From the NCBI GenBank assembly GCA_945787575.1, contig CALZKB010000003.1, forward strand, positions 37,930 through 101,929: 64,000 bases of DNA, read 5' to 3'. The notes below the pieces were generated by a model. It did not search any database. It was not told the origin of the DNA and was given only the letters and a program-made list of their open reading frames with translations. How positions within the stretch are numbered: position 1 is the stretch's first letter; every line of letters begins with the position of its first letter. This document shows positions 1 to 64,000 of the stretch, piece after piece. Source of the stretch: Thermoanaerobaculia bacterium. Its GTDB lineage: Bacteria; Acidobacteriota; Thermoanaerobaculia; Multivoradales; JAHEKO01. The position numbers and the translations under genes were made by a program.

Positions 1-520
1 GCCGCTGCCACAGGTGGGGGTGCACCCGGACGGTACGAAAGCCCTCTTTCCCGAGCAGCCGGATCATGTGTCTGGCGGCATAGTAGACGTAGTGCTGGGT
101 CCCGCCGTGCGCGAAGAAGTGATGGGTCTCCGGTGACCGTACCGCCAGGTAGAACTCGAGGTTGGGGACGGCGACGAACAGGCCGCCCCCCTTGGCCTCG
201 AGGCCGAGCTCGGTCGTGGCTTGCAGCGAATAGCCGAGCGAGCAACCGACGTCGAGCAGCGGCCCCGACTCCACGTGGTTGAGCAGGTCGAGGATCTGCC
301 GGCGCGACTTGGCGACCCGGTGGCGGCGGCGCCTGGCGTAGCGCTCGTTCCACAGGACGTGCGGCCGCTTCGACGTCGGGGTCTGGTCGCGGCTCTTGTA
401 GACCAGGTCGCAGGAACAGCGGACGAAGGTGAACTCTGCGCGCTCGACGAACGGCTCCCGTTCGTCGGATCCGCAGACCGGACACTCACTCCAGCGGCTG
501 ACAGGCGTGGGCGACGACAT
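1..520 (-). pseudogene. class I SAM-dependent methyltransferase, partial (runs off the window), apparent internal deletion
   Basis: Minus-strand frame from ATG at 520: MSSPTPVSRWSECPVCGSDEREPFVERAEFTFVRC...LLDVGCSLGYSLQATTELGLEAKGGGLFVAVPNLEFYL...; Zn-ribbon-like CPVC and motif I LLDVGC. ATGA overlap with the upstream gene. Confidence 0.65.
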
Positions 521-939
521 CAGCGCCCTCTTGCGATCGGTTCGGCCGCCTCTCGATTCCGCCGCAGGGCGGCGACCCGGTCCACCGCCCAGCCGAGGCC
601 ACCGTAGACCAGCGACCAGACACCGGCGTTGAGCAGCGCGATGTAGACGTGCTGTACACCGTGAACCACCGTTCTAGGCTCCCGCAAACCGAGCGCGGTC
701 GCCAGGTCGAACCCTGGTCCGCCATGGAACGTGGCCAAAGGCAGCCCCACCAGGCCCAGCAACGCCGCCAGCGGTCCGAGAAAGTAGAGCCCGTAGAGTC
801 CCGAAGACGCCGGTGCGATCACCAGGCCAAGAGCGAAGCCCGTCGTTCGCCACAGTCTGCTCGGCGCGTGGCGCCCGGCCCACCAGAATGCCGCGACCGG
901 GACCAACCACAAAGCGAGCAATGCGACGAGGGTGAGCAT
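520..939 (-). CDS. hypothetical membrane protein
   Basis: 139 aa ORF with several hydrophobic segments; stop overlaps the ATG of the next gene. Confidence 0.65.
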   Translation of the reverse strand: MLTLVALLALWLVPVAAFWWAGRHAPSRLWRTTGFALGLVIAPASSGLYGLYFLGPLAALLGLVGLPLATFHGGPGFDLATALGLREPRTVVHGVQHVYIALLNAGVWSLVYGGLGWAVDRVAALRRNREAAEPIARGR

Positions 940-1122
940 TCACGATGACTCTACCCTCTCAGGCGGCTCCCCCGGCATCTCGCGGAGCTTGCCTTCTGGC
1001 GCCGGTGATCGGGGGCCTGCCCGGTCCCGACGAGCGCCGGGACAAGCCCTGTGGATCGCTGGGTTATGCTGTTTCTTTGTGTCCCATGATGAGGATCTCG
1101 GATGCGAAAGGACGGCGAGACG

Positions 1123-1572
1123 ATGCGAACGACAATAGCGATCCTGACCCTGCTCTTGGCCTCGGTGGCAACAGCGCCGCCGCTTCGAGCGGCCGACGAC
1201 GGGGCCGACGTCCAAGCTGCAATCGAAGCGGTCATCGAGAAGGCCTACGTGCACGGCATCTGGCTCGACGGTGACGAAGCGGTGGCGCGCAGCGGTTTCG
1301 ACCCCTCCTTCGTCATGCAAGTCGCGCAAGAGGACCACGTTCTGTCCGTGTCGCTCGATGATTGGCTCGCACGCCTCGGATTGCATGGTGAGCCGTTGGA
1401 CGAGAACATCACCCATCGCATCGAGGTGCTCGACCACAGCGGCACCGCGGCCGTCGCGCTAGTCGAGGTCCATCGAGACGGCCAGCCCCTCTACACCGAC
1501 TACATGAGCCTCTACAGATCCGGCGACGGTTGGCGGATCGTCGCGAAGATCTTCCACTCGCACCCACAGTGA
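1123..1572 (+). CDS. secreted nuclear-transport-factor-2-like / lumazine-binding-like protein
   Basis: Signal peptide MRTTIAILTLLLASVATA followed by a SnoaL/NTF2-like pattern (ALVEVHRDGQPLYTDYMSLYRSGDGWRIVAKIFH). Confidence 0.75.
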   Translation: MRTTIAILTLLLASVATAPPLRAADDGADVQAAIEAVIEKAYVHGIWLDGDEAVARSGFDPSFVMQVAQEDHVLSVSLDDWLARLGLHGEPLDENITHRIEVLDHSGTAAVALVEVHRDGQPLYTDYMSLYRSGDGWRIVAKIFHSHPQ

Positions 1573-1615
1573 GAGTCCAAGACCGACCTCGCCACGGGGC
1601 GCTACGGTGCGGGCC

Positions 1616-1918
1616 TTACTCCCCCTCGCCTATGGGCTCGCTCGAGGTTCCGAGAAAAGCATGGCCCGACACGAAGTAGTAGTTGATGGGCTTCTCATTT
1701 CTCAGAATGTCGATGACGCCAGCGAGCATCTCCGAGGGCAGGTGCATCATGATCTTGCCGCCGGTTTCGGAGTCGGCGGGGAACGGCATCCCCTTATCGT
1801 GAAACCGGACCCAGCCGAGCACGTTCGATTCGTCGGAAAGCTGAATCTGAGCTCGATTGTCGCTGTAGCCGTCGCCAGAGCCGTAGAACAGGATGTGGTA
1901 CTGGGTAACGTTCGCCAT
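1616..1918 (-). CDS. small hypothetical protein
   Basis: 100 aa ORF MANVTQYHILFYGSGDGYSDNRAQIQLSDE...; 'ggagacc' RBS upstream. Confidence 0.6.
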   Translation of the reverse strand: MANVTQYHILFYGSGDGYSDNRAQIQLSDESNVLGWVRFHDKGMPFPADSETGGKIMMHLPSEMLAGVIDILRNEKPINYYFVSGHAFLGTSSEPIGEGE

Positions 1919-2376
1919 CTTTGGTCTCCTTGCGAAGTGGATTGGAGATGATCCGGCGCGGTGGCAATGCCGCCCCGAAATCTGTCAGCGGGGACCGCGC
2001 CATCTGCGGATCGCTTTCGAGCCCGCGGGGCAGCTCCATCCGGCCTGGAGCCGCCCAGGCGCTCGATCAGATTCGGCGGTGGGCGTCCCGCTGCCCTGCT
2101 TGCTCTCGCTATCTGATAGCACGCAGCACGAGCTCGCAGACACACCCGCTTGGGTAGTGCCTGTCGACCGAGGACAAGGAAACCAACGGGGAACGGAGTT
2201 GGCTCTGAGGCGTAGCTAGACCCGCCAGCCATAGGTAGCCGGGGGACTTGTGCTCCCGGTCCGCGCAAGAGGAAGGCCGGCCACGGGTGCCGGCCCTACT
2301 GCCGAGGGATGACCGAGATAGCGCAACAGGGCCGGGACGGGCGGGAAGGCGGCGAGGACCAGGGAACAGGCGGGCG

Positions 2377-3663
2377 ATGGAAGTGGTTGTGAAGCTAGAA
2401 TGGACCGAGCCCCGCGAGGCCGCATTCTTGAGCTCGCACGACCCCCAAGGACTGATCTTCGACTGGGCCGAGTTCGGCCCGGAGCGCTTCGCGGCGCCCC
2501 AACGCGTCGAGGTCAACGACGAGACGCTGCGGGACGGTCTGCAGAGTCCTTCGGTCGTCGACCCCCCGATCGCGACCAAGATCGACATCCTCCGTCGGAT
2601 GGACCGGTTGACGATCGAGTGCGCCAGTATGGGCATTCCGGCGGCGGGGCCGCGACAGCGAGAGGACGCCGCTGCTCTGTGCCGTGAGATTGCCGATTCC
2701 GGACTCGCGCTCCGTCCCAATCTCGGAGGGCGTACGGTGATCGGCGACGTCGAAGCGATCGTCGACGTCGCGCAAGCAAGCGGCTCGGCGGTCGAGGCGT
2801 GCCTCTTCATCGGCAGCAGCCCGATCCGCCAGCTCGCCGAGGAATGGGACCTGGAGGGAATGCTGCGCAACACCCGCGAGGCGGTCGGCTTGGCCGCGGC
2901 GGAGGAGCTTGCCGTGACCTACATCACCGAGGACACGGTTCGGTCGGCGCCGGAGCATCTCGCGCTGTTGCTCGAGGCGGCGGTCGATGCCGGAGCCGCG
3001 CGGGTTTGTCTTTGCGACACGGCCGGCGCGGCGATTCCGCAGGGGGTGAGCAACCTCGTCGGCTGGGTTCGCCAGCGGCTCGGTCAAGGAGTGGGGATCG
3101 ACTGGCACGGTCACCGCGACCGCGGCCTCGGCATGGCCAATACCCTGGCGGCGATCCAGGCGGGCGCGACTCGGGTCCACGGCACGGTACTCGGGATCGG
3201 GGAACGCGTCGGCAACACGGCGACCGAGCAGATCCTCGTCAACCTCGAGCTGCTCGGTCTGGCAAAGCGCGACCTCGAGGGGCTGCCCGCCTTGGTCGAG
3301 ACGGTCGCCGCTGCCCTCGGGGTGGAGATACCTTCGAGCACCGCCGTCGTCGGTCGCGACGCCTTTCGCACCGCTACCGGCGTCCACGCCGCCGCCCTCT
3401 TCAAAGCGGAGCGGCTCGGCGACCCCGAGCTCGTCGACCAGATCTACTCCGGGGTTCCCGCCCGCCGGCTCGGGCGCAGGCAGGAGATCGAGATCGGCCC
3501 GCTCTCGGGCACCGCCAACGTGATCCACTTCCTACGCGCTCACGATCTGCCCGAGGACCCCCAGCTGATCGCCGATATTCTGGCAACCGCCAAGGGCTCA
3601 CCGCGGGTGCTGAGCGAGGACGAGGTGCTCGCTGTCGTCGAGGAGGCGGGGGTCGAGCGATGA
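2377..3663 (+). CDS. HMGL-like (DRE-TIM) acyltransferase/lyase, isopropylmalate/homocitrate synthase-like
   Basis: VNDETLRDGLQSP, CDTAGAAIPQGV, WHGHRDRGLGMAN, GTVLGIGERVGNTATEQ motifs. Confidence 0.85.
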   Translation: MEVVVKLEWTEPREAAFLSSHDPQGLIFDWAEFGPERFAAPQRVEVNDETLRDGLQSPSVVDPPIATKIDILRRMDRLTIECASMGIPAAGPRQREDAAALCREIADSGLALRPNLGGRTVIGDVEAIVDVAQASGSAVEACLFIGSSPIRQLAEEWDLEGMLRNTREAVGLAAAEELAVTYITEDTVRSAPEHLALLLEAAVDAGAARVCLCDTAGAAIPQGVSNLVGWVRQRLGQGVGIDWHGHRDRGLGMANTLAAIQAGATRVHGTVLGIGERVGNTATEQILVNLELLGLAKRDLEGLPALVETVAAALGVEIPSSTAVVGRDAFRTATGVHAAALFKAERLGDPELVDQIYSGVPARRLGRRQEIEIGPLSGTANVIHFLRAHDLPEDPQLIADILATAKGSPRVLSEDEVLAVVEEAGVER

Positions 3664-5012
3664 GCGACGAGGGAGGCGGCTCGGCGTCGCTGCGGGTCTG
3701 TAACCCCAATCTCGAGCTGGCCGAACCAGCCGGCGGCAGCTATTTCGTCTCCACCTATCCGCCGTTCTCAGCCTGGTCCGGGGCCGGCGGCAGGGAGTGG
3801 CGCCACCGCCTCGACACGCCTCGTTCCAAGCCGAGCTCCGTGCCGCTGGGACTCTACGTTCACATCCCCTTCTGCGTCGATCGCTGTCACTACTGTTACT
3901 ACCTCTCCCACGACGACCGGCTCGACGACCTCGATCGCTATATTCGTGCGCTCGAGAGCGAGCTCGAGCTCCACGCCCGGACGCCGGCGTTGGGAGGACG
4001 GGAGCTCGATTTCGTCTACTTCGGCGGAGGCACGCCCTCCCTGCTCTCCGCGGCGCGCATCGAGCGGCTGATGAGCGCGCTGCAGGACGTCTGGTCGTGG
4101 CACTCGACCCGCGAGGTGAGCTTCGAATGCGCTCCGCGAAGCACCACCACGAAGAAGCTCGAAGCGCTGCGCGACTGGGGGGTCACGCGAATCAGCCTCG
4201 GCGCTCAGCAGATGAACGACGAGGTTCTGCGTGCCAACGGTCGGGTGCACCTCACGGCCGACGTCGAAGCGGCCTACCGCGACATTCGCGAGGTCGGCTT
4301 CGCCGTCGTCAACGTCGATCTCATCGTCGGCCTCGTCGGCGAGACCGACGAGACCTTCGACTCGAGCCTCGAGCGAATCGTCGAGCTGGAGCCCGACAGC
4401 GTGACGATCTACCAGCTCGAGATCCCGCTCAACACCCCACTGTGGAGCTCGCTCCAGCACGGCGAGGTGCCGACGATCGCATCCTGGGCCACCAAGAGAG
4501 ATCGTCTGCGACGCGCATTCGACCGGCTCGAGAGAGCCGGCTACGCACAGGCGAGCGCCTACGCCGCGGTCCGCGATCCCGAGCGACATCGATTCCTCTA
4601 TCAGATCGAGCAGTATCACGGTGCCGATCTTCTCGGTATCGGCGCCTCGGCCTTCTCCCACATCGACGGTTTCAACCAGCAGAACCTGCCCGATCTCGGC
4701 GAGTACCTCGAACGGGTGGAGGACCGTGAACCGCCCCTTTTTCGGGTCTACGAGTCCACCCCGGAAGAATGCATGATTCGCGAGTTCGTCTTGCAGTTGA
4801 AGCTCGGTCGCGTCGAGCGCGCCTACTTCGCCGAGAAGTTCGGAATCGACCTCGAGAGGCGGTTCGCGACTCCCCTCTCCGATCTCGAGGCGCGCGGTTG
4901 GCTGGGCGTCGACGACGATCACGTGACCGTGACCCGCGAAGGACTGCTACGAGTCGACCGGATGCTCCAGTCCTTCTATCTCCCCGAGCACCGGGGGATC
5001 CGGTATTCGTGA
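3660..5012 (+). CDS. HemW/HemN-like coproporphyrinogen III oxidase-family radical SAM protein
   Basis: YVHIPFCVDRCHYCYY (CX3CX2C), FVYFGGGTPSLL, LGAQQMNDEVL; ATGA overlap with the HMGL gene. The N-terminal half of the 737-aa ORF at 2799 is out of frame with HMGL and spurious. Confidence 0.88.
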   Translation: MSDEGGGSASLRVCNPNLELAEPAGGSYFVSTYPPFSAWSGAGGREWRHRLDTPRSKPSSVPLGLYVHIPFCVDRCHYCYYLSHDDRLDDLDRYIRALESELELHARTPALGGRELDFVYFGGGTPSLLSAARIERLMSALQDVWSWHSTREVSFECAPRSTTTKKLEALRDWGVTRISLGAQQMNDEVLRANGRVHLTADVEAAYRDIREVGFAVVNVDLIVGLVGETDETFDSSLERIVELEPDSVTIYQLEIPLNTPLWSSLQHGEVPTIASWATKRDRLRRAFDRLERAGYAQASAYAAVRDPERHRFLYQIEQYHGADLLGIGASAFSHIDGFNQQNLPDLGEYLERVEDREPPLFRVYESTPEECMIREFVLQLKLGRVERAYFAEKFGIDLERRFATPLSDLEARGWLGVDDDHVTVTREGLLRVDRMLQSFYLPEHRGIRYS

Positions 5013-5058
5013 TCGCAGCGCCGCGGCGAGGGTTCACCGCCGGTGCGGACTTCGTGGC

Positions 5059-5244
5059 CTACTCGCGCGGTGCGAGTTCGTCGGGCTGCTCGGGTTGCTC
5101 GCCGTCGGGCGGGATCGCGCCCTCGAGTCGGGCCTTCTTGAGCGCCTTCCGCAGCGCCATCTTCTCCTGCTTGGCCAAGCGTTTCTCTCTCTTGGCTTGT
5201 TCGCGCTGGCGTTTCGCCATGGTCTGCGGTCCTGGTCTGCCCAT
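5059..5244 (-). CDS. small Lys/Arg-rich hypothetical protein
   Basis: MGRPGPQTMAKRQREQAKREKRLAKQEKMALRKALKKARLEG..., charged coiled-coil composition. Confidence 0.6.
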   Translation of the reverse strand: MGRPGPQTMAKRQREQAKREKRLAKQEKMALRKALKKARLEGAIPPDGEQPEQPDELAPRE

Positions 5245-5419
5245 AAACGGGGTCCTTTCCTCGGGGAAGTGAGCGGCCCTGGGTGCCTGGTAGTCAATGC
5301 CGGCACCGCCTGCAGTCAGGGCCAGGCGAACAGTGGCGAGTGCCGACGGGTCTCGACGGATTGTACCCTTTGCGCTCCGCTGCCCGTCCGGGAGGTGCGC
5401 GAGGAGGTCGCCAAGGCGC

Positions 5420-8400
5420 TCAGGGAATCGTCACGTCCCAAGCCGAGGTGTCGCCCGATTCGAAGCCATCGGCGAACACCAGCTGCTGGCACAGGGTGCA
5501 TCGATCGCAGCTATCCGCTACCCCGTTGCCGTTCAGATCGGCCTCACAGGAAGCCGCGTAGGCACCGGGCCTACCGCCGGCGGCCAGACAGGCGTCGGGC
5601 AGCATCTCGGCGCAACCTCCCGGAAGACAGCAGGAGACCTCCACGGCGCCGGCCACCGGTGCGGACAGCACCCTGAGGACGTCGTCGCGGTCGAACGGAA
5701 TCACGAACGGGTGGGAGTTCTCCTTCAGCTCCGCTCCTTGCTCGTCCTTGAAGCGATCCATCTGCTGCACGTCTACGAACGCTCGGCTGGCTCCCGGGGC
5801 GGAGAGCGTTGCCCGCAGCTCGGGCACCAGCGGATCGGTCACCTCCACCAGCTGCAGTCCCAGAGCACGGTTGGCGACCACCGCGTAGTCGTCGACACCG
5901 GGCGGTGCGATCTGGCTCGCGACGTCGACGTCCACGACCTCTCCACCGAGGTCGAGCGTGCCGGCGACGGTCGGGGCGTCGGGGTGGGTGATGTCGAAGA
6001 CCCGCAGCCCCCCGGCGCCGGCGGCGACGTAGAGGTAGTCGTGCTCGCGCGACGGGACGACATCGTCTGCCGGCAGGTAGCGGGTGTAGGTGTCGAGCGC
6101 TTGCGCGCCATCGAGGGCGATGCCGTCAACCAGCCGTGGGGTGGCGAAATCAGGAAGCAGATCGACGATTCGAACGCCGTAACCGGGATCGGCAACGTAG
6201 GCGCGGACCGCGAACGCCGGACCCATCTGGTAGTGGGCGTAGAGAGCGACGTCAGCGGCGTGGAGGCCGTCGGCGGCGCCGAGGATTTGCGGAGCCGAGT
6301 GGTCGGCGATGTCCACCACCACCAGCCCGTCGTCGCCGGCCGCGACGAAGAGATGAGCGCCCCAGGGCACCGCGCGCAGGGCTCCCGGTAGGGGTACCGT
6401 CGCAACCCAGACGAGGGTCTCGGGCTGCTCGTTGTCGTAGATCTGGACCCCGACCCCGGCGTCGACCACGTAGAGATAGCGAGCCACGCGCGCGACGTCG
6501 ACGGCATCGATCCCGGTGACGGTGGCGACCGGCTCGGTGGGCAGCCCGGCACGCAGGTCAAAGACCGACAACCCACCAGGCCCGGATGCCACGTAGAGAT
6601 AGTCGGTCGTCCCGTCCACCAGATCGGGCAGGACCGCGAGGGCGTGGGGCGTCGTCGCCGGAATGGTGCCCACCCACTGGGGCAAGTCGGGATCGCTCCA
6701 CCGATCGAACACCGAGACACCGCCGTCCGCGAGCAGAAAGGCCCAGGTTCTGGCCAGCGAATAGCTTCCGGTACCCAATCCCAAGGCCGGTGGTGAGCGG
6801 TGACACTCGACGCAGGTACGCACCTCGCCCGCCGGTCTCACGCTGTGGGCGTGCACCGGTTGATGGGCCAGACCCGACTTGCCGTTGGCGGTCGACGGCA
6901 TCTTGAAGTCGAGGATCTTCGAGCCGTCCGCCGCCGTCACGTCGGCGATCGGGTGGCAGCCGACGATGTAGGGAGCGACCCGGCCCTCTTTGTTGGGGCC
7001 CATCGAGAAGGCCCGCAGCGCCTCGAAGACCTTGTTGTTGGTCGACACCTTGCCCACCTCGTAGTCGCGCGTGATCAGGTTCTGCCCCACTTCACGCTCG
7101 TCGCGCTCGAAGTGGCAGCCGTAGCAGTTGGGCACCCACGACGTGTGACAGGCGTAGCACTCGAGACCGCCTTCGTCCTTCACGTGCTCGCTGGTCATCG
7201 CGAGCGCGGCTCTCGGGTTGTAGTCACTCGACGCGGGGTCGACGAGATCCTTGATCTGAAGTGGTACGTGATGGACTCCGTCGACCTTGGAGATCAGGAT
7301 CGGCTCGCTGCCGCTGGTGTCGACGTTGGGCAACGGCAGGCCGTCGTTGTCGAGGAAGGTGGCGTAGGCGTCCGGCGTTCCGTGGCAAGTCCGACACTCG
7401 ATCCGGGTCGCCTGGTCCATGTGGCCCCAGATGTTGCCGTCACCCATCACCTCGCTCTTGACGTGGCAGTCGATGCAGTGCAGGCCCCGCTCGTGATGGA
7501 AGTCCGGGGGATTGGTCGCGGCGTCGGTGTAGTGGTAGTTGCGGTTGAACCGCTCGTCGGTGGTGCCGGGCACCCCCGGCCCGGAGGGCAGCCGCGGAGG
7601 CATCTGGGCCCTCCCGGTGAAGGTCAGGCCGATGCGCGCGCCGCGATGATGGCAGTGCAGGCACTGAGAGGTCGCAATCGCCTTGGTGACCCGGTGGATG
7701 ATCGGGTGCCCCGGCTCCTCGTGATCGATCGAGGAATCCGCGCTCTGCGAAAGGCCGTCGTCGGCGTAGGGCATGTGACAGGCGACGCAGCCGTCCGCTC
7801 GGTAAGTCCCGTCTTCGCCCTCCGCGCCGCGGTAGCCTCGGCCGCGCGACCACAGATGACAACGGGCGCAGGCTTGGCCCGGCACGGCGGCATAGTGGGT
7901 GGCCACCTTGGACGGGTCGGCACTCGGGTCGTAGGTGATGAGATCGTCGAGACTCTCGACCGCCCCTTCGTCGATGGGCACCGTGCCGTCTTCGTCGACG
8001 ACCGCGAACATGCCGTAGATCGGGGTCTTGGTGTCGACCACGCCGTTCTGGTAGAGCCCTCCGCTGACGTGGCCGGCGTTGTTGGTCATCAGGTTCTTGA
8101 GCACGGTCTCGGCCTCGGCCGGGTGGCAGAGGGCGCAAGTGTCGTCCACGACGCGCAGGTTGCTCGGGTTGACGAAACGTTGGTACGGCAGGTCTTCCTC
8201 GAGCGGCGCGGTCGTCACGTCGTCGATGACCAACCGCGTCGGCTGAACGTGGGCGGCGAGCTTGGTCGTCGCCTGTCCATCGCCGCCGTGGCAGAACGTG
8301 CAGTGGAGCTCGAAGCCCATCTCCTCGGTGGCGTTCTCGATCTCCCCGTGGCAGGTGCGGCAACCGGGATCGTCACCTAGGCCGTCGAGACGGCTCGACA

Positions 8401-8476
8401 CCGCCTCGATCCGGGGCTGGGACAGGTCCGCCGGTCGAGAGCGGTGCTGCGCCCGGACGCCCTCGGCCGCCACCAC
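5420..8476 (-). CDS. multiheme c-type cytochrome with LVIVD-type repeat domain and C-terminal GDTSAW tag
   Basis: Eleven CXXCH (CRTCH, CTFCH, CALCH, CARCH, CVACH, CLHCH, CIDCH, CRTCH, CYACH, CYGCH, CVECH) then repeats such as DYLYVASGPGGLSVFDL and HLFVAAGDDGLVVVDI; Cys-rich DLNGNGVADSCD; ends FADGFESGDTSAWDVTIP. Start uncertain: signal peptide extends upstream of the GTG at 8476. Confidence 0.88.
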   Translation of the reverse strand: MVAAEGVRAQHRSRPADLSQPRIEAVSSRLDGLGDDPGCRTCHGEIENATEEMGFELHCTFCHGGDGQATTKLAAHVQPTRLVIDDVTTAPLEEDLPYQRFVNPSNLRVVDDTCALCHPAEAETVLKNLMTNNAGHVSGGLYQNGVVDTKTPIYGMFAVVDEDGTVPIDEGAVESLDDLITYDPSADPSKVATHYAAVPGQACARCHLWSRGRGYRGAEGEDGTYRADGCVACHMPYADDGLSQSADSSIDHEEPGHPIIHRVTKAIATSQCLHCHHRGARIGLTFTGRAQMPPRLPSGPGVPGTTDERFNRNYHYTDAATNPPDFHHERGLHCIDCHVKSEVMGDGNIWGHMDQATRIECRTCHGTPDAYATFLDNDGLPLPNVDTSGSEPILISKVDGVHHVPLQIKDLVDPASSDYNPRAALAMTSEHVKDEGGLECYACHTSWVPNCYGCHFERDEREVGQNLITRDYEVGKVSTNNKVFEALRAFSMGPNKEGRVAPYIVGCHPIADVTAADGSKILDFKMPSTANGKSGLAHQPVHAHSVRPAGEVRTCVECHRSPPALGLGTGSYSLARTWAFLLADGGVSVFDRWSDPDLPQWVGTIPATTPHALAVLPDLVDGTTDYLYVASGPGGLSVFDLRAGLPTEPVATVTGIDAVDVARVARYLYVVDAGVGVQIYDNEQPETLVWVATVPLPGALRAVPWGAHLFVAAGDDGLVVVDIADHSAPQILGAADGLHAADVALYAHYQMGPAFAVRAYVADPGYGVRIVDLLPDFATPRLVDGIALDGAQALDTYTRYLPADDVVPSREHDYLYVAAGAGGLRVFDITHPDAPTVAGTLDLGGEVVDVDVASQIAPPGVDDYAVVANRALGLQLVEVTDPLVPELRATLSAPGASRAFVDVQQMDRFKDEQGAELKENSHPFVIPFDRDDVLRVLSAPVAGAVEVSCCLPGGCAEMLPDACLAAGGRPGAYAASCEADLNGNGVADSCDRCTLCQQLVFADGFESGDTSAWDVTIP

Positions 8477-8762
8477 GGCGGCAATCAGGACGAACCCGAT
8501 GACGGGTCCGATGAAGCGCGCGCGAGCTCTCTGCTTGGGGGCCTTTGGAGTCCTCTCCTCCGAGGTCGGCCGGTCGAGCGTGCCCGGTCATCTCTAGCAG
8601 AGAACGCCCCGCCCCACCCCGCCCTCAAGGGTGGGCAGGGCTTCAAGGTGTGGACCTGGGACCTGCCGGGGCGGGAGCGGGCGAAGAGGTCAGGAGAAGC
8701 GTCGAGCCCACCGGCGCCCGGAACTGACTCGGCCCCGGTCGGGTCTCATCTGTCGAGGAGAT

Positions 8763-9298
8763 GTGAAAGTGGCGGCCCGACTATTCGAGACCACAAACCC
8801 GGGATACTGGGCACAATTGGTCCACACTGAGGCCGCAGAGAAGCGTGACGAACGCCGACGACTCCACTTGGCCGCTCTCGGAGCCCTCCTCTTGCATGGC
8901 GTGATCTTCTCCTTGCGCCTGCCCGAGAGCGGCCGTTCGATCACGGTCCCAGAGCCGGAGCGCCCGTTCTTCGCGATCGTGCCGCTCCCCTCCGAACCGC
9001 GGCCGCCCGTTGCTCAACCACCGCGGCGGCCGGAGCGAGCCCGCAGAGCGACGATCGTCGTGCCCGGGCCTCCGGAGGTCGACTTCGAGCCACTCGAGCC
9101 CGCGCCGCTCGCCGTCTCCATCGAAGTCCCGCGCATCGAGCCCGTCGACTTCATTCCGCCGCCACCACCGCCGGCGGAGCCGACCGGCCCGGTGCGCTAC
9201 GACTCGACGATCACCCGGCCGGAGCGCCTCCACGCGCCGCTGCCTCGCTACACCGAACAGGCCCGCAGCGTGCGGCGGCTAGCGAGGAATCGCTCGCT

Positions 9299-9302
<4 letters not shown>
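8763..9302 (+). CDS. TonB-like energy transducer, lacks C-terminal TonB domain
   Basis: GTG start with GAGGAG RBS; single N-terminal TM (LHLAALGALLLHGVIFSLRLPE), Pro-rich linker, RPERLHAPLPRYTEQARS then abrupt VRRLARNRSL stop. Confidence 0.7.

Positions 9303-9303
<1 letters not shown>
9279..9303. terminator. imperfect inverted repeat spanning converging stop codons
   Basis: ctagcgag-gaatcg-ctcgctctag; the two stop codons overlap in palindromic CTAG (9299-9302). No T-tract. Confidence 0.4.
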
Positions 9304-10204
<901 letters not shown>

Positions 10205-10208
10205 CGAC

Positions 10209-11291
10209 CTAGGACTCGAGTTTGTGAGCGCCGGCCTCGACCAGGCGGCCCAGCAGGGGCGCCAGCAGATCCGGCGTCAGATTGATGTGGTCGATGCTCT
10301 CGAGATGACGAGCGACCTCCTTGGCCGCCAGCGCCCAGGCGATCTCGGCAGGCAGGCTGCCGTAGGCTTCCATCCGCCCCTTCTCGGCTTCGACCAGAGC
10401 CTCCTCGACCGAGCGGATCTTCGCCGCCTTGGCCTTTCCCGTGAGCCGCGTCGCGTCGGCGGTGGCGCTCGCCTCGATCCTCCGGCGATCGGCCTGAGCG
10501 GTCGCCTCGATCGACTCGCGCCGCGCGGAAGCCTCGGCTCGGATGTTGGCCGCCGTCGCCTCCTCGCGGGCCTTGCGCTGGTCGTTCAACCCTTCCTGCT
10601 CGATGAGATTCTCTTGCCGCCGCGCCAGCTCGATCTCGGTCTGGAGCTCGTTCTCGGCGATGGCGCGCTCCTTCTCGACGGCTTCGGCCCGCCGCTGGAA
10701 GGCGGCCTCGTCGGCCTCCTGCTGAATCCCCTCACGGGCCGGCGCCTCGAGGGCGTTCTCGAGATCCGCCGTGGGCTTGAGTGCGGCGAGTCGCACCATG
10801 ACGATCTCGAGCCCGATTCCCGCCAGCGACTCGTCGCCCTTGAGTCCTTCGCTCACCCGGCGATTGATCTCGGCTTGGCCGGCCTGCAAGATGACCCGGA
10901 TCGGGTTCTCGGCGATGTAGGCCCAAGCATGCTGTTGGGCGAGCTGGCTCAAGACGAGAGAGAGCTTCTCGAGAGGCCGCGCCAAGTAGCCGCCGGTCTT
11001 GAGATCGAGGCTGAAGTCGAGGCGCCGGGCGAGCGTCGGAGGGTTCTTCACTCGATAGGTGATCACCCCCTGAGCCATCACGTCCTGAAAGTCCGCGGAG
11101 CGAGCGTGAAAGGTGAACTGCAGGTCGCGGTCGTCGACCGGGATTTCGGCGATCGCCGTGGAAAGCGGATGGAACCAGAAGGCGATCCCCTCTCCGCTGC
11201 GCTGCAGCTCGCCCTTGCGAAACTGGAGGATGTGGAAGTTGGGCTCGGCTCGGAGGTGCCTAAGACTGCCGAATCGTCGAATCTCTGCCAT
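10209..11291 (-). CDS. SPFH/Band 7 domain protein
   Basis: Band-7-like N-terminus (EIPVDDRDLQFTFHARSADFQDVMAQGVITYRVKNP) and Ala/Glu-rich coiled coil ARRQENLIEQEGLNDQRKAREEATAANIRAEA. Confidence 0.85.
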   Translation of the reverse strand: MAEIRRFGSLRHLRAEPNFHILQFRKGELQRSGEGIAFWFHPLSTAIAEIPVDDRDLQFTFHARSADFQDVMAQGVITYRVKNPPTLARRLDFSLDLKTGGYLARPLEKLSLVLSQLAQQHAWAYIAENPIRVILQAGQAEINRRVSEGLKGDESLAGIGLEIVMVRLAALKPTADLENALEAPAREGIQQEADEAAFQRRAEAVEKERAIAENELQTEIELARRQENLIEQEGLNDQRKAREEATAANIRAEASARRESIEATAQADRRRIEASATADATRLTGKAKAAKIRSVEEALVEAEKGRMEAYGSLPAEIAWALAAKEVARHLESIDHINLTPDLLAPLLGRLVEAGAHKLES

Positions 11292-11327
11292 CTGACTGCC
11301 TCCTGTCTGTCGGTGCCTCGAAAGGGT

Positions 11328-12026
11328 CTAAAGAGCAGAACGGCGCGCGAAGCGGTAGAGCTTCGCGGGTCGGTGCCCCACGTTGCGTTGTCGCGTCCCG
11401 GTGGCCTCCAGATCCCCGGAGGCCAGCATCCTGCGCCGGAACGAGTCCTTGTTGACCGGGCGTCCCGAGATCGTCTCGTGGACGGTCTGGAGCTGCATGA
11501 GCGTGAAGCGCTCGGGGAGCAGCTGAAAACCGATCGGCGAGTAGTTGAGTCGTCCCCGAAGGCGTTTGACCGCCATGCCGAGAATCTCGTCGTGATCGAA
11601 GGCCAAGTCGATCGGCTCTCCCGCCTCCGTGCTCACCGTGACCGGCCCTCCCGTCTCGCCCTCCCAGGGAACTTCGACGCGCCCGACCACTCGATCGACC
11701 GAGTCGCCGCACGCTTCTCGGAAGCGATCGGCATGGACGAGAGCGAAGTAGGCGATCGTGATGATGCGCTCACGCGGATCTCTCTGCGGATCGCCGAACG
11801 AATACAGCTGCTCGATGAAGAGATCCGCCAGCCTCGGCTGTTGGCGCAGTACCCGCGCCGCCGCGGCGTCGAGCGACTCGTCAGGCTGAACGAATCCCCC
11901 GGGCAGACACCGCGCGCCCGCGAACGGCTCGTGCGAACGATCGACTAGCAAAGTCCAGAGCAGACCGTCCTGTGCGGTCAAGAGGGCGATGTCGACGGTG
12001 ATGGCGAAACGGTCTCGGGTGGCCAT
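11328..12026 (-). CDS. NUDIX hydrolase-like protein with NrtR-type C-terminal winged helix
   Basis: CLPGGFVQPDESLDAAAARVLRQ (degenerate NUDIX box); LLPERFTLMQLQTVHETISGRPVNKDSFRRRMLASGDLEATG typical of NrtR C-terminus; RBS aaggagg. Confidence 0.85.
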   Translation of the reverse strand: MATRDRFAITVDIALLTAQDGLLWTLLVDRSHEPFAGARCLPGGFVQPDESLDAAAARVLRQQPRLADLFIEQLYSFGDPQRDPRERIITIAYFALVHADRFREACGDSVDRVVGRVEVPWEGETGGPVTVSTEAGEPIDLAFDHDEILGMAVKRLRGRLNYSPIGFQLLPERFTLMQLQTVHETISGRPVNKDSFRRRMLASGDLEATGTRQRNVGHRPAKLYRFARRSAL

Positions 12027-12047
12027 GGGACCTCCTTATCTACGCAC

Positions 12048-12076
12048 AGCATATATGTACTAAGTATAAAAGTCAA
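12048..12076 (-). promoter_or_regulatory. sigma70-type promoter of the nrtR-like gene with palindrome in spacer
   Basis: Minus strand TTGACT-17 nt-TATGCT; spacer contains imperfect palindrome TACTTAGTA (centre ~12062). AT-rich island in a GC-rich genome. Confidence 0.65.
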
Positions 12077-12131
12077 GCCCCTCCAAGGTCCGGAGCGAGG
12101 CCGACAAAACGTCAGGCGCTACGATGACCTG

Positions 12132-12923
12132 GTGAATGGAACTGGTGGCTCGCCAGCCGGCAATGCAAAAGGAGCCGTCCGCCCCCGCCGGTGGCGCCTC
12201 GGCAAGAGCGTCTTGCTCGGTCTCTGGGCAGGCTGGCTGGCCGGCTCGATGGTGATGTTCGTCTACAGCGCGGTCGCGGGCGCGACCTGGCCGTCGTCGT
12301 GGCAAGCACCTTGGTCGGGGGCGACCGATTTCGTCGTGATGGAGGGAGGGCGGCTGGCGGTCTACATCAGCGACTTCGACCGCGTGCAGCTCTACTCGTC
12401 CAAAGGGGTTTTCGAGGGCTCCTTGGTGCGGGCCAAGGGCTACGTCAGCGGAGAGACTCGCCTCTCCTTGGCAACCGATGGTCGGCTGTTCGTGACGGCG
12501 TCGCACGGTCGCCTGCGCAGCTACTCTCCGGAAGGGAGACTGCTCGACGAGAGGAGCGACGGCGTGGGCTTTAGAGGTTGGCAGCTCGGCGCTGACGGCG
12601 AGCCGGTCGCACTGGATCAGCCCTCCGGAGGAGAGCGCACCGAAGCCGTCGAGCCGGGCGAGGTCCTTTTTGCCGGCTATCCGGCACCCAAGCGGAGCGA
12701 GTTCGTGGGAGCCGAAGGCAGACGCGCTACGTCGGCAGGATCGACCATCGTCTTGGGTGGGAACGACGGCAGCGAGGTGAAGGTGGGAACACCCTGGTAC
12801 TTGGTCCCGGTGAAGTACCCGTGGCCGGGCTCTGCGCCGTGGATCGTCCTCATCGTCGTCTCGGCCATCGACCGGCTGCGGACCAGAATGTGGAGCTCGG
12901 CGCCCGGCAAGCGCGAGAGTTAG
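12132..12923 (+). CDS. hypothetical membrane-anchored protein
   Basis: N-terminal TM (SVLLGLWAGWLAGSMVMFVYSAVAG) followed by a beta-rich region; C-terminal hydrophobic segment. Confidence 0.65.
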   Translation: MNGTGGSPAGNAKGAVRPRRWRLGKSVLLGLWAGWLAGSMVMFVYSAVAGATWPSSWQAPWSGATDFVVMEGGRLAVYISDFDRVQLYSSKGVFEGSLVRAKGYVSGETRLSLATDGRLFVTASHGRLRSYSPEGRLLDERSDGVGFRGWQLGADGEPVALDQPSGGERTEAVEPGEVLFAGYPAPKRSEFVGAEGRRATSAGSTIVLGGNDGSEVKVGTPWYLVPVKYPWPGSAPWIVLIVVSAIDRLRTRMWSSAPGKRES

Positions 12924-12974
12924 CCGCGAGCGACTCCTCCTCGGCCGGAGGATAGCGAGCGATATGCTCCCCGG

Positions 12975-13752
12975 ATGGCGAGCTCTCAGCGGGTCGGTTC
13001 GGCGCTCCTCGCCGGCTGCATGCTGTCCCTGCCGGCGGCTACCAAGGAGCTCCTCTCCTGCGCGACGCCGGAGTCGGCGGCCGCTTTCGAGCCTGTCTAC
13101 GAAGGGGTAGATCCTTCCGATTGCTCGTTCACGTCCACAACCCCGATCCGGCCTACGATCCGACGACGCCCCGCGTTATCGAGGTCGTCGTCCACGTGAT
13201 CATGGATTCCTCCTGCCTCGAGGGCGCCTTCTCCGACGAGATGGTGGCGAGTCAGATCGAGATCCTCAACGAGGATTTCCTGGCCCTGGCCGGCACTCCC
13301 GGCGCGAACGGCACCGACGCCCAGATTCGATTCGATTTCGCCGACGCCGACCCTCAGGCTGAGCCGACGACCGGGATCACTCGCGACAACACGATCTGGT
13401 TCAACGACGACGGCGACTACTGGGAGACCCTAGCGTGGGATCCGCACCGCTACCTGAATCTCTACACCAACACCGCCTCCGGCGCCCGCGGTAACGTCCC
13501 CTTCCTTCCGCTCAGGGCGGGGTCGGCGGTAACGCCGACCGAGTGGTGCTCAACCATCTGGTCTTCGGCCGCAACGGTGCGTTCTACATGGAGCTCACCG
13601 ACGACTTGTGCATGGAGGGTTTCACCGCCGAGCAAGCAAAGCGAGTGCGCTGCACGCTCGAGCACTACCGTCGCGACCTCGCCGATTCTCCGATCTTCGA
13701 GTACGGCTTCGAATCAGGCGATACGAGCGCTTGGACGGCCTCGGTCCCGTAG
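12975..13752 (+). pseudogene. pappalysin-like M43 zinc metalloprotease, frameshifted, catalytic segment missing
   Basis: N-part (12975 frame) DPSDCS; middle (13121 frame) VIEVVVHVIMDSS...GITRDNTIWFNDDGDYWETLAWDPHRYLNLYTN; C-part (13543 frame) VVLNHLVFGRNG|AFYMELTDDLCMEGFTAEQAKRVRCTLEHYR; no HEXXH in any frame. Confidence 0.8.
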
Positions 13753-13776
13753 ACCTGCAGACAGCGACACGCCACC

Positions 13777-14406
13777 GTGATCGAGCAAGCCGACCACCGG
13801 TCTCCCGTCGAACGGATCGACGCCTCACGCCTCCCCGAGGCGGTCGCCGTCCACTGCGAGGCTTTCTTCGACTACCCGACCATGCGCTTCGTCCTCGAAG
13901 GGTCGGCCAGCGACTACGAAGATCGACTGGCAGCTCTCATCGGGCTCTTCTTGGACGTTACCTACCTCAAGAACGGAGTCGTCTTCGGGATCTCCGAGAA
14001 CGGCGAGCTCGTCGCCGCGGCGGACGCGGTGCGCTCGGGCTCGCCCGAGCCACCCGAGCTCGGCCGACGGCGCCAGTTGCTGTGGGAGCGTCTGGGCGAA
14101 GGAGCTCGCCTACGCTATGAAGCCTACTCCGCCCTCACCGAGCCGTTTGCGCCCGACGCGCCACACTACTACCTCAGCATGCTCGGCGTGCGGCGGCGCT
14201 TCGCCGGTCGAGGTCTGGCGCGCCCTCTTCTCGAAGCAGTCCAAGCGCTCTCTCTGGCCGATCCGATTTCGACCGGGGTGGCGCTCGAGACCGAGGACCT
14301 CGACAACGTCGGCTTCTATCAGCACTTCGGCTATCGAATCGTCGGCCAGGCTCGAGTGGGCGACGGCGTGGAATCGTGGGGGTTCTTCAGGCAGGACGAG
14401 GACTAG
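13777..14406 (+). CDS. GNAT family N-acetyltransferase
   Basis: YYLSMLGVRRRFAGRGLARPLLEAV and LETEDLDNVGFYQHFGYRIVG. Confidence 0.85.
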   Translation: MIEQADHRSPVERIDASRLPEAVAVHCEAFFDYPTMRFVLEGSASDYEDRLAALIGLFLDVTYLKNGVVFGISENGELVAAADAVRSGSPEPPELGRRRQLLWERLGEGARLRYEAYSALTEPFAPDAPHYYLSMLGVRRRFAGRGLARPLLEAVQALSLADPISTGVALETEDLDNVGFYQHFGYRIVGQARVGDGVESWGFFRQDED

Positions 14407-14433
14407 TTCTCTTTCCGAGCTGTTAAGCTCCAC

Positions 14434-14476
14434 CGCCACTACTTCGCAACAATTCAGCGCCACTACTTCGCAACAA
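14434..14476. repeat. short tandem direct repeat, 19-nt unit CGCCACTACTTCGCAACAA, period 24
   Basis: Exact copies at 14434-14452 and 14458-14476. Confidence 0.9.
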
Positions 14477-14516
14477 GGGGTCCAACGAAGAATGATCGGT
14501 AGCGAAAGGAGAGTCC

Positions 14517-15101
14517 ATGCGCAATGTGACCGTTGTTTCATGCTGTCTGCTCGCTAGCCTCCTTGGAGCTGCGAGTGCCGGCGCGCTCGAGTACGCCGGG
14601 TATCTGTCGGTCAACGACGACGACTATGGCTACTGGGAAGGGCGACCGATGGTATTCGTCGACGGCGACCGACTACCCCTCGACGAGCAACATGGCGCAA
14701 CCTCGGAGTACGTCTTCGCGCTCTCACACGATCTCGCCCAGGGGCTGGTGAGACAGTTCATTCCGCGAGCGGAGTCCGAGCGCCAAGGCAACATGCTCGG
14801 GGCGGTTGCCGAGGAGGCCACCGGAGTTGCCCGAGGCAGGAAAGAGTCGGAGCCTCCGAGGGGTGACGGCACTTGGGTGCCGTTGAGCGAGTTCTACGCC
14901 TTCGGCTTCGGCCAGTACGAGGGCTCCGATCCCACCCTCCACGTCTATTGCGACGATGGACCCGAGGTCTGGGCGTGGCTCTCGGGCCCCCATCCTCCGA
15001 GCGCGTCGCCCGACGATGCCGCGGACCGAGTGATCAGGGACGAGCTCGACATGGCCCGCCTCAAGCTCCGATGCGACCGACCGATCGAGCCGTCTCCCTA
15101 G
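14517..15101 (+). CDS. hypothetical secreted protein
   Basis: Signal peptide MRNVTVVSCCLLASLLGAASAGA; 'gaaaggaga' RBS. Confidence 0.65.
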   Translation: MRNVTVVSCCLLASLLGAASAGALEYAGYLSVNDDDYGYWEGRPMVFVDGDRLPLDEQHGATSEYVFALSHDLAQGLVRQFIPRAESERQGNMLGAVAEEATGVARGRKESEPPRGDGTWVPLSEFYAFGFGQYEGSDPTLHVYCDDGPEVWAWLSGPHPPSASPDDAADRVIRDELDMARLKLRCDRPIEPSP

Positions 15102-15108
15102 GAGCTTG

Positions 15109-15330
15109 CTACGGTTCCTCCTCGAGCGCTTGCGAGGCGGCCACCAGGATCGCGCGCGCCGACGTCGTGGTGCCGCTGATCCCGTCGACTTCGAGGTGTC
15201 CGGCCGACGCCACCTTCTCCAGCACCAGCGTCGCCAGCTCCGGGTAGCGACCGGCGGGCTGCTCGAGGCTGCCCTCGCCGACGACGAGCAGCGGGGACGT
15301 GGCCCCGCTCTCGCGACGGCGAACGCCACC
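15109..15330 (-). pseudogene. C-terminal remnant resembling an FMN-binding-like domain
   Basis: Minus frame GGVRRRESGATSPLLVVGEGSLEQPAGRYPELATLVLEKVASAGHLEVDGISGTTTSARAILVAASQALEEEP*; preceded by an in-frame stop and no usable start. Confidence 0.35.
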
Positions 15331-15395
15331 CTACCGGGTGTTTTCGGAAGTTGCCGAGCGTCGTTAGGCTCTGCGAACGAGGAGGTGAAGAGACG

Positions 15396-15872
15396 ATGAA
15401 GACACCCCAGGCGATCGAGGACTTCCTCGAGCAGAAGCGGATCGCGGTCACCGGCGTGTCGCGCGAGGCGAGCGATGCCGCCGCCAACCTCATCTACCGC
15501 AAGCTGCGCAGCAGCGGGTACGAGGTCTACGCCGTCAACCCCAACGCCGAGAGCGTCGAGGGCGATCCGGCCTACCCGAACCTCGCCTCGATTCCCGGTG
15601 CGCCGGTCGATGGGGTGGTGATCGCCAGTCACCCCGATGTGGCGCCCGGCTCCGTGGGCGAGTGCGTCGGGCTGGGGATCACCCGAGTCTGGATGCACCG
15701 CTCCTTCGGCCGGGGCAGCGTCTCGAAGCCCGCCGTCGAGCTCTGCCGCGAGAACGGGATCCGCGTCATCGACGGCGGCTGTCCGATGATGTTCTGCCCG
15801 CCGGTCGACCTCGGCCACCGCTGTATTCGCTGGGTCCTCGCCCGAACCGGCGGTATCCCGCGGGCCGCTTGA
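15396..15872 (+). CDS. CoA-binding domain protein (YccU-like)
   Basis: RIAVTGVSREASDAAANLIYRKLRSSGYEVYAVNPNAESVEGDPAYPNLASIP; RVWMHRSFGRGSVS; DGGCPMMFCPP. Confidence 0.88.
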   Translation: MKTPQAIEDFLEQKRIAVTGVSREASDAAANLIYRKLRSSGYEVYAVNPNAESVEGDPAYPNLASIPGAPVDGVVIASHPDVAPGSVGECVGLGITRVWMHRSFGRGSVSKPAVELCRENGIRVIDGGCPMMFCPPVDLGHRCIRWVLARTGGIPRAA

Positions 15873-15938
15873 CCTCGCTCGGCTGGTCGACAGCCTTGCC
15901 GCGGGCGCGATGGTGGGGCCGCTTCGCGGCAGTCCCGC

Positions 15939-17876
15939 CTAGCCCGTTGAAGAGTCCCCTTCTTCGACCGCCCGGATGAGATCGGACAGCGCTGCCGGGT
16001 TGCGTAGCGTTCCGGGATCGACCGCCTCCTCCACCGGGGTGCCGGCCAGGATTCGCTTGAGTGGCACCTCGAGCTTCTTGCCGCTGAGCGTCGTCGGGAT
16101 CTCGCCGACCGCCCTGATAGCGTCCGGTCGGTGGCGGGGTGATAGTTGGCTCGCCAGCTCGTGGCGAATCCGTTCCTCGAGCTCCCGATCGAGCTCGGCC
16201 TCGGCGGTCAGCACGACGAAGAGCCAGAGCTCGCCCTCGCCGCCGGACCTGCTCTCGACGACGACCGCATCGACGATCTCCTCGAGGCGATCGAGCACTC
16301 GATAGAACTCCGCCGTGCCCATCCGGACCCCGCCGCGGTTGAGGGTCGCGTCGGAGCGACCGCAGATGACCGCCCGGTTCTCACCGTCGAGTCGGATCCA
16401 GTCGCCGTGGCGCCAGACTCCCGGGAAGTGCTCGAAGTAGCTCTCTCGGTACCGCCGGTCCCCGTCGTCGTTCCAGAAGCGCAGCGGCATCGACGGCAAG
16501 GGTGTGGTGACGACCAGCTCGCCGACCTCGTCGACGACCGGCTGTCCGTCGGCGTCGAAGGCGGCGACACCGGTGGCGAGAGCCGGCACCTGCAGCTCTC
16601 CGGCCCGCACCGGGGCCAGCGGGCAGGCGGAGAAAAAGCAGCTGCAGATGTCGGTTCCGCCGCTCACCGAGGCCAACCAGACGTCCGCCTTGACCCGGTC
16701 GTAGACCCAGCGGAAGCCCTCGGCGGTCAGCGGGGAGCCGGTCGAGCCGATTCCGCGCAGGTTGGCGAGGTCGAACCGCGCGCCCGGCGACAGGTCCTGC
16801 TTGCGGCACGCCATCAGAAACGGGGCGCTGACTCCGAAGTAGGTGATTCTCTCCTCGGCGGCGAGCGAGAACAGAGCGTCGAGGTCCGGGAACGAGGGGC
16901 TACCCTCGTAGAGCACGATGGTGGCGCCGACCAGCAGGCCGCCCACGAGGTAGTTCCACATCATCCAGCCGGTCGTCGTGTACCAGAAAAAACGATCGCC
17001 GACGCCGAGATCGGTATGGAGCGCCAGCTGCTTGAGGTGCTCGACGAGGATGCCTCCGTGCCCGTGCACGATCGCCTTCGGTAGCCCGGTCGTGCCCGAG
17101 GAGTAGAGAATCCAAAGCGGGTGGTCGAAGGCGAGCGGCTCGAAGGCGAGCGGCTCGAATCGGGCGGTGAGGTCGGTCCACGAGAGCCACCCCGGCATCG
17201 GGACTTCGGGGTCGGACGTCAGCACGCTGGCTTCGAGGGTGGGCAGACCCTCCGCGATCGCCGCCACCTCCTCGCGGCGCTCGAAGGTCTTGCCGCCGTG
17301 GCGGTAGCGCTCGGCCGCGAGCAGCACCTTGGGCTCGATCTGCCCGAACCGATCGAGCGCGCTCGAGACCCCGAACTCGGGCGGACAGCTCGACCAGATG
17401 GCTCCGAGGCTGGCGGATGCGAGCAGTCCGACGACCGCCTGTGGATCGTTGGGGACATAGGCCACGACGCGATCTCCGGTGCCGACCCCAAGAGCTCGGA
17501 GGCCCGCTCGGAGTCGTGCCACCCGGTCGCGAAGCTGGCGCCAGCTCAACTCCAGGCGTCGACCGTCTTCCCGGCGGTAGATCAGCGCCAGATGGTCGCT
17601 CTCCGACGCCAGGGCGTGCTCGGCGTAGTTCAACCGCGAGCCCGGAAAGAAGTTGGCGCCCGGCATGATCGGCGAGGGCAGCACGCGCTCGGGTGGGCGG
17701 CGGAAGTCGACGTCGAAAAAGTCGACCAGCGATTGCCAGAAAGCCTCCAGGTTCTCCACCGACCAACGCCACAGGGCGCCGTAGCCGTCGAATCGCAGGT
17801 CTCGCTCGGCTTCGAGCCAGGCGAGGTAGGCGGTGAGTCTGCAATTCCGCCGGACCGCCTCCGACGGCTCCCACAA
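15939..17876 (-). CDS. aacS: acetoacetyl-CoA synthetase (start uncertain)
   Basis: LWILYSSGTTGLPKAIVHGHGGI, FFWYTTTGWMMWNYLVGGL, GGTDICSCF, CGRSDATLNRGGVRMGTAEFYR. No ATG/GTG near the expected N-terminus; TTG at 17876 is a candidate. Confidence 0.9.
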   Translation of the reverse strand: MWEPSEAVRRNCRLTAYLAWLEAERDLRFDGYGALWRWSVENLEAFWQSLVDFFDVDFRRPPERVLPSPIMPGANFFPGSRLNYAEHALASESDHLALIYRREDGRRLELSWRQLRDRVARLRAGLRALGVGTGDRVVAYVPNDPQAVVGLLASASLGAIWSSCPPEFGVSSALDRFGQIEPKVLLAAERYRHGGKTFERREEVAAIAEGLPTLEASVLTSDPEVPMPGWLSWTDLTARFEPLAFEPLAFDHPLWILYSSGTTGLPKAIVHGHGGILVEHLKQLALHTDLGVGDRFFWYTTTGWMMWNYLVGGLLVGATIVLYEGSPSFPDLDALFSLAAEERITYFGVSAPFLMACRKQDLSPGARFDLANLRGIGSTGSPLTAEGFRWVYDRVKADVWLASVSGGTDICSCFFSACPLAPVRAGELQVPALATGVAAFDADGQPVVDEVGELVVTTPLPSMPLRFWNDDGDRRYRESYFEHFPGVWRHGDWIRLDGENRAVICGRSDATLNRGGVRMGTAEFYRVLDRLEEIVDAVVVESRSGGEGELWLFVVLTAEAELDRELEERIRHELASQLSPRHRPDAIRAVGEIPTTLSGKKLEVPLKRILAGTPVEEAVDPGTLRNPAALSDLIRAVEEGDSSTG

Positions 17877-17911
17877 CAGCTCTCCGCCGCCGTCGGTCGT
17901 CAGCCTGGCAC

Positions 17912-18484
17912 TCAGTGGTGATCCACCTGCAAGATCGGGCTGACGCCGGAGAACACCGGCTCGAGCTCGACGCCCAGCGCGTCCCCGAACTTGCTGACGA
18001 AGATGTAGACCGAGATGGTGAAGACCGCCTCGACGATCTGCGGCTCGGTGAAGTGCTCGTGGAGACGTGACCACAGCTCCTTCGAGACTCGATTGGCGTC
18101 GACGCCGATCTGCACCGTGAGGTCGAGTAGCGCCTTCTCCGCGTCGCTGAAATGAGGGCTCGTCTGGTAGCGATCGTCACCGATGTCGGCGATCTTCTCC
18201 TGCGAGATGCCCAGTCGCTGGCTGAGGGTCTCGTGCTGGACGACGCAGTACTGACACTGATTGCGGTGGGTCGCCTTGAGAATCAGGAGCTCCTTGGTCG
18301 TCCAATCGAGCTCGCCGTCCTTGAGGATCGCCATGACGAGCTCGGTGAAGACGCTGCCGAGCTCGGGGGTGTGCCCGAACACCTTGAAGATGTTGAGGAG
18401 CATCTCGAAGCGCTCCTCGGCCTTGTCGTAGAAGGCGTTGGTGGCAGCATCGGCCTGCTCGCGTTCGACGTAGGAAACGGTCAT
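17912..18484 (-). CDS. carboxymuconolactone decarboxylase / AhpD-like protein
   Basis: KATHRNQCQYCVVQHETLSQRLGIS (CXXC...H) and AhpD-type helical pattern. Confidence 0.85.
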   Translation of the reverse strand: MTVSYVEREQADAATNAFYDKAEERFEMLLNIFKVFGHTPELGSVFTELVMAILKDGELDWTTKELLILKATHRNQCQYCVVQHETLSQRLGISQEKIADIGDDRYQTSPHFSDAEKALLDLTVQIGVDANRVSKELWSRLHEHFTEPQIVEAVFTISVYIFVSKFGDALGVELEPVFSGVSPILQVDHH

Positions 18485-18681
18485 CGTGGCTCTCCTCTAT
18501 GCTGCGTCCAGCGGTTGGCGGTCGGCTGTGTAGCCTACCGCGATCGCGTCCGTCGTGGTCGCCTTCGGGCGACGGATCAGTGCTCACGACCGTAGGCCCC
18601 GGCGAGAGAGGGATGGGAGCCCAGGGGTCTTGAGCCGAGCCCTCTGAATCACCCAGGATCAGAGTGCCGGCCGAGCAAGAC

Positions 18682-19022
18682 ATGAGCGAAGCCATCAGGG
18701 GAATTCACCACGTCACCGCGATCGCCACCGATCCTCAACGCAACGTCGACTTCTACGCTGGAGTGCTGGGTTTACGCCTGGCCAAGAAGACCGTCAACTT
18801 CGACGATCCGGCACCTACCACATCTACTACGGCGACGAGCTGGGGCGTCCCGGCACCATCCTGACGTTCTTTCCGTGGCCGCTGGCACGGCGCGGAAGCC
18901 GCGGCTTCGGCCAGGCCACGGTGACCTCGTTCTCGATTCCCGACGGATCGCTCGGCTTCTGGCAGACCCGCCTCGGAGAGCACGGCGTCGTCGCCGAGGA
19001 GCCGAAGTCTCGCGAGAGATGA
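18682..19022 (+). pseudogene. VOC family ring-cleaving dioxygenase/glyoxalase-like, frameshifted and truncated
   Basis: MSEAIRGIHHVTAIATDPQRNVDFYAGVLGLRLAKKTVNFDDP then a frame shift to GTYHIYYGDELGRPGTILTFFPWPLARRG...; short of the full-length family. Confidence 0.75.
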
Positions 19023-19177
19023 TCGACTCCCTGTTCGACGGTGGCGATCGATCGACGTCGCAGGAGTAAGGGAGGCAAGGCGAACCGGGGGCTTTTGTCC
19101 CCGCCTGTTGAGCCTCCCACTGCCGATCGACCTCAACCCTGGCAGGGTGCGGTTGCGGCATCCGCGCTCGGGAGCCG

Positions 19178-20527
19178 GTGCCGAAGAGGCGCGACTCCGT
19201 GAGACATCCATCCGCAATCCTCTGGCTCTTCGGTGTCTTCGTCGCGGCGGCCTCCGTGGCTCAGCCGCCCTGCGCACCGCTGGCTCCGCCCGAAGAGCCG
19301 ATCGTCGAGGTCTTCCCCTCCGAGGTGGCCCAGTTGCGAGACATCGTGGCGGCGGCATCGACCGGCACGACGATCCTGCTTCACGACGGTCTCTACGACC
19401 TGAGCCACGGCGACGGCGCAGATCGGCTGAGCTTCAACACGCCAGGCGTGACTCTGAGATCGGTGAGCGGCGATCGGGACGCGGTGGTTCTCGACGGCGC
19501 CTACGGCACGAACGAGCTGATCTCCATCCTGGCCTCCGATGTCACCATCGCCGACCTCACGGTGAAGCGAGCCTTCGACCATCCGATCCACATTTCGGGC
19601 AACGCCGGCAGTCCGATCACCGGAATCGTCCTTCACAACCTGCGCGTCGTCGACCCCGGCCAGCAAGCCGTCAAGATCAACCCGATCGACGACGGCTACG
19701 TGGACTTCGGGGTGATGCAGTGCAGCCTCATCGAGCTGACCCCGGTCGGCCGGGAGGAGATCCGAGACAACTGTTACACCGGCGGGCTGGATGCCCACCA
19801 GGCTTGGGGTTGGCTGGTTCGTCGGAATCGGATCGAGGGCTTCTGGTGCGATCAGGGGCTGTCGGAGCACGGTATCCATTTCTGGCGGGGATCGCGGGAC
19901 ACCCTGGTGGAGGAGAACGTCATCGTCGACTGTGCGCGCGGGATCGGCTTCGGCCTCGGCGCGGACGGATCGGCGCGGGAGTACCCCGACGACCCCTACC
20001 CGGATATCGGCTACATGGGCCACATCGACGGCGTCATTCGGAACAACTTCGTCGCCGCCGATGATCCGGCCCTCTTCGCCTCCGCGAGCGGGTTCGACAC
20101 CGGGGTCGGACTCGAACAGGCTCACGGCACCGAGGTGCACCACAACAGTGTGGCGTCGACTCAGACCCCCCGCTCATCCTCGATCGAATGGCGCTTCCCC
20201 AACACGTTGGCGGAGATCGCCAACAACCTGGCGAGCTCCGTGCTCAAGCCCCGCGACGGCGGGGTCGCGAACCTGACGACGAACATCGAAGACGCCTCGC
20301 TATCCTGGTTCGCCGAGATCGGGGCGGGCGATTTGCACTTGACCGAATCGGCCTCCGCCGCGGTCGACGGCGGTACGGCTCTCCCGCCCGGCGCCGCCGA
20401 CTTCGATATCGATCTGGAGATCCGTGACGGCAACCCCGACGTCGGAGCCGATGAGGTGCGAGAGGTGCTGTTCATGGACGGTTTCGAGTCGGGCGACACC
20501 TCGGCGTGGTCGGTGGTCGTGCCGTAG
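19178..20527 (+). CDS. secreted right-handed parallel beta-helix protein with GDTSAW C-terminal tag
   Basis: Signal peptide; NAGSPITGIVLHNLRVVDPGQQAVKINP, VRRNRIEGFWCDQGLSEHGIHFWRGSRDTLVEENVIVDC; ends FMDGFESGDTSAWSVVVP. Confidence 0.82.
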   Translation: MPKRRDSVRHPSAILWLFGVFVAAASVAQPPCAPLAPPEEPIVEVFPSEVAQLRDIVAAASTGTTILLHDGLYDLSHGDGADRLSFNTPGVTLRSVSGDRDAVVLDGAYGTNELISILASDVTIADLTVKRAFDHPIHISGNAGSPITGIVLHNLRVVDPGQQAVKINPIDDGYVDFGVMQCSLIELTPVGREEIRDNCYTGGLDAHQAWGWLVRRNRIEGFWCDQGLSEHGIHFWRGSRDTLVEENVIVDCARGIGFGLGADGSAREYPDDPYPDIGYMGHIDGVIRNNFVAADDPALFASASGFDTGVGLEQAHGTEVHHNSVASTQTPRSSSIEWRFPNTLAEIANNLASSVLKPRDGGVANLTTNIEDASLSWFAEIGAGDLHLTESASAAVDGGTALPPGAADFDIDLEIRDGNPDVGADEVREVLFMDGFESGDTSAWSVVVP

Positions 20528-20553
20528 CACCGGCGGAGTCTTGCCGCGGGCCG

Positions 20554-21804
20554 CTAGGGATGAACCCCCGTCGCGTGCAATCGAAAGACGATTTCCGGGG
20601 TCGCGAGATCGATCTCGGTGCGCACGAAAAGCACTCCGGTCGTCGACGCCGGGTCGTAGGCGCAGAGCCCCGGCCCGAGCCCGGTGCTGTCGGACGAGCG
20701 AAGATCGGCGCGCACGATCGGCTTGCCCGCCGCATCGCGACGTAGCCGGGGTGGATCGAGCGACTCGAGCTCGAGCACCCGGCAGCCTCGGTGGCGGGGA
20801 CGTGGCGACAACCGTTTCGGAGTGACGAGAAGCAAGAGGCTCCCATCGCGGGCTCGAGCCACGTCCGGCTGGGTCAGGACGTGACCCCCGAGGGCTGCGG
20901 CATCGCGGCGATCGCTCAGACGTCCCCGCCAAGTCCAGTCGAGACGGGCCCTCGGTCCCTCGCCGTCGGTGGCGAAGACGCCGAGGAACTCCGCGTTCCG
21001 GTTGCGCCTTCCGGTCAACGGATCGATGACCAGACACTGGGCCACCATGTAGAGCGTCTCGTCGAGACCGTAGAGCGCCGGCTCGGTCCACAGCGCACAG
21101 CGGGCGAGTTCGGGATCGAGCGTCGAGAGATCGAGGTCCGGGCGCCAGGCCGGATCGGTGAGAGCACCGCCGAGCCGAGCCTCACGACCCCGGCCGAGCC
21201 CGCGCGGACTCGGGGATCGGGAAAGGCGAAAGTGGACGCTCTGCGGGCGGCGGTCTTCGTCGCCGAACGGCTCAAAGTAGCGCAAGTGCATGCCGAACCA
21301 CCGGGTGCCGGATCGTCTCTCGAGCGGCGCCAAGGTCGATACCTCGTGTACCGACACTCCCTTGCCGCCGGTCGGGCTTGGATCGGTCTCGTGCGCCGAA
21401 GTGGCGAGGCTACGCACGAACTGCCAGCTCTCGCCCCCGTCATCGCTCGAGGCGAGATGGATGCTCACTCCGAACTCGGGACTCGACCGCGGTCTGTGGA
21501 GATGGAGATAGGAATAGGAGAGCCACAGGCGGTCACTCGACGGATCCTTGCGGACCGCGGGGTCGCCGTACCCGCGGAAGGGGCTGGGCGAGGGGCCGGG
21601 CAGGGTGAAGAAGGGATCGCCCTCGATCCGCATCTCGGGACACTGCGGGTTGTCGGCGCGGCAGTCGAAGCGCACCGGCACCGCCCCGGCCGCGGCTGCG
21701 GACACCAGCAGGACGGCACTCAGTGCCAGCACCGCCGCCCGCGCGAACTCGATCCGCGCCCCCTCGTTCCCGGCCGAGCTCCTCGCGACCCTCGTTGATC
21801 TCAT
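20554..21804 (-). CDS. secreted sialidase/BNR-like protein
   Basis: Signal peptide; GYGDPAVRKDPSSDRLWLSYSY, HLASSDDGGESWQFV, DPEL...WTEPALYG. Confidence 0.65.
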   Translation of the reverse strand: MRSTRVARSSAGNEGARIEFARAAVLALSAVLLVSAAAAGAVPVRFDCRADNPQCPEMRIEGDPFFTLPGPSPSPFRGYGDPAVRKDPSSDRLWLSYSYLHLHRPRSSPEFGVSIHLASSDDGGESWQFVRSLATSAHETDPSPTGGKGVSVHEVSTLAPLERRSGTRWFGMHLRYFEPFGDEDRRPQSVHFRLSRSPSPRGLGRGREARLGGALTDPAWRPDLDLSTLDPELARCALWTEPALYGLDETLYMVAQCLVIDPLTGRRNRNAEFLGVFATDGEGPRARLDWTWRGRLSDRRDAAALGGHVLTQPDVARARDGSLLLLVTPKRLSPRPRHRGCRVLELESLDPPRLRRDAAGKPIVRADLRSSDSTGLGPGLCAYDPASTTGVLFVRTEIDLATPEIVFRLHATGVHP

Positions 21805-21961
21805 CCAGGCCTCCCTTCTGCCGGCAGGGCACCGGCGTCTTCACCCATTTGGGGTCGCGAGGCCCTCGCTCGTATGACTCGAAACCCGGGGACGACCGGC
21901 GAGACCGCAGTGACGATTCGGTCCGAACGAGCGCTCCACGTGCTAGGTTTTCCGGTACGCC

Positions 21962-22933
21962 ATGTCCGCTTCGCCCACCGCATCGACCACTACTCCTCTC
22001 CTCGACGCCGCCAAGTTCCGCGACCCGCGGCGGACCGCCACCGGCGAGGAGCGCGCCCAAGTCGAGCTCGAAACCCTCGAGACTCTGTGGTTCAATACCG
22101 GAACGCTGTGCAACATCGAGTGTCGGCGCTGCTACATCGAGTCGGGCCCCACCAACGACCGCCTCGTCTACATCGGTGCCGACGAGGTGGAGCGCTACCT
22201 CGACGAGATCGCCGAGCTCGGCCTGACGACCCGCACGATCGGCTTCACCGGCGGCGAACCATTCATGAATCCGGAGTTTCTCGTGATGGTGGAAGAGTGC
22301 CTGAACCGCGGTTTCCGGGTGCTGGTGCTGACCAACGCCATGCGGCCTCTGATGCTGCCGGCGACCCGCGCCCGACTACTGCGGCTGCACGAGAGATTCG
22401 GTCAGAGGCTCCACCTGCGGGTCAGCCTCGACCACTACACGAGAGCGCTGCACGAGGTCGAGCGCGGTCCACGCTCCTGGGATTCGACGCTGCGCGGCCT
22501 CGGCTGGCTGGTGACCCACGGGTTTCACCTGTCGGTCGCGGGACGAACCTGCTGGAACGAGGAGGAGGCCGCGGCTCGGCTCGGTTACGCGCGCCTTTTT
22601 GCCGAGCTCGGGCTGGCGTGCGATGCCGGGGACCCGGCGCAGCTCGTGCTCTTCCCCGAGATGGACCCGACTCGCGACGTACCGGAGATCACGAGCGACT
22701 GTTGGGGCGCCCTCGGCGTCGAGCCGTCCAGCCTCATGTGCGCCACCAGTCGCATGGTGGTCAAACGCCGGGCGGCGTCGTCGACTACGGTCGTCAGCTG
22801 TACGCTGCTGCCCTACGACGCTCGGTTCGAGCTCGGGTCCACCCTCCGCGAGGCCTGCGGTCCGATGCCGCTCAACCATCCTCACTGCGCGCGCTTCTGT
22901 GTTCTCGGCGGGGGGTCCTGCAGCGCCGGTTGA
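21962..22933 (+). CDS. radical SAM protein
   Basis: LWFNTGTLCNIECRRCYIESGP (CX3CX2C), IGFTGGEPFMNPEF; Cys-rich C-terminus HPHCARFCVLGGGSC. Confidence 0.85.
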   Translation: MSASPTASTTTPLLDAAKFRDPRRTATGEERAQVELETLETLWFNTGTLCNIECRRCYIESGPTNDRLVYIGADEVERYLDEIAELGLTTRTIGFTGGEPFMNPEFLVMVEECLNRGFRVLVLTNAMRPLMLPATRARLLRLHERFGQRLHLRVSLDHYTRALHEVERGPRSWDSTLRGLGWLVTHGFHLSVAGRTCWNEEEAAARLGYARLFAELGLACDAGDPAQLVLFPEMDPTRDVPEITSDCWGALGVEPSSLMCATSRMVVKRRAASSTTVVSCTLLPYDARFELGSTLREACGPMPLNHPHCARFCVLGGGSCSAG

Positions 22934-22940
22934 CGGTTCG

Positions 22941-23250
22941 GGGCACGACCGTCGACCAAGCCGAGGTCTTGCCCGACTCGCAGCCCGCCACCACCGTGCC
23001 GCCGAAGGCGTCGATCGACGTCTCGTTCCGAGTGTGCCCGTCGTCGGGCCCGAGCCGGTGTTCGACAAAAGGGAGCCGGCCCCCTCCACGCGCTCGAGCA
23101 ACGACTCTTCGGGGCCGGGTGCGGCGGAGCGCAGTCCGCTTGCCCGAGGGCGCTGGACGTCGAGCGGCAGCACCCAGCCGAGATCGTCCGTGTCGCCCGG
23201 CATCACCAGAGTGCCGAGAGGGGTTCTCAGCGCCGCGACGAGCTCCGCCG
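22941..23250 (-). pseudogene. decayed secreted-protein gene remnant carrying a degenerate GDTSAW tag
   Basis: Minus frame GGTVVAGCESGKTSAWSTVVP followed by CGA where tag genes have a stop; no intact upstream ORF. Confidence 0.5.
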
Positions 23251-23266
23251 GCGGCCGAAGTTCGGC

Positions 23267-23743
23267 TCAGGCCGCTTCGCAGAGCGATTTGAGGTTGGCC
23301 AGAGAGCGCTCGAGGCACTGGGCCTGCAACCGCTCGACCGTCGCCGCATCGGCCGGGGAGCGCGCCGGCTCGGCGCGCTGCCCGGGCTCGAGATCGAGGT
23401 CGACCTCGACTTCGGTCTCGTTCCCCTTGGCGGCGTAGGTCCAGTCCTGGTTGCACGCGATCAACAGCTGTTCGAACGACGAGCCCAGACTGATGCACTC
23501 GGTGGGTCCTTGCGCCTTGGCGCGCCAGTGCACGACGCCTTCGACCTGGTCCTCGACAGCGGGCTGGGTCAGCGGGAAGCGCACCCCGACCGCCAGGTAG
23601 GTGCGACGGTGGCCGTTGGAGACGAGCGCCTCGGTGTCGCTCCAGCCCACGAACCAGCGATCCCATCGATGCGGGTCGCGAGCGAGCGCGCAGACCTCTT
23701 CGAGGGCGGCGTCGATTCGAATAGTTCTCTTCACGTGTGCCAT
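23267..23743 (-). CDS. SRPBCC/polyketide cyclase-like protein
   Basis: MAHVKRTIRIDAALEEVCALARDPHRWDRWFVGWSD... typical SRPBCC start. Confidence 0.75.
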   Translation of the reverse strand: MAHVKRTIRIDAALEEVCALARDPHRWDRWFVGWSDTEALVSNGHRRTYLAVGVRFPLTQPAVEDQVEGVVHWRAKAQGPTECISLGSSFEQLLIACNQDWTYAAKGNETEVEVDLDLEPGQRAEPARSPADAATVERLQAQCLERSLANLKSLCEAA

Positions 23744-23976
23744 CTCATTCCTCCTCTGTTGGTGGGCGGAAGGACGAGACGGGCTTCGTGGCGGAAATCT
23801 CCAGCAGCAGCTCGCGGACTCGACCCGGCTCCCGCCCTCTCTGTCATCAATGAGATAGGCGTCGGTCGGCGCCGACTGTTACGGACCGGGATCTCCGCTC
23901 TCACTCGAGCTCGCCTTTTCTCTCCACTGCTCCCGCGAGTAGAGTTGAGGCCACCGACTCGCGGAAGGAGGAGAGG

Positions 23977-24630
23977 ATGCGAATCGCAGTTTTGGGCACC
24001 GGAGTCGTCGGGCAGGCGCTGGCGACGAAGCTGGTCGAGCTCGGGCACGAGGTCCGAATGGGCTCGCGCACGGCGGACAACGAGCAGGCCTCGGCATGGA
24101 CCGCCGCGGCCGGCAGCCGCGCGTCGCACGGGACTTTTGCGAAGGCTGCCGCCTTCGGTGCTCTGGTGTTCAACTGCACCGCCGGCGCCAGCTCCCTCGC
24201 GGCTTTGCGCAGCGCCGGGGAAAAGAACTTGAACGGCAAGATCCTCGTCGACGTGGCCAATCCGCTCGATTTCTCCGAGGGCATGCCGCCCACCTTGACG
24301 GTGTGCAACACCGACTCGCTGGGAGAACAGATCCAGCGGGAGTTCCCGGCCGCTCAGGTGGTCAAGGCCTTCAACACGGTCAACTACCGAGTAATGGTCG
24401 ACCCCGGTCTGGTCGGCGGAGCACACGACGTCTTCGTCTGTGGCGATGACGAAGACGCCAAGGTCCGGGTCAAAGAGCTGATCGCGCGATTCGGCTGGGA
24501 GTCGATCCTCGACCTCGGCGACATCACGGCGGCCCGCGGCACCGAGATGATGCTGCCGCTCTGGATTCGCCTCTGGGGCTTCATGGAGACGACCGATTTC
24601 AACCTCAAGGTGGTGGGCCCGGCCGACTGA
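23977..24630 (+). CDS. NADPH-dependent F420 reductase-like NAD(P)-binding protein
   Basis: MRIAVLGTGVVGQALATKLVELGHEVRMGSRTADN; VDVANPLDF; VVKAFNTVNYRVM. Confidence 0.88.
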   Translation: MRIAVLGTGVVGQALATKLVELGHEVRMGSRTADNEQASAWTAAAGSRASHGTFAKAAAFGALVFNCTAGASSLAALRSAGEKNLNGKILVDVANPLDFSEGMPPTLTVCNTDSLGEQIQREFPAAQVVKAFNTVNYRVMVDPGLVGGAHDVFVCGDDEDAKVRVKELIARFGWESILDLGDITAARGTEMMLPLWIRLWGFMETTDFNLKVVGPAD

Positions 24631-24669
24631 CGGCGCCCGCAGTCGAAAGCCGCGCGATTCGCGAGGGGA

Positions 24670-24693
24670 GACCCCGGTCCTCGAGTCGGGGTC
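24670..24693. terminator. 7-bp perfect hairpin GACCCCG/CGGGGTC after the F420-reductase-like gene
   Basis: gaccccg-gtcctcgagt-cggggtc, between a + gene end and a - ORF end; no T-tract. Confidence 0.45.
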
Positions 24694-24857
24694 CGTCGGC
24701 TAGAACTTGACCGCGAGGGCTGTCGCGACCGTGGTGTCCTCGAACAGCCGCTCGTCCTCGCTGAAGGTCAGGGCACGAGCTTGGCGCCGCTGGCCGCTGG
24801 ACATGTCGTCCTCCCGACGATGACTATGGCAGGCTCACCTGCTGCCTGCTCGAGCCG

Positions 24858-25379
24858 TCAACCCTTGCGGGCATAGTCGATCGCCATCCCCTTCGCTTCG
24901 CCCTCCGGGGTCTCGAAGAACATCTCCATCGAGTGGTGATCGTCGTCGACGAGGGTGATCACCGACCGCTTGGCGACCGGCTGCCCGTCGCGCGGGTTGG
25001 TCATCGAGCCACGCATCGTCCACATCTTGCCGGCGGCGTCGACCTCACCCTGTTCGAACTGCATGATCGTAGAGGCGGTGTCGATCCAGAACCCCTCCCA
25101 GCGGCGATCCACCGTGTTGTAGCCGAAGAACCCCCGTCCTTCGAAGTCGGGAAACGGACCCTCACTGGGGTCGCCCTGATAGCTCTGGCGCAAGAAGCGC
25201 CCCCCCAGCTCCCAGGAGTTGGTCATCGTGCCGGTCGATACCATCGGCTCGCCCGGACCCATCCACATCCGGACCTCGGCCGAGAACTCCCCGACGAACG
25301 GTTCGAGCATCGCGTGCTCGGCCGCGGGCGCCGCCATTGCGGCGAAGTCACTACTGCTGGCATCGGGTGCGTCACTCAT
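24858..25379 (-). CDS. DUF1579 family protein
   Basis: EHAMLEPFVGEFSAEVRMWMGPGEPMVSTGTMTNSWELGGRFLRQSYQGD; GFFGYNTVDRRWEGFWIDTASTIM. Confidence 0.85.
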   Translation of the reverse strand: MSDAPDASSSDFAAMAAPAAEHAMLEPFVGEFSAEVRMWMGPGEPMVSTGTMTNSWELGGRFLRQSYQGDPSEGPFPDFEGRGFFGYNTVDRRWEGFWIDTASTIMQFEQGEVDAAGKMWTMRGSMTNPRDGQPVAKRSVITLVDDDHHSMEMFFETPEGEAKGMAIDYARKG

Positions 25380-25487
25380 GGCTGTCTCCCCAGATAGTGG
25401 TCGGTGAGAGCGAGATCATAACCGGCCGCGGGGATGCAGACTCACTCGGCCGAGGGTCTTCCAGGAAGGCGAAGCGATGCTGCGAAG

Positions 25488-26424
25488 TCACCGACGCGAG
25501 GGGTCCTCGTCGGAGGATGGATAGAGCGCGTCGACGATCTGGTGGAGCGCTTCTTCACGAGCCAGCTCGCCGTTCAGGAAGCGTGGCCAGATTCCGTTCT
25601 CGACGGTCGCGATGGCACCGCTGCGCTCGTAGAGGTCGGTCGCGTCTCCGTAGGCGACGTGTTCCGGGTCGTAGACCCGGCGCATGGTCGCCGCCGCTTG
25701 GACGAACATCAAGGTGTGCGGCACGTCGTGGAACCCGGCGTCGCTCCGAACAAGGCCGCGCTCCAAGAGCCGCGCCCGCAACTGGTCGAATGCGTTGTCG
25801 TCGCCCTTCGACGCGATGTCGAGAGCGTGGGTGGATTCGTGAAGCAGGGTCTCCAGCAGCAGGCCGTCCGCCTCGCCGCTCCCGACCTCCACCACCGCGA
25901 CCGGTTGGTCGCCGCGCAGGTAGTAGGTCATCGCCCCCGGCGGGTTGGTCCGCGTGACCAGGAACATCGGCACCTGTACGTGCGGGTCGGCGATGCCCAG
26001 CGACTCCATCATGAAGGCGAGCGCCTCGCGGTGACGGGGGACAAACGCCGCCTCTAGATAATTCAGACGCGCCTCCAGCTCGACCTTGCGCGACGGCCAC
26101 AGCTCGGTCTCGAAGCTCGAGATGCGCTCCTCGATCGCCGCCGCCAAGCGCACGGCGTCATCGCGGATCGAGATCGAACGGCCACGTGGCTGGTAGGGCT
26201 CGGGCAAGGTAACCCGCGAGCGGCGCGCCGCTCAAGTCGGCCGCCTGCGCACGGACGAAGAAGTAGAGATCCACCAACGGATCGATGCGCAGCTCGAGGC
26301 TGGAAGCCGCTGCGACCGGGACCGAGGGCTCGGGCTGCGAAGCAGCGATTGCGACGGTGTCGCCGACACCGGCGCCGAGAGCCAGCGCGAGCAGCAACGT
26401 CACTAGAACTCGACCGTCGGTCAT
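25488..26424 (-). pseudogene. secreted HExxH putative metallopeptidase, split by a frameshift near 26205
   Basis: 26158..26424 encodes a signal peptide and ...PLVDLYFFVRAQAADLSGAPLAGYLARA; 25488..26207 continues LPEPYQPRGRSI... with ETLLHESTHALD (HESTH). Confidence 0.65.
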
Positions 26425-26458
26425 GATCCGGCTAGCTTAACCGCCGCGCGCTCGACGG

Positions 26459-27211
26459 TCACCGCTCGGGCGTCGCCGTCCTCGAGGCGGGGGCTTCGGC
26501 TTCCGGGGACTGGGCCGGCAATACCAGCGGCGGTTTGTCGCCGCCGACCACGGCACCGGGCGGGATCCTCGCGTAGTAGGGCGACACGACGGTCTTCGGC
26601 AGGGTGCGGACTCCGTCGCCCATCTTGATCGGGCCGATTCCGGTGCCGGCGCCGAGCTTGCAGTCGGCGCCGATCTCGATGAGGCCGTAGCGGAACTTGC
26701 CGGCACCCTCGTAGGCGTGCACCGAGAGCTGGCTGAAAGCGCCGATGAGCGTGTTGTCGCCGATGAAGATGAGCTCGGGGCGGAAGTGATCGAGCCACGC
26801 CATCTGCATGATCTCGACCCCGCGGCCGACGTTGACGCCCATCCATCGGTACCAGCGGTTCTTGGCCGGGGTGCCGCGCATGAAGATCGACACCGCGACC
26901 TGCAACGACAACAGGATCCGCCGTCCCAACGGCAGGTTCAGTCGGCGCCAGTTCACGGCTCCCTTCTCATCCGCCTGACCCAGGCCGGAGATCGTGTACT
27001 GGCGCTTTCCACGCGACAGGAACTCCTCGAGGTTCGCCTTGCCGGCATCCGTTCGGGGATCGAGGGTCGTCACGTCGACGCCCTTGCCGCCGGAGGTCTT
27101 GCTGATCCGAATCGTGCGTCGGCTCTTGTGGCTGAAGCGAATCGCCCGGCCGATGATCTCGATCGTCACCCGCCGCATCACCTCTTCCGGGGTCGCGCCG
27201 TCGTTTGCCAT
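26459..27211 (-). CDS. left-handed beta-helix (hexapeptide-like) acyltransferase-family protein
   Basis: From ATG at 27211: IFIGDNTLIGAFSQLSVHAYEGAGKFRYGLIEIGADCKLGAGTGIGPIKMGDGVRTLPKTVVSPYYARIPPGAVVGG. Confidence 0.7.
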   Translation of the reverse strand: MANDGATPEEVMRRVTIEIIGRAIRFSHKSRRTIRISKTSGGKGVDVTTLDPRTDAGKANLEEFLSRGKRQYTISGLGQADEKGAVNWRRLNLPLGRRILLSLQVAVSIFMRGTPAKNRWYRWMGVNVGRGVEIMQMAWLDHFRPELIFIGDNTLIGAFSQLSVHAYEGAGKFRYGLIEIGADCKLGAGTGIGPIKMGDGVRTLPKTVVSPYYARIPPGAVVGGDKPPLVLPAQSPEAEAPASRTATPER

Positions 27212-27507
27212 GTCATCTGCGACTCTAGCCTGCATTTCGCAGTGCGCCGTGCAAAGGGGGCGAGTTTTCGGTGGGACGCGCGCCGACACGATCAGCCAAC
27301 AGTGGACCGACCGGGGGCACGGGCCCCCGTGAGTCCTCGTCTTCGGCTCGGTTGGCTTTCTCGGCTCGAATCGCCAACATTTTGGGGTCACCTCGCGTAT
27401 CAATAGAACGAGCGCCTCGGAGCTTTGCCGGTCGACGCGGAGATTCTCTGGCAAGAGAGAGCTCGACCACCGAGACGCGGAGCCGACCGTGTTGTCTTAG
27501 GAAGCAG

Positions 27508-30144
27508 ATGAACGCGCACCTCATCGGCGCGACCTTGCTGGTCGCAGTCGCCTTCGCCGTCCCGAGCCGATCCCAGGACGAGGTCCCCAAGCGTGCCTAC
27601 CAGACGGCGCGCGTTCGAGGCGCGCCACCGGTCGTCGACGGGCGGCTCGATGATCCGGTCTGGGAAACCGTCGAGTGGTCGGGCGGCTTCGTTCAGCGTG
27701 ATCCCACCGACGGCATCGACCCGAGCCACCAATCGCGGTTCAAGGTCGTCTACGACGACCACGCCCTCTACTTCGCGTTCTACCTCGAAGACGATCCGAC
27801 CAAGGTGACCAAGCAGCTCGCCCGACGCGACTGGTTTCCGGGAGATTGGGTCGAGGTCAACATCGACAGCTTCAGCGACCGCCGGACCGCCTTCTCCTTC
27901 ACCCTCAGTCTCTCCGGCACCCGCGGCGACGAGTTCATCTCGAACGACGGCAACAACTGGGACACCAGCTGGGATCCGGTGTGGACCGGTGCGGCCGAGA
28001 TCAACGGTGAGGGATGGACGGCCGAGACCCGCATTCCGTTGAGCCAGCTTCGTTTCAGTGCCGCCGAGGAGCAGGTGTGGGGACTCCAGGTCACGCGCCG
28101 CCTCTACCGGCTCGAGGAGCGCTCGACGTGGCAGCGCATCCCGAAGGACCGCACCGGTTGGGTGAGCAACTTCGGGGAGCTGCGCGGACTGCGCGATCTA
28201 CAGCCGAAACGGCGGATCGAGCTGCTGCCCTACGCCGTGACCTCGACCGAGCGCTTCGAGACCGAGGAGGGCAATCCCTTCCGCGACGGCGAGAACAACG
28301 AGCTCGACGGAGGCCTCGACGGCAAGATAGGGCTGACCAACAACTTGACCCTCGACTTCACGGTCAATCCCGACTTCGGTCAGGTCGAGGCCGATCCCTC
28401 ACAGGTCAACCTCACCGCCTTCGAGACCTTCTTCTCGGAGCGGCGCCCGTTCTTCATCGAGGGCAAGAACATCTTCGACCTGCGGCTGGCACCGGCGGTC
28501 ACCGGCGGCGACTTCGCACGGGACATGCTTTTCTACTCACGACGCATCGGCCGGTCACCTTCACACGATCCGGACCTCGACGACGACGCGTTCGCCGATG
28601 TTCCCGAGAACACGACCATCCTCGGTGCGTTCAAGCTCTCGGGCAAGACCGCCTCCGGCTTGTCGATCGGCCTGCTCGAGAGCTTCACGCCGAAAGAAGA
28701 GGCCACCGTCGACCTCGACGGTGAGCGCAGCAGGCTCACCGTCGAGCCGCCGACCAACTACTTCGTCGGCAGGCTACAGCAGGATTTCCGGGAGGGCGAC
28801 GTTCTCGTCGGGGGCATGCTGACCACCGTCAATCGCGACCTCGAGCCACACCTCTCAGAGCTGCGGGACTCCGCCTACTCCGCCGGCCTCGACTTCAGCG
28901 CTTACCTCCACGACCGCGACTACCGCTTCGAGGCATCCGTCTTCGCCAGCGAGATCCAAGGCAGCGAGGAGTCCATTCTGGAGGCTCAGGAGTCCTCGGC
29001 GCGCTACTACCAGCGCCCCGACAATGACGCCGCCTCGCTCGACCTCACCCGCACCTCGCTGTCCGGCCACGCCGGCTCCCTGCGGTTCGAGCGCACCGGC
29101 AACTCCGACCTGCGCTTCCAGACCGGCGTCGCCTGGCGCTCACCCGGTTTCGAGATCAACGACCTGGGCTTCATGCGCAGCGCCAACGAGATCAACCAGT
29201 TCACCTGGGTCGGCTGGCGCAAGCAGGACCCGTTCAGCATCTTCGACCATCTCTTCATCAACGGCAACCAATGGCTCGACTGGGACTACGCCGGAAACTT
29301 CCTCGGCGCCCAGTTCAACGTCAACGGCAACGCGCGGTTCCGCAACAAGTACGGCGCCGGCTTCGGCGTCACCCGGCGCGAGGGCCGGATCTCCAACACC
29401 GAGCTGCGTGGCGGACCGGCGTCCAAGTGGCCGGGGCAGTGGAGCTGGAACTTCTGGGTCGATACCGACCAGCGGCGCAAGGTGAGCGGCGGCGTCGGCG
29501 CCTGGGGAGCCGCGGGCGACGAAGAGAGCCGTAACGCGCAGGAGGCGTGGGCCCGAATCGTCTATCGACCGACGGACGCCCTCCGCCTCTCCTTGCGTGC
29601 CTCCGAGGAGCGCGATCGACCCTTGATGCAGTACGTCGACACCCTCGACTTCGCTTCCATCGACCGCTTCATCTTCGGTCGCCTCGATCAAGACACCATG
29701 GCGCTGACCGCGCGCATCGACTACTCGATCACCCCCAACCTGACCGTTCAGTACTACGGTCAGCCCTTCATCTCGACCGGCCGCTACGACCAGCTCAAGC
29801 GCATCACCCAGCCGCTAGCCGCTATGTTTCGCGACCGTTTCGAGAACTTCACCGCTGACCAGATCGTCCTCGACGAAGAGAGCTACAGTGTCGACGAGGA
29901 CCTCGACGGAACCGTCGACTACACTCTCGACAATCCCGACTTCGACTTCCGCGACTTCAACTCGAACCTCGTCTTGCGTTGGGAGTACCGCCCCGGATCG
30001 GCCCTCTTCCTGGTCTGGAACCAGATGCGCTCCAGCGAGTCGTTGCTCGACGATCGCGCCTTCGGCAGCGGCTTGAGCGAGCTCTTCGACTCGCCCGTCG
30101 AAGACGTCGTGCTCATCAAGTTCAGCAAGTGGCTCTCGCCCTGA
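27508..30144 (+). CDS. DUF5916-type protein with N-terminal carbohydrate-binding family 9-like domain
   Basis: PPVVDGRLDDPVWETVEWSGGFVQRDP; TVNPDFGQVEADPSQVNLTAFETFFSERRPFFIEGKNIF; beta-barrel-like C-terminal half. Confidence 0.88.
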   Translation: MNAHLIGATLLVAVAFAVPSRSQDEVPKRAYQTARVRGAPPVVDGRLDDPVWETVEWSGGFVQRDPTDGIDPSHQSRFKVVYDDHALYFAFYLEDDPTKVTKQLARRDWFPGDWVEVNIDSFSDRRTAFSFTLSLSGTRGDEFISNDGNNWDTSWDPVWTGAAEINGEGWTAETRIPLSQLRFSAAEEQVWGLQVTRRLYRLEERSTWQRIPKDRTGWVSNFGELRGLRDLQPKRRIELLPYAVTSTERFETEEGNPFRDGENNELDGGLDGKIGLTNNLTLDFTVNPDFGQVEADPSQVNLTAFETFFSERRPFFIEGKNIFDLRLAPAVTGGDFARDMLFYSRRIGRSPSHDPDLDDDAFADVPENTTILGAFKLSGKTASGLSIGLLESFTPKEEATVDLDGERSRLTVEPPTNYFVGRLQQDFREGDVLVGGMLTTVNRDLEPHLSELRDSAYSAGLDFSAYLHDRDYRFEASVFASEIQGSEESILEAQESSARYYQRPDNDAASLDLTRTSLSGHAGSLRFERTGNSDLRFQTGVAWRSPGFEINDLGFMRSANEINQFTWVGWRKQDPFSIFDHLFINGNQWLDWDYAGNFLGAQFNVNGNARFRNKYGAGFGVTRREGRISNTELRGGPASKWPGQWSWNFWVDTDQRRKVSGGVGAWGAAGDEESRNAQEAWARIVYRPTDALRLSLRASEERDRPLMQYVDTLDFASIDRFIFGRLDQDTMALTARIDYSITPNLTVQYYGQPFISTGRYDQLKRITQPLAAMFRDRFENFTADQIVLDEESYSVDEDLDGTVDYTLDNPDFDFRDFNSNLVLRWEYRPGSALFLVWNQMRSSESLLDDRAFGSGLSELFDSPVEDVVLIKFSKWLSP

Positions 30145-30237
30145 GGCGACAGAGTCGCTCTCCAGGAGACGCTGGGAGACTCGCTTGAGTCTCGAGTGTC
30201 GCGGCGTCGAGCTGAAGAGACTCCTCAGGATGGCAAG

Positions 30238-30266
30238 TTGACACCTGTGCGCTATAGTGCTATGGT
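30238..30266 (+). promoter_or_regulatory. sigma70-type promoter with palindrome in the spacer, upstream of the GntR-SpoIIE gene
   Basis: TTGACA-17 nt-TATGGT; spacer contains GCGCTATAGTGC (30249-30260), a near-palindrome. Confidence 0.65.
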
Positions 30267-30301
30267 CTTCTATATCACCAGGGTCCGGGAAGTCATCTTC
30301 C

Positions 30302-31348
30302 ATGAACGTCCACCTCAACCCGAGCTCCACGAAGCCCATCTACCGGCAGATCGAGGGCCAGATCGAGCAGGACATCGAGGCTCGGCGCCTGCGAACAGGG
30401 GACTTGTTGACGCCGATCAGCCGACTCTCCGAGGCGTTGGCGACTTCGCCGGCGGCCGTGCGCAAGGCTTACGAAGCTCTGACTGCCCGAGGTCTGTGCC
30501 GTCGCGAGGGGAAGGCGAGCTACCGCGTCGCCCACGAGGACGGTAAGGCAGAAGCCTGGGAGCGGCCCTCCGAGGATCTGCTCGCTCACCACGTGCTCCT
30601 CCGCGAGCTGCAGCTCGCCCGCGCGGTTCAGACCCGGCTGCTGCCGCCCGCGCTCATCCGGAGCTCGACCTCGACGATCGTCTCCCGGAGCCTGCCGGCA
30701 GCCGTCGTTTCGGGCGATTTTCACGAGGTGGTTCTCGAGCCCGACGGCCGCCTGGCGCTGGCGGTCGGCGACGTCGCTGGCAAGGGGCTCGCCGCCAGCC
30801 TGATCATGGCGTCGGTCAAGGCCGCGCTGCCCTTCGTGGCCGCCGGGAGGACTGCCGCGGAGACGGTGGGCGAGCTGAATCGAAGGCTGTGCGGAGAGCT
30901 CGCGCGGCGCGAGTTCGTCGCTCTGGTCCTGGCCCGCTACGAGCCCGAAGCGGGCACCATCGAGCTGTGCAACGCTGGGCTGCCCGATCCGCTGCTGCTG
31001 ACCCGCGACGGCGGAGTGCACCCCGCGGAGGTTCGCGCCCCTCGGCTACCGCTGGGTGTCCGCGAAGGACTCGCTTATCGCAGTCTCACGCTCTCCGTGG
31101 CGCCCGGAGATCGGCTGCTGTTCTACTCCGACGGCATACCGGAGGCGCGAACGGCCGGCGGCGAGCCTCTCGGTTACGAGACGTTCGAGGCTCTGGTCAG
31201 AGATCACGCCCGCCGCGACGGCGAACCGAGCGACGCGTGGCTCGATCGCCTCCTCGAGCTCGTTCGGCAAGCGACGGTGGAGGAACGGCAAGACGATCAG
31301 ACGGCGGTGCTGCTGGAATGCGGCTCGCCGGGGCCAAGCCGAGGCTGA
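30302..31348 (+). CDS. GntR-type winged-helix fused to SpoIIE/PP2C phosphatase domain
   Basis: N: KPIYRQIEGQIEQDIEARRLRTGDLLTPISRLSEALATSPAAVRKAYEALTARGL; C: VSGDFHEVV, LAVGDVAGKGLAASLIMA, LLFYSDGIPEA, RQDDQTAVLLE. Confidence 0.88.
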   Translation: MNVHLNPSSTKPIYRQIEGQIEQDIEARRLRTGDLLTPISRLSEALATSPAAVRKAYEALTARGLCRREGKASYRVAHEDGKAEAWERPSEDLLAHHVLLRELQLARAVQTRLLPPALIRSSTSTIVSRSLPAAVVSGDFHEVVLEPDGRLALAVGDVAGKGLAASLIMASVKAALPFVAAGRTAAETVGELNRRLCGELARREFVALVLARYEPEAGTIELCNAGLPDPLLLTRDGGVHPAEVRAPRLPLGVREGLAYRSLTLSVAPGDRLLFYSDGIPEARTAGGEPLGYETFEALVRDHARRDGEPSDAWLDRLLELVRQATVEERQDDQTAVLLECGSPGPSRG

Positions 31349-31352
31349 GCGC

Positions 31353-31805
31353 ATGCAGATCCACATCACTTCGGCCAGCGACCTGCCGATCTACCGTCAG
31401 ATCATGCGTCAGATCGTCGACGCCGTTGCTGGCGACCGTCTGCGGCCCGGCGACAAGCTCACCTCGCAACGTGAGCTCGCCGAGCAGCTCGTCGTTTCGC
31501 CGCTCACGGTCAAGAAGGCCTACGACGAGCTGGAGCGTGAGGGGCTCATCCAAACCCAAAGGGGTCGCGGTACGTTCGTGGCCGCGCGGGCCACGGCGGT
31601 CGATCCCGCCGCTCAGCGGCAACGGCTGCGCGAGATGGTGCGCCGGCTGCTGTCGCGCGCGCACCTCGGCGGTCTCGATTTCACTTCGGTGTTGGCGCTG
31701 GCCCACGAAGTCCACGCCGAGCTCGAGGCCGAGCGTGCCGCCGAAGGGGGCTCTGACAACGACGAGAGCGGCTCCACGCCGCGGGAAAGCGAGAGCGAAT
31801 CATGA
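31353..31805 (+). CDS. GntR family transcriptional regulator, YtrA-like
   Basis: LPIYRQIMRQIVDAVAGDRLRPGDKLTSQRELAEQLVVSPLTVKKAYDELEREGLIQTQRGRGTFVA; short C-terminus. Confidence 0.9.
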   Translation: MQIHITSASDLPIYRQIMRQIVDAVAGDRLRPGDKLTSQRELAEQLVVSPLTVKKAYDELEREGLIQTQRGRGTFVAARATAVDPAAQRQRLREMVRRLLSRAHLGGLDFTSVLALAHEVHAELEAERAAEGGSDNDESGSTPRESESES

Positions 31806-32707
31806 GCGTCGTCGACTTCCATCGGATCCACCACGCCTACGAGCGCGGCAACCAGGTGCTTCGCGACGTCAGCTTCACGGTCGAGCGCAGGCAGGTCCTC
31901 GGGCTACTCGGGAAGAACGGCGCCGGCAAGACCACCCTGCTGCGTCTCGCCATGGGCCTGCTGAAGGCGCAGGAGGGCGAGGTGCGACTCCTGGGTCTCG
32001 ACCCTCGCGAGCGTCCGCTCGAGGTCAAACTCCGGGTCGGCTACGTCTCCGAGGACCAGATCTTGCCGCCGGCCTTGCGGGTGCGCCAGGTGCTCGACTT
32101 CCATCGGGGGGTCTTCCCGACCTGGGACGAGGAGGTGGCTCGCCGCCTCGGCGAGCGCTTCGAGATCCCTAGCGAGGCGAAGATCAAGACTCTGAGCAGG
32201 GGGCAGGTGCGGCAGGTGGCGCTGCTGTGCGCCATCGCCCATCGGCCCGAGCTGCTCATCCTCGACGAGCCGGCCGGAGGCCTCGACCCGGCCGCCAGGC
32301 GGGAGTTTCTGGAGACCTCCATCCAGCTCCTCAACGAGGCGGGCTCGACGATCCTCTTCTCCTCCCATTACATGTCCGACGTCGAGCGCCTGGCCGACCG
32401 CATCGTCATGCTCCACGATGGCGGCGTGCTGGTCGACAGCGAGCTCGACGAGCTGCGAGAGAGCTACTCGTTGGCGATGGTGCCCGCCGGCCCGGAAACC
32501 TCGCCGGAGCGACTGCGGGCGCTCGCCGGCTGCACCAGCGTCCGCCGCCGAGGGGACTCACTGCATCTCGTCTTCGAGCTCGAGCCTCAGGCCGCCGAGT
32601 CCCTGCTCGAGCGCGAGCTCGGAATCGCGAACAGCCGCTGCTCCGCATTGGCGCTCGAGGAGATGTTCATCGAACTCGTCGGGGGTCAGGCTCCGGAGTC
32701 ATCCTAG
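31802..32707 (+). CDS. ABC transporter ATP-binding protein
   Basis: LGLLGKNGAGKTTLLRLAMGLL, LSRGQVRQVALLCAIAHRPELLILDEPAGGLDP; ATGA overlap with the GntR gene. Confidence 0.95.
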   Translation: MSVVDFHRIHHAYERGNQVLRDVSFTVERRQVLGLLGKNGAGKTTLLRLAMGLLKAQEGEVRLLGLDPRERPLEVKLRVGYVSEDQILPPALRVRQVLDFHRGVFPTWDEEVARRLGERFEIPSEAKIKTLSRGQVRQVALLCAIAHRPELLILDEPAGGLDPAARREFLETSIQLLNEAGSTILFSSHYMSDVERLADRIVMLHDGGVLVDSELDELRESYSLAMVPAGPETSPERLRALAGCTSVRRRGDSLHLVFELEPQAAESLLERELGIANSRCSALALEEMFIELVGGQAPESS

Positions 32708-32716
32708 GACACGCCC

Positions 32717-34576
32717 ATGATGAACGCCGCACGAGCCGATTCCATTCTTTACCGAGCCGTGAGTCGCTCGTGGTCGAGCTGGCTCCCGCTGCTGCTACTG
32801 GCCACCGGACTCAACACCAGCCTGCTCTTCGGATGGATCACCGCCGCCGCGGCCCGCGGACAGAGCTCGGCGGTACCACCCGCGCACCTCGGGCTGCTCT
32901 TCTGGAGCGGCTTGGCGCTCTACCTGATTCTCGGCTACGAGAGGAGGCGCTGTGACCGGCTCGAGCTGACCCTGCCGTTGCCGGCGCACCGCCTCTGGCT
33001 CGGCCATCTGGCCGCGGTCTACAGCGCCGGACTGGCGTTCCTCGGCGTGGGCCTTGGAGGAGGCTGGCTGATGGCGCGCGTCGCGGTCCGTCTCCAACCT
33101 TCGCTCGAAGCGTCGTTGACGCTGCGACGTTTGGTTCCTCTCCTGCTGGCGAGCTTGTTGCTCGCGGTCGCCCTCTTCGAGCGCGACGACCCGCCCCAAC
33201 ATCGGATCCGCGGTGGCTTCGCCGGTCTCCTCCGGCGGTTGCTCGTCGTCGTCGCCATCGGAGCGGTCGTCTGGGTGCTGAGCGGTCGGCCGATCGCCTG
33301 GTCTCTTCTCTTGGCAGGGCTGGCGGCGGTCTCGTTGGTCAACACCTACCGCTCGCTTCCCGGCTCCTTTCTCTTGCTGCCGGAGCGGCCGGTAAGGAGA
33401 CCGGTGAGAGGTCGGACCGGCGCGCTTGCCGCGCCTTCCGCCGCCGGCTCCGCACCGCGGTCGGCACCCGGCAAGCTCCGCTGGCGACTGCTGGTGCGGA
33501 TCCTCTACGACTTTCCGCCGTGGGGCCCGGTGACCGCCTGGGTCGAGTTGCTCGCGGCGATCTTCATCGGCGCACTCTTCGGCGGGCTGTTCGAGCTCTT
33601 TCTGGTTCCCGAGACCGAGGGCATGCGATTCACGCAGCTGCCTCTCGTCGTCTACATGCTGGTGGTGCTCTTCGCGCCTCTTACCACCCAAATGAGCTCT
33701 CTCGATCCGCTGCCGATCTCTCGCCGAGTCCTGTTCGCCTCCGTCATTGTGCCGAGCTTGCTGGCGATGGTCGCGGGTTACGCGACGGTGCGACTCATCG
33801 TCGCCACCCGTCCGGCCACACCGCTCGTCGAATACCGCATCGAAGAGCCCCACGCCTGGGTCGGCGTCCAAGAGGCCTTGATGAGCGCCACCCGAACCGG
33901 CCCCCCGATTCTCGAATCACCGTGGGGCGAGACCCACACGGCATGGCACCGCCCGCTGTTCAAGGGTGGTGAGCTTGTCCTCTACTCACCCTATAGCACC
34001 ACCGAAGAGACCTCCGCGCGCTTCGAGGCCCTGATGCTCAGTCGCGCGATCGCGGCGGGCTACGGTCTCCAGATGCCGTGGGAAGAAGCCCTGGAGCGCT
34101 ATTTCGAAGTCGACGGTGACAAGATCGTCGGCCTCAAGCACGAAGGGGTGACAGGGCACGAGTTGTTCGCCGGTGTCGAGCCCAGGTCGCGAGGGCCGAT
34201 CTCGGTTATCGCGCTGACCATGGCGATCGTCCCCTTCTTCCTTCTCCTCGCCCTGTTCTTGAGGACCTTCCGCGCTACCGTGTCAGACCGCCGGCGCCGG
34301 GCGTTCTACTGGAGCTTCCTCGCCGCCCTCTTAATCGTGATGATCGGAGGCTTCACGTTCCAGGTCGCCGGGTGGTTCAACCAGCGCGTCGGCTGGGCAA
34401 TCCTCGAGAGCCTCGCTTTTCGCTGGGGCCAGAGTCCGACGGCGATGGTTCTTACCTGGCTTCTGTGCTGCCTGGGCATGGTCGCCGCCTACTGGCTGGC
34501 TCAGCGCGCCTTCCAGAGAATCGAGCTGCCCGCCACACCCACGAAGTTCACCTTGGTCGACTTCGCCAAGGAGTAG
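32717..34576 (+). CDS. ABC-2-like membrane permease
   Basis: 619 aa with multiple TM segments, immediately downstream of the ATPase. Confidence 0.8.
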   Translation: MMNAARADSILYRAVSRSWSSWLPLLLLATGLNTSLLFGWITAAAARGQSSAVPPAHLGLLFWSGLALYLILGYERRRCDRLELTLPLPAHRLWLGHLAAVYSAGLAFLGVGLGGGWLMARVAVRLQPSLEASLTLRRLVPLLLASLLLAVALFERDDPPQHRIRGGFAGLLRRLLVVVAIGAVVWVLSGRPIAWSLLLAGLAAVSLVNTYRSLPGSFLLLPERPVRRPVRGRTGALAAPSAAGSAPRSAPGKLRWRLLVRILYDFPPWGPVTAWVELLAAIFIGALFGGLFELFLVPETEGMRFTQLPLVVYMLVVLFAPLTTQMSSLDPLPISRRVLFASVIVPSLLAMVAGYATVRLIVATRPATPLVEYRIEEPHAWVGVQEALMSATRTGPPILESPWGETHTAWHRPLFKGGELVLYSPYSTTEETSARFEALMLSRAIAAGYGLQMPWEEALERYFEVDGDKIVGLKHEGVTGHELFAGVEPRSRGPISVIALTMAIVPFFLLLALFLRTFRATVSDRRRRAFYWSFLAALLIVMIGGFTFQVAGWFNQRVGWAILESLAFRWGQSPTAMVLTWLLCCLGMVAAYWLAQRAFQRIELPATPTKFTLVDFAKE

Positions 34577-34757
34577 TGGATCCTCCGGGTTGCGGACTCG
34601 ACCGGTGATCCGCCACTCACCGAAGGTGAGCTCAGTGGCAGAGGGCTCGTGCGCTCACCTCGGGGTCGAGACCATTACCTCGGAGAGAATTGATTCGATT
34701 CCCTCCCTACGGCACTCTGGACGCGGCTGTCAGGCCAACATCTCGAAAGGAGAACCG

Positions 34758-35093
34758 ATGTCACGAAGCTCGATCTACCTCTTGCTGGCGATGGCCGGGG
34801 CCGTGCTGCCCTGGTTCTTCTTCGCCGAGTTCTTCGCCGCCGAGGGAGCGAGCGGCAACTTCGTCGGCGCCTTGTTCGCCAACGGCGCGGCCGGGGGCTT
34901 CACCGCCGACTTGCTGATTTCGTCGCTGGTGTTCTGGATCTTTCTGTTTCCCACCGCTCGCCGGGCCGGAGTCGGTCACCCGTGGGTGTTCGTGGTGATC
35001 AATCTCTTGATCGGCTTGTCGTGCGCGCTGCCGTTGTTTCTCTGGCGGCTCGAGCGCGGCTCGCGTGCGACGCCGGAAACCGCAACGCCGTGA
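34758..35093 (+). CDS. DUF2834-like small membrane protein
   Basis: MSRSSIYLLLAMAGAVLPWFFFAEFFAAEG...ADLLISSLVFWIFLFPTARR...FLWRLE. Confidence 0.8.
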   Translation: MSRSSIYLLLAMAGAVLPWFFFAEFFAAEGASGNFVGALFANGAAGGFTADLLISSLVFWIFLFPTARRAGVGHPWVFVVINLLIGLSCALPLFLWRLERGSRATPETATP

Positions 35094-35410
35094 CCACGCC
35101 GGCGTCGACGCCCACCGCCGGCGGCTTCGGCACGGCCCTTCGGGGTTGGCGGCGCCACCGCAGGCTGTCACAGCTCGCTCTCTCCTTGGAGGCGGGGGTC
35201 TCTCCGCGGCATGTCTCCTTCCTCGAGACGGGGCGGTCGCGTCCGAGCCGGGCGGTCGAGGTCCGGCAAGGGGATGCAACCCTGCGCTGGCTGACCACTC
35301 TCATTACCTTCGGTGGAGCGCTCGATGTCGCGGTCGACGAGCTGGTGGTCGAGTGCTTCTTCCCAGCCGACGTGGAGACCGAGCGATTGATCGCGGCTTC
35401 AGCTCGCTGA
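35090..35410 (+). pseudogene. XRE/MmyB-like HTH regulator with internal deletion
   Basis: FGTALRGWRRHRRLSQLALSLEAGVSPRHVSFLETGRSRPSRA joined directly to GDATLRWLTTLITFGGALDVAVDELVVECFFPADVETERLI. Confidence 0.7.
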
Positions 35411-35584
35411 AGTCCGGTCGAGCCACGACGCATTCCCGAATCTTCGCCCGAGCGGGCGGGGTGAGACTCTCCGTGCAGCTGCTCGGCGCGAAGCAGCTGC
35501 ACTTCAGCGCGGGTCGCACCGGCCCCGGTTGGGGTAGAGTTGAGATCCGGCGCGGGCCGGGCTCTCGAGGAGGTGAGGAAAGCC

Positions 35585-35977
35585 GTGGGCTACACCTACC
35601 TGCCCCACACCGCGGATCTGCGGGCGCTTCTCGACGCCGCCGACGGCGACGGTCTGTACCAGACGGCGGTCGACCTGGTGCGCGAGACGGTAGTCGGCGA
35701 ATCGCCGGTCGCCGCTCGTGAGGAGCGCCGCTGGACGCCGATCGGCGACGACGCCGAGGAGCGCTTCTTCCGCTTCGTCCGCGAGCTCGTCTTTCTCTAC
35801 GACGTAGACGGCTTCCTACCGGCTTGGGTGCGCCGCGGAGAGTCGACCGTGATCGCCGGTGAGTGCTTTGCCGCCATGAGGCACACCAGCGAGCGCCAGA
35901 TCAAGGCGGTCACTCGCCACGGCTACCGCTTCTCCACCGACGGCCGGTGGCGGGCCGAGTTGATCTTCGATCTCTAG
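35585..35977 (+). CDS. archease
   Basis: VGYTYLPHTADLRALLDAADGDGLYQTAVDLV...ELVFLYDVDGFLP...IKAVTRHGYRF...ELIFDL. Confidence 0.85.
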   Translation: MGYTYLPHTADLRALLDAADGDGLYQTAVDLVRETVVGESPVAAREERRWTPIGDDAEERFFRFVRELVFLYDVDGFLPAWVRRGESTVIAGECFAAMRHTSERQIKAVTRHGYRFSTDGRWRAELIFDL

Positions 35978-35990
35978 AGGGCGAGCAGCC

Positions 35991-37469
35991 ATGAGCAAGA
36001 CGACGACCCGGACCCGGACCCACTCACCGGCCCAGCCCCGCTGGGAGCGGATCGACCAGCACCGGGTGCGCCTGCCGCGTCAGGGTGGCATGCGCACCGA
36101 CGGCTTGGTCTTCGCCGACGCCAAGCTGATGACTCAGCTCGAGGGCGACCAGGCGCTCACCCAGGTGGCCAACGTCGCCCACCTGCCCGGCATCGTCGGC
36201 CCGTCGATCGCCATGCCGGACATGCACTGGGGCTACGGCTTTCCGATCGGCGGCGTCGCCGCTTTCGCTGGCGAGGACGGCGTCATCTCGCCCGGCGGCG
36301 TCGGCTACGACATCAACTGTGGCGTGCGCCTGCTGGTGACGCCGCTCACCGTCGACGAAGTTCGGCCGCGGATGACCGAGCTGGTCGAGGAGCTCTTCAC
36401 CACCATCCCGTCGGGGGTCGGCTCGCACCGCTCGGATCTGCGTCTGTCGAAGGATCAGCTCGACGCGGTCCTTTCTCAAGGAGCGCGGTGGGCGGTGCAT
36501 GCCGGGCTCGGGGCAGAGCGCGATCTCGGGGCGATCGAGGCCGGCGGCTGTCTGCCCGACGCCGATCCCCAGGCGGTCTCCCAGCGCGCCAAGGAACGCG
36601 GCCGGAATCAGCTCGGCACGGTCGGCTCGGGCAATCACTTCGTCGAGGTCGGCTGGGTCGCCGAGCGCGACGACGAAGCGGCGGCCGATGCGCTGGGCCT
36701 GACCGCGGGGCGGGTAACGGTCTTCATCCACTCGGGCTCGCGCGGGCTCGGACACCAGGTCTGCGACGACCACCTCGACGTCATGGTCGCCGCCGCCGGC
36801 CGCTACGGCATCGCCCTGCCGGACAAGCAGCTTTGCTGCGCGCCGCTGGGAAGCCCGGAGGCGGACGCGTACTGGTCGGCGATGAACGCCGCGGCCAACT
36901 TCGCCTTTGCCAACCGTCAGGTGATGACTCACTACGCGCGAGCCGCTTTCGGCCGCATCTTCGGGTCCGAAACGGCGTCTGGCATCGACCTGCTCTACGA
37001 CGTCGCCCACAACATCGCCAAGCTCGAAGAGCACACGGTGGACGGCAAGCGCCGGCAGGTGGTCGTGCACCGCAAGGGCGCGACCCGCGCCTTTCCACCC
37101 GGCCACCCGGAGCTCCATCCGCGCTACCGCGACCTCGGCCAGCCGGTGCTCATCCCCGGCGACATGGGGCGCTGCAGCTACGTCCTGCTCGGCACCCGAC
37201 AGGCCTTCGACGAGACCTTCGGCTCCTGCTGCCACGGCGCCGGCCGCCAGATGTCGCGCCGCGCCGCCAAGCGCGCCGCCCGGACCCGCAACGTCGCCAA
37301 CGAGCTCGCCGCTCAGGGAGTCGTGGTGCGTGCCGCCAGCCGCGCCACCGTCGCCGAGGAGATGCCCGAAGCCTACAAGGACGTGCGGGACGTGGTGAAT
37401 GTCGTCGATGGGGCGGGGATCGGCCGGAAGGTGGCGATGCTCAAGCCCGTAGGGGTGGTCAAGGGCTAA
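35991..37469 (+). CDS. rtcB: RNA-splicing ligase RtcB
   Basis: AMPDMHWGYGFPIGGVAAF, GGVGYDINCGVRLL, GTVGSGNHFVEV, HSGSRGLGHQV, PGDMGRCSYVL, CCHGAGRQMSR. Confidence 0.96.
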   Translation: MSKTTTRTRTHSPAQPRWERIDQHRVRLPRQGGMRTDGLVFADAKLMTQLEGDQALTQVANVAHLPGIVGPSIAMPDMHWGYGFPIGGVAAFAGEDGVISPGGVGYDINCGVRLLVTPLTVDEVRPRMTELVEELFTTIPSGVGSHRSDLRLSKDQLDAVLSQGARWAVHAGLGAERDLGAIEAGGCLPDADPQAVSQRAKERGRNQLGTVGSGNHFVEVGWVAERDDEAAADALGLTAGRVTVFIHSGSRGLGHQVCDDHLDVMVAAAGRYGIALPDKQLCCAPLGSPEADAYWSAMNAAANFAFANRQVMTHYARAAFGRIFGSETASGIDLLYDVAHNIAKLEEHTVDGKRRQVVVHRKGATRAFPPGHPELHPRYRDLGQPVLIPGDMGRCSYVLLGTRQAFDETFGSCCHGAGRQMSRRAAKRAARTRNVANELAAQGVVVRAASRATVAEEMPEAYKDVRDVVNVVDGAGIGRKVAMLKPVGVVKG

Positions 37470-37569
37470 GCACCGAGGAATCCAGATGCCGGGCCCGTGG
37501 TTGCAGGTAGGCGGACCTCGAGCAGCGGCCCGAGTCTGCGATGATGTCGTCCCGGGGTCGGGAGGCTGG

Positions 37570-38673
37570 ATGAGAACAAACCCTCGAAAGGCAACGTTAG
37601 CCGGTGCGCGCCTGGCGGCGGCCGCGCTGGTCGCTGCGGTCGGGTCCGCCGCCGGCACAGCAGCCCAAACCAGGCAGATCCCTCAGTTCGAAGGGCGTGT
37701 CGAGGTCACCGAGGTCCTCCTGGATGTCGTCGTCACCGACAAGAAGGGCAATCCGATCGCCGGTCTGGGAAAGAAGGACTTCATCGTCGAGGAGAACGGC
37801 CGTGAGATGGAGCTGACCGGAGCGGACTTCTATACCACCCGGTACGGTCCCGGCGGCGGAGGCGACGGTGAGATACCGGCGAGCCGCTATTTCGTCCTCT
37901 TCTTCGACGACACCCGGATGATGGCGAATCGGATCAATCGACTCGTCCAACAGCAGCAGAAGGCGGCCCGAGGCAGTCAGGAGTGGATCGAGACCGAGAT
38001 GAGGCCGTCCGACTGGGTTGCCGTCGCCGGCTTCGGCATGAAGCTCAAGATCTTCCACGACTTCACCCAGGATCGGGAGGCCCTTCTCCAGGCCGTGACC
38101 GACGCCGCTCGAGGGATCGATCCGGAGCCGGGCCGCTGGACCCAAGAGCCCGCTTCCGATAGCGGCCCCTCGCTGCTGCGTTACCTACCGTCCGGTCGCG
38201 AGCTCCGGCGTCAGACCCGGAGGATCTACTCGGGAATGCGCCTGTTGGCCGAAGCGACCGGCCACATCGTGGGCCGCAAGAACCTCCTCTATTTCGGCAT
38301 CGGGTTCGGCACGCTGGACGGTCCGGGCGGCTTTGCCATTCCGGACCGGCGCTACTACCCGGACCTCGAGCGTGCGCTCAACGACAACAACGTCGCGGTC
38401 TATCCGATCGACCTGACCCTTCAGGCAGCGCGGCACGCGCAAAGCGATTTCCTCAACGCGCTCGCCCACGACACCGGCGGTGTCTACTACCGGAACTTCA
38501 TCGCTTTCACCACGCCGATGCGTGCCATCGCCAACGAGAACATCGGCTACTACCTCCTGAGCTACCGTTCCGAGCATCCTGAGGGCGAGGCGGGCTACCA
38601 GAAGCTCCGAGTCGGCACTCGAATCCCCGCCGTCGTGATACGCGCGCAGCGCGGCTACCGCTACGGCGGCTAG
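37570..38673 (+). CDS. VWFA-related domain secreted protein
   Basis: VEVTEVLLDVVVTDKKGNPIAGLGKKDFIVEENGREMELTGADFY; VLFFDDTRMM; signal peptide. Confidence 0.85.
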   Translation: MRTNPRKATLAGARLAAAALVAAVGSAAGTAAQTRQIPQFEGRVEVTEVLLDVVVTDKKGNPIAGLGKKDFIVEENGREMELTGADFYTTRYGPGGGGDGEIPASRYFVLFFDDTRMMANRINRLVQQQQKAARGSQEWIETEMRPSDWVAVAGFGMKLKIFHDFTQDREALLQAVTDAARGIDPEPGRWTQEPASDSGPSLLRYLPSGRELRRQTRRIYSGMRLLAEATGHIVGRKNLLYFGIGFGTLDGPGGFAIPDRRYYPDLERALNDNNVAVYPIDLTLQAARHAQSDFLNALAHDTGGVYYRNFIAFTTPMRAIANENIGYYLLSYRSEHPEGEAGYQKLRVGTRIPAVVIRAQRGYRYGG

Positions 38674-38710
38674 CCCAGCCTGGCCAGCAGCGGGCCAGGC
38701 GTGGCACCAC

Positions 38711-39565
38711 CTAGGCTACGACGACCCGATCGCCGCCGGCGTGCTTGGCTCTGTAGAGGGCGCGATCGGCGGCGCGAAAGGCCAGATCGAGGTCGTAGGC
38801 CTCGTCGGACCAGAAGAGGCCTAAGCTCGCGCTCGGACGGACGTCGTCGGTGGAGGCGGGGATCCTCAGGCGCCGAATGGCCTCCGCTTTGCGCTCTGCC
38901 AACGCCGCGGCGTCGGCCAGGCTGAGGGAAGACAGGAAGAGCACGAACTCGTCCCCTCCCCAGCGCCCGGCCGCATCGCTCTTGCGCAGGTTCCGTTGCA
39001 AGGCGGCGGCTCACTGACGCAGGACCTCGTCGCCGACGTCGTGGCCGTGGGTGTCGTTGATGGTCTTGAGTCCGTCCAGGTCGATCAAGAGAAAGGCGTA
39101 CGGCATCTCGAGACGCTCGAGCAGAGTCAGCTCACGCTCGACGATGCGCACAAAGAACCCGCGTCCCAGAGTGTGGGTCAGGTCGTCCTCGGAGATCAGG
39201 TCGTCAAGATCGATGTGGCACTCGAGGATACCGCCGTCGCTCAGCGGCACGGCGACGACTTTGTGCAGGCTTGCCGAGCGCGCACCGGTGACGTGGGCGT
39301 GGCAGACCGTGACCGGCTCCTGCCGTTTCGTCGCCTCGATCTTCGGGCAGAACTCGCCATGCTCGTCGCAGGGCTGCGCATAACCGTGAGTGATCTGGTG
39401 GCAGGTCCCGGCGGCGCTACCGTAGAGGCGCTCGGCCTCGGTGTTGCGATAGCGCAGCCCGTAGTCGGCATCGATCCACAGGACCGGGAAGGGAAGGGCA
39501 TCGAGGAGGGGTCTCGCCGCCGGCAATCCCTCGACATCGAGCGGGAAGTGCGGTTGCCTCGCCAC
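38711..39565 (-). pseudogene. PAS-like plus GGDEF diguanylate cyclase interrupted by in-frame TGA (39011-39013)
   Basis: ...LLIDLDGLKTINDTHGHDVGDEVLRQ[TGA]AAALQRNLRKSDAAGRWGGDEFVLFL...; both halves in the same frame. Confidence 0.8.
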
Positions 39566-39614
39566 TAGCCCAGAACGCTAGCACGGGTTACCGACCGCTG
39601 ACAGGGAGGGTGTC

Positions 39615-40127
39615 TCAGGAAGGGGGAAACGGGTCGCTGCGAGCGACAACCTCCTCTTCGGTCAGCCCGTATAGCGGCGGCCCTCCGACCCCCAGAAGCG
39701 CGAGGTACGTATAGAGCTGCCCCCGATGATGGACCTCGTGCTCGAGCATCGCGCGGAGCCATTTCCACACCGTGATCTCGGCACCCGCGGGCGTCACGCA
39801 CTTCTTCTGAAGGGCCTCCGGGTCGAGTGTCGACAGGATCTCGACGGTCTCCTCGCGCATCCGATCGAGAAAGGCGCGCACCTCGCCGTAGCCACTGGCC
39901 AACTCGATGGAGTGGCCCGGATAGATGCTCGGCCGACCGCGGACGTTCTCCGCAAACATGTAGCGCTCGAGAGATCCCAGGTGCCTGAGGACGTCACCGA
40001 ACGAGAACTTGCCCTCCTGGTAGCGCCACTCGATCTGGTCGGGAGGGATTCGATCGGCGACCCCCAGAGTGCGTCTTCTCACGCTGCCGGCGTAGGCTAG
40101 AAAAGGCTCGATCGCGGGAATCTCCAT
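39615..40127 (-). CDS. DinB family protein
   Basis: FSFGDVLRHLGSLERYMFAENV...LRAMLEHEVHHRGQLYTYLALLG. Confidence 0.88.
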   Translation of the reverse strand: MEIPAIEPFLAYAGSVRRRTLGVADRIPPDQIEWRYQEGKFSFGDVLRHLGSLERYMFAENVRGRPSIYPGHSIELASGYGEVRAFLDRMREETVEILSTLDPEALQKKCVTPAGAEITVWKWLRAMLEHEVHHRGQLYTYLALLGVGGPPLYGLTEEEVVARSDPFPPS

Positions 40128-40198
40128 GGCAAGAGTCTAGCGTCCCTCGGGACGCCGGTACGTCACAACGGTCCTCTCGACCGGAAACCGGTATCGAC

Positions 40199-41674
40199 TC
40201 AGCTCAGAGGCCAGCCGGTCCAGCGCGCCGTCGCGTCGGTGCCGGCGTCCGGGTCGCTGTCGACCCCGACGGAACCTGTGCCGATCGTCAGCACCAAGCC
40301 GAGATCCCCGAACATCTCGACCAGTGGGAGCTGGCCGGGGTTCTCGACGCAGCAGTCGATCAGATCGTCGACGGAGACGCCGGTCGTCGACTCGATGAGA
40401 TCGCCGAGACTCGCCAGATCGAGGTCGGTCTCCCGACCGGGTCCCGAATGGAGCGAGCGCATCACGGCATCGAGCGAGTGACGATCCTCGCTGCGCACCC
40501 GGATGGCGACGTCGAGCGCCATGCTGGCAAGGAACCCGCCGCTGTAGATGAGGTCGTAGTTGGTGAGCTTCGTCCGGCCTCCGGCCACCATGCTGAGCTC
40601 CCCCGAGGCGGCCAAGTACTTCTCCACCTCGTCAGCCAGCTGGCGGAAGGCGGCTTCCACGGGGATCTCTCCAGCCCCCAGCTGGCTTCGCATCGTGTAG
40701 TAGCTCGCCGTTCCTTCGCTCATCCAATAGAGACCCTCTTGCGCCTCGAGATCGCGATACGCGAAGTTCGCGTTCCACAGGTGAAACGCCTCGTGCACGG
40801 TGATGAACCGCAGCATCGGCAGCGTCGAGGCGTCGAGCGCGCCGCCCAGCACCATGCTGATCGTGCTCCCCATGACGCCGCCGCCCCAGAAGCCGGCATC
40901 CGCCGCGACGAGGAGCATGCGGCCCTCGGCAGGGGCACCGAAGAGCCGGGCGAACACGTCGAGGTAGCGCTCGACCGTGTCGACGATCAGGTCCTTCTGT
41001 CCGATGGCCTCAGGGCCGGCCAAGGCGATCCGGACCGCGGCGTCGCTCCCTTCGCCCAATAGGGCCTCGAAGTGCTCGCCGGCGATGAACGCAGAGTCCA
41101 GAAGGGCATCGTTGTCATCGGCCCGGAACTGCTGACCGGACACGAGGACCCGCCAAGGGGTCGTGGCACGCCAGCCGTCGGGTAGCGCGAAGGAGACGAG
41201 AATGTCCTTCGCCGGAGCACCTTCGAAGAACAGGGCTCGTCCCGACCACAAGACGGCGTCGGGCCTCGCCCAGGCCAGCTCGTCGGCGCCGGGCAGGTTG
41301 TCCACGCGATCGTGCCCGAGCCGCATCAAGTAGCGGATCTCGAGCGGCCCGCGAGCGTCGCCAACCTCGTACCGTCCCTGCTCGACGCTTCGGACGACGA
41401 CCGGCTCGCCGTCGGCGTCCCGGACTTCGAGATCGTGAATGAATCTCGCCCACCCATCCTCGATGCCGCTGTCCTCGGCATCTCGCAGCAACAGCAGCTC
41501 GCCGTCGGTCGTCGGAAACAGCTCCGCTTCGACCCGAGCGAGCCGCAGATCCGACGACTCGATGGTGACCCGGTACTCGTCAGCCGGCGAGGGTTCGCAG
41601 AGGAGGGACAGTAGCGCCAGCGTTCCCACGGCTCTCGTGATTCTCCCCGAACACGTTGGTTTGAAAGACGTCAT
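40199..41674 (-). CDS. M61-like secreted metallopeptidase
   Basis: Signal peptide; LRFITVHEAFHLWNANF (HEAFH); WMSEGTASYYTM. Confidence 0.72.
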   Translation of the reverse strand: MTSFKPTCSGRITRAVGTLALLSLLCEPSPADEYRVTIESSDLRLARVEAELFPTTDGELLLLRDAEDSGIEDGWARFIHDLEVRDADGEPVVVRSVEQGRYEVGDARGPLEIRYLMRLGHDRVDNLPGADELAWARPDAVLWSGRALFFEGAPAKDILVSFALPDGWRATTPWRVLVSGQQFRADDNDALLDSAFIAGEHFEALLGEGSDAAVRIALAGPEAIGQKDLIVDTVERYLDVFARLFGAPAEGRMLLVAADAGFWGGGVMGSTISMVLGGALDASTLPMLRFITVHEAFHLWNANFAYRDLEAQEGLYWMSEGTASYYTMRSQLGAGEIPVEAAFRQLADEVEKYLAASGELSMVAGGRTKLTNYDLIYSGGFLASMALDVAIRVRSEDRHSLDAVMRSLHSGPGRETDLDLASLGDLIESTTGVSVDDLIDCCVENPGQLPLVEMFGDLGLVLTIGTGSVGVDSDPDAGTDATARWTGWPLS

Positions 41675-42284
41675 CTACTCAGACTCCTCGCGGCGATCGG
41701 CTTTCAGTCCGATTCCGACAGACTCTCGAGAATCGCCGCCGCGTTGCCGCCGTTTGCCAATCGGCGGCGGTTACGGTCCCCATTTCGGCGAGAACGGGCG
41801 CCGAGAGGACGGTAAGGACGAAGCAAGCAAGGCGTCGAAGCATAGTCGGTCTCCTGATGACGAGAGTCGTCACTTCCCTAGACAATGTGCGAGGAGGTTC
41901 GTTAGCGGCGTCCACCGGCGGCACTCGACGAGGTCCCGGACGAAGGTCTCGCCGCCAAGCCGTCGGGATCGCGAGGCAGAGACGTGGCTCGGGTCTTCGC
42001 TCACCTCTTTCGGGTGCGGGTGGGCTGGCTCCATCACCACGAGACCGGAAAACGACCCAAGGTGCCTCGCTTCGACAAGGGTCCGCCGCCCGCGAAGTCA
42101 GAGCTTGAGGAGTTGCTGACCCGGTGCCGGAAGAGGTCGCGGTCAAGGGTCTCTGGGGTCGGTGGATCTTCGGTTCACGGCAGTGACCGGGCATCCCGGC
42201 CGGAAGCGCTCGGCGCCACCCCTTGCCGCGGCCACCGGACCCTTGGAATACTCGGCCCCCAACTCGCTCGAAGGAGGAGACCGG

Positions 42285-42611
42285 ATGGCCGAGCATACCT
42301 ACGAAGAACTCAAGCACCAGACGATCGCCGAGCTCCGAGAGCTGGCGGCCGGAATCGACCACGAGGCGGTCCAGGGCTACACGCAGCTCAAGAAGGAACA
42401 GCTGCTCCCCGCCCTGTGTACCGCGCTCGGCATCGACACGCACGAGCACCACGAGGTCGTGGGCATCGACAAGGGGAAGGTCAAGGCCGAGATCCGGCAG
42501 TTCAAGCTGCGGCGTGACGAAGCGCTGGCCGGCGGCGACAAGGCAGCTTACAAGCGGGCTCTGCGCGAGATCCACCGCCGCAAGCACGAGCTGCGCAAAT
42601 CGATGGTGTGA
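42285..42611 (+). CDS. small hypothetical protein, Rho-N-like helix region
   Basis: RBS aaggagga; MAEHTYEELKHQTIAELRELAAGIDHEAVQGYTQLKKEQLLPALCTALGI. Confidence 0.7.
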   Translation: MAEHTYEELKHQTIAELRELAAGIDHEAVQGYTQLKKEQLLPALCTALGIDTHEHHEVVGIDKGKVKAEIRQFKLRRDEALAGGDKAAYKRALREIHRRKHELRKSMV

Positions 42612-42613
42612 CC

Positions 42614-43945
42614 CTAGAAATTGTAGATCGCCGACAACGAGGCGGTGTCCACCCGATCGGCGACGTCGATACCGAAATCGAGCTGAAAGCTCGGGAAGGC
42701 GACTCCCAGGCCCACCGCATAGTGCGTCTCGTCGTCTCCCCGCGGCAGCAGCCCGCGGAGGACGGGATCGTCGGTCGCGGCGGCTCTCAGCTGGTGGTCG
42801 GGATCGAGCCACACCCCGACCCGCACGGCGACCACCGGGGTCGAGCTGAGAAACACGTACTCACCGCCCAGGTGTAGCTCTTCCACATCGTCGACGGTTT
42901 GGTCTTCGATGCGGAGGCTCTGCACGATGCTCGAGTACTCGACGCGGTCCCACTGAAAGCTCACGGTGAGGCCGCCCGGAGCCTGGTAGGCGCAACCGAG
43001 GCCGAAGGCCAGCGGAAAATCGACCGCCTCCGCCAAGCTTCGCTCGAGCACTCCGCCCGGCGGCACTCCGAAGTCGATCGCTTCGCCGGCTATGAGCTCG
43101 AACACGGCTTCAAGCTCAGGCCCCTGGCGATAGACACCCCCGATTCTCCAGCGGTTCGAGAGCCGCACCAGAAAGCCGACGGTCACGGTCCAGTCGCTGT
43201 CTTCGACCGTGAAACTCCGCTCCAGCAGCGATCTTTCGGAAAGGTAGGAGTTCGGCACGAAGAGACTCTCCAAGGAGTCCTCGTCGACGAAGGACAGCGT
43301 CGCCATCGAGGTGAGCGAAGCATCGTGGTAGACGAGCCCGAGGCCGACGTCGAAGCGCTCGTTGACGCGAAAGGCGCCGGAGAGCCCGTAGCTCACGACA
43401 TCCAGGTCGGTCCTCACCCGCTGGTCGAGAAGCCGAATCTGGCAGCAGTCGGTGCCACCCGCAAACAGGCCCTGGGTCTCGCCGAGGAACCGGAACTTCG
43501 CCAACTGATGGCGAAAGAAAGCGATCGACCAGTCGCCTTTCGGGTAGGCGATCGAGAGGAAGGAGAGCCCCGAGGCGACATCTTCCGAGATCGCCGTCCG
43601 CAGACCGACCGTGGTGTCGATCCCGAAGCCGCTGGGGAGGCCTTCCACCCGGCCGCTCTCGGTAAACGGCGTCGAGTAGCTCCAGCGGCGCCCTTCGATC
43701 GAGACCTCCGGCTCGACCAGCAGTACCAGCCCAGCCGGATTTGAGAAGGCGGCGGTTGCGTCGTCCGCCAGGGCGACGAAGGCGCCGCCGAAGCCCATGC
43801 TCCGGGCACCGGGATCGGAGAAGCTCAACTGAACGGGAACGATCGGCTGCTGACCCGCTACGCCGGCCGGGGCCAGCAGCTCGACGAATAGCAGGACAAG
43901 AAGCCCGGTACGGCTGGATAGTCGGACGAGCCGGTCGATCATCAT
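42614..43945 (-). CDS. outer membrane protein (OmpP1/FadL/PorV-like)
   Basis: Signal peptide; FSDPGARSMGFGGAFVALADDATAAFSNPAGLVLL; C-terminal Phe. Confidence 0.8.
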   Translation of the reverse strand: MMIDRLVRLSSRTGLLVLLFVELLAPAGVAGQQPIVPVQLSFSDPGARSMGFGGAFVALADDATAAFSNPAGLVLLVEPEVSIEGRRWSYSTPFTESGRVEGLPSGFGIDTTVGLRTAISEDVASGLSFLSIAYPKGDWSIAFFRHQLAKFRFLGETQGLFAGGTDCCQIRLLDQRVRTDLDVVSYGLSGAFRVNERFDVGLGLVYHDASLTSMATLSFVDEDSLESLFVPNSYLSERSLLERSFTVEDSDWTVTVGFLVRLSNRWRIGGVYRQGPELEAVFELIAGEAIDFGVPPGGVLERSLAEAVDFPLAFGLGCAYQAPGGLTVSFQWDRVEYSSIVQSLRIEDQTVDDVEELHLGGEYVFLSSTPVVAVRVGVWLDPDHQLRAAATDDPVLRGLLPRGDDETHYAVGLGVAFPSFQLDFGIDVADRVDTASLSAIYNF

Positions 43946-44110
43946 CCCGTCTCTTGTTCGTGCGCTAGTCGATCCCAAGTGTAGCGGCCTCGATTGGGTG
44001 GCTCACTACCTAAGTGGGTAGGCGAGCCGGCCCACAGTCGTTGCGGGTTTCTACCGACCACGTCGCGTCTACAAGTGAACAGGGACACGACTCAAGGAGG
44101 AGGACAAGCG

Positions 44111-44617
44111 ATGAGAAGGTTCAAGATTCCTAGCAGACGCGCGAGTCGAGGGTTGCAAGCTCTGGTGTGGGCGGCGGCGCTGACCGTGGTCGGCTGCGAC
44201 AGCAGTGTGAAGATCAGCCCCACCGTGCCGGAGTGGCCCGACATCACCCCCATCGGAGAGCGCAACCTTCTGATCAGCGGCACCCTGGTGAGCGAGCGAG
44301 GTGCGTGCCTAGAGGCGACCGTTCTCTTTGACGGCCAAGAGCTGGCCGACGCTCGCGTCAGCTGCCCCGACCCTGAGGGCTGCACCGAGCTCGAACTGGC
44401 GGCGGTGACCCCAAGCGCCAGCGGCCACCACACCATCTCCTTCCAGCTGTTGAGTCAGTCCTCGGAGAGCGAACACTACGTGGTGACGGGAAGCGTCGTG
44501 GTAACCCGCGGCCTGCGGCTGGGAGGCATCGTCCTCCAACTGGGACCCACATCCGCGACCCTGCAGCCCGGCGAGAGCGTCACGTTCGACCTCGATTTCA
44601 GCAGACTGACCCGATGA
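44111..44617 (+). CDS. hypothetical lipoprotein
   Basis: Lipobox-like ALTVVGCDSS; 168 aa. Confidence 0.65.
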   Translation: MRRFKIPSRRASRGLQALVWAAALTVVGCDSSVKISPTVPEWPDITPIGERNLLISGTLVSERGACLEATVLFDGQELADARVSCPDPEGCTELELAAVTPSASGHHTISFQLLSQSSESEHYVVTGSVVVTRGLRLGGIVLQLGPTSATLQPGESVTFDLDFSRLTR

Positions 44618-44634
44618 CGGCCCGCTGCGGGGAG

Positions 44635-44663
44635 CCGCCACCCGACCAAACGGGTGGTGGCGG
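44635..44663. terminator. inverted repeat CCGCCACCCG / CGGGTGGTGGCGG
   Basis: Located 18 bp after the lipoprotein gene stop; one bulge, no T-tract. Confidence 0.4.
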
Positions 44664-44762
44664 CGGCGGCGGTGAGATCTAGAATCTCGCCATGAGCCGC
44701 GGATGCTCGGCCTTTCGGCCGGCGCCGCGGCCCACATACTCAAACCGACCAGCGAGGCAACC

Positions 44763-45245
44763 ATGCTCAAGAAGGATCACCGTTGCATCCCGTGCGCCCT
44801 GGTGCTGGGCGCTCTTCTAATCTCTCCCGCCTTCGCCGGCGACCCGCTGACCCTCGGCGAGGGGATCACCGTCGAGGCGGCGACGCCGATTCACGAGATC
44901 CTCGCCGACCCGGATGCGTTCATCGGCAAGACGGTACGCATCGAGGGCGGCGTGCTCGACGTCTGTCCGATGAAGGGCTGCTGGGTAGAGATCGGCAGCG
45001 AGGAGGAGAGCCTTCGAGTCAAGGTCGAGGACGACGTGATCGTCTTCCCGGCGGATTCGAAAGGTCGGATCATCGCCGCCCAGGGGACGGTCGAGGCCGT
45101 CGAGATGACGCGTGAGAAGTACGTCGAGTGGCTCGCTCACCTGGCGGAGGAGAAGGGTGAGCCGTTCGACATCGCCAAGGCCGATATCGGCGAGGGTCCG
45201 CACCGCACGATCCGCATCCGCGGCACCGGGGCGCGGATCGAGTAG
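44763..45245 (+). CDS. DUF4920-like secreted protein
   Basis: GKTVRIEGGVLDVCPMKGCWVEIGSEEESLRVKVEDDVIVFP. Confidence 0.82.
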   Translation: MLKKDHRCIPCALVLGALLISPAFAGDPLTLGEGITVEAATPIHEILADPDAFIGKTVRIEGGVLDVCPMKGCWVEIGSEEESLRVKVEDDVIVFPADSKGRIIAAQGTVEAVEMTREKYVEWLAHLAEEKGEPFDIAKADIGEGPHRTIRIRGTGARIE

Positions 45246-45283
45246 CGCCGGCGGCTTGCCTACTGCACCGCGCGACTCGAGGC

Positions 45284-46579
45284 CTAGTTGGGCAGACCGA
45301 GGCGTTGCAGCCACGTCTCGTAGATCGCGCGCCGGGCCGGGTCGTTCTTGCAATCCTCCGGACTCTCGTGGGGTAGCCCTCGCGCCCGGAACGACAAGTT
45401 GATGAACACGCAAAACTGGTGCATTCCCGGTGGAACGTCACCGCTCGGCGGCGGCTCCCCGCCAACACGATTCGGTAGATCCTGTCCCGGCACGAACGTC
45501 CCCGCAATCTGCGCCGCCTGCGTTAACTTCTGCCAGTTGGGGTAGCTCCCCGGATGCGAGGATTCGTTGAAGACGCTTCGAATCCGACGCAGAGCGCGAC
45601 GGAACATGCTGAAGCCCTGCGTGTCCTGCCACGCCCATTCGCAACCTTCGACGCCGACGTGGTTTCTGTTTGCCTTCCCGGTTGGGTGGACACCCCAGCG
45701 ACAGGTCCCTAGCGGCGGGTTGCCGCTGTTTCGGCCGCTGAACGTGAAGTATGCCTCGGCGCCCTCCTCGATGGCGATCTGGACCCGCTGCGGCGCGTGG
45801 CTGTGATCGCTCGAAGGGTGTCGGTCTTCGTCGATCATCGCCTTGCCGTACTTGGTCTTGGCCGACCTCAGAAGCTCACGGCACGCCGAGTTGCCGGCGC
45901 CGTTGCAGTGGACCGAGGCGATCATGTTCCTCGACGTCGCGACATGGGCGGGGGCGTCCGTCTCGACCAGCACGCCGCCGCCGACTCTCTTCCAGCCGGC
46001 CGGAAACCGCGGCCTGATCCGGTCCCAAGCGGCTAGATAGACGCTCAGTCGCTGGCTCACAGGCGGGCAGTCATGCGGACAGTAGCCGTAGGTCTCGTTT
46101 CCCAGCTGCCAGCCGTAGACCTCGATGTTGGGATGAGTGGAGTCGAGCCACTCCATGAACTGACCCACGAAGCGATCGACCGTGTCCGGATCGAGGATCG
46201 GACCGCGGCCGTCGCCCTGGCTGTTGTGGTAGCCGGTCCCGTCGTGGGTGCCTTGCTGGTGCACGAGGAAGTTGAGCAGAAGGCGAAAGCCGGCGTCGTC
46301 GGCTGCCGCGATCGCCGTCCGGTAGGTCCAACCCTCCTGCAGCAGCACGTTGCCGCCGTTGGGGTCGAAATTGCCGGATTCCGTGATCTGGATGGGCGCC
46401 CGCCAAATGTCGGCCCGGCGAACCAGATTCCGGCGACGGTTGTCGCCCTCGGGACCCGTGGGGTCGCCGTCCGAGCCGATGGGCAGCGACCAGAGCGTGC
46501 CCAGGTCGATCAATCTCTGCGCGGCGGCGGGGGTAGCCAGCGCGCACAACAGGGCGAGTAACGCGAGTGGGACTTTCAT
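45284..46579 (-). CDS. secreted glycoside-hydrolase-like protein
   Basis: Signal peptide MKVPLALLALLCALATPAAA; FGQFMEWLDSTHPNIEVYGWQLGNETYG-type TIM-barrel pattern. Confidence 0.6.
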   Translation of the reverse strand: MKVPLALLALLCALATPAAAQRLIDLGTLWSLPIGSDGDPTGPEGDNRRRNLVRRADIWRAPIQITESGNFDPNGGNVLLQEGWTYRTAIAAADDAGFRLLLNFLVHQQGTHDGTGYHNSQGDGRGPILDPDTVDRFVGQFMEWLDSTHPNIEVYGWQLGNETYGYCPHDCPPVSQRLSVYLAAWDRIRPRFPAGWKRVGGGVLVETDAPAHVATSRNMIASVHCNGAGNSACRELLRSAKTKYGKAMIDEDRHPSSDHSHAPQRVQIAIEEGAEAYFTFSGRNSGNPPLGTCRWGVHPTGKANRNHVGVEGCEWAWQDTQGFSMFRRALRRIRSVFNESSHPGSYPNWQKLTQAAQIAGTFVPGQDLPNRVGGEPPPSGDVPPGMHQFCVFINLSFRARGLPHESPEDCKNDPARRAIYETWLQRLGLPN

Positions 46580-46773
46580 GGTCGACGACTCCTCGTTCAC
46601 TCCCGGCAGCGGCTGCGCCGGTCAGACAGTAGTTCGGGCAATTCATATCGGCGCAGAAGTCGTAGTGTGCCAGAAAGCCTGGCGTCGCATCCTGCACGTA
46701 GCACTCGCCCCCTTCTCTCCCGAGTGGGAGCCCTCTAGAGTGAGCACCATCTCGGCTGGGTCCGAGGCGCAGG

Positions 46774-47937
46774 ATGAGAAGACTCACTACCTTCACCCGT
46801 GCCTGGTACGCGCAAGAGGTCTTGCGCGAGCTGGTGCTGATCTACCCGGTCTACGCGATCATGATCGGGCGAGTGGGGATAAGCCCGTTCGAGCTCTCCG
46901 TGCTGTTCGCCGCCTGGTCGGCCACCGGGGTGGTGCTAGAGGTGCCCACCGGCACTTTGGCCGACCGCCTGCCCCGACGGTGGATCCTGGTGGTCGGCCA
47001 GCTGCTCAAGGCGAGCTGCTTCCTGCTCTGGTGGTTGGTGCCGTCCTTCGTCGGCTTCCTCGCGGGATTCATCGCGTGGGGCGCCGGCGGCAGCCTGCGC
47101 TCGGGGGCCGCCGAGGCGCTGCTCCACGACAAGCTCGGTGAGCTCGGGAGGCCCGAGCTCTTCGTGCGGGTCTACGGCCGGAGCGAGGCGGCGGGTGCGA
47201 CCGCCGTGATGCTCGCGATGGCGCTCGGTGGTTGGGCCGCCGAGACCGACTTCGGACTCCCCCTTGCCCTTTCCGTCGCGGCGCCGCTAGCGGCGGCCGC
47301 CGTCACTCTGCTCGCCATCAGCGAACCCCCTCGAGGCTCCGACGCGGCTCGCCACGAGCCCTATCTCGCAACCCTCGAAGCGGGCTTGCACGAGGTCCGC
47401 GACTCGGTGACCCTGCGCCGCCCGATCCTCTACCTCTGCACTGCCGCCCTCGCCTACGAGGTCGGCGAGGAGTACTTCGGCCCGCTGCTCGACGAGGTCG
47501 GCTTCCCGCTTGCGTTGGTGGGACTGATCACCGCCCTCACCCACCTCGCGCGTGCGGGCGGTTCGTTTCTCGCCGAGCGGTTGCGGACGAGACATCAAGG
47601 CGGGGTTTCCGCGCTTTACGCCCTCGCCGGCCTCTTGCTGGCCACGGCCGCGCTCAGCCGAGGATGGTTGGCGATGACCACCCTCACCCTCTTCGCCGCT
47701 CTCACCGCGGCTGCCAAGGTGCTGCTCCAGAGCCGCCTGCAACACGCCATCGAGGGACACGCACGGGCGACGATCACCTCGGTCGTGGGCCTCGGCCAGG
47801 AGTTGGTCGGTCTGCCGTTGTTTCTCGCTATCGGCGCGATCGCGACGCGGACGGGATGGGCGACCAGCTTCGTTCTCTTGGCTGCGAGTCTGACCGTCGG
47901 CAGCTTGGTGCTCGGCATCAACGGCAGGGAGCGGTGA
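46774..47937 (+). CDS. MFS transporter
   Basis: ELSVLFAAWSATGVVLEVPTGTLADRLPRRWILVVGQLLKA; about 12 TM. Confidence 0.85.
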   Translation: MRRLTTFTRAWYAQEVLRELVLIYPVYAIMIGRVGISPFELSVLFAAWSATGVVLEVPTGTLADRLPRRWILVVGQLLKASCFLLWWLVPSFVGFLAGFIAWGAGGSLRSGAAEALLHDKLGELGRPELFVRVYGRSEAAGATAVMLAMALGGWAAETDFGLPLALSVAAPLAAAAVTLLAISEPPRGSDAARHEPYLATLEAGLHEVRDSVTLRRPILYLCTAALAYEVGEEYFGPLLDEVGFPLALVGLITALTHLARAGGSFLAERLRTRHQGGVSALYALAGLLLATAALSRGWLAMTTLTLFAALTAAAKVLLQSRLQHAIEGHARATITSVVGLGQELVGLPLFLAIGAIATRTGWATSFVLLAASLTVGSLVLGINGRER

Positions 47938-48027
47938 GGGTAGCGAGCGAGCCGACCTGCATCCCGCAGTCTTGGCACCGCGATAGGATCCCGATGCGAC
48001 CGGAGGTTACGCTCGGTCGGACAGGCA

Positions 48028-49134
48028 ATGGATGTCGAGATCGTCCGCGGACCGGACGTCGTCCCCACCCGCTACTGGCGCCAGCTGGAGGACGGCCGGG
48101 TACAGTGCGACCTCTGTCCGCGCTTCTGCAAGTTGAGCGAGGGGCAGCGAGGTCTCTGCTTCGTGCGCGGGCGGTCGGGCGGCCGGGTCGTATTGACCAC
48201 CTACGGCCGCTCGAGCGGCTTTTGCGTCGATCCGATCGAGAAGAAACCCCTCAACCACTTTCTGCCAGGCACCCCGACCCTCTCCTTCGGCACCGCCGGC
48301 TGCAACCTTTTCTGCCGGTTCTGTCAGAACTGGGACATCTCCAAATCGCGGCAGGTGGACACCTTGACCGAGGGTGCGGCTCCGGAATCGATCGCCAAGG
48401 CGGCGCAGCGGCTCGGCTGCCGTAGCGTCGCCTTCACCTACAACGACCCGGTAATCTTCCTCGAGTTTGCGGTCGACGTCGCCAAGGCGTGTCACCAGCT
48501 GGGGATCCTCACCGTGGCGGTGACCGCCGGCGAGATTTGCGCCGAGCCGCGGCGGCAGCTCTTCCGCCACGTCGACGCCGCCAACGTCGACCTCAAGGCC
48601 TTCAGCGAGCGCTTCTACCGCCGGCTCTGCGGCGGCGAGCTGGAGACGGTGCTCGACACGTTGGTCTATCTGGCGCGGGAGACCGACGTCTGGTTCGAGC
48701 TCACCACCCTGTTGATTCCGGCCGAGAACGACAGCGACGCCGAGATCGATGCGATGACCCGCTGGGTAGTCGCCGAGCTCGGAAGCGACGTGCCGATGCA
48801 CTTCACCGCTTTCCACCCCGATTTCAAGATGCTCGACCACCCGCCGACTCCGCCCGCGACGCTCGAGCGGGCGCGCGCGATCGCGCTGCGCAACGGGGTG
48901 CGCTACGCCTATACCGGCAACGTTCGCGATCCGGCGGGTGCCACCACCTGGTGCCCGACCTGCGGCGAACGGCTGATCGGGCGCGACGGCCATCGCATCA
49001 CCGGCTGGAGCCTGACTGCCGACGGCGGGTGTCCGGGCTGCGGGTCGAAGGTCCCCGGGCGCTTCGAAAAACTGCCGGGAGAGTGGGGTCACCGCCGCCG
49101 ACCGGTCAGGCTGGGCGATTTCGCTACGGCCTGA
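48028..49134 (+). CDS. amrS: AmmeMemoRadiSam system radical SAM enzyme
   Basis: CDLCPRFCKLSEGQRGLCFVR; KPLNHFLPGTPTLSFGTAGCNLFCRFCQNWDISKSR; HFTAFHPDFKMLDHPPTPP. Confidence 0.9.
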   Translation: MDVEIVRGPDVVPTRYWRQLEDGRVQCDLCPRFCKLSEGQRGLCFVRGRSGGRVVLTTYGRSSGFCVDPIEKKPLNHFLPGTPTLSFGTAGCNLFCRFCQNWDISKSRQVDTLTEGAAPESIAKAAQRLGCRSVAFTYNDPVIFLEFAVDVAKACHQLGILTVAVTAGEICAEPRRQLFRHVDAANVDLKAFSERFYRRLCGGELETVLDTLVYLARETDVWFELTTLLIPAENDSDAEIDAMTRWVVAELGSDVPMHFTAFHPDFKMLDHPPTPPATLERARAIALRNGVRYAYTGNVRDPAGATTWCPTCGERLIGRDGHRITGWSLTADGGCPGCGSKVPGRFEKLPGEWGHRRRPVRLGDFATA

Positions 49135-49272
49135 AGGTCGGATCGAAGGATTCCGGCCCGGCGATCGTCTAAGGAGTGCACAAAGAGGCGGTGCGAAAGC
49201 AGTGGAGGCAGACGCCGGGTCTGCCCAGTGAGTCGAGACAGCCCGCCACGACCAACCCCACGGAGGATGACA

Positions 49273-50112
49273 ATGAGAGTGTCCAAGATCCTGTTCACCG
49301 TGGCCATCGCGACAGCCGCGTTGGCCGCCGGCACCACCGTCGCAACCGCCACCGAGCCTTGCGGCGACTTCGGCGAGTGCAAGGTGCTGATCGAGATCAA
49401 CGCATCGGACGGGGACATCGGCTTCCATTTCCTGATGGATGGTGACGACCTGAACTCCGCTCGGCTTCGCGACCCGAACGGCGCCAAGGTCTTCGAGGAT
49501 CGAGCCAAGGGTCCGTTGGCCGAGCAGAAGCTCACGGAGACCTTTGCCGAGAGCGCCGAGCCGCTCTGCTGGCCCGATCCCGAGGCGGATGAGGACGACG
49601 AGATCGTCACCCTCGAGGAGTTCCTGGACCGGTGGACGGCAGGGAGCTATGTGTTCGAGGGGATGTCGGACGGGGGTGAAAAGTCGGGGGGTGTGACGGA
49701 GCTCACCTACGAGCTGCCCGCCGCGCCCGCGGACGTCGACTTCGACGGCAGCGTCATCTCGTGGAGTGCCGGCGACGACCTGGGCAACTGCGCGTCGTTC
49801 GCGGATCTCAGCGATCTGGTGGCCAAGGGCACGCTCCCCGAGCACCCGGTCGACGTCGCCGTCGCCGCGTGGGAGATCGTCCTCGAGCCCGACGTCGAAG
49901 ATGGCGACCCGACGGCGCAGCTCAAGTTCACCATCCGGGTGTCGGGCGGCATCGCGCCGAAGGAAGTGACGGTGCCGGCGGATTATCTGGCCTCGCTACC
50001 CGACGACACGCCGGCGAAGATCGAGGTCGGCGCGATCGGTGTGGACGACAACGCGACATTCACCGAGGAGGACGGCTTCTGCGTCAACGAGAACGAGGGG
50101 TGCGACGACTGA
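49273..50112 (+). CDS. hypothetical secreted acidic protein
   Basis: Signal peptide MRVSKILFTVAIATAALAAGTTVATA; 279 aa. Confidence 0.7.
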   Translation: MRVSKILFTVAIATAALAAGTTVATATEPCGDFGECKVLIEINASDGDIGFHFLMDGDDLNSARLRDPNGAKVFEDRAKGPLAEQKLTETFAESAEPLCWPDPEADEDDEIVTLEEFLDRWTAGSYVFEGMSDGGEKSGGVTELTYELPAAPADVDFDGSVISWSAGDDLGNCASFADLSDLVAKGTLPEHPVDVAVAAWEIVLEPDVEDGDPTAQLKFTIRVSGGIAPKEVTVPADYLASLPDDTPAKIEVGAIGVDDNATFTEEDGFCVNENEGCDD

Positions 50113-50125
50113 GCCCGCGCCGCGT

Positions 50126-52912
50126 TCAATCACGGGAGGCGCGGTCGGCCTCGAGCTCGGCCACTGCGGCGGTGATCTCCGGGGTATAGGGGTCGAGCTC
50201 GCGGGCGCGGCGCAGCAGGTTGAGCGCCCGGTCGGGGTCGGTCCCGCGGATCGAGCCGGCGTAGGCGTGAATCGTGTGGGCGGCGAAATGGCGCACGTAA
50301 CCCAGTTGCGGGCAAAGGTCGTAGGCTTGTCGTGACAGACGGGTCGCGGTCGCCAGGTCGCCGCGGCGATCGGCGACGAATCCCGCCCACACCAGCTCGG
50401 TGCACGGACGGCGCGCCGCCAGCGTGCGGAACAGGTCGCCCGGAGCGTCGGCGAGGAAATCGGGCGTTTCCGCAGGCGCGTTCTCGAGGATGCGGGCGAG
50501 GTTGTGGGCGGAGGTGGTGAGGAAGATCGACCGCGGAGCCGAGAACTCCAGAAAGGGACGCTCGACCGAATTGAGCGCTGCGCCCGTGAAATGCCGGCGG
50601 AGACTGCTCAGCTTGCCGATGTAGGCGCTGAAGACCTCCTCGGGGGTCCAGAAACCGAGCCGGCGCAGGATCTCGAGGTAGGCGTCGTCGCCGCTCCTGG
50701 TCCGGATCGACTCGAAGTCGGCACGGTAGTCACCGCCAGCTCCGCAGAGGATGAAGTCCTTGCCGGTCACCCATACCGTGGCGTTGTCCCAGACCTCGTC
50801 GAAGGTGCGCAGGATGCTGTCGATGTCGGGCTCGTCGAGCTGGTAGAGCGGTACCCACTGGCAGAAGACGCCGCCGCTTCCGAGCTTCGACTTCGCCACC
50901 TCATAGTTGTCGATCGAATAGAGGTCTCCCGCGCCACGGACGAACGGGTGGATCGGGTCGGAGGTGATGACGTCGTAGCGCTCGTCCACGAAGCGCAGGT
51001 AGTGAGTGGCGTCCTCGACGACCAGCCGCGTGATCGGATTGTGGACGACGTCCAGGTTCCATTCGCGGAAGTGCTCGGTCGCACCGACCACCTCCTCGGT
51101 GATCTCGATGATCTCGAGACTCTCGGTCGCCGGGTCGATCGAACCCGTACCCGAGGTCATGCCGGTGCCCAGGCCGATCACCAGGATCCGCCGCGGCTCC
51201 GGGTGGAGCAGCAGCGGCAGGACCCCGAGCAGGCGCTGCACCCGATAGTCGTAGTAGTTCGAGGTCGCCACCGACTTGCCGTTGATGGTGAGGGCGCGGA
51301 AGCCGCCCGGAGCCTCGAGCACGTCGACCGTCGCGCTGACTCCTTCGGCGTGGTAACGCAGGCTGGCCTGAGCCATGCGCTCGGCGAGCAGCACCCGGCC
51401 GTCCGGATCGTAGAAGGTGCGCGGCTGGAAGTAGACGCCGCTCGCCAGGATCCGCGGGTTCCACCCCGCCACCATGGGGAGGAGGACGGCGACGACGGCG
51501 ACGGCACCCCAGCGCAGACGGTCGCGTCGAATCTGCTCGCGGCCACGGCGCGAGCGCAGGACCAGGATCGTGACGACGGCGAGATGACCGAGGGCGGTCA
51601 CCGCCAGACCCTTCTCGACGCCGAAGAGCGGGATGACGACGAAGCCGGCGGCGAAGGCGCCGACGATCCCGCCGGCGGTGTTGATGCCGTAGAGGTCGCC
51701 GACCTCGCGGCCGAGGGTCTCGGGTCGTCGGAACGCAAGCTGGATCCCCAGCGGGAAGACCGCGCCCATGCCGAGAGTCAGGGGGAGGAGCAGCAGCGCG
51801 GAGAGCGCGCACTTGAGTGCCAGCGACGAGCCCCAGCCGATGCCGAGTGCCCAGAGCCCCCGCAAGAAGAGGTAGGGCAGTGCGTTGACGAGCAGCGGCG
51901 AGGCGAGAACCCAGAGCGCCATCGCGGCCTGGATGCGCAGCAGCACTCCGAGCGGGTTGCGCAAACTGCCGAGCCGGCGGGTCATCCACAGACTTCCGCC
52001 GGCGATGCCGGCGAGGAAGACGGCGAGCATCACCGACAGGGCATAGGTGGTCGTACCGATGATCAAGGCCAGGACGCGAGCCCAGAGCACCTCGTAGGCC
52101 AGGTTGAAGAGGCCGTTCACCAAAAAGAGCCCGAGAATCAAGCGATACGCTTCGGCGTACTGGAGACCACCCTCGCTGGCTCGCTCCGCCCGCGGCTCAC
52201 CACCTGTCGTCGTCACCCTGTCGGTCGAATTCTGTTCCTCCGCTGCAGGCGAGGTCGCCCGCGCGGTCAGGATCGCGACCAGGCCGACAGCGAAGTTGAT
52301 CGCCGCTAGCAGAATGTTGCTGCCGGCCAGGCCGAAGAGCGCCACCAGCACGAAGCCTGAGAGCACCGTCCCCACCATCGCTCCCGCGGTATTGATGCCG
52401 TAAAGCCAGCCCGCCCAGCGAATCGGCGCGTCGCTGCGGCTGCCGACGTATGCGGAGAGCAGCGGGAAGGTGGCGCCCATCAGGCTGGTCGGGATCAGCA
52501 GGAGGGCGAAGCTGAGCCCGAAACGGATGAGGCCGTAGACGGTGTGATGCTCCACCCAGCGGAAGAACAGCTCTCCCTGGATCGCGACGACGCCGTCGAG
52601 GAGCTGGGGAAAGAGCAGCGCCCAGCCTCCGATCAGGATCTCGATCACGCCATAGGCCATCAGCGGATCGATCCTGAGTCGGGGGCCGAGACGCCCCGCC
52701 GTGAATCCGCCGAGGGCCAGCCCGGCCATGAACGCGGAGAGAATCGCTGCCAGTGCCCAGGCGCTGGCTCCGAACACCGAGTGCAGCCAGCGGCCCCAGA
52801 TCACCTCGTAGCCGAGCCCGGCGACGCCTGAGAGAAAGAAGACGACCGCGAGGAGTGCGCGCGGGAACGTCGACCGGCTCACCGGTGAGGTCGCTCGCCT
52901 CGTCGGCGCCAA
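50126..52912 (-). CDS. fused MFS/spermidine synthase-like protein
   Basis: Repeated TM blocks; ILVIGLGTGMTSG, YDVITSDPIHPFVRGAGDLYSIDNYEVAKSKL. Confidence 0.9.
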   Translation of the reverse strand: MAPTRRATSPVSRSTFPRALLAVVFFLSGVAGLGYEVIWGRWLHSVFGASAWALAAILSAFMAGLALGGFTAGRLGPRLRIDPLMAYGVIEILIGGWALLFPQLLDGVVAIQGELFFRWVEHHTVYGLIRFGLSFALLLIPTSLMGATFPLLSAYVGSRSDAPIRWAGWLYGINTAGAMVGTVLSGFVLVALFGLAGSNILLAAINFAVGLVAILTARATSPAAEEQNSTDRVTTTGGEPRAERASEGGLQYAEAYRLILGLFLVNGLFNLAYEVLWARVLALIIGTTTYALSVMLAVFLAGIAGGSLWMTRRLGSLRNPLGVLLRIQAAMALWVLASPLLVNALPYLFLRGLWALGIGWGSSLALKCALSALLLLPLTLGMGAVFPLGIQLAFRRPETLGREVGDLYGINTAGGIVGAFAAGFVVIPLFGVEKGLAVTALGHLAVVTILVLRSRRGREQIRRDRLRWGAVAVVAVLLPMVAGWNPRILASGVYFQPRTFYDPDGRVLLAERMAQASLRYHAEGVSATVDVLEAPGGFRALTINGKSVATSNYYDYRVQRLLGVLPLLLHPEPRRILVIGLGTGMTSGTGSIDPATESLEIIEITEEVVGATEHFREWNLDVVHNPITRLVVEDATHYLRFVDERYDVITSDPIHPFVRGAGDLYSIDNYEVAKSKLGSGGVFCQWVPLYQLDEPDIDSILRTFDEVWDNATVWVTGKDFILCGAGGDYRADFESIRTRSGDDAYLEILRRLGFWTPEEVFSAYIGKLSSLRRHFTGAALNSVERPFLEFSAPRSIFLTTSAHNLARILENAPAETPDFLADAPGDLFRTLAARRPCTELVWAGFVADRRGDLATATRLSRQAYDLCPQLGYVRHFAAHTIHAYAGSIRGTDPDRALNLLRRARELDPYTPEITAAVAELEADRASRD

Positions 52913-52983
52913 CGATTCGCCGGAGCCGGCCGTAGACGCCGTCTGCGGGCGAGCCGACCTCTGGCGTTCGGACCCGGCACCGA

Positions 52984-54219
52984 CTAAGCCTTGCGGGTGG
53001 TGACGATCGCGTCCCAGACGCCCCCCGCCACGGTGCGCTTGGCGGCCCGGTCGAGCTCGATTACCGAGCCGTCGGGCGCCACGATCGAGACCTGGTTCTC
53101 TTCGGCGGCAAAGCCGATGTCGGGCATGCCGACGTCATTGGCGACCACCAGGTCGGCATGCTTACGCAACAGTTTGTCGTGCGCCGAAGCGATGACGTTC
53201 TCGGTCTCGGCGGCAAAGCCGACAACGAAGCGCTCGCCTTTGTCGCGCGCCAGCGTCTCCAGGATGTCGGGCGTGGGCTCGAGCTCGAGATGGGGGTCGA
53301 GCGTGGCCTTCTTCTGCTTGTGGTCGAAGCGCCGGGCGGGTCGGAAATCGGCTACCGCGGCGGCGGCGATGAACACGTCGGCGGTCGCGAACGCCCGCTG
53401 GCTCGCCGCCAGCATCTCCTCGGCGCTCGTTACCCGTACCAGCTCGACGCCGGCCGGAGCCGAGATCTCGGCCGGGCCGGAGACGAGGGTGACCCGCGCG
53501 CCGCGCGCCGCCGCCTCGGCGGCCAGCGCGTAGCCCATGCGCCCCGAAGATGGGTTGGAGAGAAACCGGACCGGATCGAGATGCTCGCGAGTCGGGCCGG
53601 CGGTGATCAGCACCCTGACGCCGTCGAGGTCGCCTGGTGCGCCGCCGCCGGCGCGGGCGATCGTCGAGTACGGCATGGCGGCGAGGGTCGCGGCGATGGT
53701 CTCGGGCTCCGACATCCTGCCGACGCCGGCGTAGCCCTCGGCGAGGAACCCCTCCTCAGGTCCGACGAATCGGTAACGCCACTCCTCGAGCCGTTCGACC
53801 GCAGCGGCTACCGCCGGGTGGCGCCACATCTCGTCGTTCATCGCCGGCGCGATCAGCGTCGGGGCGGTCACCGCCAGAAACACCGTCGTCACCGGGTCAT
53901 CGGCGATTCCGTGGGCTAGCTTGCCGAGGAGATTGGCGGTAGCCGGCGCGATGAGCGCCAGGTCGGCCTCGCGCGCCATGGCGATGTGCCGCACCTCGGC
54001 GCCCTCGCTGCGCGCGAAGAGATCGCTGACCACCGTCCGGCGAGAGACCACCTGCAGGGCGAGCGGCGCGACGAATTGTCGGGCGGCTGGTGTCATCACC
54101 ACCTGCACGTCGGCACCGCGCTCGACCAGCTGCCTGACGAGCTCCGGGGTCTTGTAGGCGGCGATGCCTCCCGTGACGCCGAGCAGAACACGTCTTCCCT
54201 CGAGGGCTCGCTCAGTCAT
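52984..54219 (-). CDS. coaBC: bifunctional phosphopantothenoylcysteine decarboxylase / phosphopantothenate-cysteine ligase
   Basis: VLLGVTGGIAAYKTPELVRQL; APAMNDEMW; VLITAGPTREHLDPVRFLSNPSSGRMGYALA; AAVADFRP. Confidence 0.96.
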   Translation of the reverse strand: MTERALEGRRVLLGVTGGIAAYKTPELVRQLVERGADVQVVMTPAARQFVAPLALQVVSRRTVVSDLFARSEGAEVRHIAMAREADLALIAPATANLLGKLAHGIADDPVTTVFLAVTAPTLIAPAMNDEMWRHPAVAAAVERLEEWRYRFVGPEEGFLAEGYAGVGRMSEPETIAATLAAMPYSTIARAGGGAPGDLDGVRVLITAGPTREHLDPVRFLSNPSSGRMGYALAAEAAARGARVTLVSGPAEISAPAGVELVRVTSAEEMLAASQRAFATADVFIAAAAVADFRPARRFDHKQKKATLDPHLELEPTPDILETLARDKGERFVVGFAAETENVIASAHDKLLRKHADLVVANDVGMPDIGFAAEENQVSIVAPDGSVIELDRAAKRTVAGGVWDAIVTTRKA

Positions 54220-55024
54220 GACTGCCTACCGGTGCGCTCAGGTCGGCGGTCCACAACCCGGTGCGCTCGGTCAGCGGGCTCGTGCACGGTGGGCCGTCGG
54301 CATGCCACAGGCGCGGCGCTTCGCCGGCGGTCGACGAGACGGTGGCGATCGTCGAGCAGCGGGTGCCGTAACCGTTGGCGTGGACGCACGGGGCGAGCGC
54401 CGCGGCCGGCTTCCACGGATAGTCGGGATCGGGCCGCTCTGCCGCCGTGCCGGGAATCTGATGGCTCGCCAGCACCTGGCGCAGCCGATCGCGGGCGTTG
54501 CTGAGCTCGAGCTCGTCGATCCCCGCGAGCTCACTCTTCACCAGGGCGACCTTGGGCGACGACGCCCCGAGAGACCGGTTCTCGAGCACGTGCACTCCGG
54601 CTTCGAGCTGCTCGACCACCGGGGCCTGGTCCGGCGACATCTCGACGTAGAACAGATCGCGGGCGTCGCCGGCGAGCACCCAGGCGCCGTGATAATCGAC
54701 CGGATCGAACCGGTCGAGGAAGCGCTCGACCGCCTCGCGAGCGCTCCAGTGCCGCGCCAGGAAGACCGGCCACTCGCCTCGCGAGCGCTTGCTCGGATCG
54801 CGCTGGGGTTGCGGGCGGTTGGTCAGCCCGGCGATGACGCCGTGTTCGTTCACGGCCAGCCAGGTGCCGCCGGCCGCCAGATCCCGGCCCCCCAGAACCC
54901 GCGGCCCGGCGTCCTGCAGCACCCCCATTGCCGCCGCCGGCCGCGACAGCATCTCGTCGCGGTTGGCCGCCACCACCAACGGTGCGGCGGGATGGGTTCG
55001 GTGGAGGGCAATCAGCAGACACAT
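54212..55024 (-). CDS. NRDE (TANGO2-like) family protein
   Basis: MCLLIALHRTHPAAPLVVAANRDEMLSRPA; GGRDLAAGGTWLAVNEHGVIAGLTNR. Confidence 0.9.
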   Translation of the reverse strand: MCLLIALHRTHPAAPLVVAANRDEMLSRPAAAMGVLQDAGPRVLGGRDLAAGGTWLAVNEHGVIAGLTNRPQPQRDPSKRSRGEWPVFLARHWSAREAVERFLDRFDPVDYHGAWVLAGDARDLFYVEMSPDQAPVVEQLEAGVHVLENRSLGASSPKVALVKSELAGIDELELSNARDRLRQVLASHQIPGTAAERPDPDYPWKPAAALAPCVHANGYGTRCSTIATVSSTAGEAPRLWHADGPPCTSPLTERTGLWTADLSAPVGSHD

Positions 55025-55309
55025 CGTCGGGCGCCGCTCCTCGGGGCGAATTCGAGAGCCTACCGCAAAAACGCCACCGCACCGCTCCAGCGCTGCGGCT
55101 TCGCCCACCAGGCGAGGGTCGATGCGTCTTGCAGGCCCAACACCGTCGAGTATGCCTTGGATCGGACGATCGAGCTCCTGGCGCGGACGAGGCGCTACTC
55201 GGCGCTCTCGCGACGCGAGCGAATCGAGGTGATCGCCGAAGAGCTCATCGTCGAGTACAACTCCGGCTACTGGTCGACGCTGCCCGAAGACCTGCGCTGG
55301 TTCGATCGG

Positions 55310-55578
55310 GCGCGGCGGTGATTCTGGGTCAACCCTATGTCTGCCAGTCGGAGTTCAACACCGCCGTCGCTCATATTGCTCTCGGCTTCACGTGGACTCG
55401 TGAGGTCGATGCCACGATCGAGAACACCACCGGCGTCGTCGACTTCTTGTCGTACTGCGCGCCGACCGGCAGCATCGTCCAGTTCGACGGGGTCGAACGC
55501 TACTGCTGCAGCCGTTCGGGTCAGCCGTGGGTGCAGCACGCCGGCGACCTCGTCGGCCTGCGCTGGATCTGTCTCTAG
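55310..55578 (+). pseudogene. possible C-terminal gene fragment
   Basis: VILGQPYVCQSEFNTAVAHIALGFTWTREVDATIENTTGVVDFLSYCAPTGSIVQFDGVERYCC...; no clear start; a different-frame fragment (ALDRTIELLARTRRYSALSRRERIEVIAEEL...) precedes it at ~55140-55321. Confidence 0.35.
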
Positions 55579-55728
55579 CTCGGAACATCCGTGGGTCTGT
55601 CGGTCGGCGAACGCAAGCCGCGCGACGCCGTCGGCTCCGCACCCGTGGGCGTCCATCGGTCGCTCAGAGATTGACGATTTCGGCGAACAGGTTGACAATA
55701 GGACAGATCTCAGACAGAGGAGGACCTC

Positions 55729-58377
55729 ATGAAACGTCTCGCAGCGAGAGTTTTCGTAGGTAGCTTCGTTCTTCTGCTCACCGTTGTCGGTGCGCCCACT
55801 CTGGCGCAAGAGGTCGAGCAACCCGAGGCCGCGGACGAGGAGGCCGCCGGCGACGAGGAGGCCATAGAGGAGGAGCCGATCGAAGAGCCGTTCGGCGACA
55901 CGATCGTCGTCACCGGTACCCGCAAGGCGGGTCTCGTGCCCATCGAGACGCTGTCACCGGTCGACGTGCTGGCCAGTGAGGTCATCTCCGATCAGGCGAG
56001 CTTCGATCTGACCGACGGCCTCAGCAGGATCGCGCCTTCTTTCAACACCCAGCGCTTCCCGATCGCGGACGGCACGGCGTTCATTCGGCCGGTGACTCTG
56101 CGCAACCTCTCGCCCGATCACACGCTGGTGCTGGTCAACGGTACGCGGCGCCATCGCTCGGCGCTGGTCAACCTGCAGCTGGCGCCGCTCGGCACCGTCA
56201 ACCAGGGCTCCCAGGCGGTGGACTTCTCGAACTTGCCGGCGGCCGCCATCGAGCGAATCGAGGTGTTGCGAGATGGGGCTTCGGCCCAATATGGCTCGGA
56301 CGCGATCGCCGGTGTGATCAACGTGATCCTCAACGACGCCGACGAGGGATACTCCCTCTCCCTGCAGAGCGGTGAGTACTTCGAAGGAGACGGGGCGCGA
56401 ACCACCGTCAGCTTCAACGCGGGCTTTGGCTTGGGAGTCGACGGATTCCTGAACGCCTCTTTCGAGCACTCGACCTCGGACAAGACTTCGCGCGGCGTCG
56501 CGCGCCCCGATGCGGCGCAAGTCGCCAGCATCGTCGGTGCGGATCAGACGCCCCTCAACGGTCTCGGACAACGCTGGGGTGATCCGGAGGTCGAAGTCTC
56601 CAAGCTGTTCCTCAACGCCGGGAAGGACGTCAACGACAACGTCGCGCTCTACTCCCACTTCAGCTACGCCGAGAACGAGACCATCTCCGACTTCTTCTAT
56701 CGCGGGCCGGTCCTGGACCCCGTGCACGAGTTCGACGCGCGAACGACCTTGCAGCAGGATCTCGACGGCGACTTCCTGCCCGATCCCGCCCCTCAATCGC
56801 TGATCGACGAAATCGTCCAGGCGGGGCTGAACCCGTCCGACTATCTCGTAGCGGACGCGTCGAGTCCGAGCGGCTTCGTGTTGCGCAACCCCGCCTTCGC
56901 CTTCTTCCCCGGTGGCTACAACCCGAACTTCGGGGCCGACCTCACCGACTTCGGGTGGGTGTTCGGTGCCCAAGGCACGACGGCCGCCGGTTTTGGTTGG
57001 GATACTCGGTTCCGACTCGCGGAAAACGAGGTCGAGTACGTGATCTCGGAAACCATCAACCCGAGCCTGGGAGGTCTGTCGCCGACCGCTTTCAACCCCG
57101 GAACCCTGACCCAGGAGGAGACCAGCTTCAACGCGGATTTCGTCCAGCCCTTCGACGTCGATTCGCTGGCCTCGCCGCTGAACCTCGCCTTCGGATTCGA
57201 ATACCGGGACGAGACCTACAAGATCGGTGCGGGGGATCCGGCGTCGATCGAGGCCGGCCCCACCGCGGCGATCTTCGGAGTCGGCTCGGATGGCTTCCAG
57301 GGCTTCCCGACCGAGTCGGCCGGGAGCTTCAGCAGTGAGAGCTTCGCCACCTATCTCGACCTGGAAGCCGACTTGACCGAGCGGTTCTCGGGCGGCCTCG
57401 CCGTTCGCTTCGAGGACTACGACGAATTCGGCTCGACTTTCGACTGGAAGCTGTCCGGACGCTTCGATGTCACGGACAAGTTCGCCGTGAGGGGAACTGC
57501 CAACACCGGTTTCCGGGCACCGACGCCCGGCCAGGTCAATACCCTGAACGTCACCACCACCGCGGACACCAGCGGCAACCTGATTCCGAGTGGGGTCTAT
57601 CCGGTCGATCATCCGGTCGCGATCGCGTTGGGCGCCATTGAGCTCGAGCCGGAGGAATCGACCAGCTTCACGGTCGGCCTCGTGGCCTCGCCGTCCCCGA
57701 CCACCAGCTTCACTTTGGATTACTACGAGATTTCGATCGACGACCGGCTGGCACTACAGAACAACACCGTCACGGAAGCGGACATCCCGGTGCTGACAGC
57801 CGCGGGAGTCGAGAACGCCAACCTGCTCGTGGGGAGCATCGCCAACTTCTTCAGCAACGCCTACGATTCCGACATCAGCGGCGTCGATCTGGCGATCACC
57901 AGCAGTTTCGCAGTAGGTCCGGGCCTGCTGATCGTCGATCTTCGTCACAACAACAACGAGCAGGACGTCTCCGGGGTTGCAGCGGGCACGATCAATGAAT
58001 CGCGGGTCTTCGACCTGCAGAATCAGGTGCCCGAACAGCGATCGAACCTGACCCTGAGCTACGACAGCGAAGAGATGTTCTCCGGCTACGTTCGCGCCAA
58101 CCGCTATGGCAGCTGGAAGTCCACCGGCGGGCTGTTCAGTCCCGGCGACGCCAGCGACGCTTCCTCCTACGGCTCGGAGACCTTGATCGACATCGAGGCC
58201 AAGCTGAGATTCGGCGAGAACTACGACTTCGCCATCGGCGGCGAGAACATCTTCGATACGCTGCCGGGCGAGGAGCAGGATGAGGTGCTGCAATTCCTGG
58301 GTGTAGTGAGCTCGATCACGTCTCCGTTCGGCTTCAACGGCGGTCACTGGTACGCCAGGTTCTCGGTTCGCTTCTAG
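55729..58377 (+). CDS. TonB-dependent receptor
   Basis: DTIVVTGTRKAG (TonB-box-like/plug), RIEVLRDGASAQYGSDAIAGVINVIL, C-terminal WYARFSVRF. Confidence 0.96.
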   Translation: MKRLAARVFVGSFVLLLTVVGAPTLAQEVEQPEAADEEAAGDEEAIEEEPIEEPFGDTIVVTGTRKAGLVPIETLSPVDVLASEVISDQASFDLTDGLSRIAPSFNTQRFPIADGTAFIRPVTLRNLSPDHTLVLVNGTRRHRSALVNLQLAPLGTVNQGSQAVDFSNLPAAAIERIEVLRDGASAQYGSDAIAGVINVILNDADEGYSLSLQSGEYFEGDGARTTVSFNAGFGLGVDGFLNASFEHSTSDKTSRGVARPDAAQVASIVGADQTPLNGLGQRWGDPEVEVSKLFLNAGKDVNDNVALYSHFSYAENETISDFFYRGPVLDPVHEFDARTTLQQDLDGDFLPDPAPQSLIDEIVQAGLNPSDYLVADASSPSGFVLRNPAFAFFPGGYNPNFGADLTDFGWVFGAQGTTAAGFGWDTRFRLAENEVEYVISETINPSLGGLSPTAFNPGTLTQEETSFNADFVQPFDVDSLASPLNLAFGFEYRDETYKIGAGDPASIEAGPTAAIFGVGSDGFQGFPTESAGSFSSESFATYLDLEADLTERFSGGLAVRFEDYDEFGSTFDWKLSGRFDVTDKFAVRGTANTGFRAPTPGQVNTLNVTTTADTSGNLIPSGVYPVDHPVAIALGAIELEPEESTSFTVGLVASPSPTTSFTLDYYEISIDDRLALQNNTVTEADIPVLTAAGVENANLLVGSIANFFSNAYDSDISGVDLAITSSFAVGPGLLIVDLRHNNNEQDVSGVAAGTINESRVFDLQNQVPEQRSNLTLSYDSEEMFSGYVRANRYGSWKSTGGLFSPGDASDASSYGSETLIDIEAKLRFGENYDFAIGGENIFDTLPGEEQDEVLQFLGVVSSITSPFGFNGGHWYARFSVRF

Positions 58378-58462
58378 GGCGTACGCTGAGCTTCACCGTG
58401 CGGCGAACCGGAATGGGGTAGGCGCTCGACGGCCAGGGCCAGCCGAAGCGCGGCGACGGCGC

Positions 58463-59617
58463 TCAAGAGAGCTTCGCCGAGGGTTTGCCGCTGGGGCCGA
58501 GCAGAACCGCGAACCACTTGAGTCTCTCGGTGTGCTCGAAAGCGATCTTCAAGATCACCGTCACCGGGACCGACAAGATCATGCCGATCGGTCCCCACAC
58601 CCAGCCCCAGAAGACGATGCTCAGCAGCACTGCGAGCGGCGACAGGCCGACCCGCCGCCCCAGCAACGCCGGCTCCACGATGTTGCCGAAGATCGAGCCG
58701 ATCACCAGATAGCCCAGCATGACGAGAAAGGCCCGGCCCCAGCCGTGCTGGGCGAGGGCGACGAGGACCGTGGGTACGGCAGCGGCGAAGGCACCGAAGG
58801 TGGGAATGTAGTGCAGGAAGAACGCGATGACGGCCCAGACGACGGGGAACTCGATGCCGAGAGCCGCTGTCAAGATTCCCACCGCCAGTCCGACGAGAGC
58901 GCTGACGAACGTCTTGACAGCGACGTAGCGCTGCGTGCTCTGGGTGATGCTCTCGACGTGCAACAGCAGCTGTGGACGCTCGCCGAAGGCGGTGCGCAGC
59001 TTGCTGGAGAGTCCTAACGTCTCGGCCAGCATGAAGACCATGGCCACCAGAGTCATGAACAGCAGCGAGACGAACGAGGCCACCCCGCGCACGGTGCCGC
59101 CGACGATGCCGCCGGCCAGGTCGAGCACCGGCGAGAGATCAAACGTCTCCGGCGACAGCCAGTCGGATAGCACGGCGTGCTGCCTGGCGGCCTCCAGCCA
59201 ACTCTGCGCCTTGGCGACGAGCAGGTTCTGATACGTCGGCGCGGCGGCCAGGAAGCCCGAAACCGCGCCGTTGATGATCAGCCCGAAGGCAGTCAGCACG
59301 GCGATGGCGGCGGCGACGGTGGCCGCCATCGCCAAGCTCGGCCGCACGCCACGGCGCAGCAAGGCGGCGAGCAGCGGGTGGCTGAGCACGGCGAGAAAGA
59401 CCGCCAGCAACATCGGGATCAAGATCGTCTCGGCCGCGCGCAGACCGGCCACGATCACCACCAGCGCCGCCAGGCGAAACAACAATCGACCGCCCAACAC
59501 CGCCGGACTGCTGTCACGCGAGTCCCCCGACCACGGCGGGAGGTCTTGCGCTTCGGTCTCGCTCACCCGCTCAACCCCAGCGACGTCTTCTTTGACGGCG
59601 ATCGTTCCTTCGCTCAT
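58463..59617 (-). CDS. AI-2E family transporter
   Basis: LLAVFLAVLSHPLLAALLRRGVRPSLA; FPVVWAVIAFFLHYIPTFGAFAAAVPTVLVAL; GWVWGPIGMILSVPVTVILKI. Confidence 0.93.
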   Translation of the reverse strand: MSEGTIAVKEDVAGVERVSETEAQDLPPWSGDSRDSSPAVLGGRLLFRLAALVVIVAGLRAAETILIPMLLAVFLAVLSHPLLAALLRRGVRPSLAMAATVAAAIAVLTAFGLIINGAVSGFLAAAPTYQNLLVAKAQSWLEAARQHAVLSDWLSPETFDLSPVLDLAGGIVGGTVRGVASFVSLLFMTLVAMVFMLAETLGLSSKLRTAFGERPQLLLHVESITQSTQRYVAVKTFVSALVGLAVGILTAALGIEFPVVWAVIAFFLHYIPTFGAFAAAVPTVLVALAQHGWGRAFLVMLGYLVIGSIFGNIVEPALLGRRVGLSPLAVLLSIVFWGWVWGPIGMILSVPVTVILKIAFEHTERLKWFAVLLGPSGKPSAKLS

Positions 59618-59759
59618 GTTCCGTGGGCGATCCTACAACCTCACCTCCTTTCGATCACGTTGTCGACCTCCGGCACCGCGAGGTGCTGGGCTGCGGTCCA
59701 TCCGGACTTGCGCACCGAGCCGCAGAGGAAGTAGAACTGCGGTGTCCACCGAGGTACTC

Positions 59760-60098
59760 ATGCCCCTGCTCTTCTCTTATGGCACGCTGCAGCGGGAAGC
59801 CGTTCAACTGTCGACGTTCGGAAGGTCGCTCGAGGGCCGACCCGACGCGCTCGTCGGCTTCGAGCAGTCGTTGCTCGAGATCGAGGATCCTGAGTTCGTG
59901 GCAGAGAGTGGAAAGGCCGAGCATTCCATCGTGAGTTTCAACGGGAGGCATGACAGTTGCGTCGACGGCACGGTGTTCGAGGTCTCTGAGAGCGAGCTGG
60001 CCAAGGCCGACGAGTACGAGCCCGCGGGCTACGAGCGGATCTCAGCCACCCTGGCTTCGGGCAAGCAGGCTTGGGTTTACGCTGACACCGACCCTTGA
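59760..60098 (+). CDS. gamma-glutamylcyclotransferase (AIG2-like) family protein
   Basis: LLFSYGTLQREAVQLSTFGRSLEG; VDGTVFEVSESELAKADEYEPAGYERI. Confidence 0.9.
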   Translation: MPLLFSYGTLQREAVQLSTFGRSLEGRPDALVGFEQSLLEIEDPEFVAESGKAEHSIVSFNGRHDSCVDGTVFEVSESELAKADEYEPAGYERISATLASGKQAWVYADTDP

Positions 60099-60119
60099 TC
60101 TGGGATTTCGAGGCCGATC

Positions 60120-60959
60120 CTAGATCCGCAGCTCCGAGGCACGACCCAGCAGCAACTGCGACATGCTGTAGAGCGCCAGTCCAAAGGGTATGTAGCCGAG
60201 GTAGCCGAGGAGAGGCATCTCGAAGACGCGTGCGAAGTCCAGGCCGGGAACGTGATAGATCCACTTCGGGTACGAGTAGTAGTTCCACAGCTCCCAGTGG
60301 AACCCGCAGATCAGAGCGGCGGCGGCGAGAGTCCCGAAGATTCGCGTGGCTCCGCGCTCGATCGCCCGGAGCAGTGAAGGCCGGCCGGCGGCATGGGCCA
60401 GCGGGTCGAAGACGAAGATCGGGAAGATCCACACGAGCGGGTACAGCACCCTCGGCCACCGGAGCAGTGCTACCAGCATCACTATTCCGGTGGCGAAAAG
60501 GCCCAGCTCGGCAGCTCGGCCAAACTCCGACGAGGGTGGGCGGTCGGGCCGACCACCCTCGTTGAACGAGGCCACGAGCTCCGCGGTCTCGAAGACGGCA
60601 GGGACGACCGTCGAGAAGTTCAAGCTTGCCCAGAAGGCGTACTCCGCCGCGCCGAGACTGTCGCTTCCAAGATACTCCCAGTTCCCAGTCGCGCGGTTGA
60701 GCAACTCGAAGAACCACCAGATGGGAACGGAAACGACGAAGAGGCTCGAGAAGGCTGCCGGAGCTCTGCTGAGAAGAGAGGGTCCGCGCCGCACCTCCAC
60801 GAGCGCATCGACCGTGAGCGTGTAGCCGAACCAGAGAGGAAAGAACAGAACGTGCGAACGGGCTCCGGGAAGAAACCAGGTCAGGGCCCAGGAGGACAGC
60901 GCCAGGAAGACCCCGAGACCGAGGCGAGTACGGAAGGAGCATCTCAAACGGCCGGCCAT
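60120..60959 (-). CDS. hypothetical multi-pass membrane protein
   Basis: From ATG at 60959: MAGRLRCSFRTRLGLGVFLALSSWALTWFLPG...; many TM segments. Confidence 0.75.
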   Translation of the reverse strand: MAGRLRCSFRTRLGLGVFLALSSWALTWFLPGARSHVLFFPLWFGYTLTVDALVEVRRGPSLLSRAPAAFSSLFVVSVPIWWFFELLNRATGNWEYLGSDSLGAAEYAFWASLNFSTVVPAVFETAELVASFNEGGRPDRPPSSEFGRAAELGLFATGIVMLVALLRWPRVLYPLVWIFPIFVFDPLAHAAGRPSLLRAIERGATRIFGTLAAAALICGFHWELWNYYSYPKWIYHVPGLDFARVFEMPLLGYLGYIPFGLALYSMSQLLLGRASELRI

Positions 60960-61148
60960 CGCAACGATTCCATCTCGATCGACCGTGCATTCTACGCCCG
61001 GGCACCGTCTGGTAGTGGAGTCGACCTCCTGCGATTTGAACTTTCCGTCCGGCAATGGGCACTAACTTGGCAGGCCTCGGACTTGGAGGGGGTACTGCGT
61101 GCGCGCGACCGCGCACCTGCGTCGCAGACGAGCGACTGAAGGGAGGCA

Positions 61149-61907
61149 GTGGTGAGCAACGATCGCACCGGGTTGGACGGCGAGCAGGAGGTTCCGCCGA
61201 TCACCACGGCGGCTACCGGGGGCTGCATGGGCGTGCTCGACGAGCCCGCCGCTGAATTCGCCATTACGTGCGCCCACGACGTCGAGATGGCGACCGCCGC
61301 CCACATTCACGACGGCATAGCCGGCATGGGAGGTCCCGTCGTCTTTGATCTCGGAGACCCGAGTATCAGCCCGTTCTCGGCGACCTGGACCGAGTTGACG
61401 GCCAACGACATCGCCGATCTCATGGGAGGTGCCTTCTACGTCAACATCCACTCGAAGGGCAACCCATCCGGAGAGATTCGCGGCCAGATCGTCGAGCGAA
61501 CGATCGATAGCTTCGTCTTCCTCGCCGACGAGAGTCAGCAGGTCCCACCTAGCGGATCCAGCGCCACCGGCAAGTGCTCGGGAGACCTGAGCGACGACGC
61601 CACGATGCTGACGGTGAGCTGCTCCCACGACGTGTCGATGCCTACCGCCGCCCACATTCACAATGCACCCACCGGCGTCAACGGACCGGTCATCTTCAAC
61701 TTCGGAGACCCGACCAGCCCTTTCATGGGTACCGCGAGCGTCTCTCCAGCCGACGTCGCAGAGTTCGTCGGCCGCTTCTACTACGTGAACATCCACTCCG
61801 AGGCCTTCCCCGGCGGCGAGATCCGCGGCCAGATGGTCGCCGAGCTGCTGTTCGAAGATGGCTTCGAAAGCGGCGACACCTCGAGTTGGTCGACCACGGT
61901 GCCCTGA
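61149..61907 (+). CDS. two-CHRD-domain protein with GDTSAW C-terminal tag, apparently lacking a signal peptide
   Basis: LDGEQEVPPITTAATGGC...TAAHIHDGIAGMGGPVVFDLGD...FYVNIHSKGNPSGEIRGQI, repeated; ends FEDGFESGDTSSWSTTVP. Confidence 0.85.
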   Translation: MVSNDRTGLDGEQEVPPITTAATGGCMGVLDEPAAEFAITCAHDVEMATAAHIHDGIAGMGGPVVFDLGDPSISPFSATWTELTANDIADLMGGAFYVNIHSKGNPSGEIRGQIVERTIDSFVFLADESQQVPPSGSSATGKCSGDLSDDATMLTVSCSHDVSMPTAAHIHNAPTGVNGPVIFNFGDPTSPFMGTASVSPADVAEFVGRFYYVNIHSEAFPGGEIRGQMVAELLFEDGFESGDTSSWSTTVP

Positions 61908-61977
61908 GGGACCCCGAAGCGGCAAGAACTCGCGGCGGCGCACGACAATCGCCGATGGGTCCCGTTGGAAAGCGGAC

Positions 61978-63534
61978 CTAACGGGCGATCAGCAGCGTCA
62001 GCCGATGCGGCTCGGTGGTGGACGGGTGATGCACGAGGACGTCTTGCTTGCCGTCCTGGTCGAGGTCCACCAGCCAGGTGTATTCCTCGTCGCTGGGCAT
62101 GGCGACCTGTACCTTTTGAGGCCTCCGGGCGAACAGGTCCGGCCCCGGCACGCCGAGAAAGACGCGCAGTTCGTCCCGGTTCTTTCCCATGAGCAGGTCC
62201 GAGCGTCCGTCGCCGTTCACATCCCCGATCAGCACGGCCGGGTAGAACGCGCCTTCCGTGTCGGGGGGAAAGTCCCCCCTGATCTCGCGGACGGCGTTGG
62301 GACTGGCGGGGTAGAGGCCGCCCTCCATGCGGTAGAACTCGAGATTCAGCGGCTTCGAACCGGTCACGAGCGCGCCGATGATCTTGAGGATCCCGTAGTC
62401 GACGGTGGTGAACATGAGGTCCACCTGGCCGTCGCGATCGAAGTCGTGCTGCCGCATTCCCAGCTGGACGCCGCCCGAGTGGATCGCGGTGTCGGCGTCC
62501 GATGCGAACGCGGTGCCGCCGTCGGCCGCGATGGCTCCCAGATGGACCTCGTAGGTGGAGTTCATCTTGGACAGGCTGCGCACCCTTGACCAGGTGGTTC
62601 GAAAAGAAGCGCCCTCCAACGAATAGGCCATCAGGTCCGCGACGCCATCGCCGTTCAGATCGCTGAGCGAGCGCAGCACCTTCTTCGCTCCGGTGCCGAG
62701 CGCGTAGAGCGCGTCGGAGTCGAACGCCACATCGGTGGTGAAGATCTCGGCCGCCGGGGCGAAAAGTCCACGCTCGTCCTGGTGATGGACTTCGAAGCGG
62801 TCCCCGTTCCAGAACACCAGATCGCTGCGACCATCTCCGTCGTGGTCCATCTCGTGGACACGGCCACCCTGAACCCAAGGGTCGTATCGATATCCGTCGG
62901 CTCCGTAGATCCTGCGCGTTTCGGTGGACGGGCCGATCCTCACCGGATCGGCGAACGCGCCGCCGTCCATCTGGATGAGCACCCGGAAGCCACCGAGGTC
63001 CGGCACGACCAGGTCGTCGCGGTCGTCGCCGTTGACGTCCTTGGTGATGTCCACGTGGAGGATTCTGCCTCTAGGAGACGGGTCGAAGTTGCAAGCCACC
63101 GCCACCAGCATGCGCTCGGTCGCCGATTCGGGATCGAACCAGCTCAGCCGACCGCGCTCGTAGGTGACCAAGCGATCGCGTCCGCCGATGTTGGCCATGT
63201 CGACGAACAACACGCCGGGACGCAGCGTGGCATCGAGTTTCGGCGTCCATGCGCGGTCGGTGCCATCCCCGAGACCGTAGATGCGCAAGCGGCGGTCGTC
63301 GTTGTCGTCGATGCTCACCACGGCGAGCTGCGCGATCTCCGCAGTTTCCGCGGCCGGGCCACCGAGAAGGAATCCCGTCAGGACGGTCGGGCGTTGCGCG
63401 GAGGCGAGGACGACCTCGTGCCGCTCGAAAGTGAGTTCCGCGACGGCCGAGGTCACGGCTCCCGAGAGGCCCGTCAAGAACCCCCCCAGAACCAGTATGG
63501 AGATTCCTGCTTTCACCCCCATAGGAGCAGTCAC
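61978..63534 (-). CDS. secreted FG-GAP/VCBS repeat protein
   Basis: Repeated D-x-D-x-D-G: DLNGDGVADLM, DFDRDGQVDLMF, DVNGDGRSDLLMGKNRDELRVFLGVPG, DLDQDGKQDVLVHH. Confidence 0.85.
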   Translation of the reverse strand: MTAPMGVKAGISILVLGGFLTGLSGAVTSAVAELTFERHEVVLASAQRPTVLTGFLLGGPAAETAEIAQLAVVSIDDNDDRRLRIYGLGDGTDRAWTPKLDATLRPGVLFVDMANIGGRDRLVTYERGRLSWFDPESATERMLVAVACNFDPSPRGRILHVDITKDVNGDDRDDLVVPDLGGFRVLIQMDGGAFADPVRIGPSTETRRIYGADGYRYDPWVQGGRVHEMDHDGDGRSDLVFWNGDRFEVHHQDERGLFAPAAEIFTTDVAFDSDALYALGTGAKKVLRSLSDLNGDGVADLMAYSLEGASFRTTWSRVRSLSKMNSTYEVHLGAIAADGGTAFASDADTAIHSGGVQLGMRQHDFDRDGQVDLMFTTVDYGILKIIGALVTGSKPLNLEFYRMEGGLYPASPNAVREIRGDFPPDTEGAFYPAVLIGDVNGDGRSDLLMGKNRDELRVFLGVPGPDLFARRPQKVQVAMPSDEEYTWLVDLDQDGKQDVLVHHPSTTEPHRLTLLIAR

Positions 63535-64000
63535 CGTGCGATCAGCGTCGTCAGCCGCTGCGGCTCGGTCGGCGCGTGATGGATGAGGAGGTCTTGCTTG
63601 CCGTCCTGGTTGAGGTCCACCAGCTGGGAGTTTCGCTCGTCGTCGGGCAACGCGACCGCCACCCGCTGGGGCTGCCGCGCCAACAGGTCCGGCCCAGGCA
63701 CGCCGAGAAAGACGTGCAGCTCTTGGCGGCTCTTCCCTACCAGCAGGTCCGGACGCCCGTCGCCGTTCACATCTCCCAACAGCACCGCCGGGAAGAACAC
63801 GCCATGTCCGAAAGTGTGGAAGTCCGGCCTGATTCTGCGCGTGACACTGGCCCTGTCGGGGTAGCTGCCGTCTTCACAGCGGTAGAGCTCGAGATTGAGC
63901 GGGACCGATTTGCCGACCAGCGCGCGTATCATCCCGCCGATCCCCACTTTGACGTCTCTGAACAGGACGTCGACCTGACCATCACCATCGAGATCCCGCA
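63531..64000 (-). CDS. FG-GAP/VCBS repeat protein, partial (continues beyond window), paralog of 61978..63534
   Basis: RDLDGDGQVDVLFRDVKVGIGGMIRALVGKSVPLNLELYRCEDGSYPDRASV...DVNGDGRPDLLVGKSRQELHVFLGVPGPDLLARQPQ; GTGA overlap with downstream paralog. Confidence 0.85.
   Translation of the reverse strand, partial: RDLDGDGQVDVLFRDVKVGIGGMIRALVGKSVPLNLELYRCEDGSYPDRASVTRRIRPDFHTFGHGVFFPAVLLGDVNGDGRPDLLVGKSRQELHVFLGVPGPDLLARQPQRVAVALPDDERNSQLVDLNQDGKQDLLIHHAPTEPQRLTTLIAR

Follow-up and report, generated by a model that had tools for sequence, protein, structure and literature searches.

A GntR winged helix fused to a SpoIIE-type phosphatase at the head of a YtrA-like ABC transporter operon: a possible repressor-derived input module in Thermoanaerobaculia

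GntR regulators are classed by the domain that follows the winged helix, and no phosphatase figures among the described ones. The locus considered here, part of a 64,000-nucleotide stretch of a Thermoanaerobaculia genome (contig CALZKB010000003.1; the whole analysed stretch is referred to as the window), raises the question of what such a winged helix does when it is joined to a SpoIIE/PP2C phosphatase and encoded ahead of a second GntR gene and an ABC transporter. A sequence-only reading of this DNA had proposed a DNA-bound phosphatase. All features described below lie on the forward strand.

The fusion gene (30302..31348) encodes a protein of 348 amino acids in a single open reading frame, as had been noted from the letters, and both of its halves score above the curated Pfam cut-offs: GntR (PF00392) covers residues 14-76 (E 3.5e-9, 36.6 bits with the cut-off at 27), and SpoIIE (PF07228) covers residues 147-339, encoded at 30740..31318 (E 1e-41, 143 bits against 25). 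The same combination within one protein was found in 12 further complete orthologs; in alignment A1, SpoIIE is matched in 11 of 11 members and GntR likewise in all 11, at E 0.01 or better. The acidic motifs reported earlier are all present, and the metal-binding aspartate motifs GDF, GDVxGKG, DG and DDxT, comprising G138, D139, F140, D157, D277, D331 and D332, are invariant in the alignment of the 13 fusions. An inactive phosphatase was rejected on this conservation of catalytic residues. In the AlphaFold2 model (mean pLDDT 86.8, with low confidence at residues 80-94), the winged helix (residues 1-76; 30302..30529) is followed by a linker helix (residues 91-112; 30572..30637) that runs into the phosphatase domain at RLLPP, and RssB is among the top fold matches of the protein in structure comparison. 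The linker of the window's fusion, partly modeled at low confidence, is unlike that of the common form of the fusion, in which it is modeled as continuous: in the G102 ortholog, residues 88-123 are predicted to make a single 36-residue helix entering the phosphatase.

The genes downstream belong to a familiar type of operon. The stand-alone YtrA-like GntR repressor (31353..31805; 150 aa; PF00392, E 1.6e-16), with an intact wing, RGRGTFV, begins 4 bp past the stop codon of the fusion and overlaps by 4 bp the gene of an ABC transporter ATPase (31802..32707; PF00005, E 2.7e-26); a membrane permease of 619 aa (32717..34576), for which the Pfam search returned no family, completes the set. The NCBIfam models of PmtR and PmtA give 78 bits for the GntR protein and 168 bits for the ATPase, both under their cut-offs (200 and 350, respectively). 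With gaps and overlaps of a few base pairs, these genes form a single tight cluster with the fusion, in agreement with the earlier description, and the short GntR, ATPase and permease are co-directional and overlapping or near-contiguous, as in YtrA-type operons. Homologues of the permease are encoded in four other genomes (G014, G017, G105 and G481), in three of which (G014, G105 and G481) they adjoin fusion-free GntR and ABC genes; the G014 repressor and ABC homologue are 76% and 68% identical, respectively, to those of the window.

The G014 operon also provided a reference for the operator. Upstream of it lies a perfect palindrome, GTGCTATA-N6-TATAGCAC, and in the window a YtrA-type palindromic operator with two mismatches to it, GTGCTATGGTCTTCTATATCAC, is predicted from sequence at 30257..30278, across the -10 element of a sigma-70-like promoter (TTGACA-17-TATGGT; 30238..30266) that agrees with the consensus at 10 of 12 positions. 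Two sites of promoter grade were found in 4.8 kb, with 0.2 expected; the operator match is the only one in the window, with 0.03 expected, and the top match in the whole 5.6-Mb genome. Every fusion for which upstream DNA was examined has a putative palindromic operator at its promoter or start codon, and the common-type operator is predicted at 13 of 13 loci. By its predicted sequence, the operator ahead of the fusion fits the YtrA repressor type, and the fusion-led operon appears to be controlled by a YtrA-like repressor.

The fusion is not confined to this contig. Among 149 genomes of the same class, fusions were detected in 16, representing six families, with 13 full-length proteins and three partial ones; since complete fusions recur in six families, an assembly join was rejected. 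The other full-length fusions show 40-45% identity to that of the window. A YtrA-like repressor gene follows the fusion in all 16 cases and an intact ABC gene is present in 14. Genus g39 still has the fusion with an ABC gene that is missing or cut, so the link with transport is not strict. Outside the class, a search of 396 sampled genomes from the phylum found no fusion at E 1e-50, and neither did a search, run without a positive control, of 64 genomes from the phylum to which the Gemmatimonadetes MAG G500 belongs; a peptide-pattern scan of a species-genome collection matched only phosphatases with other N-termini. These taxon searches used strict thresholds, such that distant analogues could escape.

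Whether the fused domain is likely to read DNA can be judged from the contact positions established for NagR, in which the wing glycine touches DNA (PMC4333415). The neighboring stand-alone repressors retain this glycine, a positively charged wing and the alpha2 arginine. In the 13 complete fusions, the glycine is absent throughout (G71 is replaced by K in the window), the wing is non-basic in 12, the window's own wing (+4) being the exception, and the alpha2 arginine is missing in six, including the window (R40 to S40), and kept in seven. The full GntR DNA-contact signature of alpha2 arginine, wing glycine and basic wing is thus not carried by the fusions, the window's wing being basic nonetheless. 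The remainder of the protein departs from YtrA regulators too. These are short proteins, about 120-150 aa long, that end in a small helical dimerization domain, a size and form that the 348-aa fusion does not share; the common-form fused domain aligns with the repressors over 98 columns, as far as their dimerization helix, and the similarity stops in the first part of this C-terminal helix. Judged by these residues, the fused copy has mostly lost its DNA-reading features and, because the wing signature is missing, may have ceased to be a transcription factor; the window's own fusion may bind DNA, because its wing is still basic.

It is against this background that the proposed DNA-bound phosphatase has to be weighed. 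Under that proposal, a dimer of fused winged helices would sit on the operator, with DNA activating the phosphatase or phospho-signals tuning repression. The promoter and predicted operator directly upstream of the fusion would suit it, as would the retained alpha2 arginine in seven fusions, the basic wing of the window and the affinity of the window's winged helix, which is 41% identical to its own neighboring GntR and at most 33% identical to other fused domains. The general loss of the wing glycine and of wing charge, the loss of the arginine in the window and five other fusions, and the phosphatase linker standing where YtrA proteins have their dimerization domain argue against it. The proposal is weakened by these losses, retaining the window's basic wing in its favor, and we consider it distinctly unlikely.

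Loss of DNA-contact residues would also be expected if the fused winged helix were a functionless, decaying remnant of a tandem repressor duplication, the phosphatase alone being of consequence. This reading could draw on G490, in which an in-frame deletion takes out the recognition helix and the wing and leaves the phosphatase motifs intact; however, the G490 operon is decaying as a whole, with its ABC gene cut short, and the deletion was given less weight as an argument that the protein can do without DNA reading. The domain is complete in 13 fusions from six families, and its dN/dS of 0.19-0.26 is similar to that of the phosphatase domain. Purifying selection acts on the fused winged helix, an unconstrained domain was rejected on the dN/dS of about 0.2, and a remnant is very improbable.

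The fused copy has lost most of its DNA-reading residues and is therefore probably a phosphatase switch rather than a DNA-bound regulator. The reading that we prefer, tentatively and at a little less than an even chance, is that the fusion is a Ser/Thr phosphatase of the SpoIIE/RsbU type, the input domain of which has diverged from a copy of the operon's YtrA-type repressor and gates the phosphatase. This input module most likely consists of the winged helix, to which the common form adds the first part of the dimerization helix. PPM phosphatases with diverse N-terminal domains are switched by a coiled-coil linker (PMC12143880). The intact stand-alone repressor would hold the operon down. The pair of winged helices would be acted on by a signal from the envelope or related to the transporter, or by the repressor itself as a partner; the putative winged-helix dimer and the linker helices would then change their order, by analogy with RsbU and RssB, and switch the phosphatase, which would strip phosphate from a Ser/Thr-phosphorylated target. 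The target would most plausibly be a STAS anti-sigma antagonist encoded elsewhere, which is a guess since no STAS or kinase gene is present among the genes of the operon; eight STAS and several RsbW-like matches in the genome are candidates for partner switching. A single stimulus would in this way act along two routes, increasing transporter expression by way of the repressor and supplying a partner-switching or kinase pathway by way of the phosphatase.

The repressor could, alternatively, be the target. As an anti-repressor or repressor phosphatase, the fusion would pair with the repressor, titrating it or bringing the phosphatase to it, and would remove a putative phosphate set by one of the many Ser/Thr kinases, so resetting repression. 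In favor of this, the fused domain and the neighboring repressor type are paralogues that have diverged, with the window's domain closest to its own neighbor, the common form retains the fold and the first part of the dimerization helix, the genome has 47 Pkinase matches, and G491, in which the ABC gene is gone, retains both fusion and repressor. The other phosphatases of the clade, which carry membrane domains with no GntR gene nearby, speak against this reading, and we regard it as unlikely.

Those relatives bear on the origin of the preferred repressor-derived input module. In the tree, the fusion's phosphatase domain falls within a clade of membrane-anchored SpoIIE phosphatases from this class (G000:C178 and others), to which it is about 46-53% identical across the domain they share, and the input module was therefore exchanged: these proteins have hydrophobic, membrane-type N-termini where the fusion has a winged helix, and no relative of the operon's GntR or ABC genes was found in the flanks examined at their loci. 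In the window, the winged helix of the fusion clusters with another repressor type than that of the common form does (99/98 support), and its phosphatase domain branches apart from the common form in the best tree; AU tests do not reject a single fusion clade (p 0.24 for the phosphatase, p 0.15 for the winged helix). Together, these data hint at, without proving, a second fusion origin in the window. The tree pattern expected from a second origin would also arise if the winged helix had been swapped with that of the neighboring repressor. That a repressor was duplicated inside its own operon and became the sensor half of a phosphatase at least twice, once for the common form and once for the window, is possible and on balance doubtful; if so, two paralogous winged helices would read one signal into both transcription and Ser/Thr phospho-signaling.

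The claim that this architecture matches no described system still stands in the open-access literature, where we found nothing relevant on a GntR-SpoIIE fusion and no repressor-derived winged helix among the input domains described there for SpoIIE-type phosphatases, of which many kinds are known. With RsbU, RssB of Pseudomonas and SpoIIE of the PPM family, the fusion has in common the phosphatase domain, the metal-binding aspartates, an N-terminal input domain and, as predicted by modeling, a helical linker into the phosphatase; their inputs are a four-helix bundle or receiver, PAS, GAF or membrane domains, whereas that of the fusion is a GntR winged helix and, unlike theirs, its gene belongs to a repressor-ABC operon that has neither STAS nor kinase genes. 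The YtrA operons, such as ytr of B. subtilis and pmtR-pmtABCD of S. aureus, share the tight array of short GntR, ABC ATPase and permease genes. A repressor-type site over the start is common to both: footprints of PmtR and Sulfolobus YtrA place it where transcription or translation begins (PMC5080381, PMC6746942), and it is predicted from sequence in the window, which, unlike ytr and pmt, has an extra first gene, the fusion, between operator and repressor. The FadR, HutC, MocR, YtrA, AraR and PlmA subfamilies of GntR combine, as the fusion does, an N-terminal winged helix with a further domain, and a C-terminal phosphatase is found in the fusion and in none of these subfamilies. The system provides natural pairs of an intact repressor and an altered, fused copy within one operon, and it allows one to test directly whether a one-component repressor can turn into a phosphatase input and tie exporter control to partner switching.

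A single reading frame on the forward strand (30302-31348) encodes a 348-aa protein in which a GntR winged helix (PF00392, residues 14-76, 36.6 bits against a Pfam cut-off of 27) is joined to a SpoIIE/PP2C phosphatase domain (PF07228, residues 147-339, 143 bits), confirming the fusion proposed in the sequence-only reading of this DNA. It is followed on the same strand by a stand-alone YtrA-like GntR repressor (31353-31805), an ABC ATPase (31802-32707) and a permease of 619 aa (32717-34576), for which no Pfam family was matched. These genes are indeed nearly contiguous and, because they are spaced by only a 4 bp gap, a 4-bp overlap and a 9 bp gap, are likely to form one transcript.

Elsewhere in the window, a forward-strand stretch at 34982-35977 encodes an XRE-type helix-turn-helix (RRHRRLSQLALSLEAGVSPRHVSFLETGRSRPSR) followed by two same-frame stops, beyond which the frame is open to 35977; it looks like a decayed regulator gene. 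On the reverse strand, a PAS/GGDEF-like ORF (38711-39565) is open on either side of one in-frame stop located just upstream of GRWGGDEF, which may reflect decay, readthrough or a base error.

The sequence-only reading had suggested looking for the fusion, and for its synteny with GntR and ABC genes, in related genomes, and both were found. Ten more full-length fusions were retrieved from relatives by a protein search, and a profile search of 149 genomes of the class Thermoanaerobaculia brought the complete fusions to 13, alongside two truncated at contig ends (genomes G486 and G481) and one internally deleted (G490), amounting to 16 fusion-bearing genomes from six families, which rules out an assembly artefact. 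Whole-length identity between the window's fusion and the other complete ones is 40-45%. The distribution is patchy, since the fusion is absent from both other genomes of the window's genus that were searched. A YtrA-like GntR lies downstream of the fusion in 16/16 genomes and an intact ABC ATPase in 14/16; the latter gene is missing in G491 and shortened in G490, so these two operons are decaying. At the G490 locus (L123, 6383-7255, reverse strand), an in-frame deletion connects the phosphatase entry directly to the winged helix at its helix 2, and the operator and phosphatase motifs are still present upstream of the shortened ABC gene; at the G491 locus (L121, 4600-6342, reverse strand), the fusion and the repressor are intact and only a permease fragment follows. 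In the common form of the operon, one or two short permeases (~220 aa) come next where the contig is long enough. The repressor-ABC-permease set of the window (type B) is unlike that of the common form and resembles a fusion-free operon of G014 (repressor 76% and ABC 68% identical), with more distant fusion-free relatives in G105 and G481. The GntR-SpoIIE architecture is thus real and conserved and, as far as our searches reach, undescribed.

The retention of the SpoIIE acidic residues holds across the family, with D139, D157, D277, D331 and D332 unchanged in all 13 complete fusions. The phosphatase domain of the window's fusion is confidently modelled by AlphaFold2, and its nearest matches among solved folds are Rv1364c and RssB. 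In a phylogenetic tree, SpoIIE phosphatases of this class that are membrane-anchored form a clade inside which this domain is placed (100/99 support); identity over the shared domain is ~46-53%. Because of this nesting, the fusion is best seen as a phosphatase of the membrane-anchored type in which the membrane input has been swapped for a winged helix.

The fused winged helices differ from the repressors of the same operons. Common-type repressors share PSIR, RVSVITVQRAY and the wing RRGKGF(F/W)V, or close variants, whereas in the alignment the fused copies retain the fold residues and have lost these signatures. In NagR, bases are contacted by Arg38, Arg48 and the wing residue Gly69 (PMC4333415), which correspond to R40, P50 and G71 in the stand-alone repressor of the window (ungapped alignment, 2wv0 offset). 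The wing glycine is substituted in 13/13 fused copies, and R40 is substituted or deleted in six, including that of the window (S40). Of the 11 fusions in which the wing charge was measured, 10 have a net value of -1 to -3, compared with +1 to +3 in repressors; the wings of the G477 and G491 fusions are not basic, as judged from sequence rather than by the charge count, and the window's fused wing carries +4. The DNA-bound phosphatase of the sequence-only reading, coupling a phospho-signal to transporter expression, is accordingly possible for the window's protein, though it is not what best explains the fusion family. The fused winged helix is nevertheless under constraint, with a dN/dS of 0.19-0.26 in close fusion pairs, similar to that of the phosphatase domain. 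The fused copies can be aligned with repressors over 98 columns, reaching the C-terminal helix of the latter, and in the structure model of the G102 fusion one helix (residues 88-123) runs into the phosphatase.

In all 13 common-type loci with upstream DNA (G486 and G481, in which the starts lie beyond contig ends, were left out), a palindrome of the form ~YYGTAYATR-N5-YATRNACAG, with at most one mismatch, is found 15-101 bp upstream of the fusion start codon. The pattern was derived from the very loci in which it was counted, so what counts as evidence is that the site is unique, not that it is present: no other such site lies in 163 kb of these loci, and a scan of ~0.6 Mb of other DNA matched only copies of the same sites. 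In seven loci (L073, L074, L075, L076, L077, L079 and L120), the palindrome covers the start codon itself and contains a promoter-like -10, and translation of these fusions may therefore start on leaderless mRNAs. For the window, an independent yardstick is the site GTGCTATA-N6-TATAGCAC upstream of the fusion-free repressor of G014. Within the window this site is matched once (0.03 matches expected), by a predicted operator at 30257-30278 that has two mismatches and overlaps the -10 of a TTGACA-17-TATGGT promoter; it is also the best match in the whole genome, where one other site has three mismatches. Given this placement of sites, the fusion gene appears to sit ahead of the repressor gene and behind an operator of the type that belongs to this repressor.

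YtrA-type regulators bind over the transcription start and thereby repress operons holding their own gene and genes for membrane proteins or ABC exporters (PMC6746942, PMC5080381). RsbU has been shown to become active when its linkers form a coiled coil that dimerises the phosphatase domains; the same logic has been argued to extend to a wide range of N-terminal domains, RssB being a structural parallel (PMC12143880). Taken together with the operon anatomy, this literature makes it most likely that the intact stand-alone repressor controls the operon and that the phosphatase receives its input through a dimer of the altered copy fused to it. On this reading the fusion would sense a signal and dephosphorylate a target, and it may pair with the repressor. 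Candidate substrates for a partner-switching or kinase-counteracting role exist in the window's genome, as it contains 21 SpoIIE matches, 8 STAS matches, several RsbW-like proteins and 47 Ser/Thr kinase matches. Many of the 21 SpoIIE domains lie behind GAF, receiver or membrane domains.

The fused winged helix of the window shares 41% identity with the repressor encoded next to it and no more than 33% with other fused domains, clustering with type-B repressors (99/98 support), and its phosphatase domain branches away from those of the other fusions. The separation of both halves suggests that fusion took place a second time, or that it took place once and the winged helix was exchanged later; this is a lead only, since the branches are long and AU tests do not reject a single clade of fusions (p 0.15 for the winged helix, p 0.24 for the phosphatase). 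Compared with known systems, the architecture is a novel variation on two established kinds, the SpoIIE-type sensor phosphatase and the YtrA-type repressor-ABC operon, and does not amount to a kind of its own.
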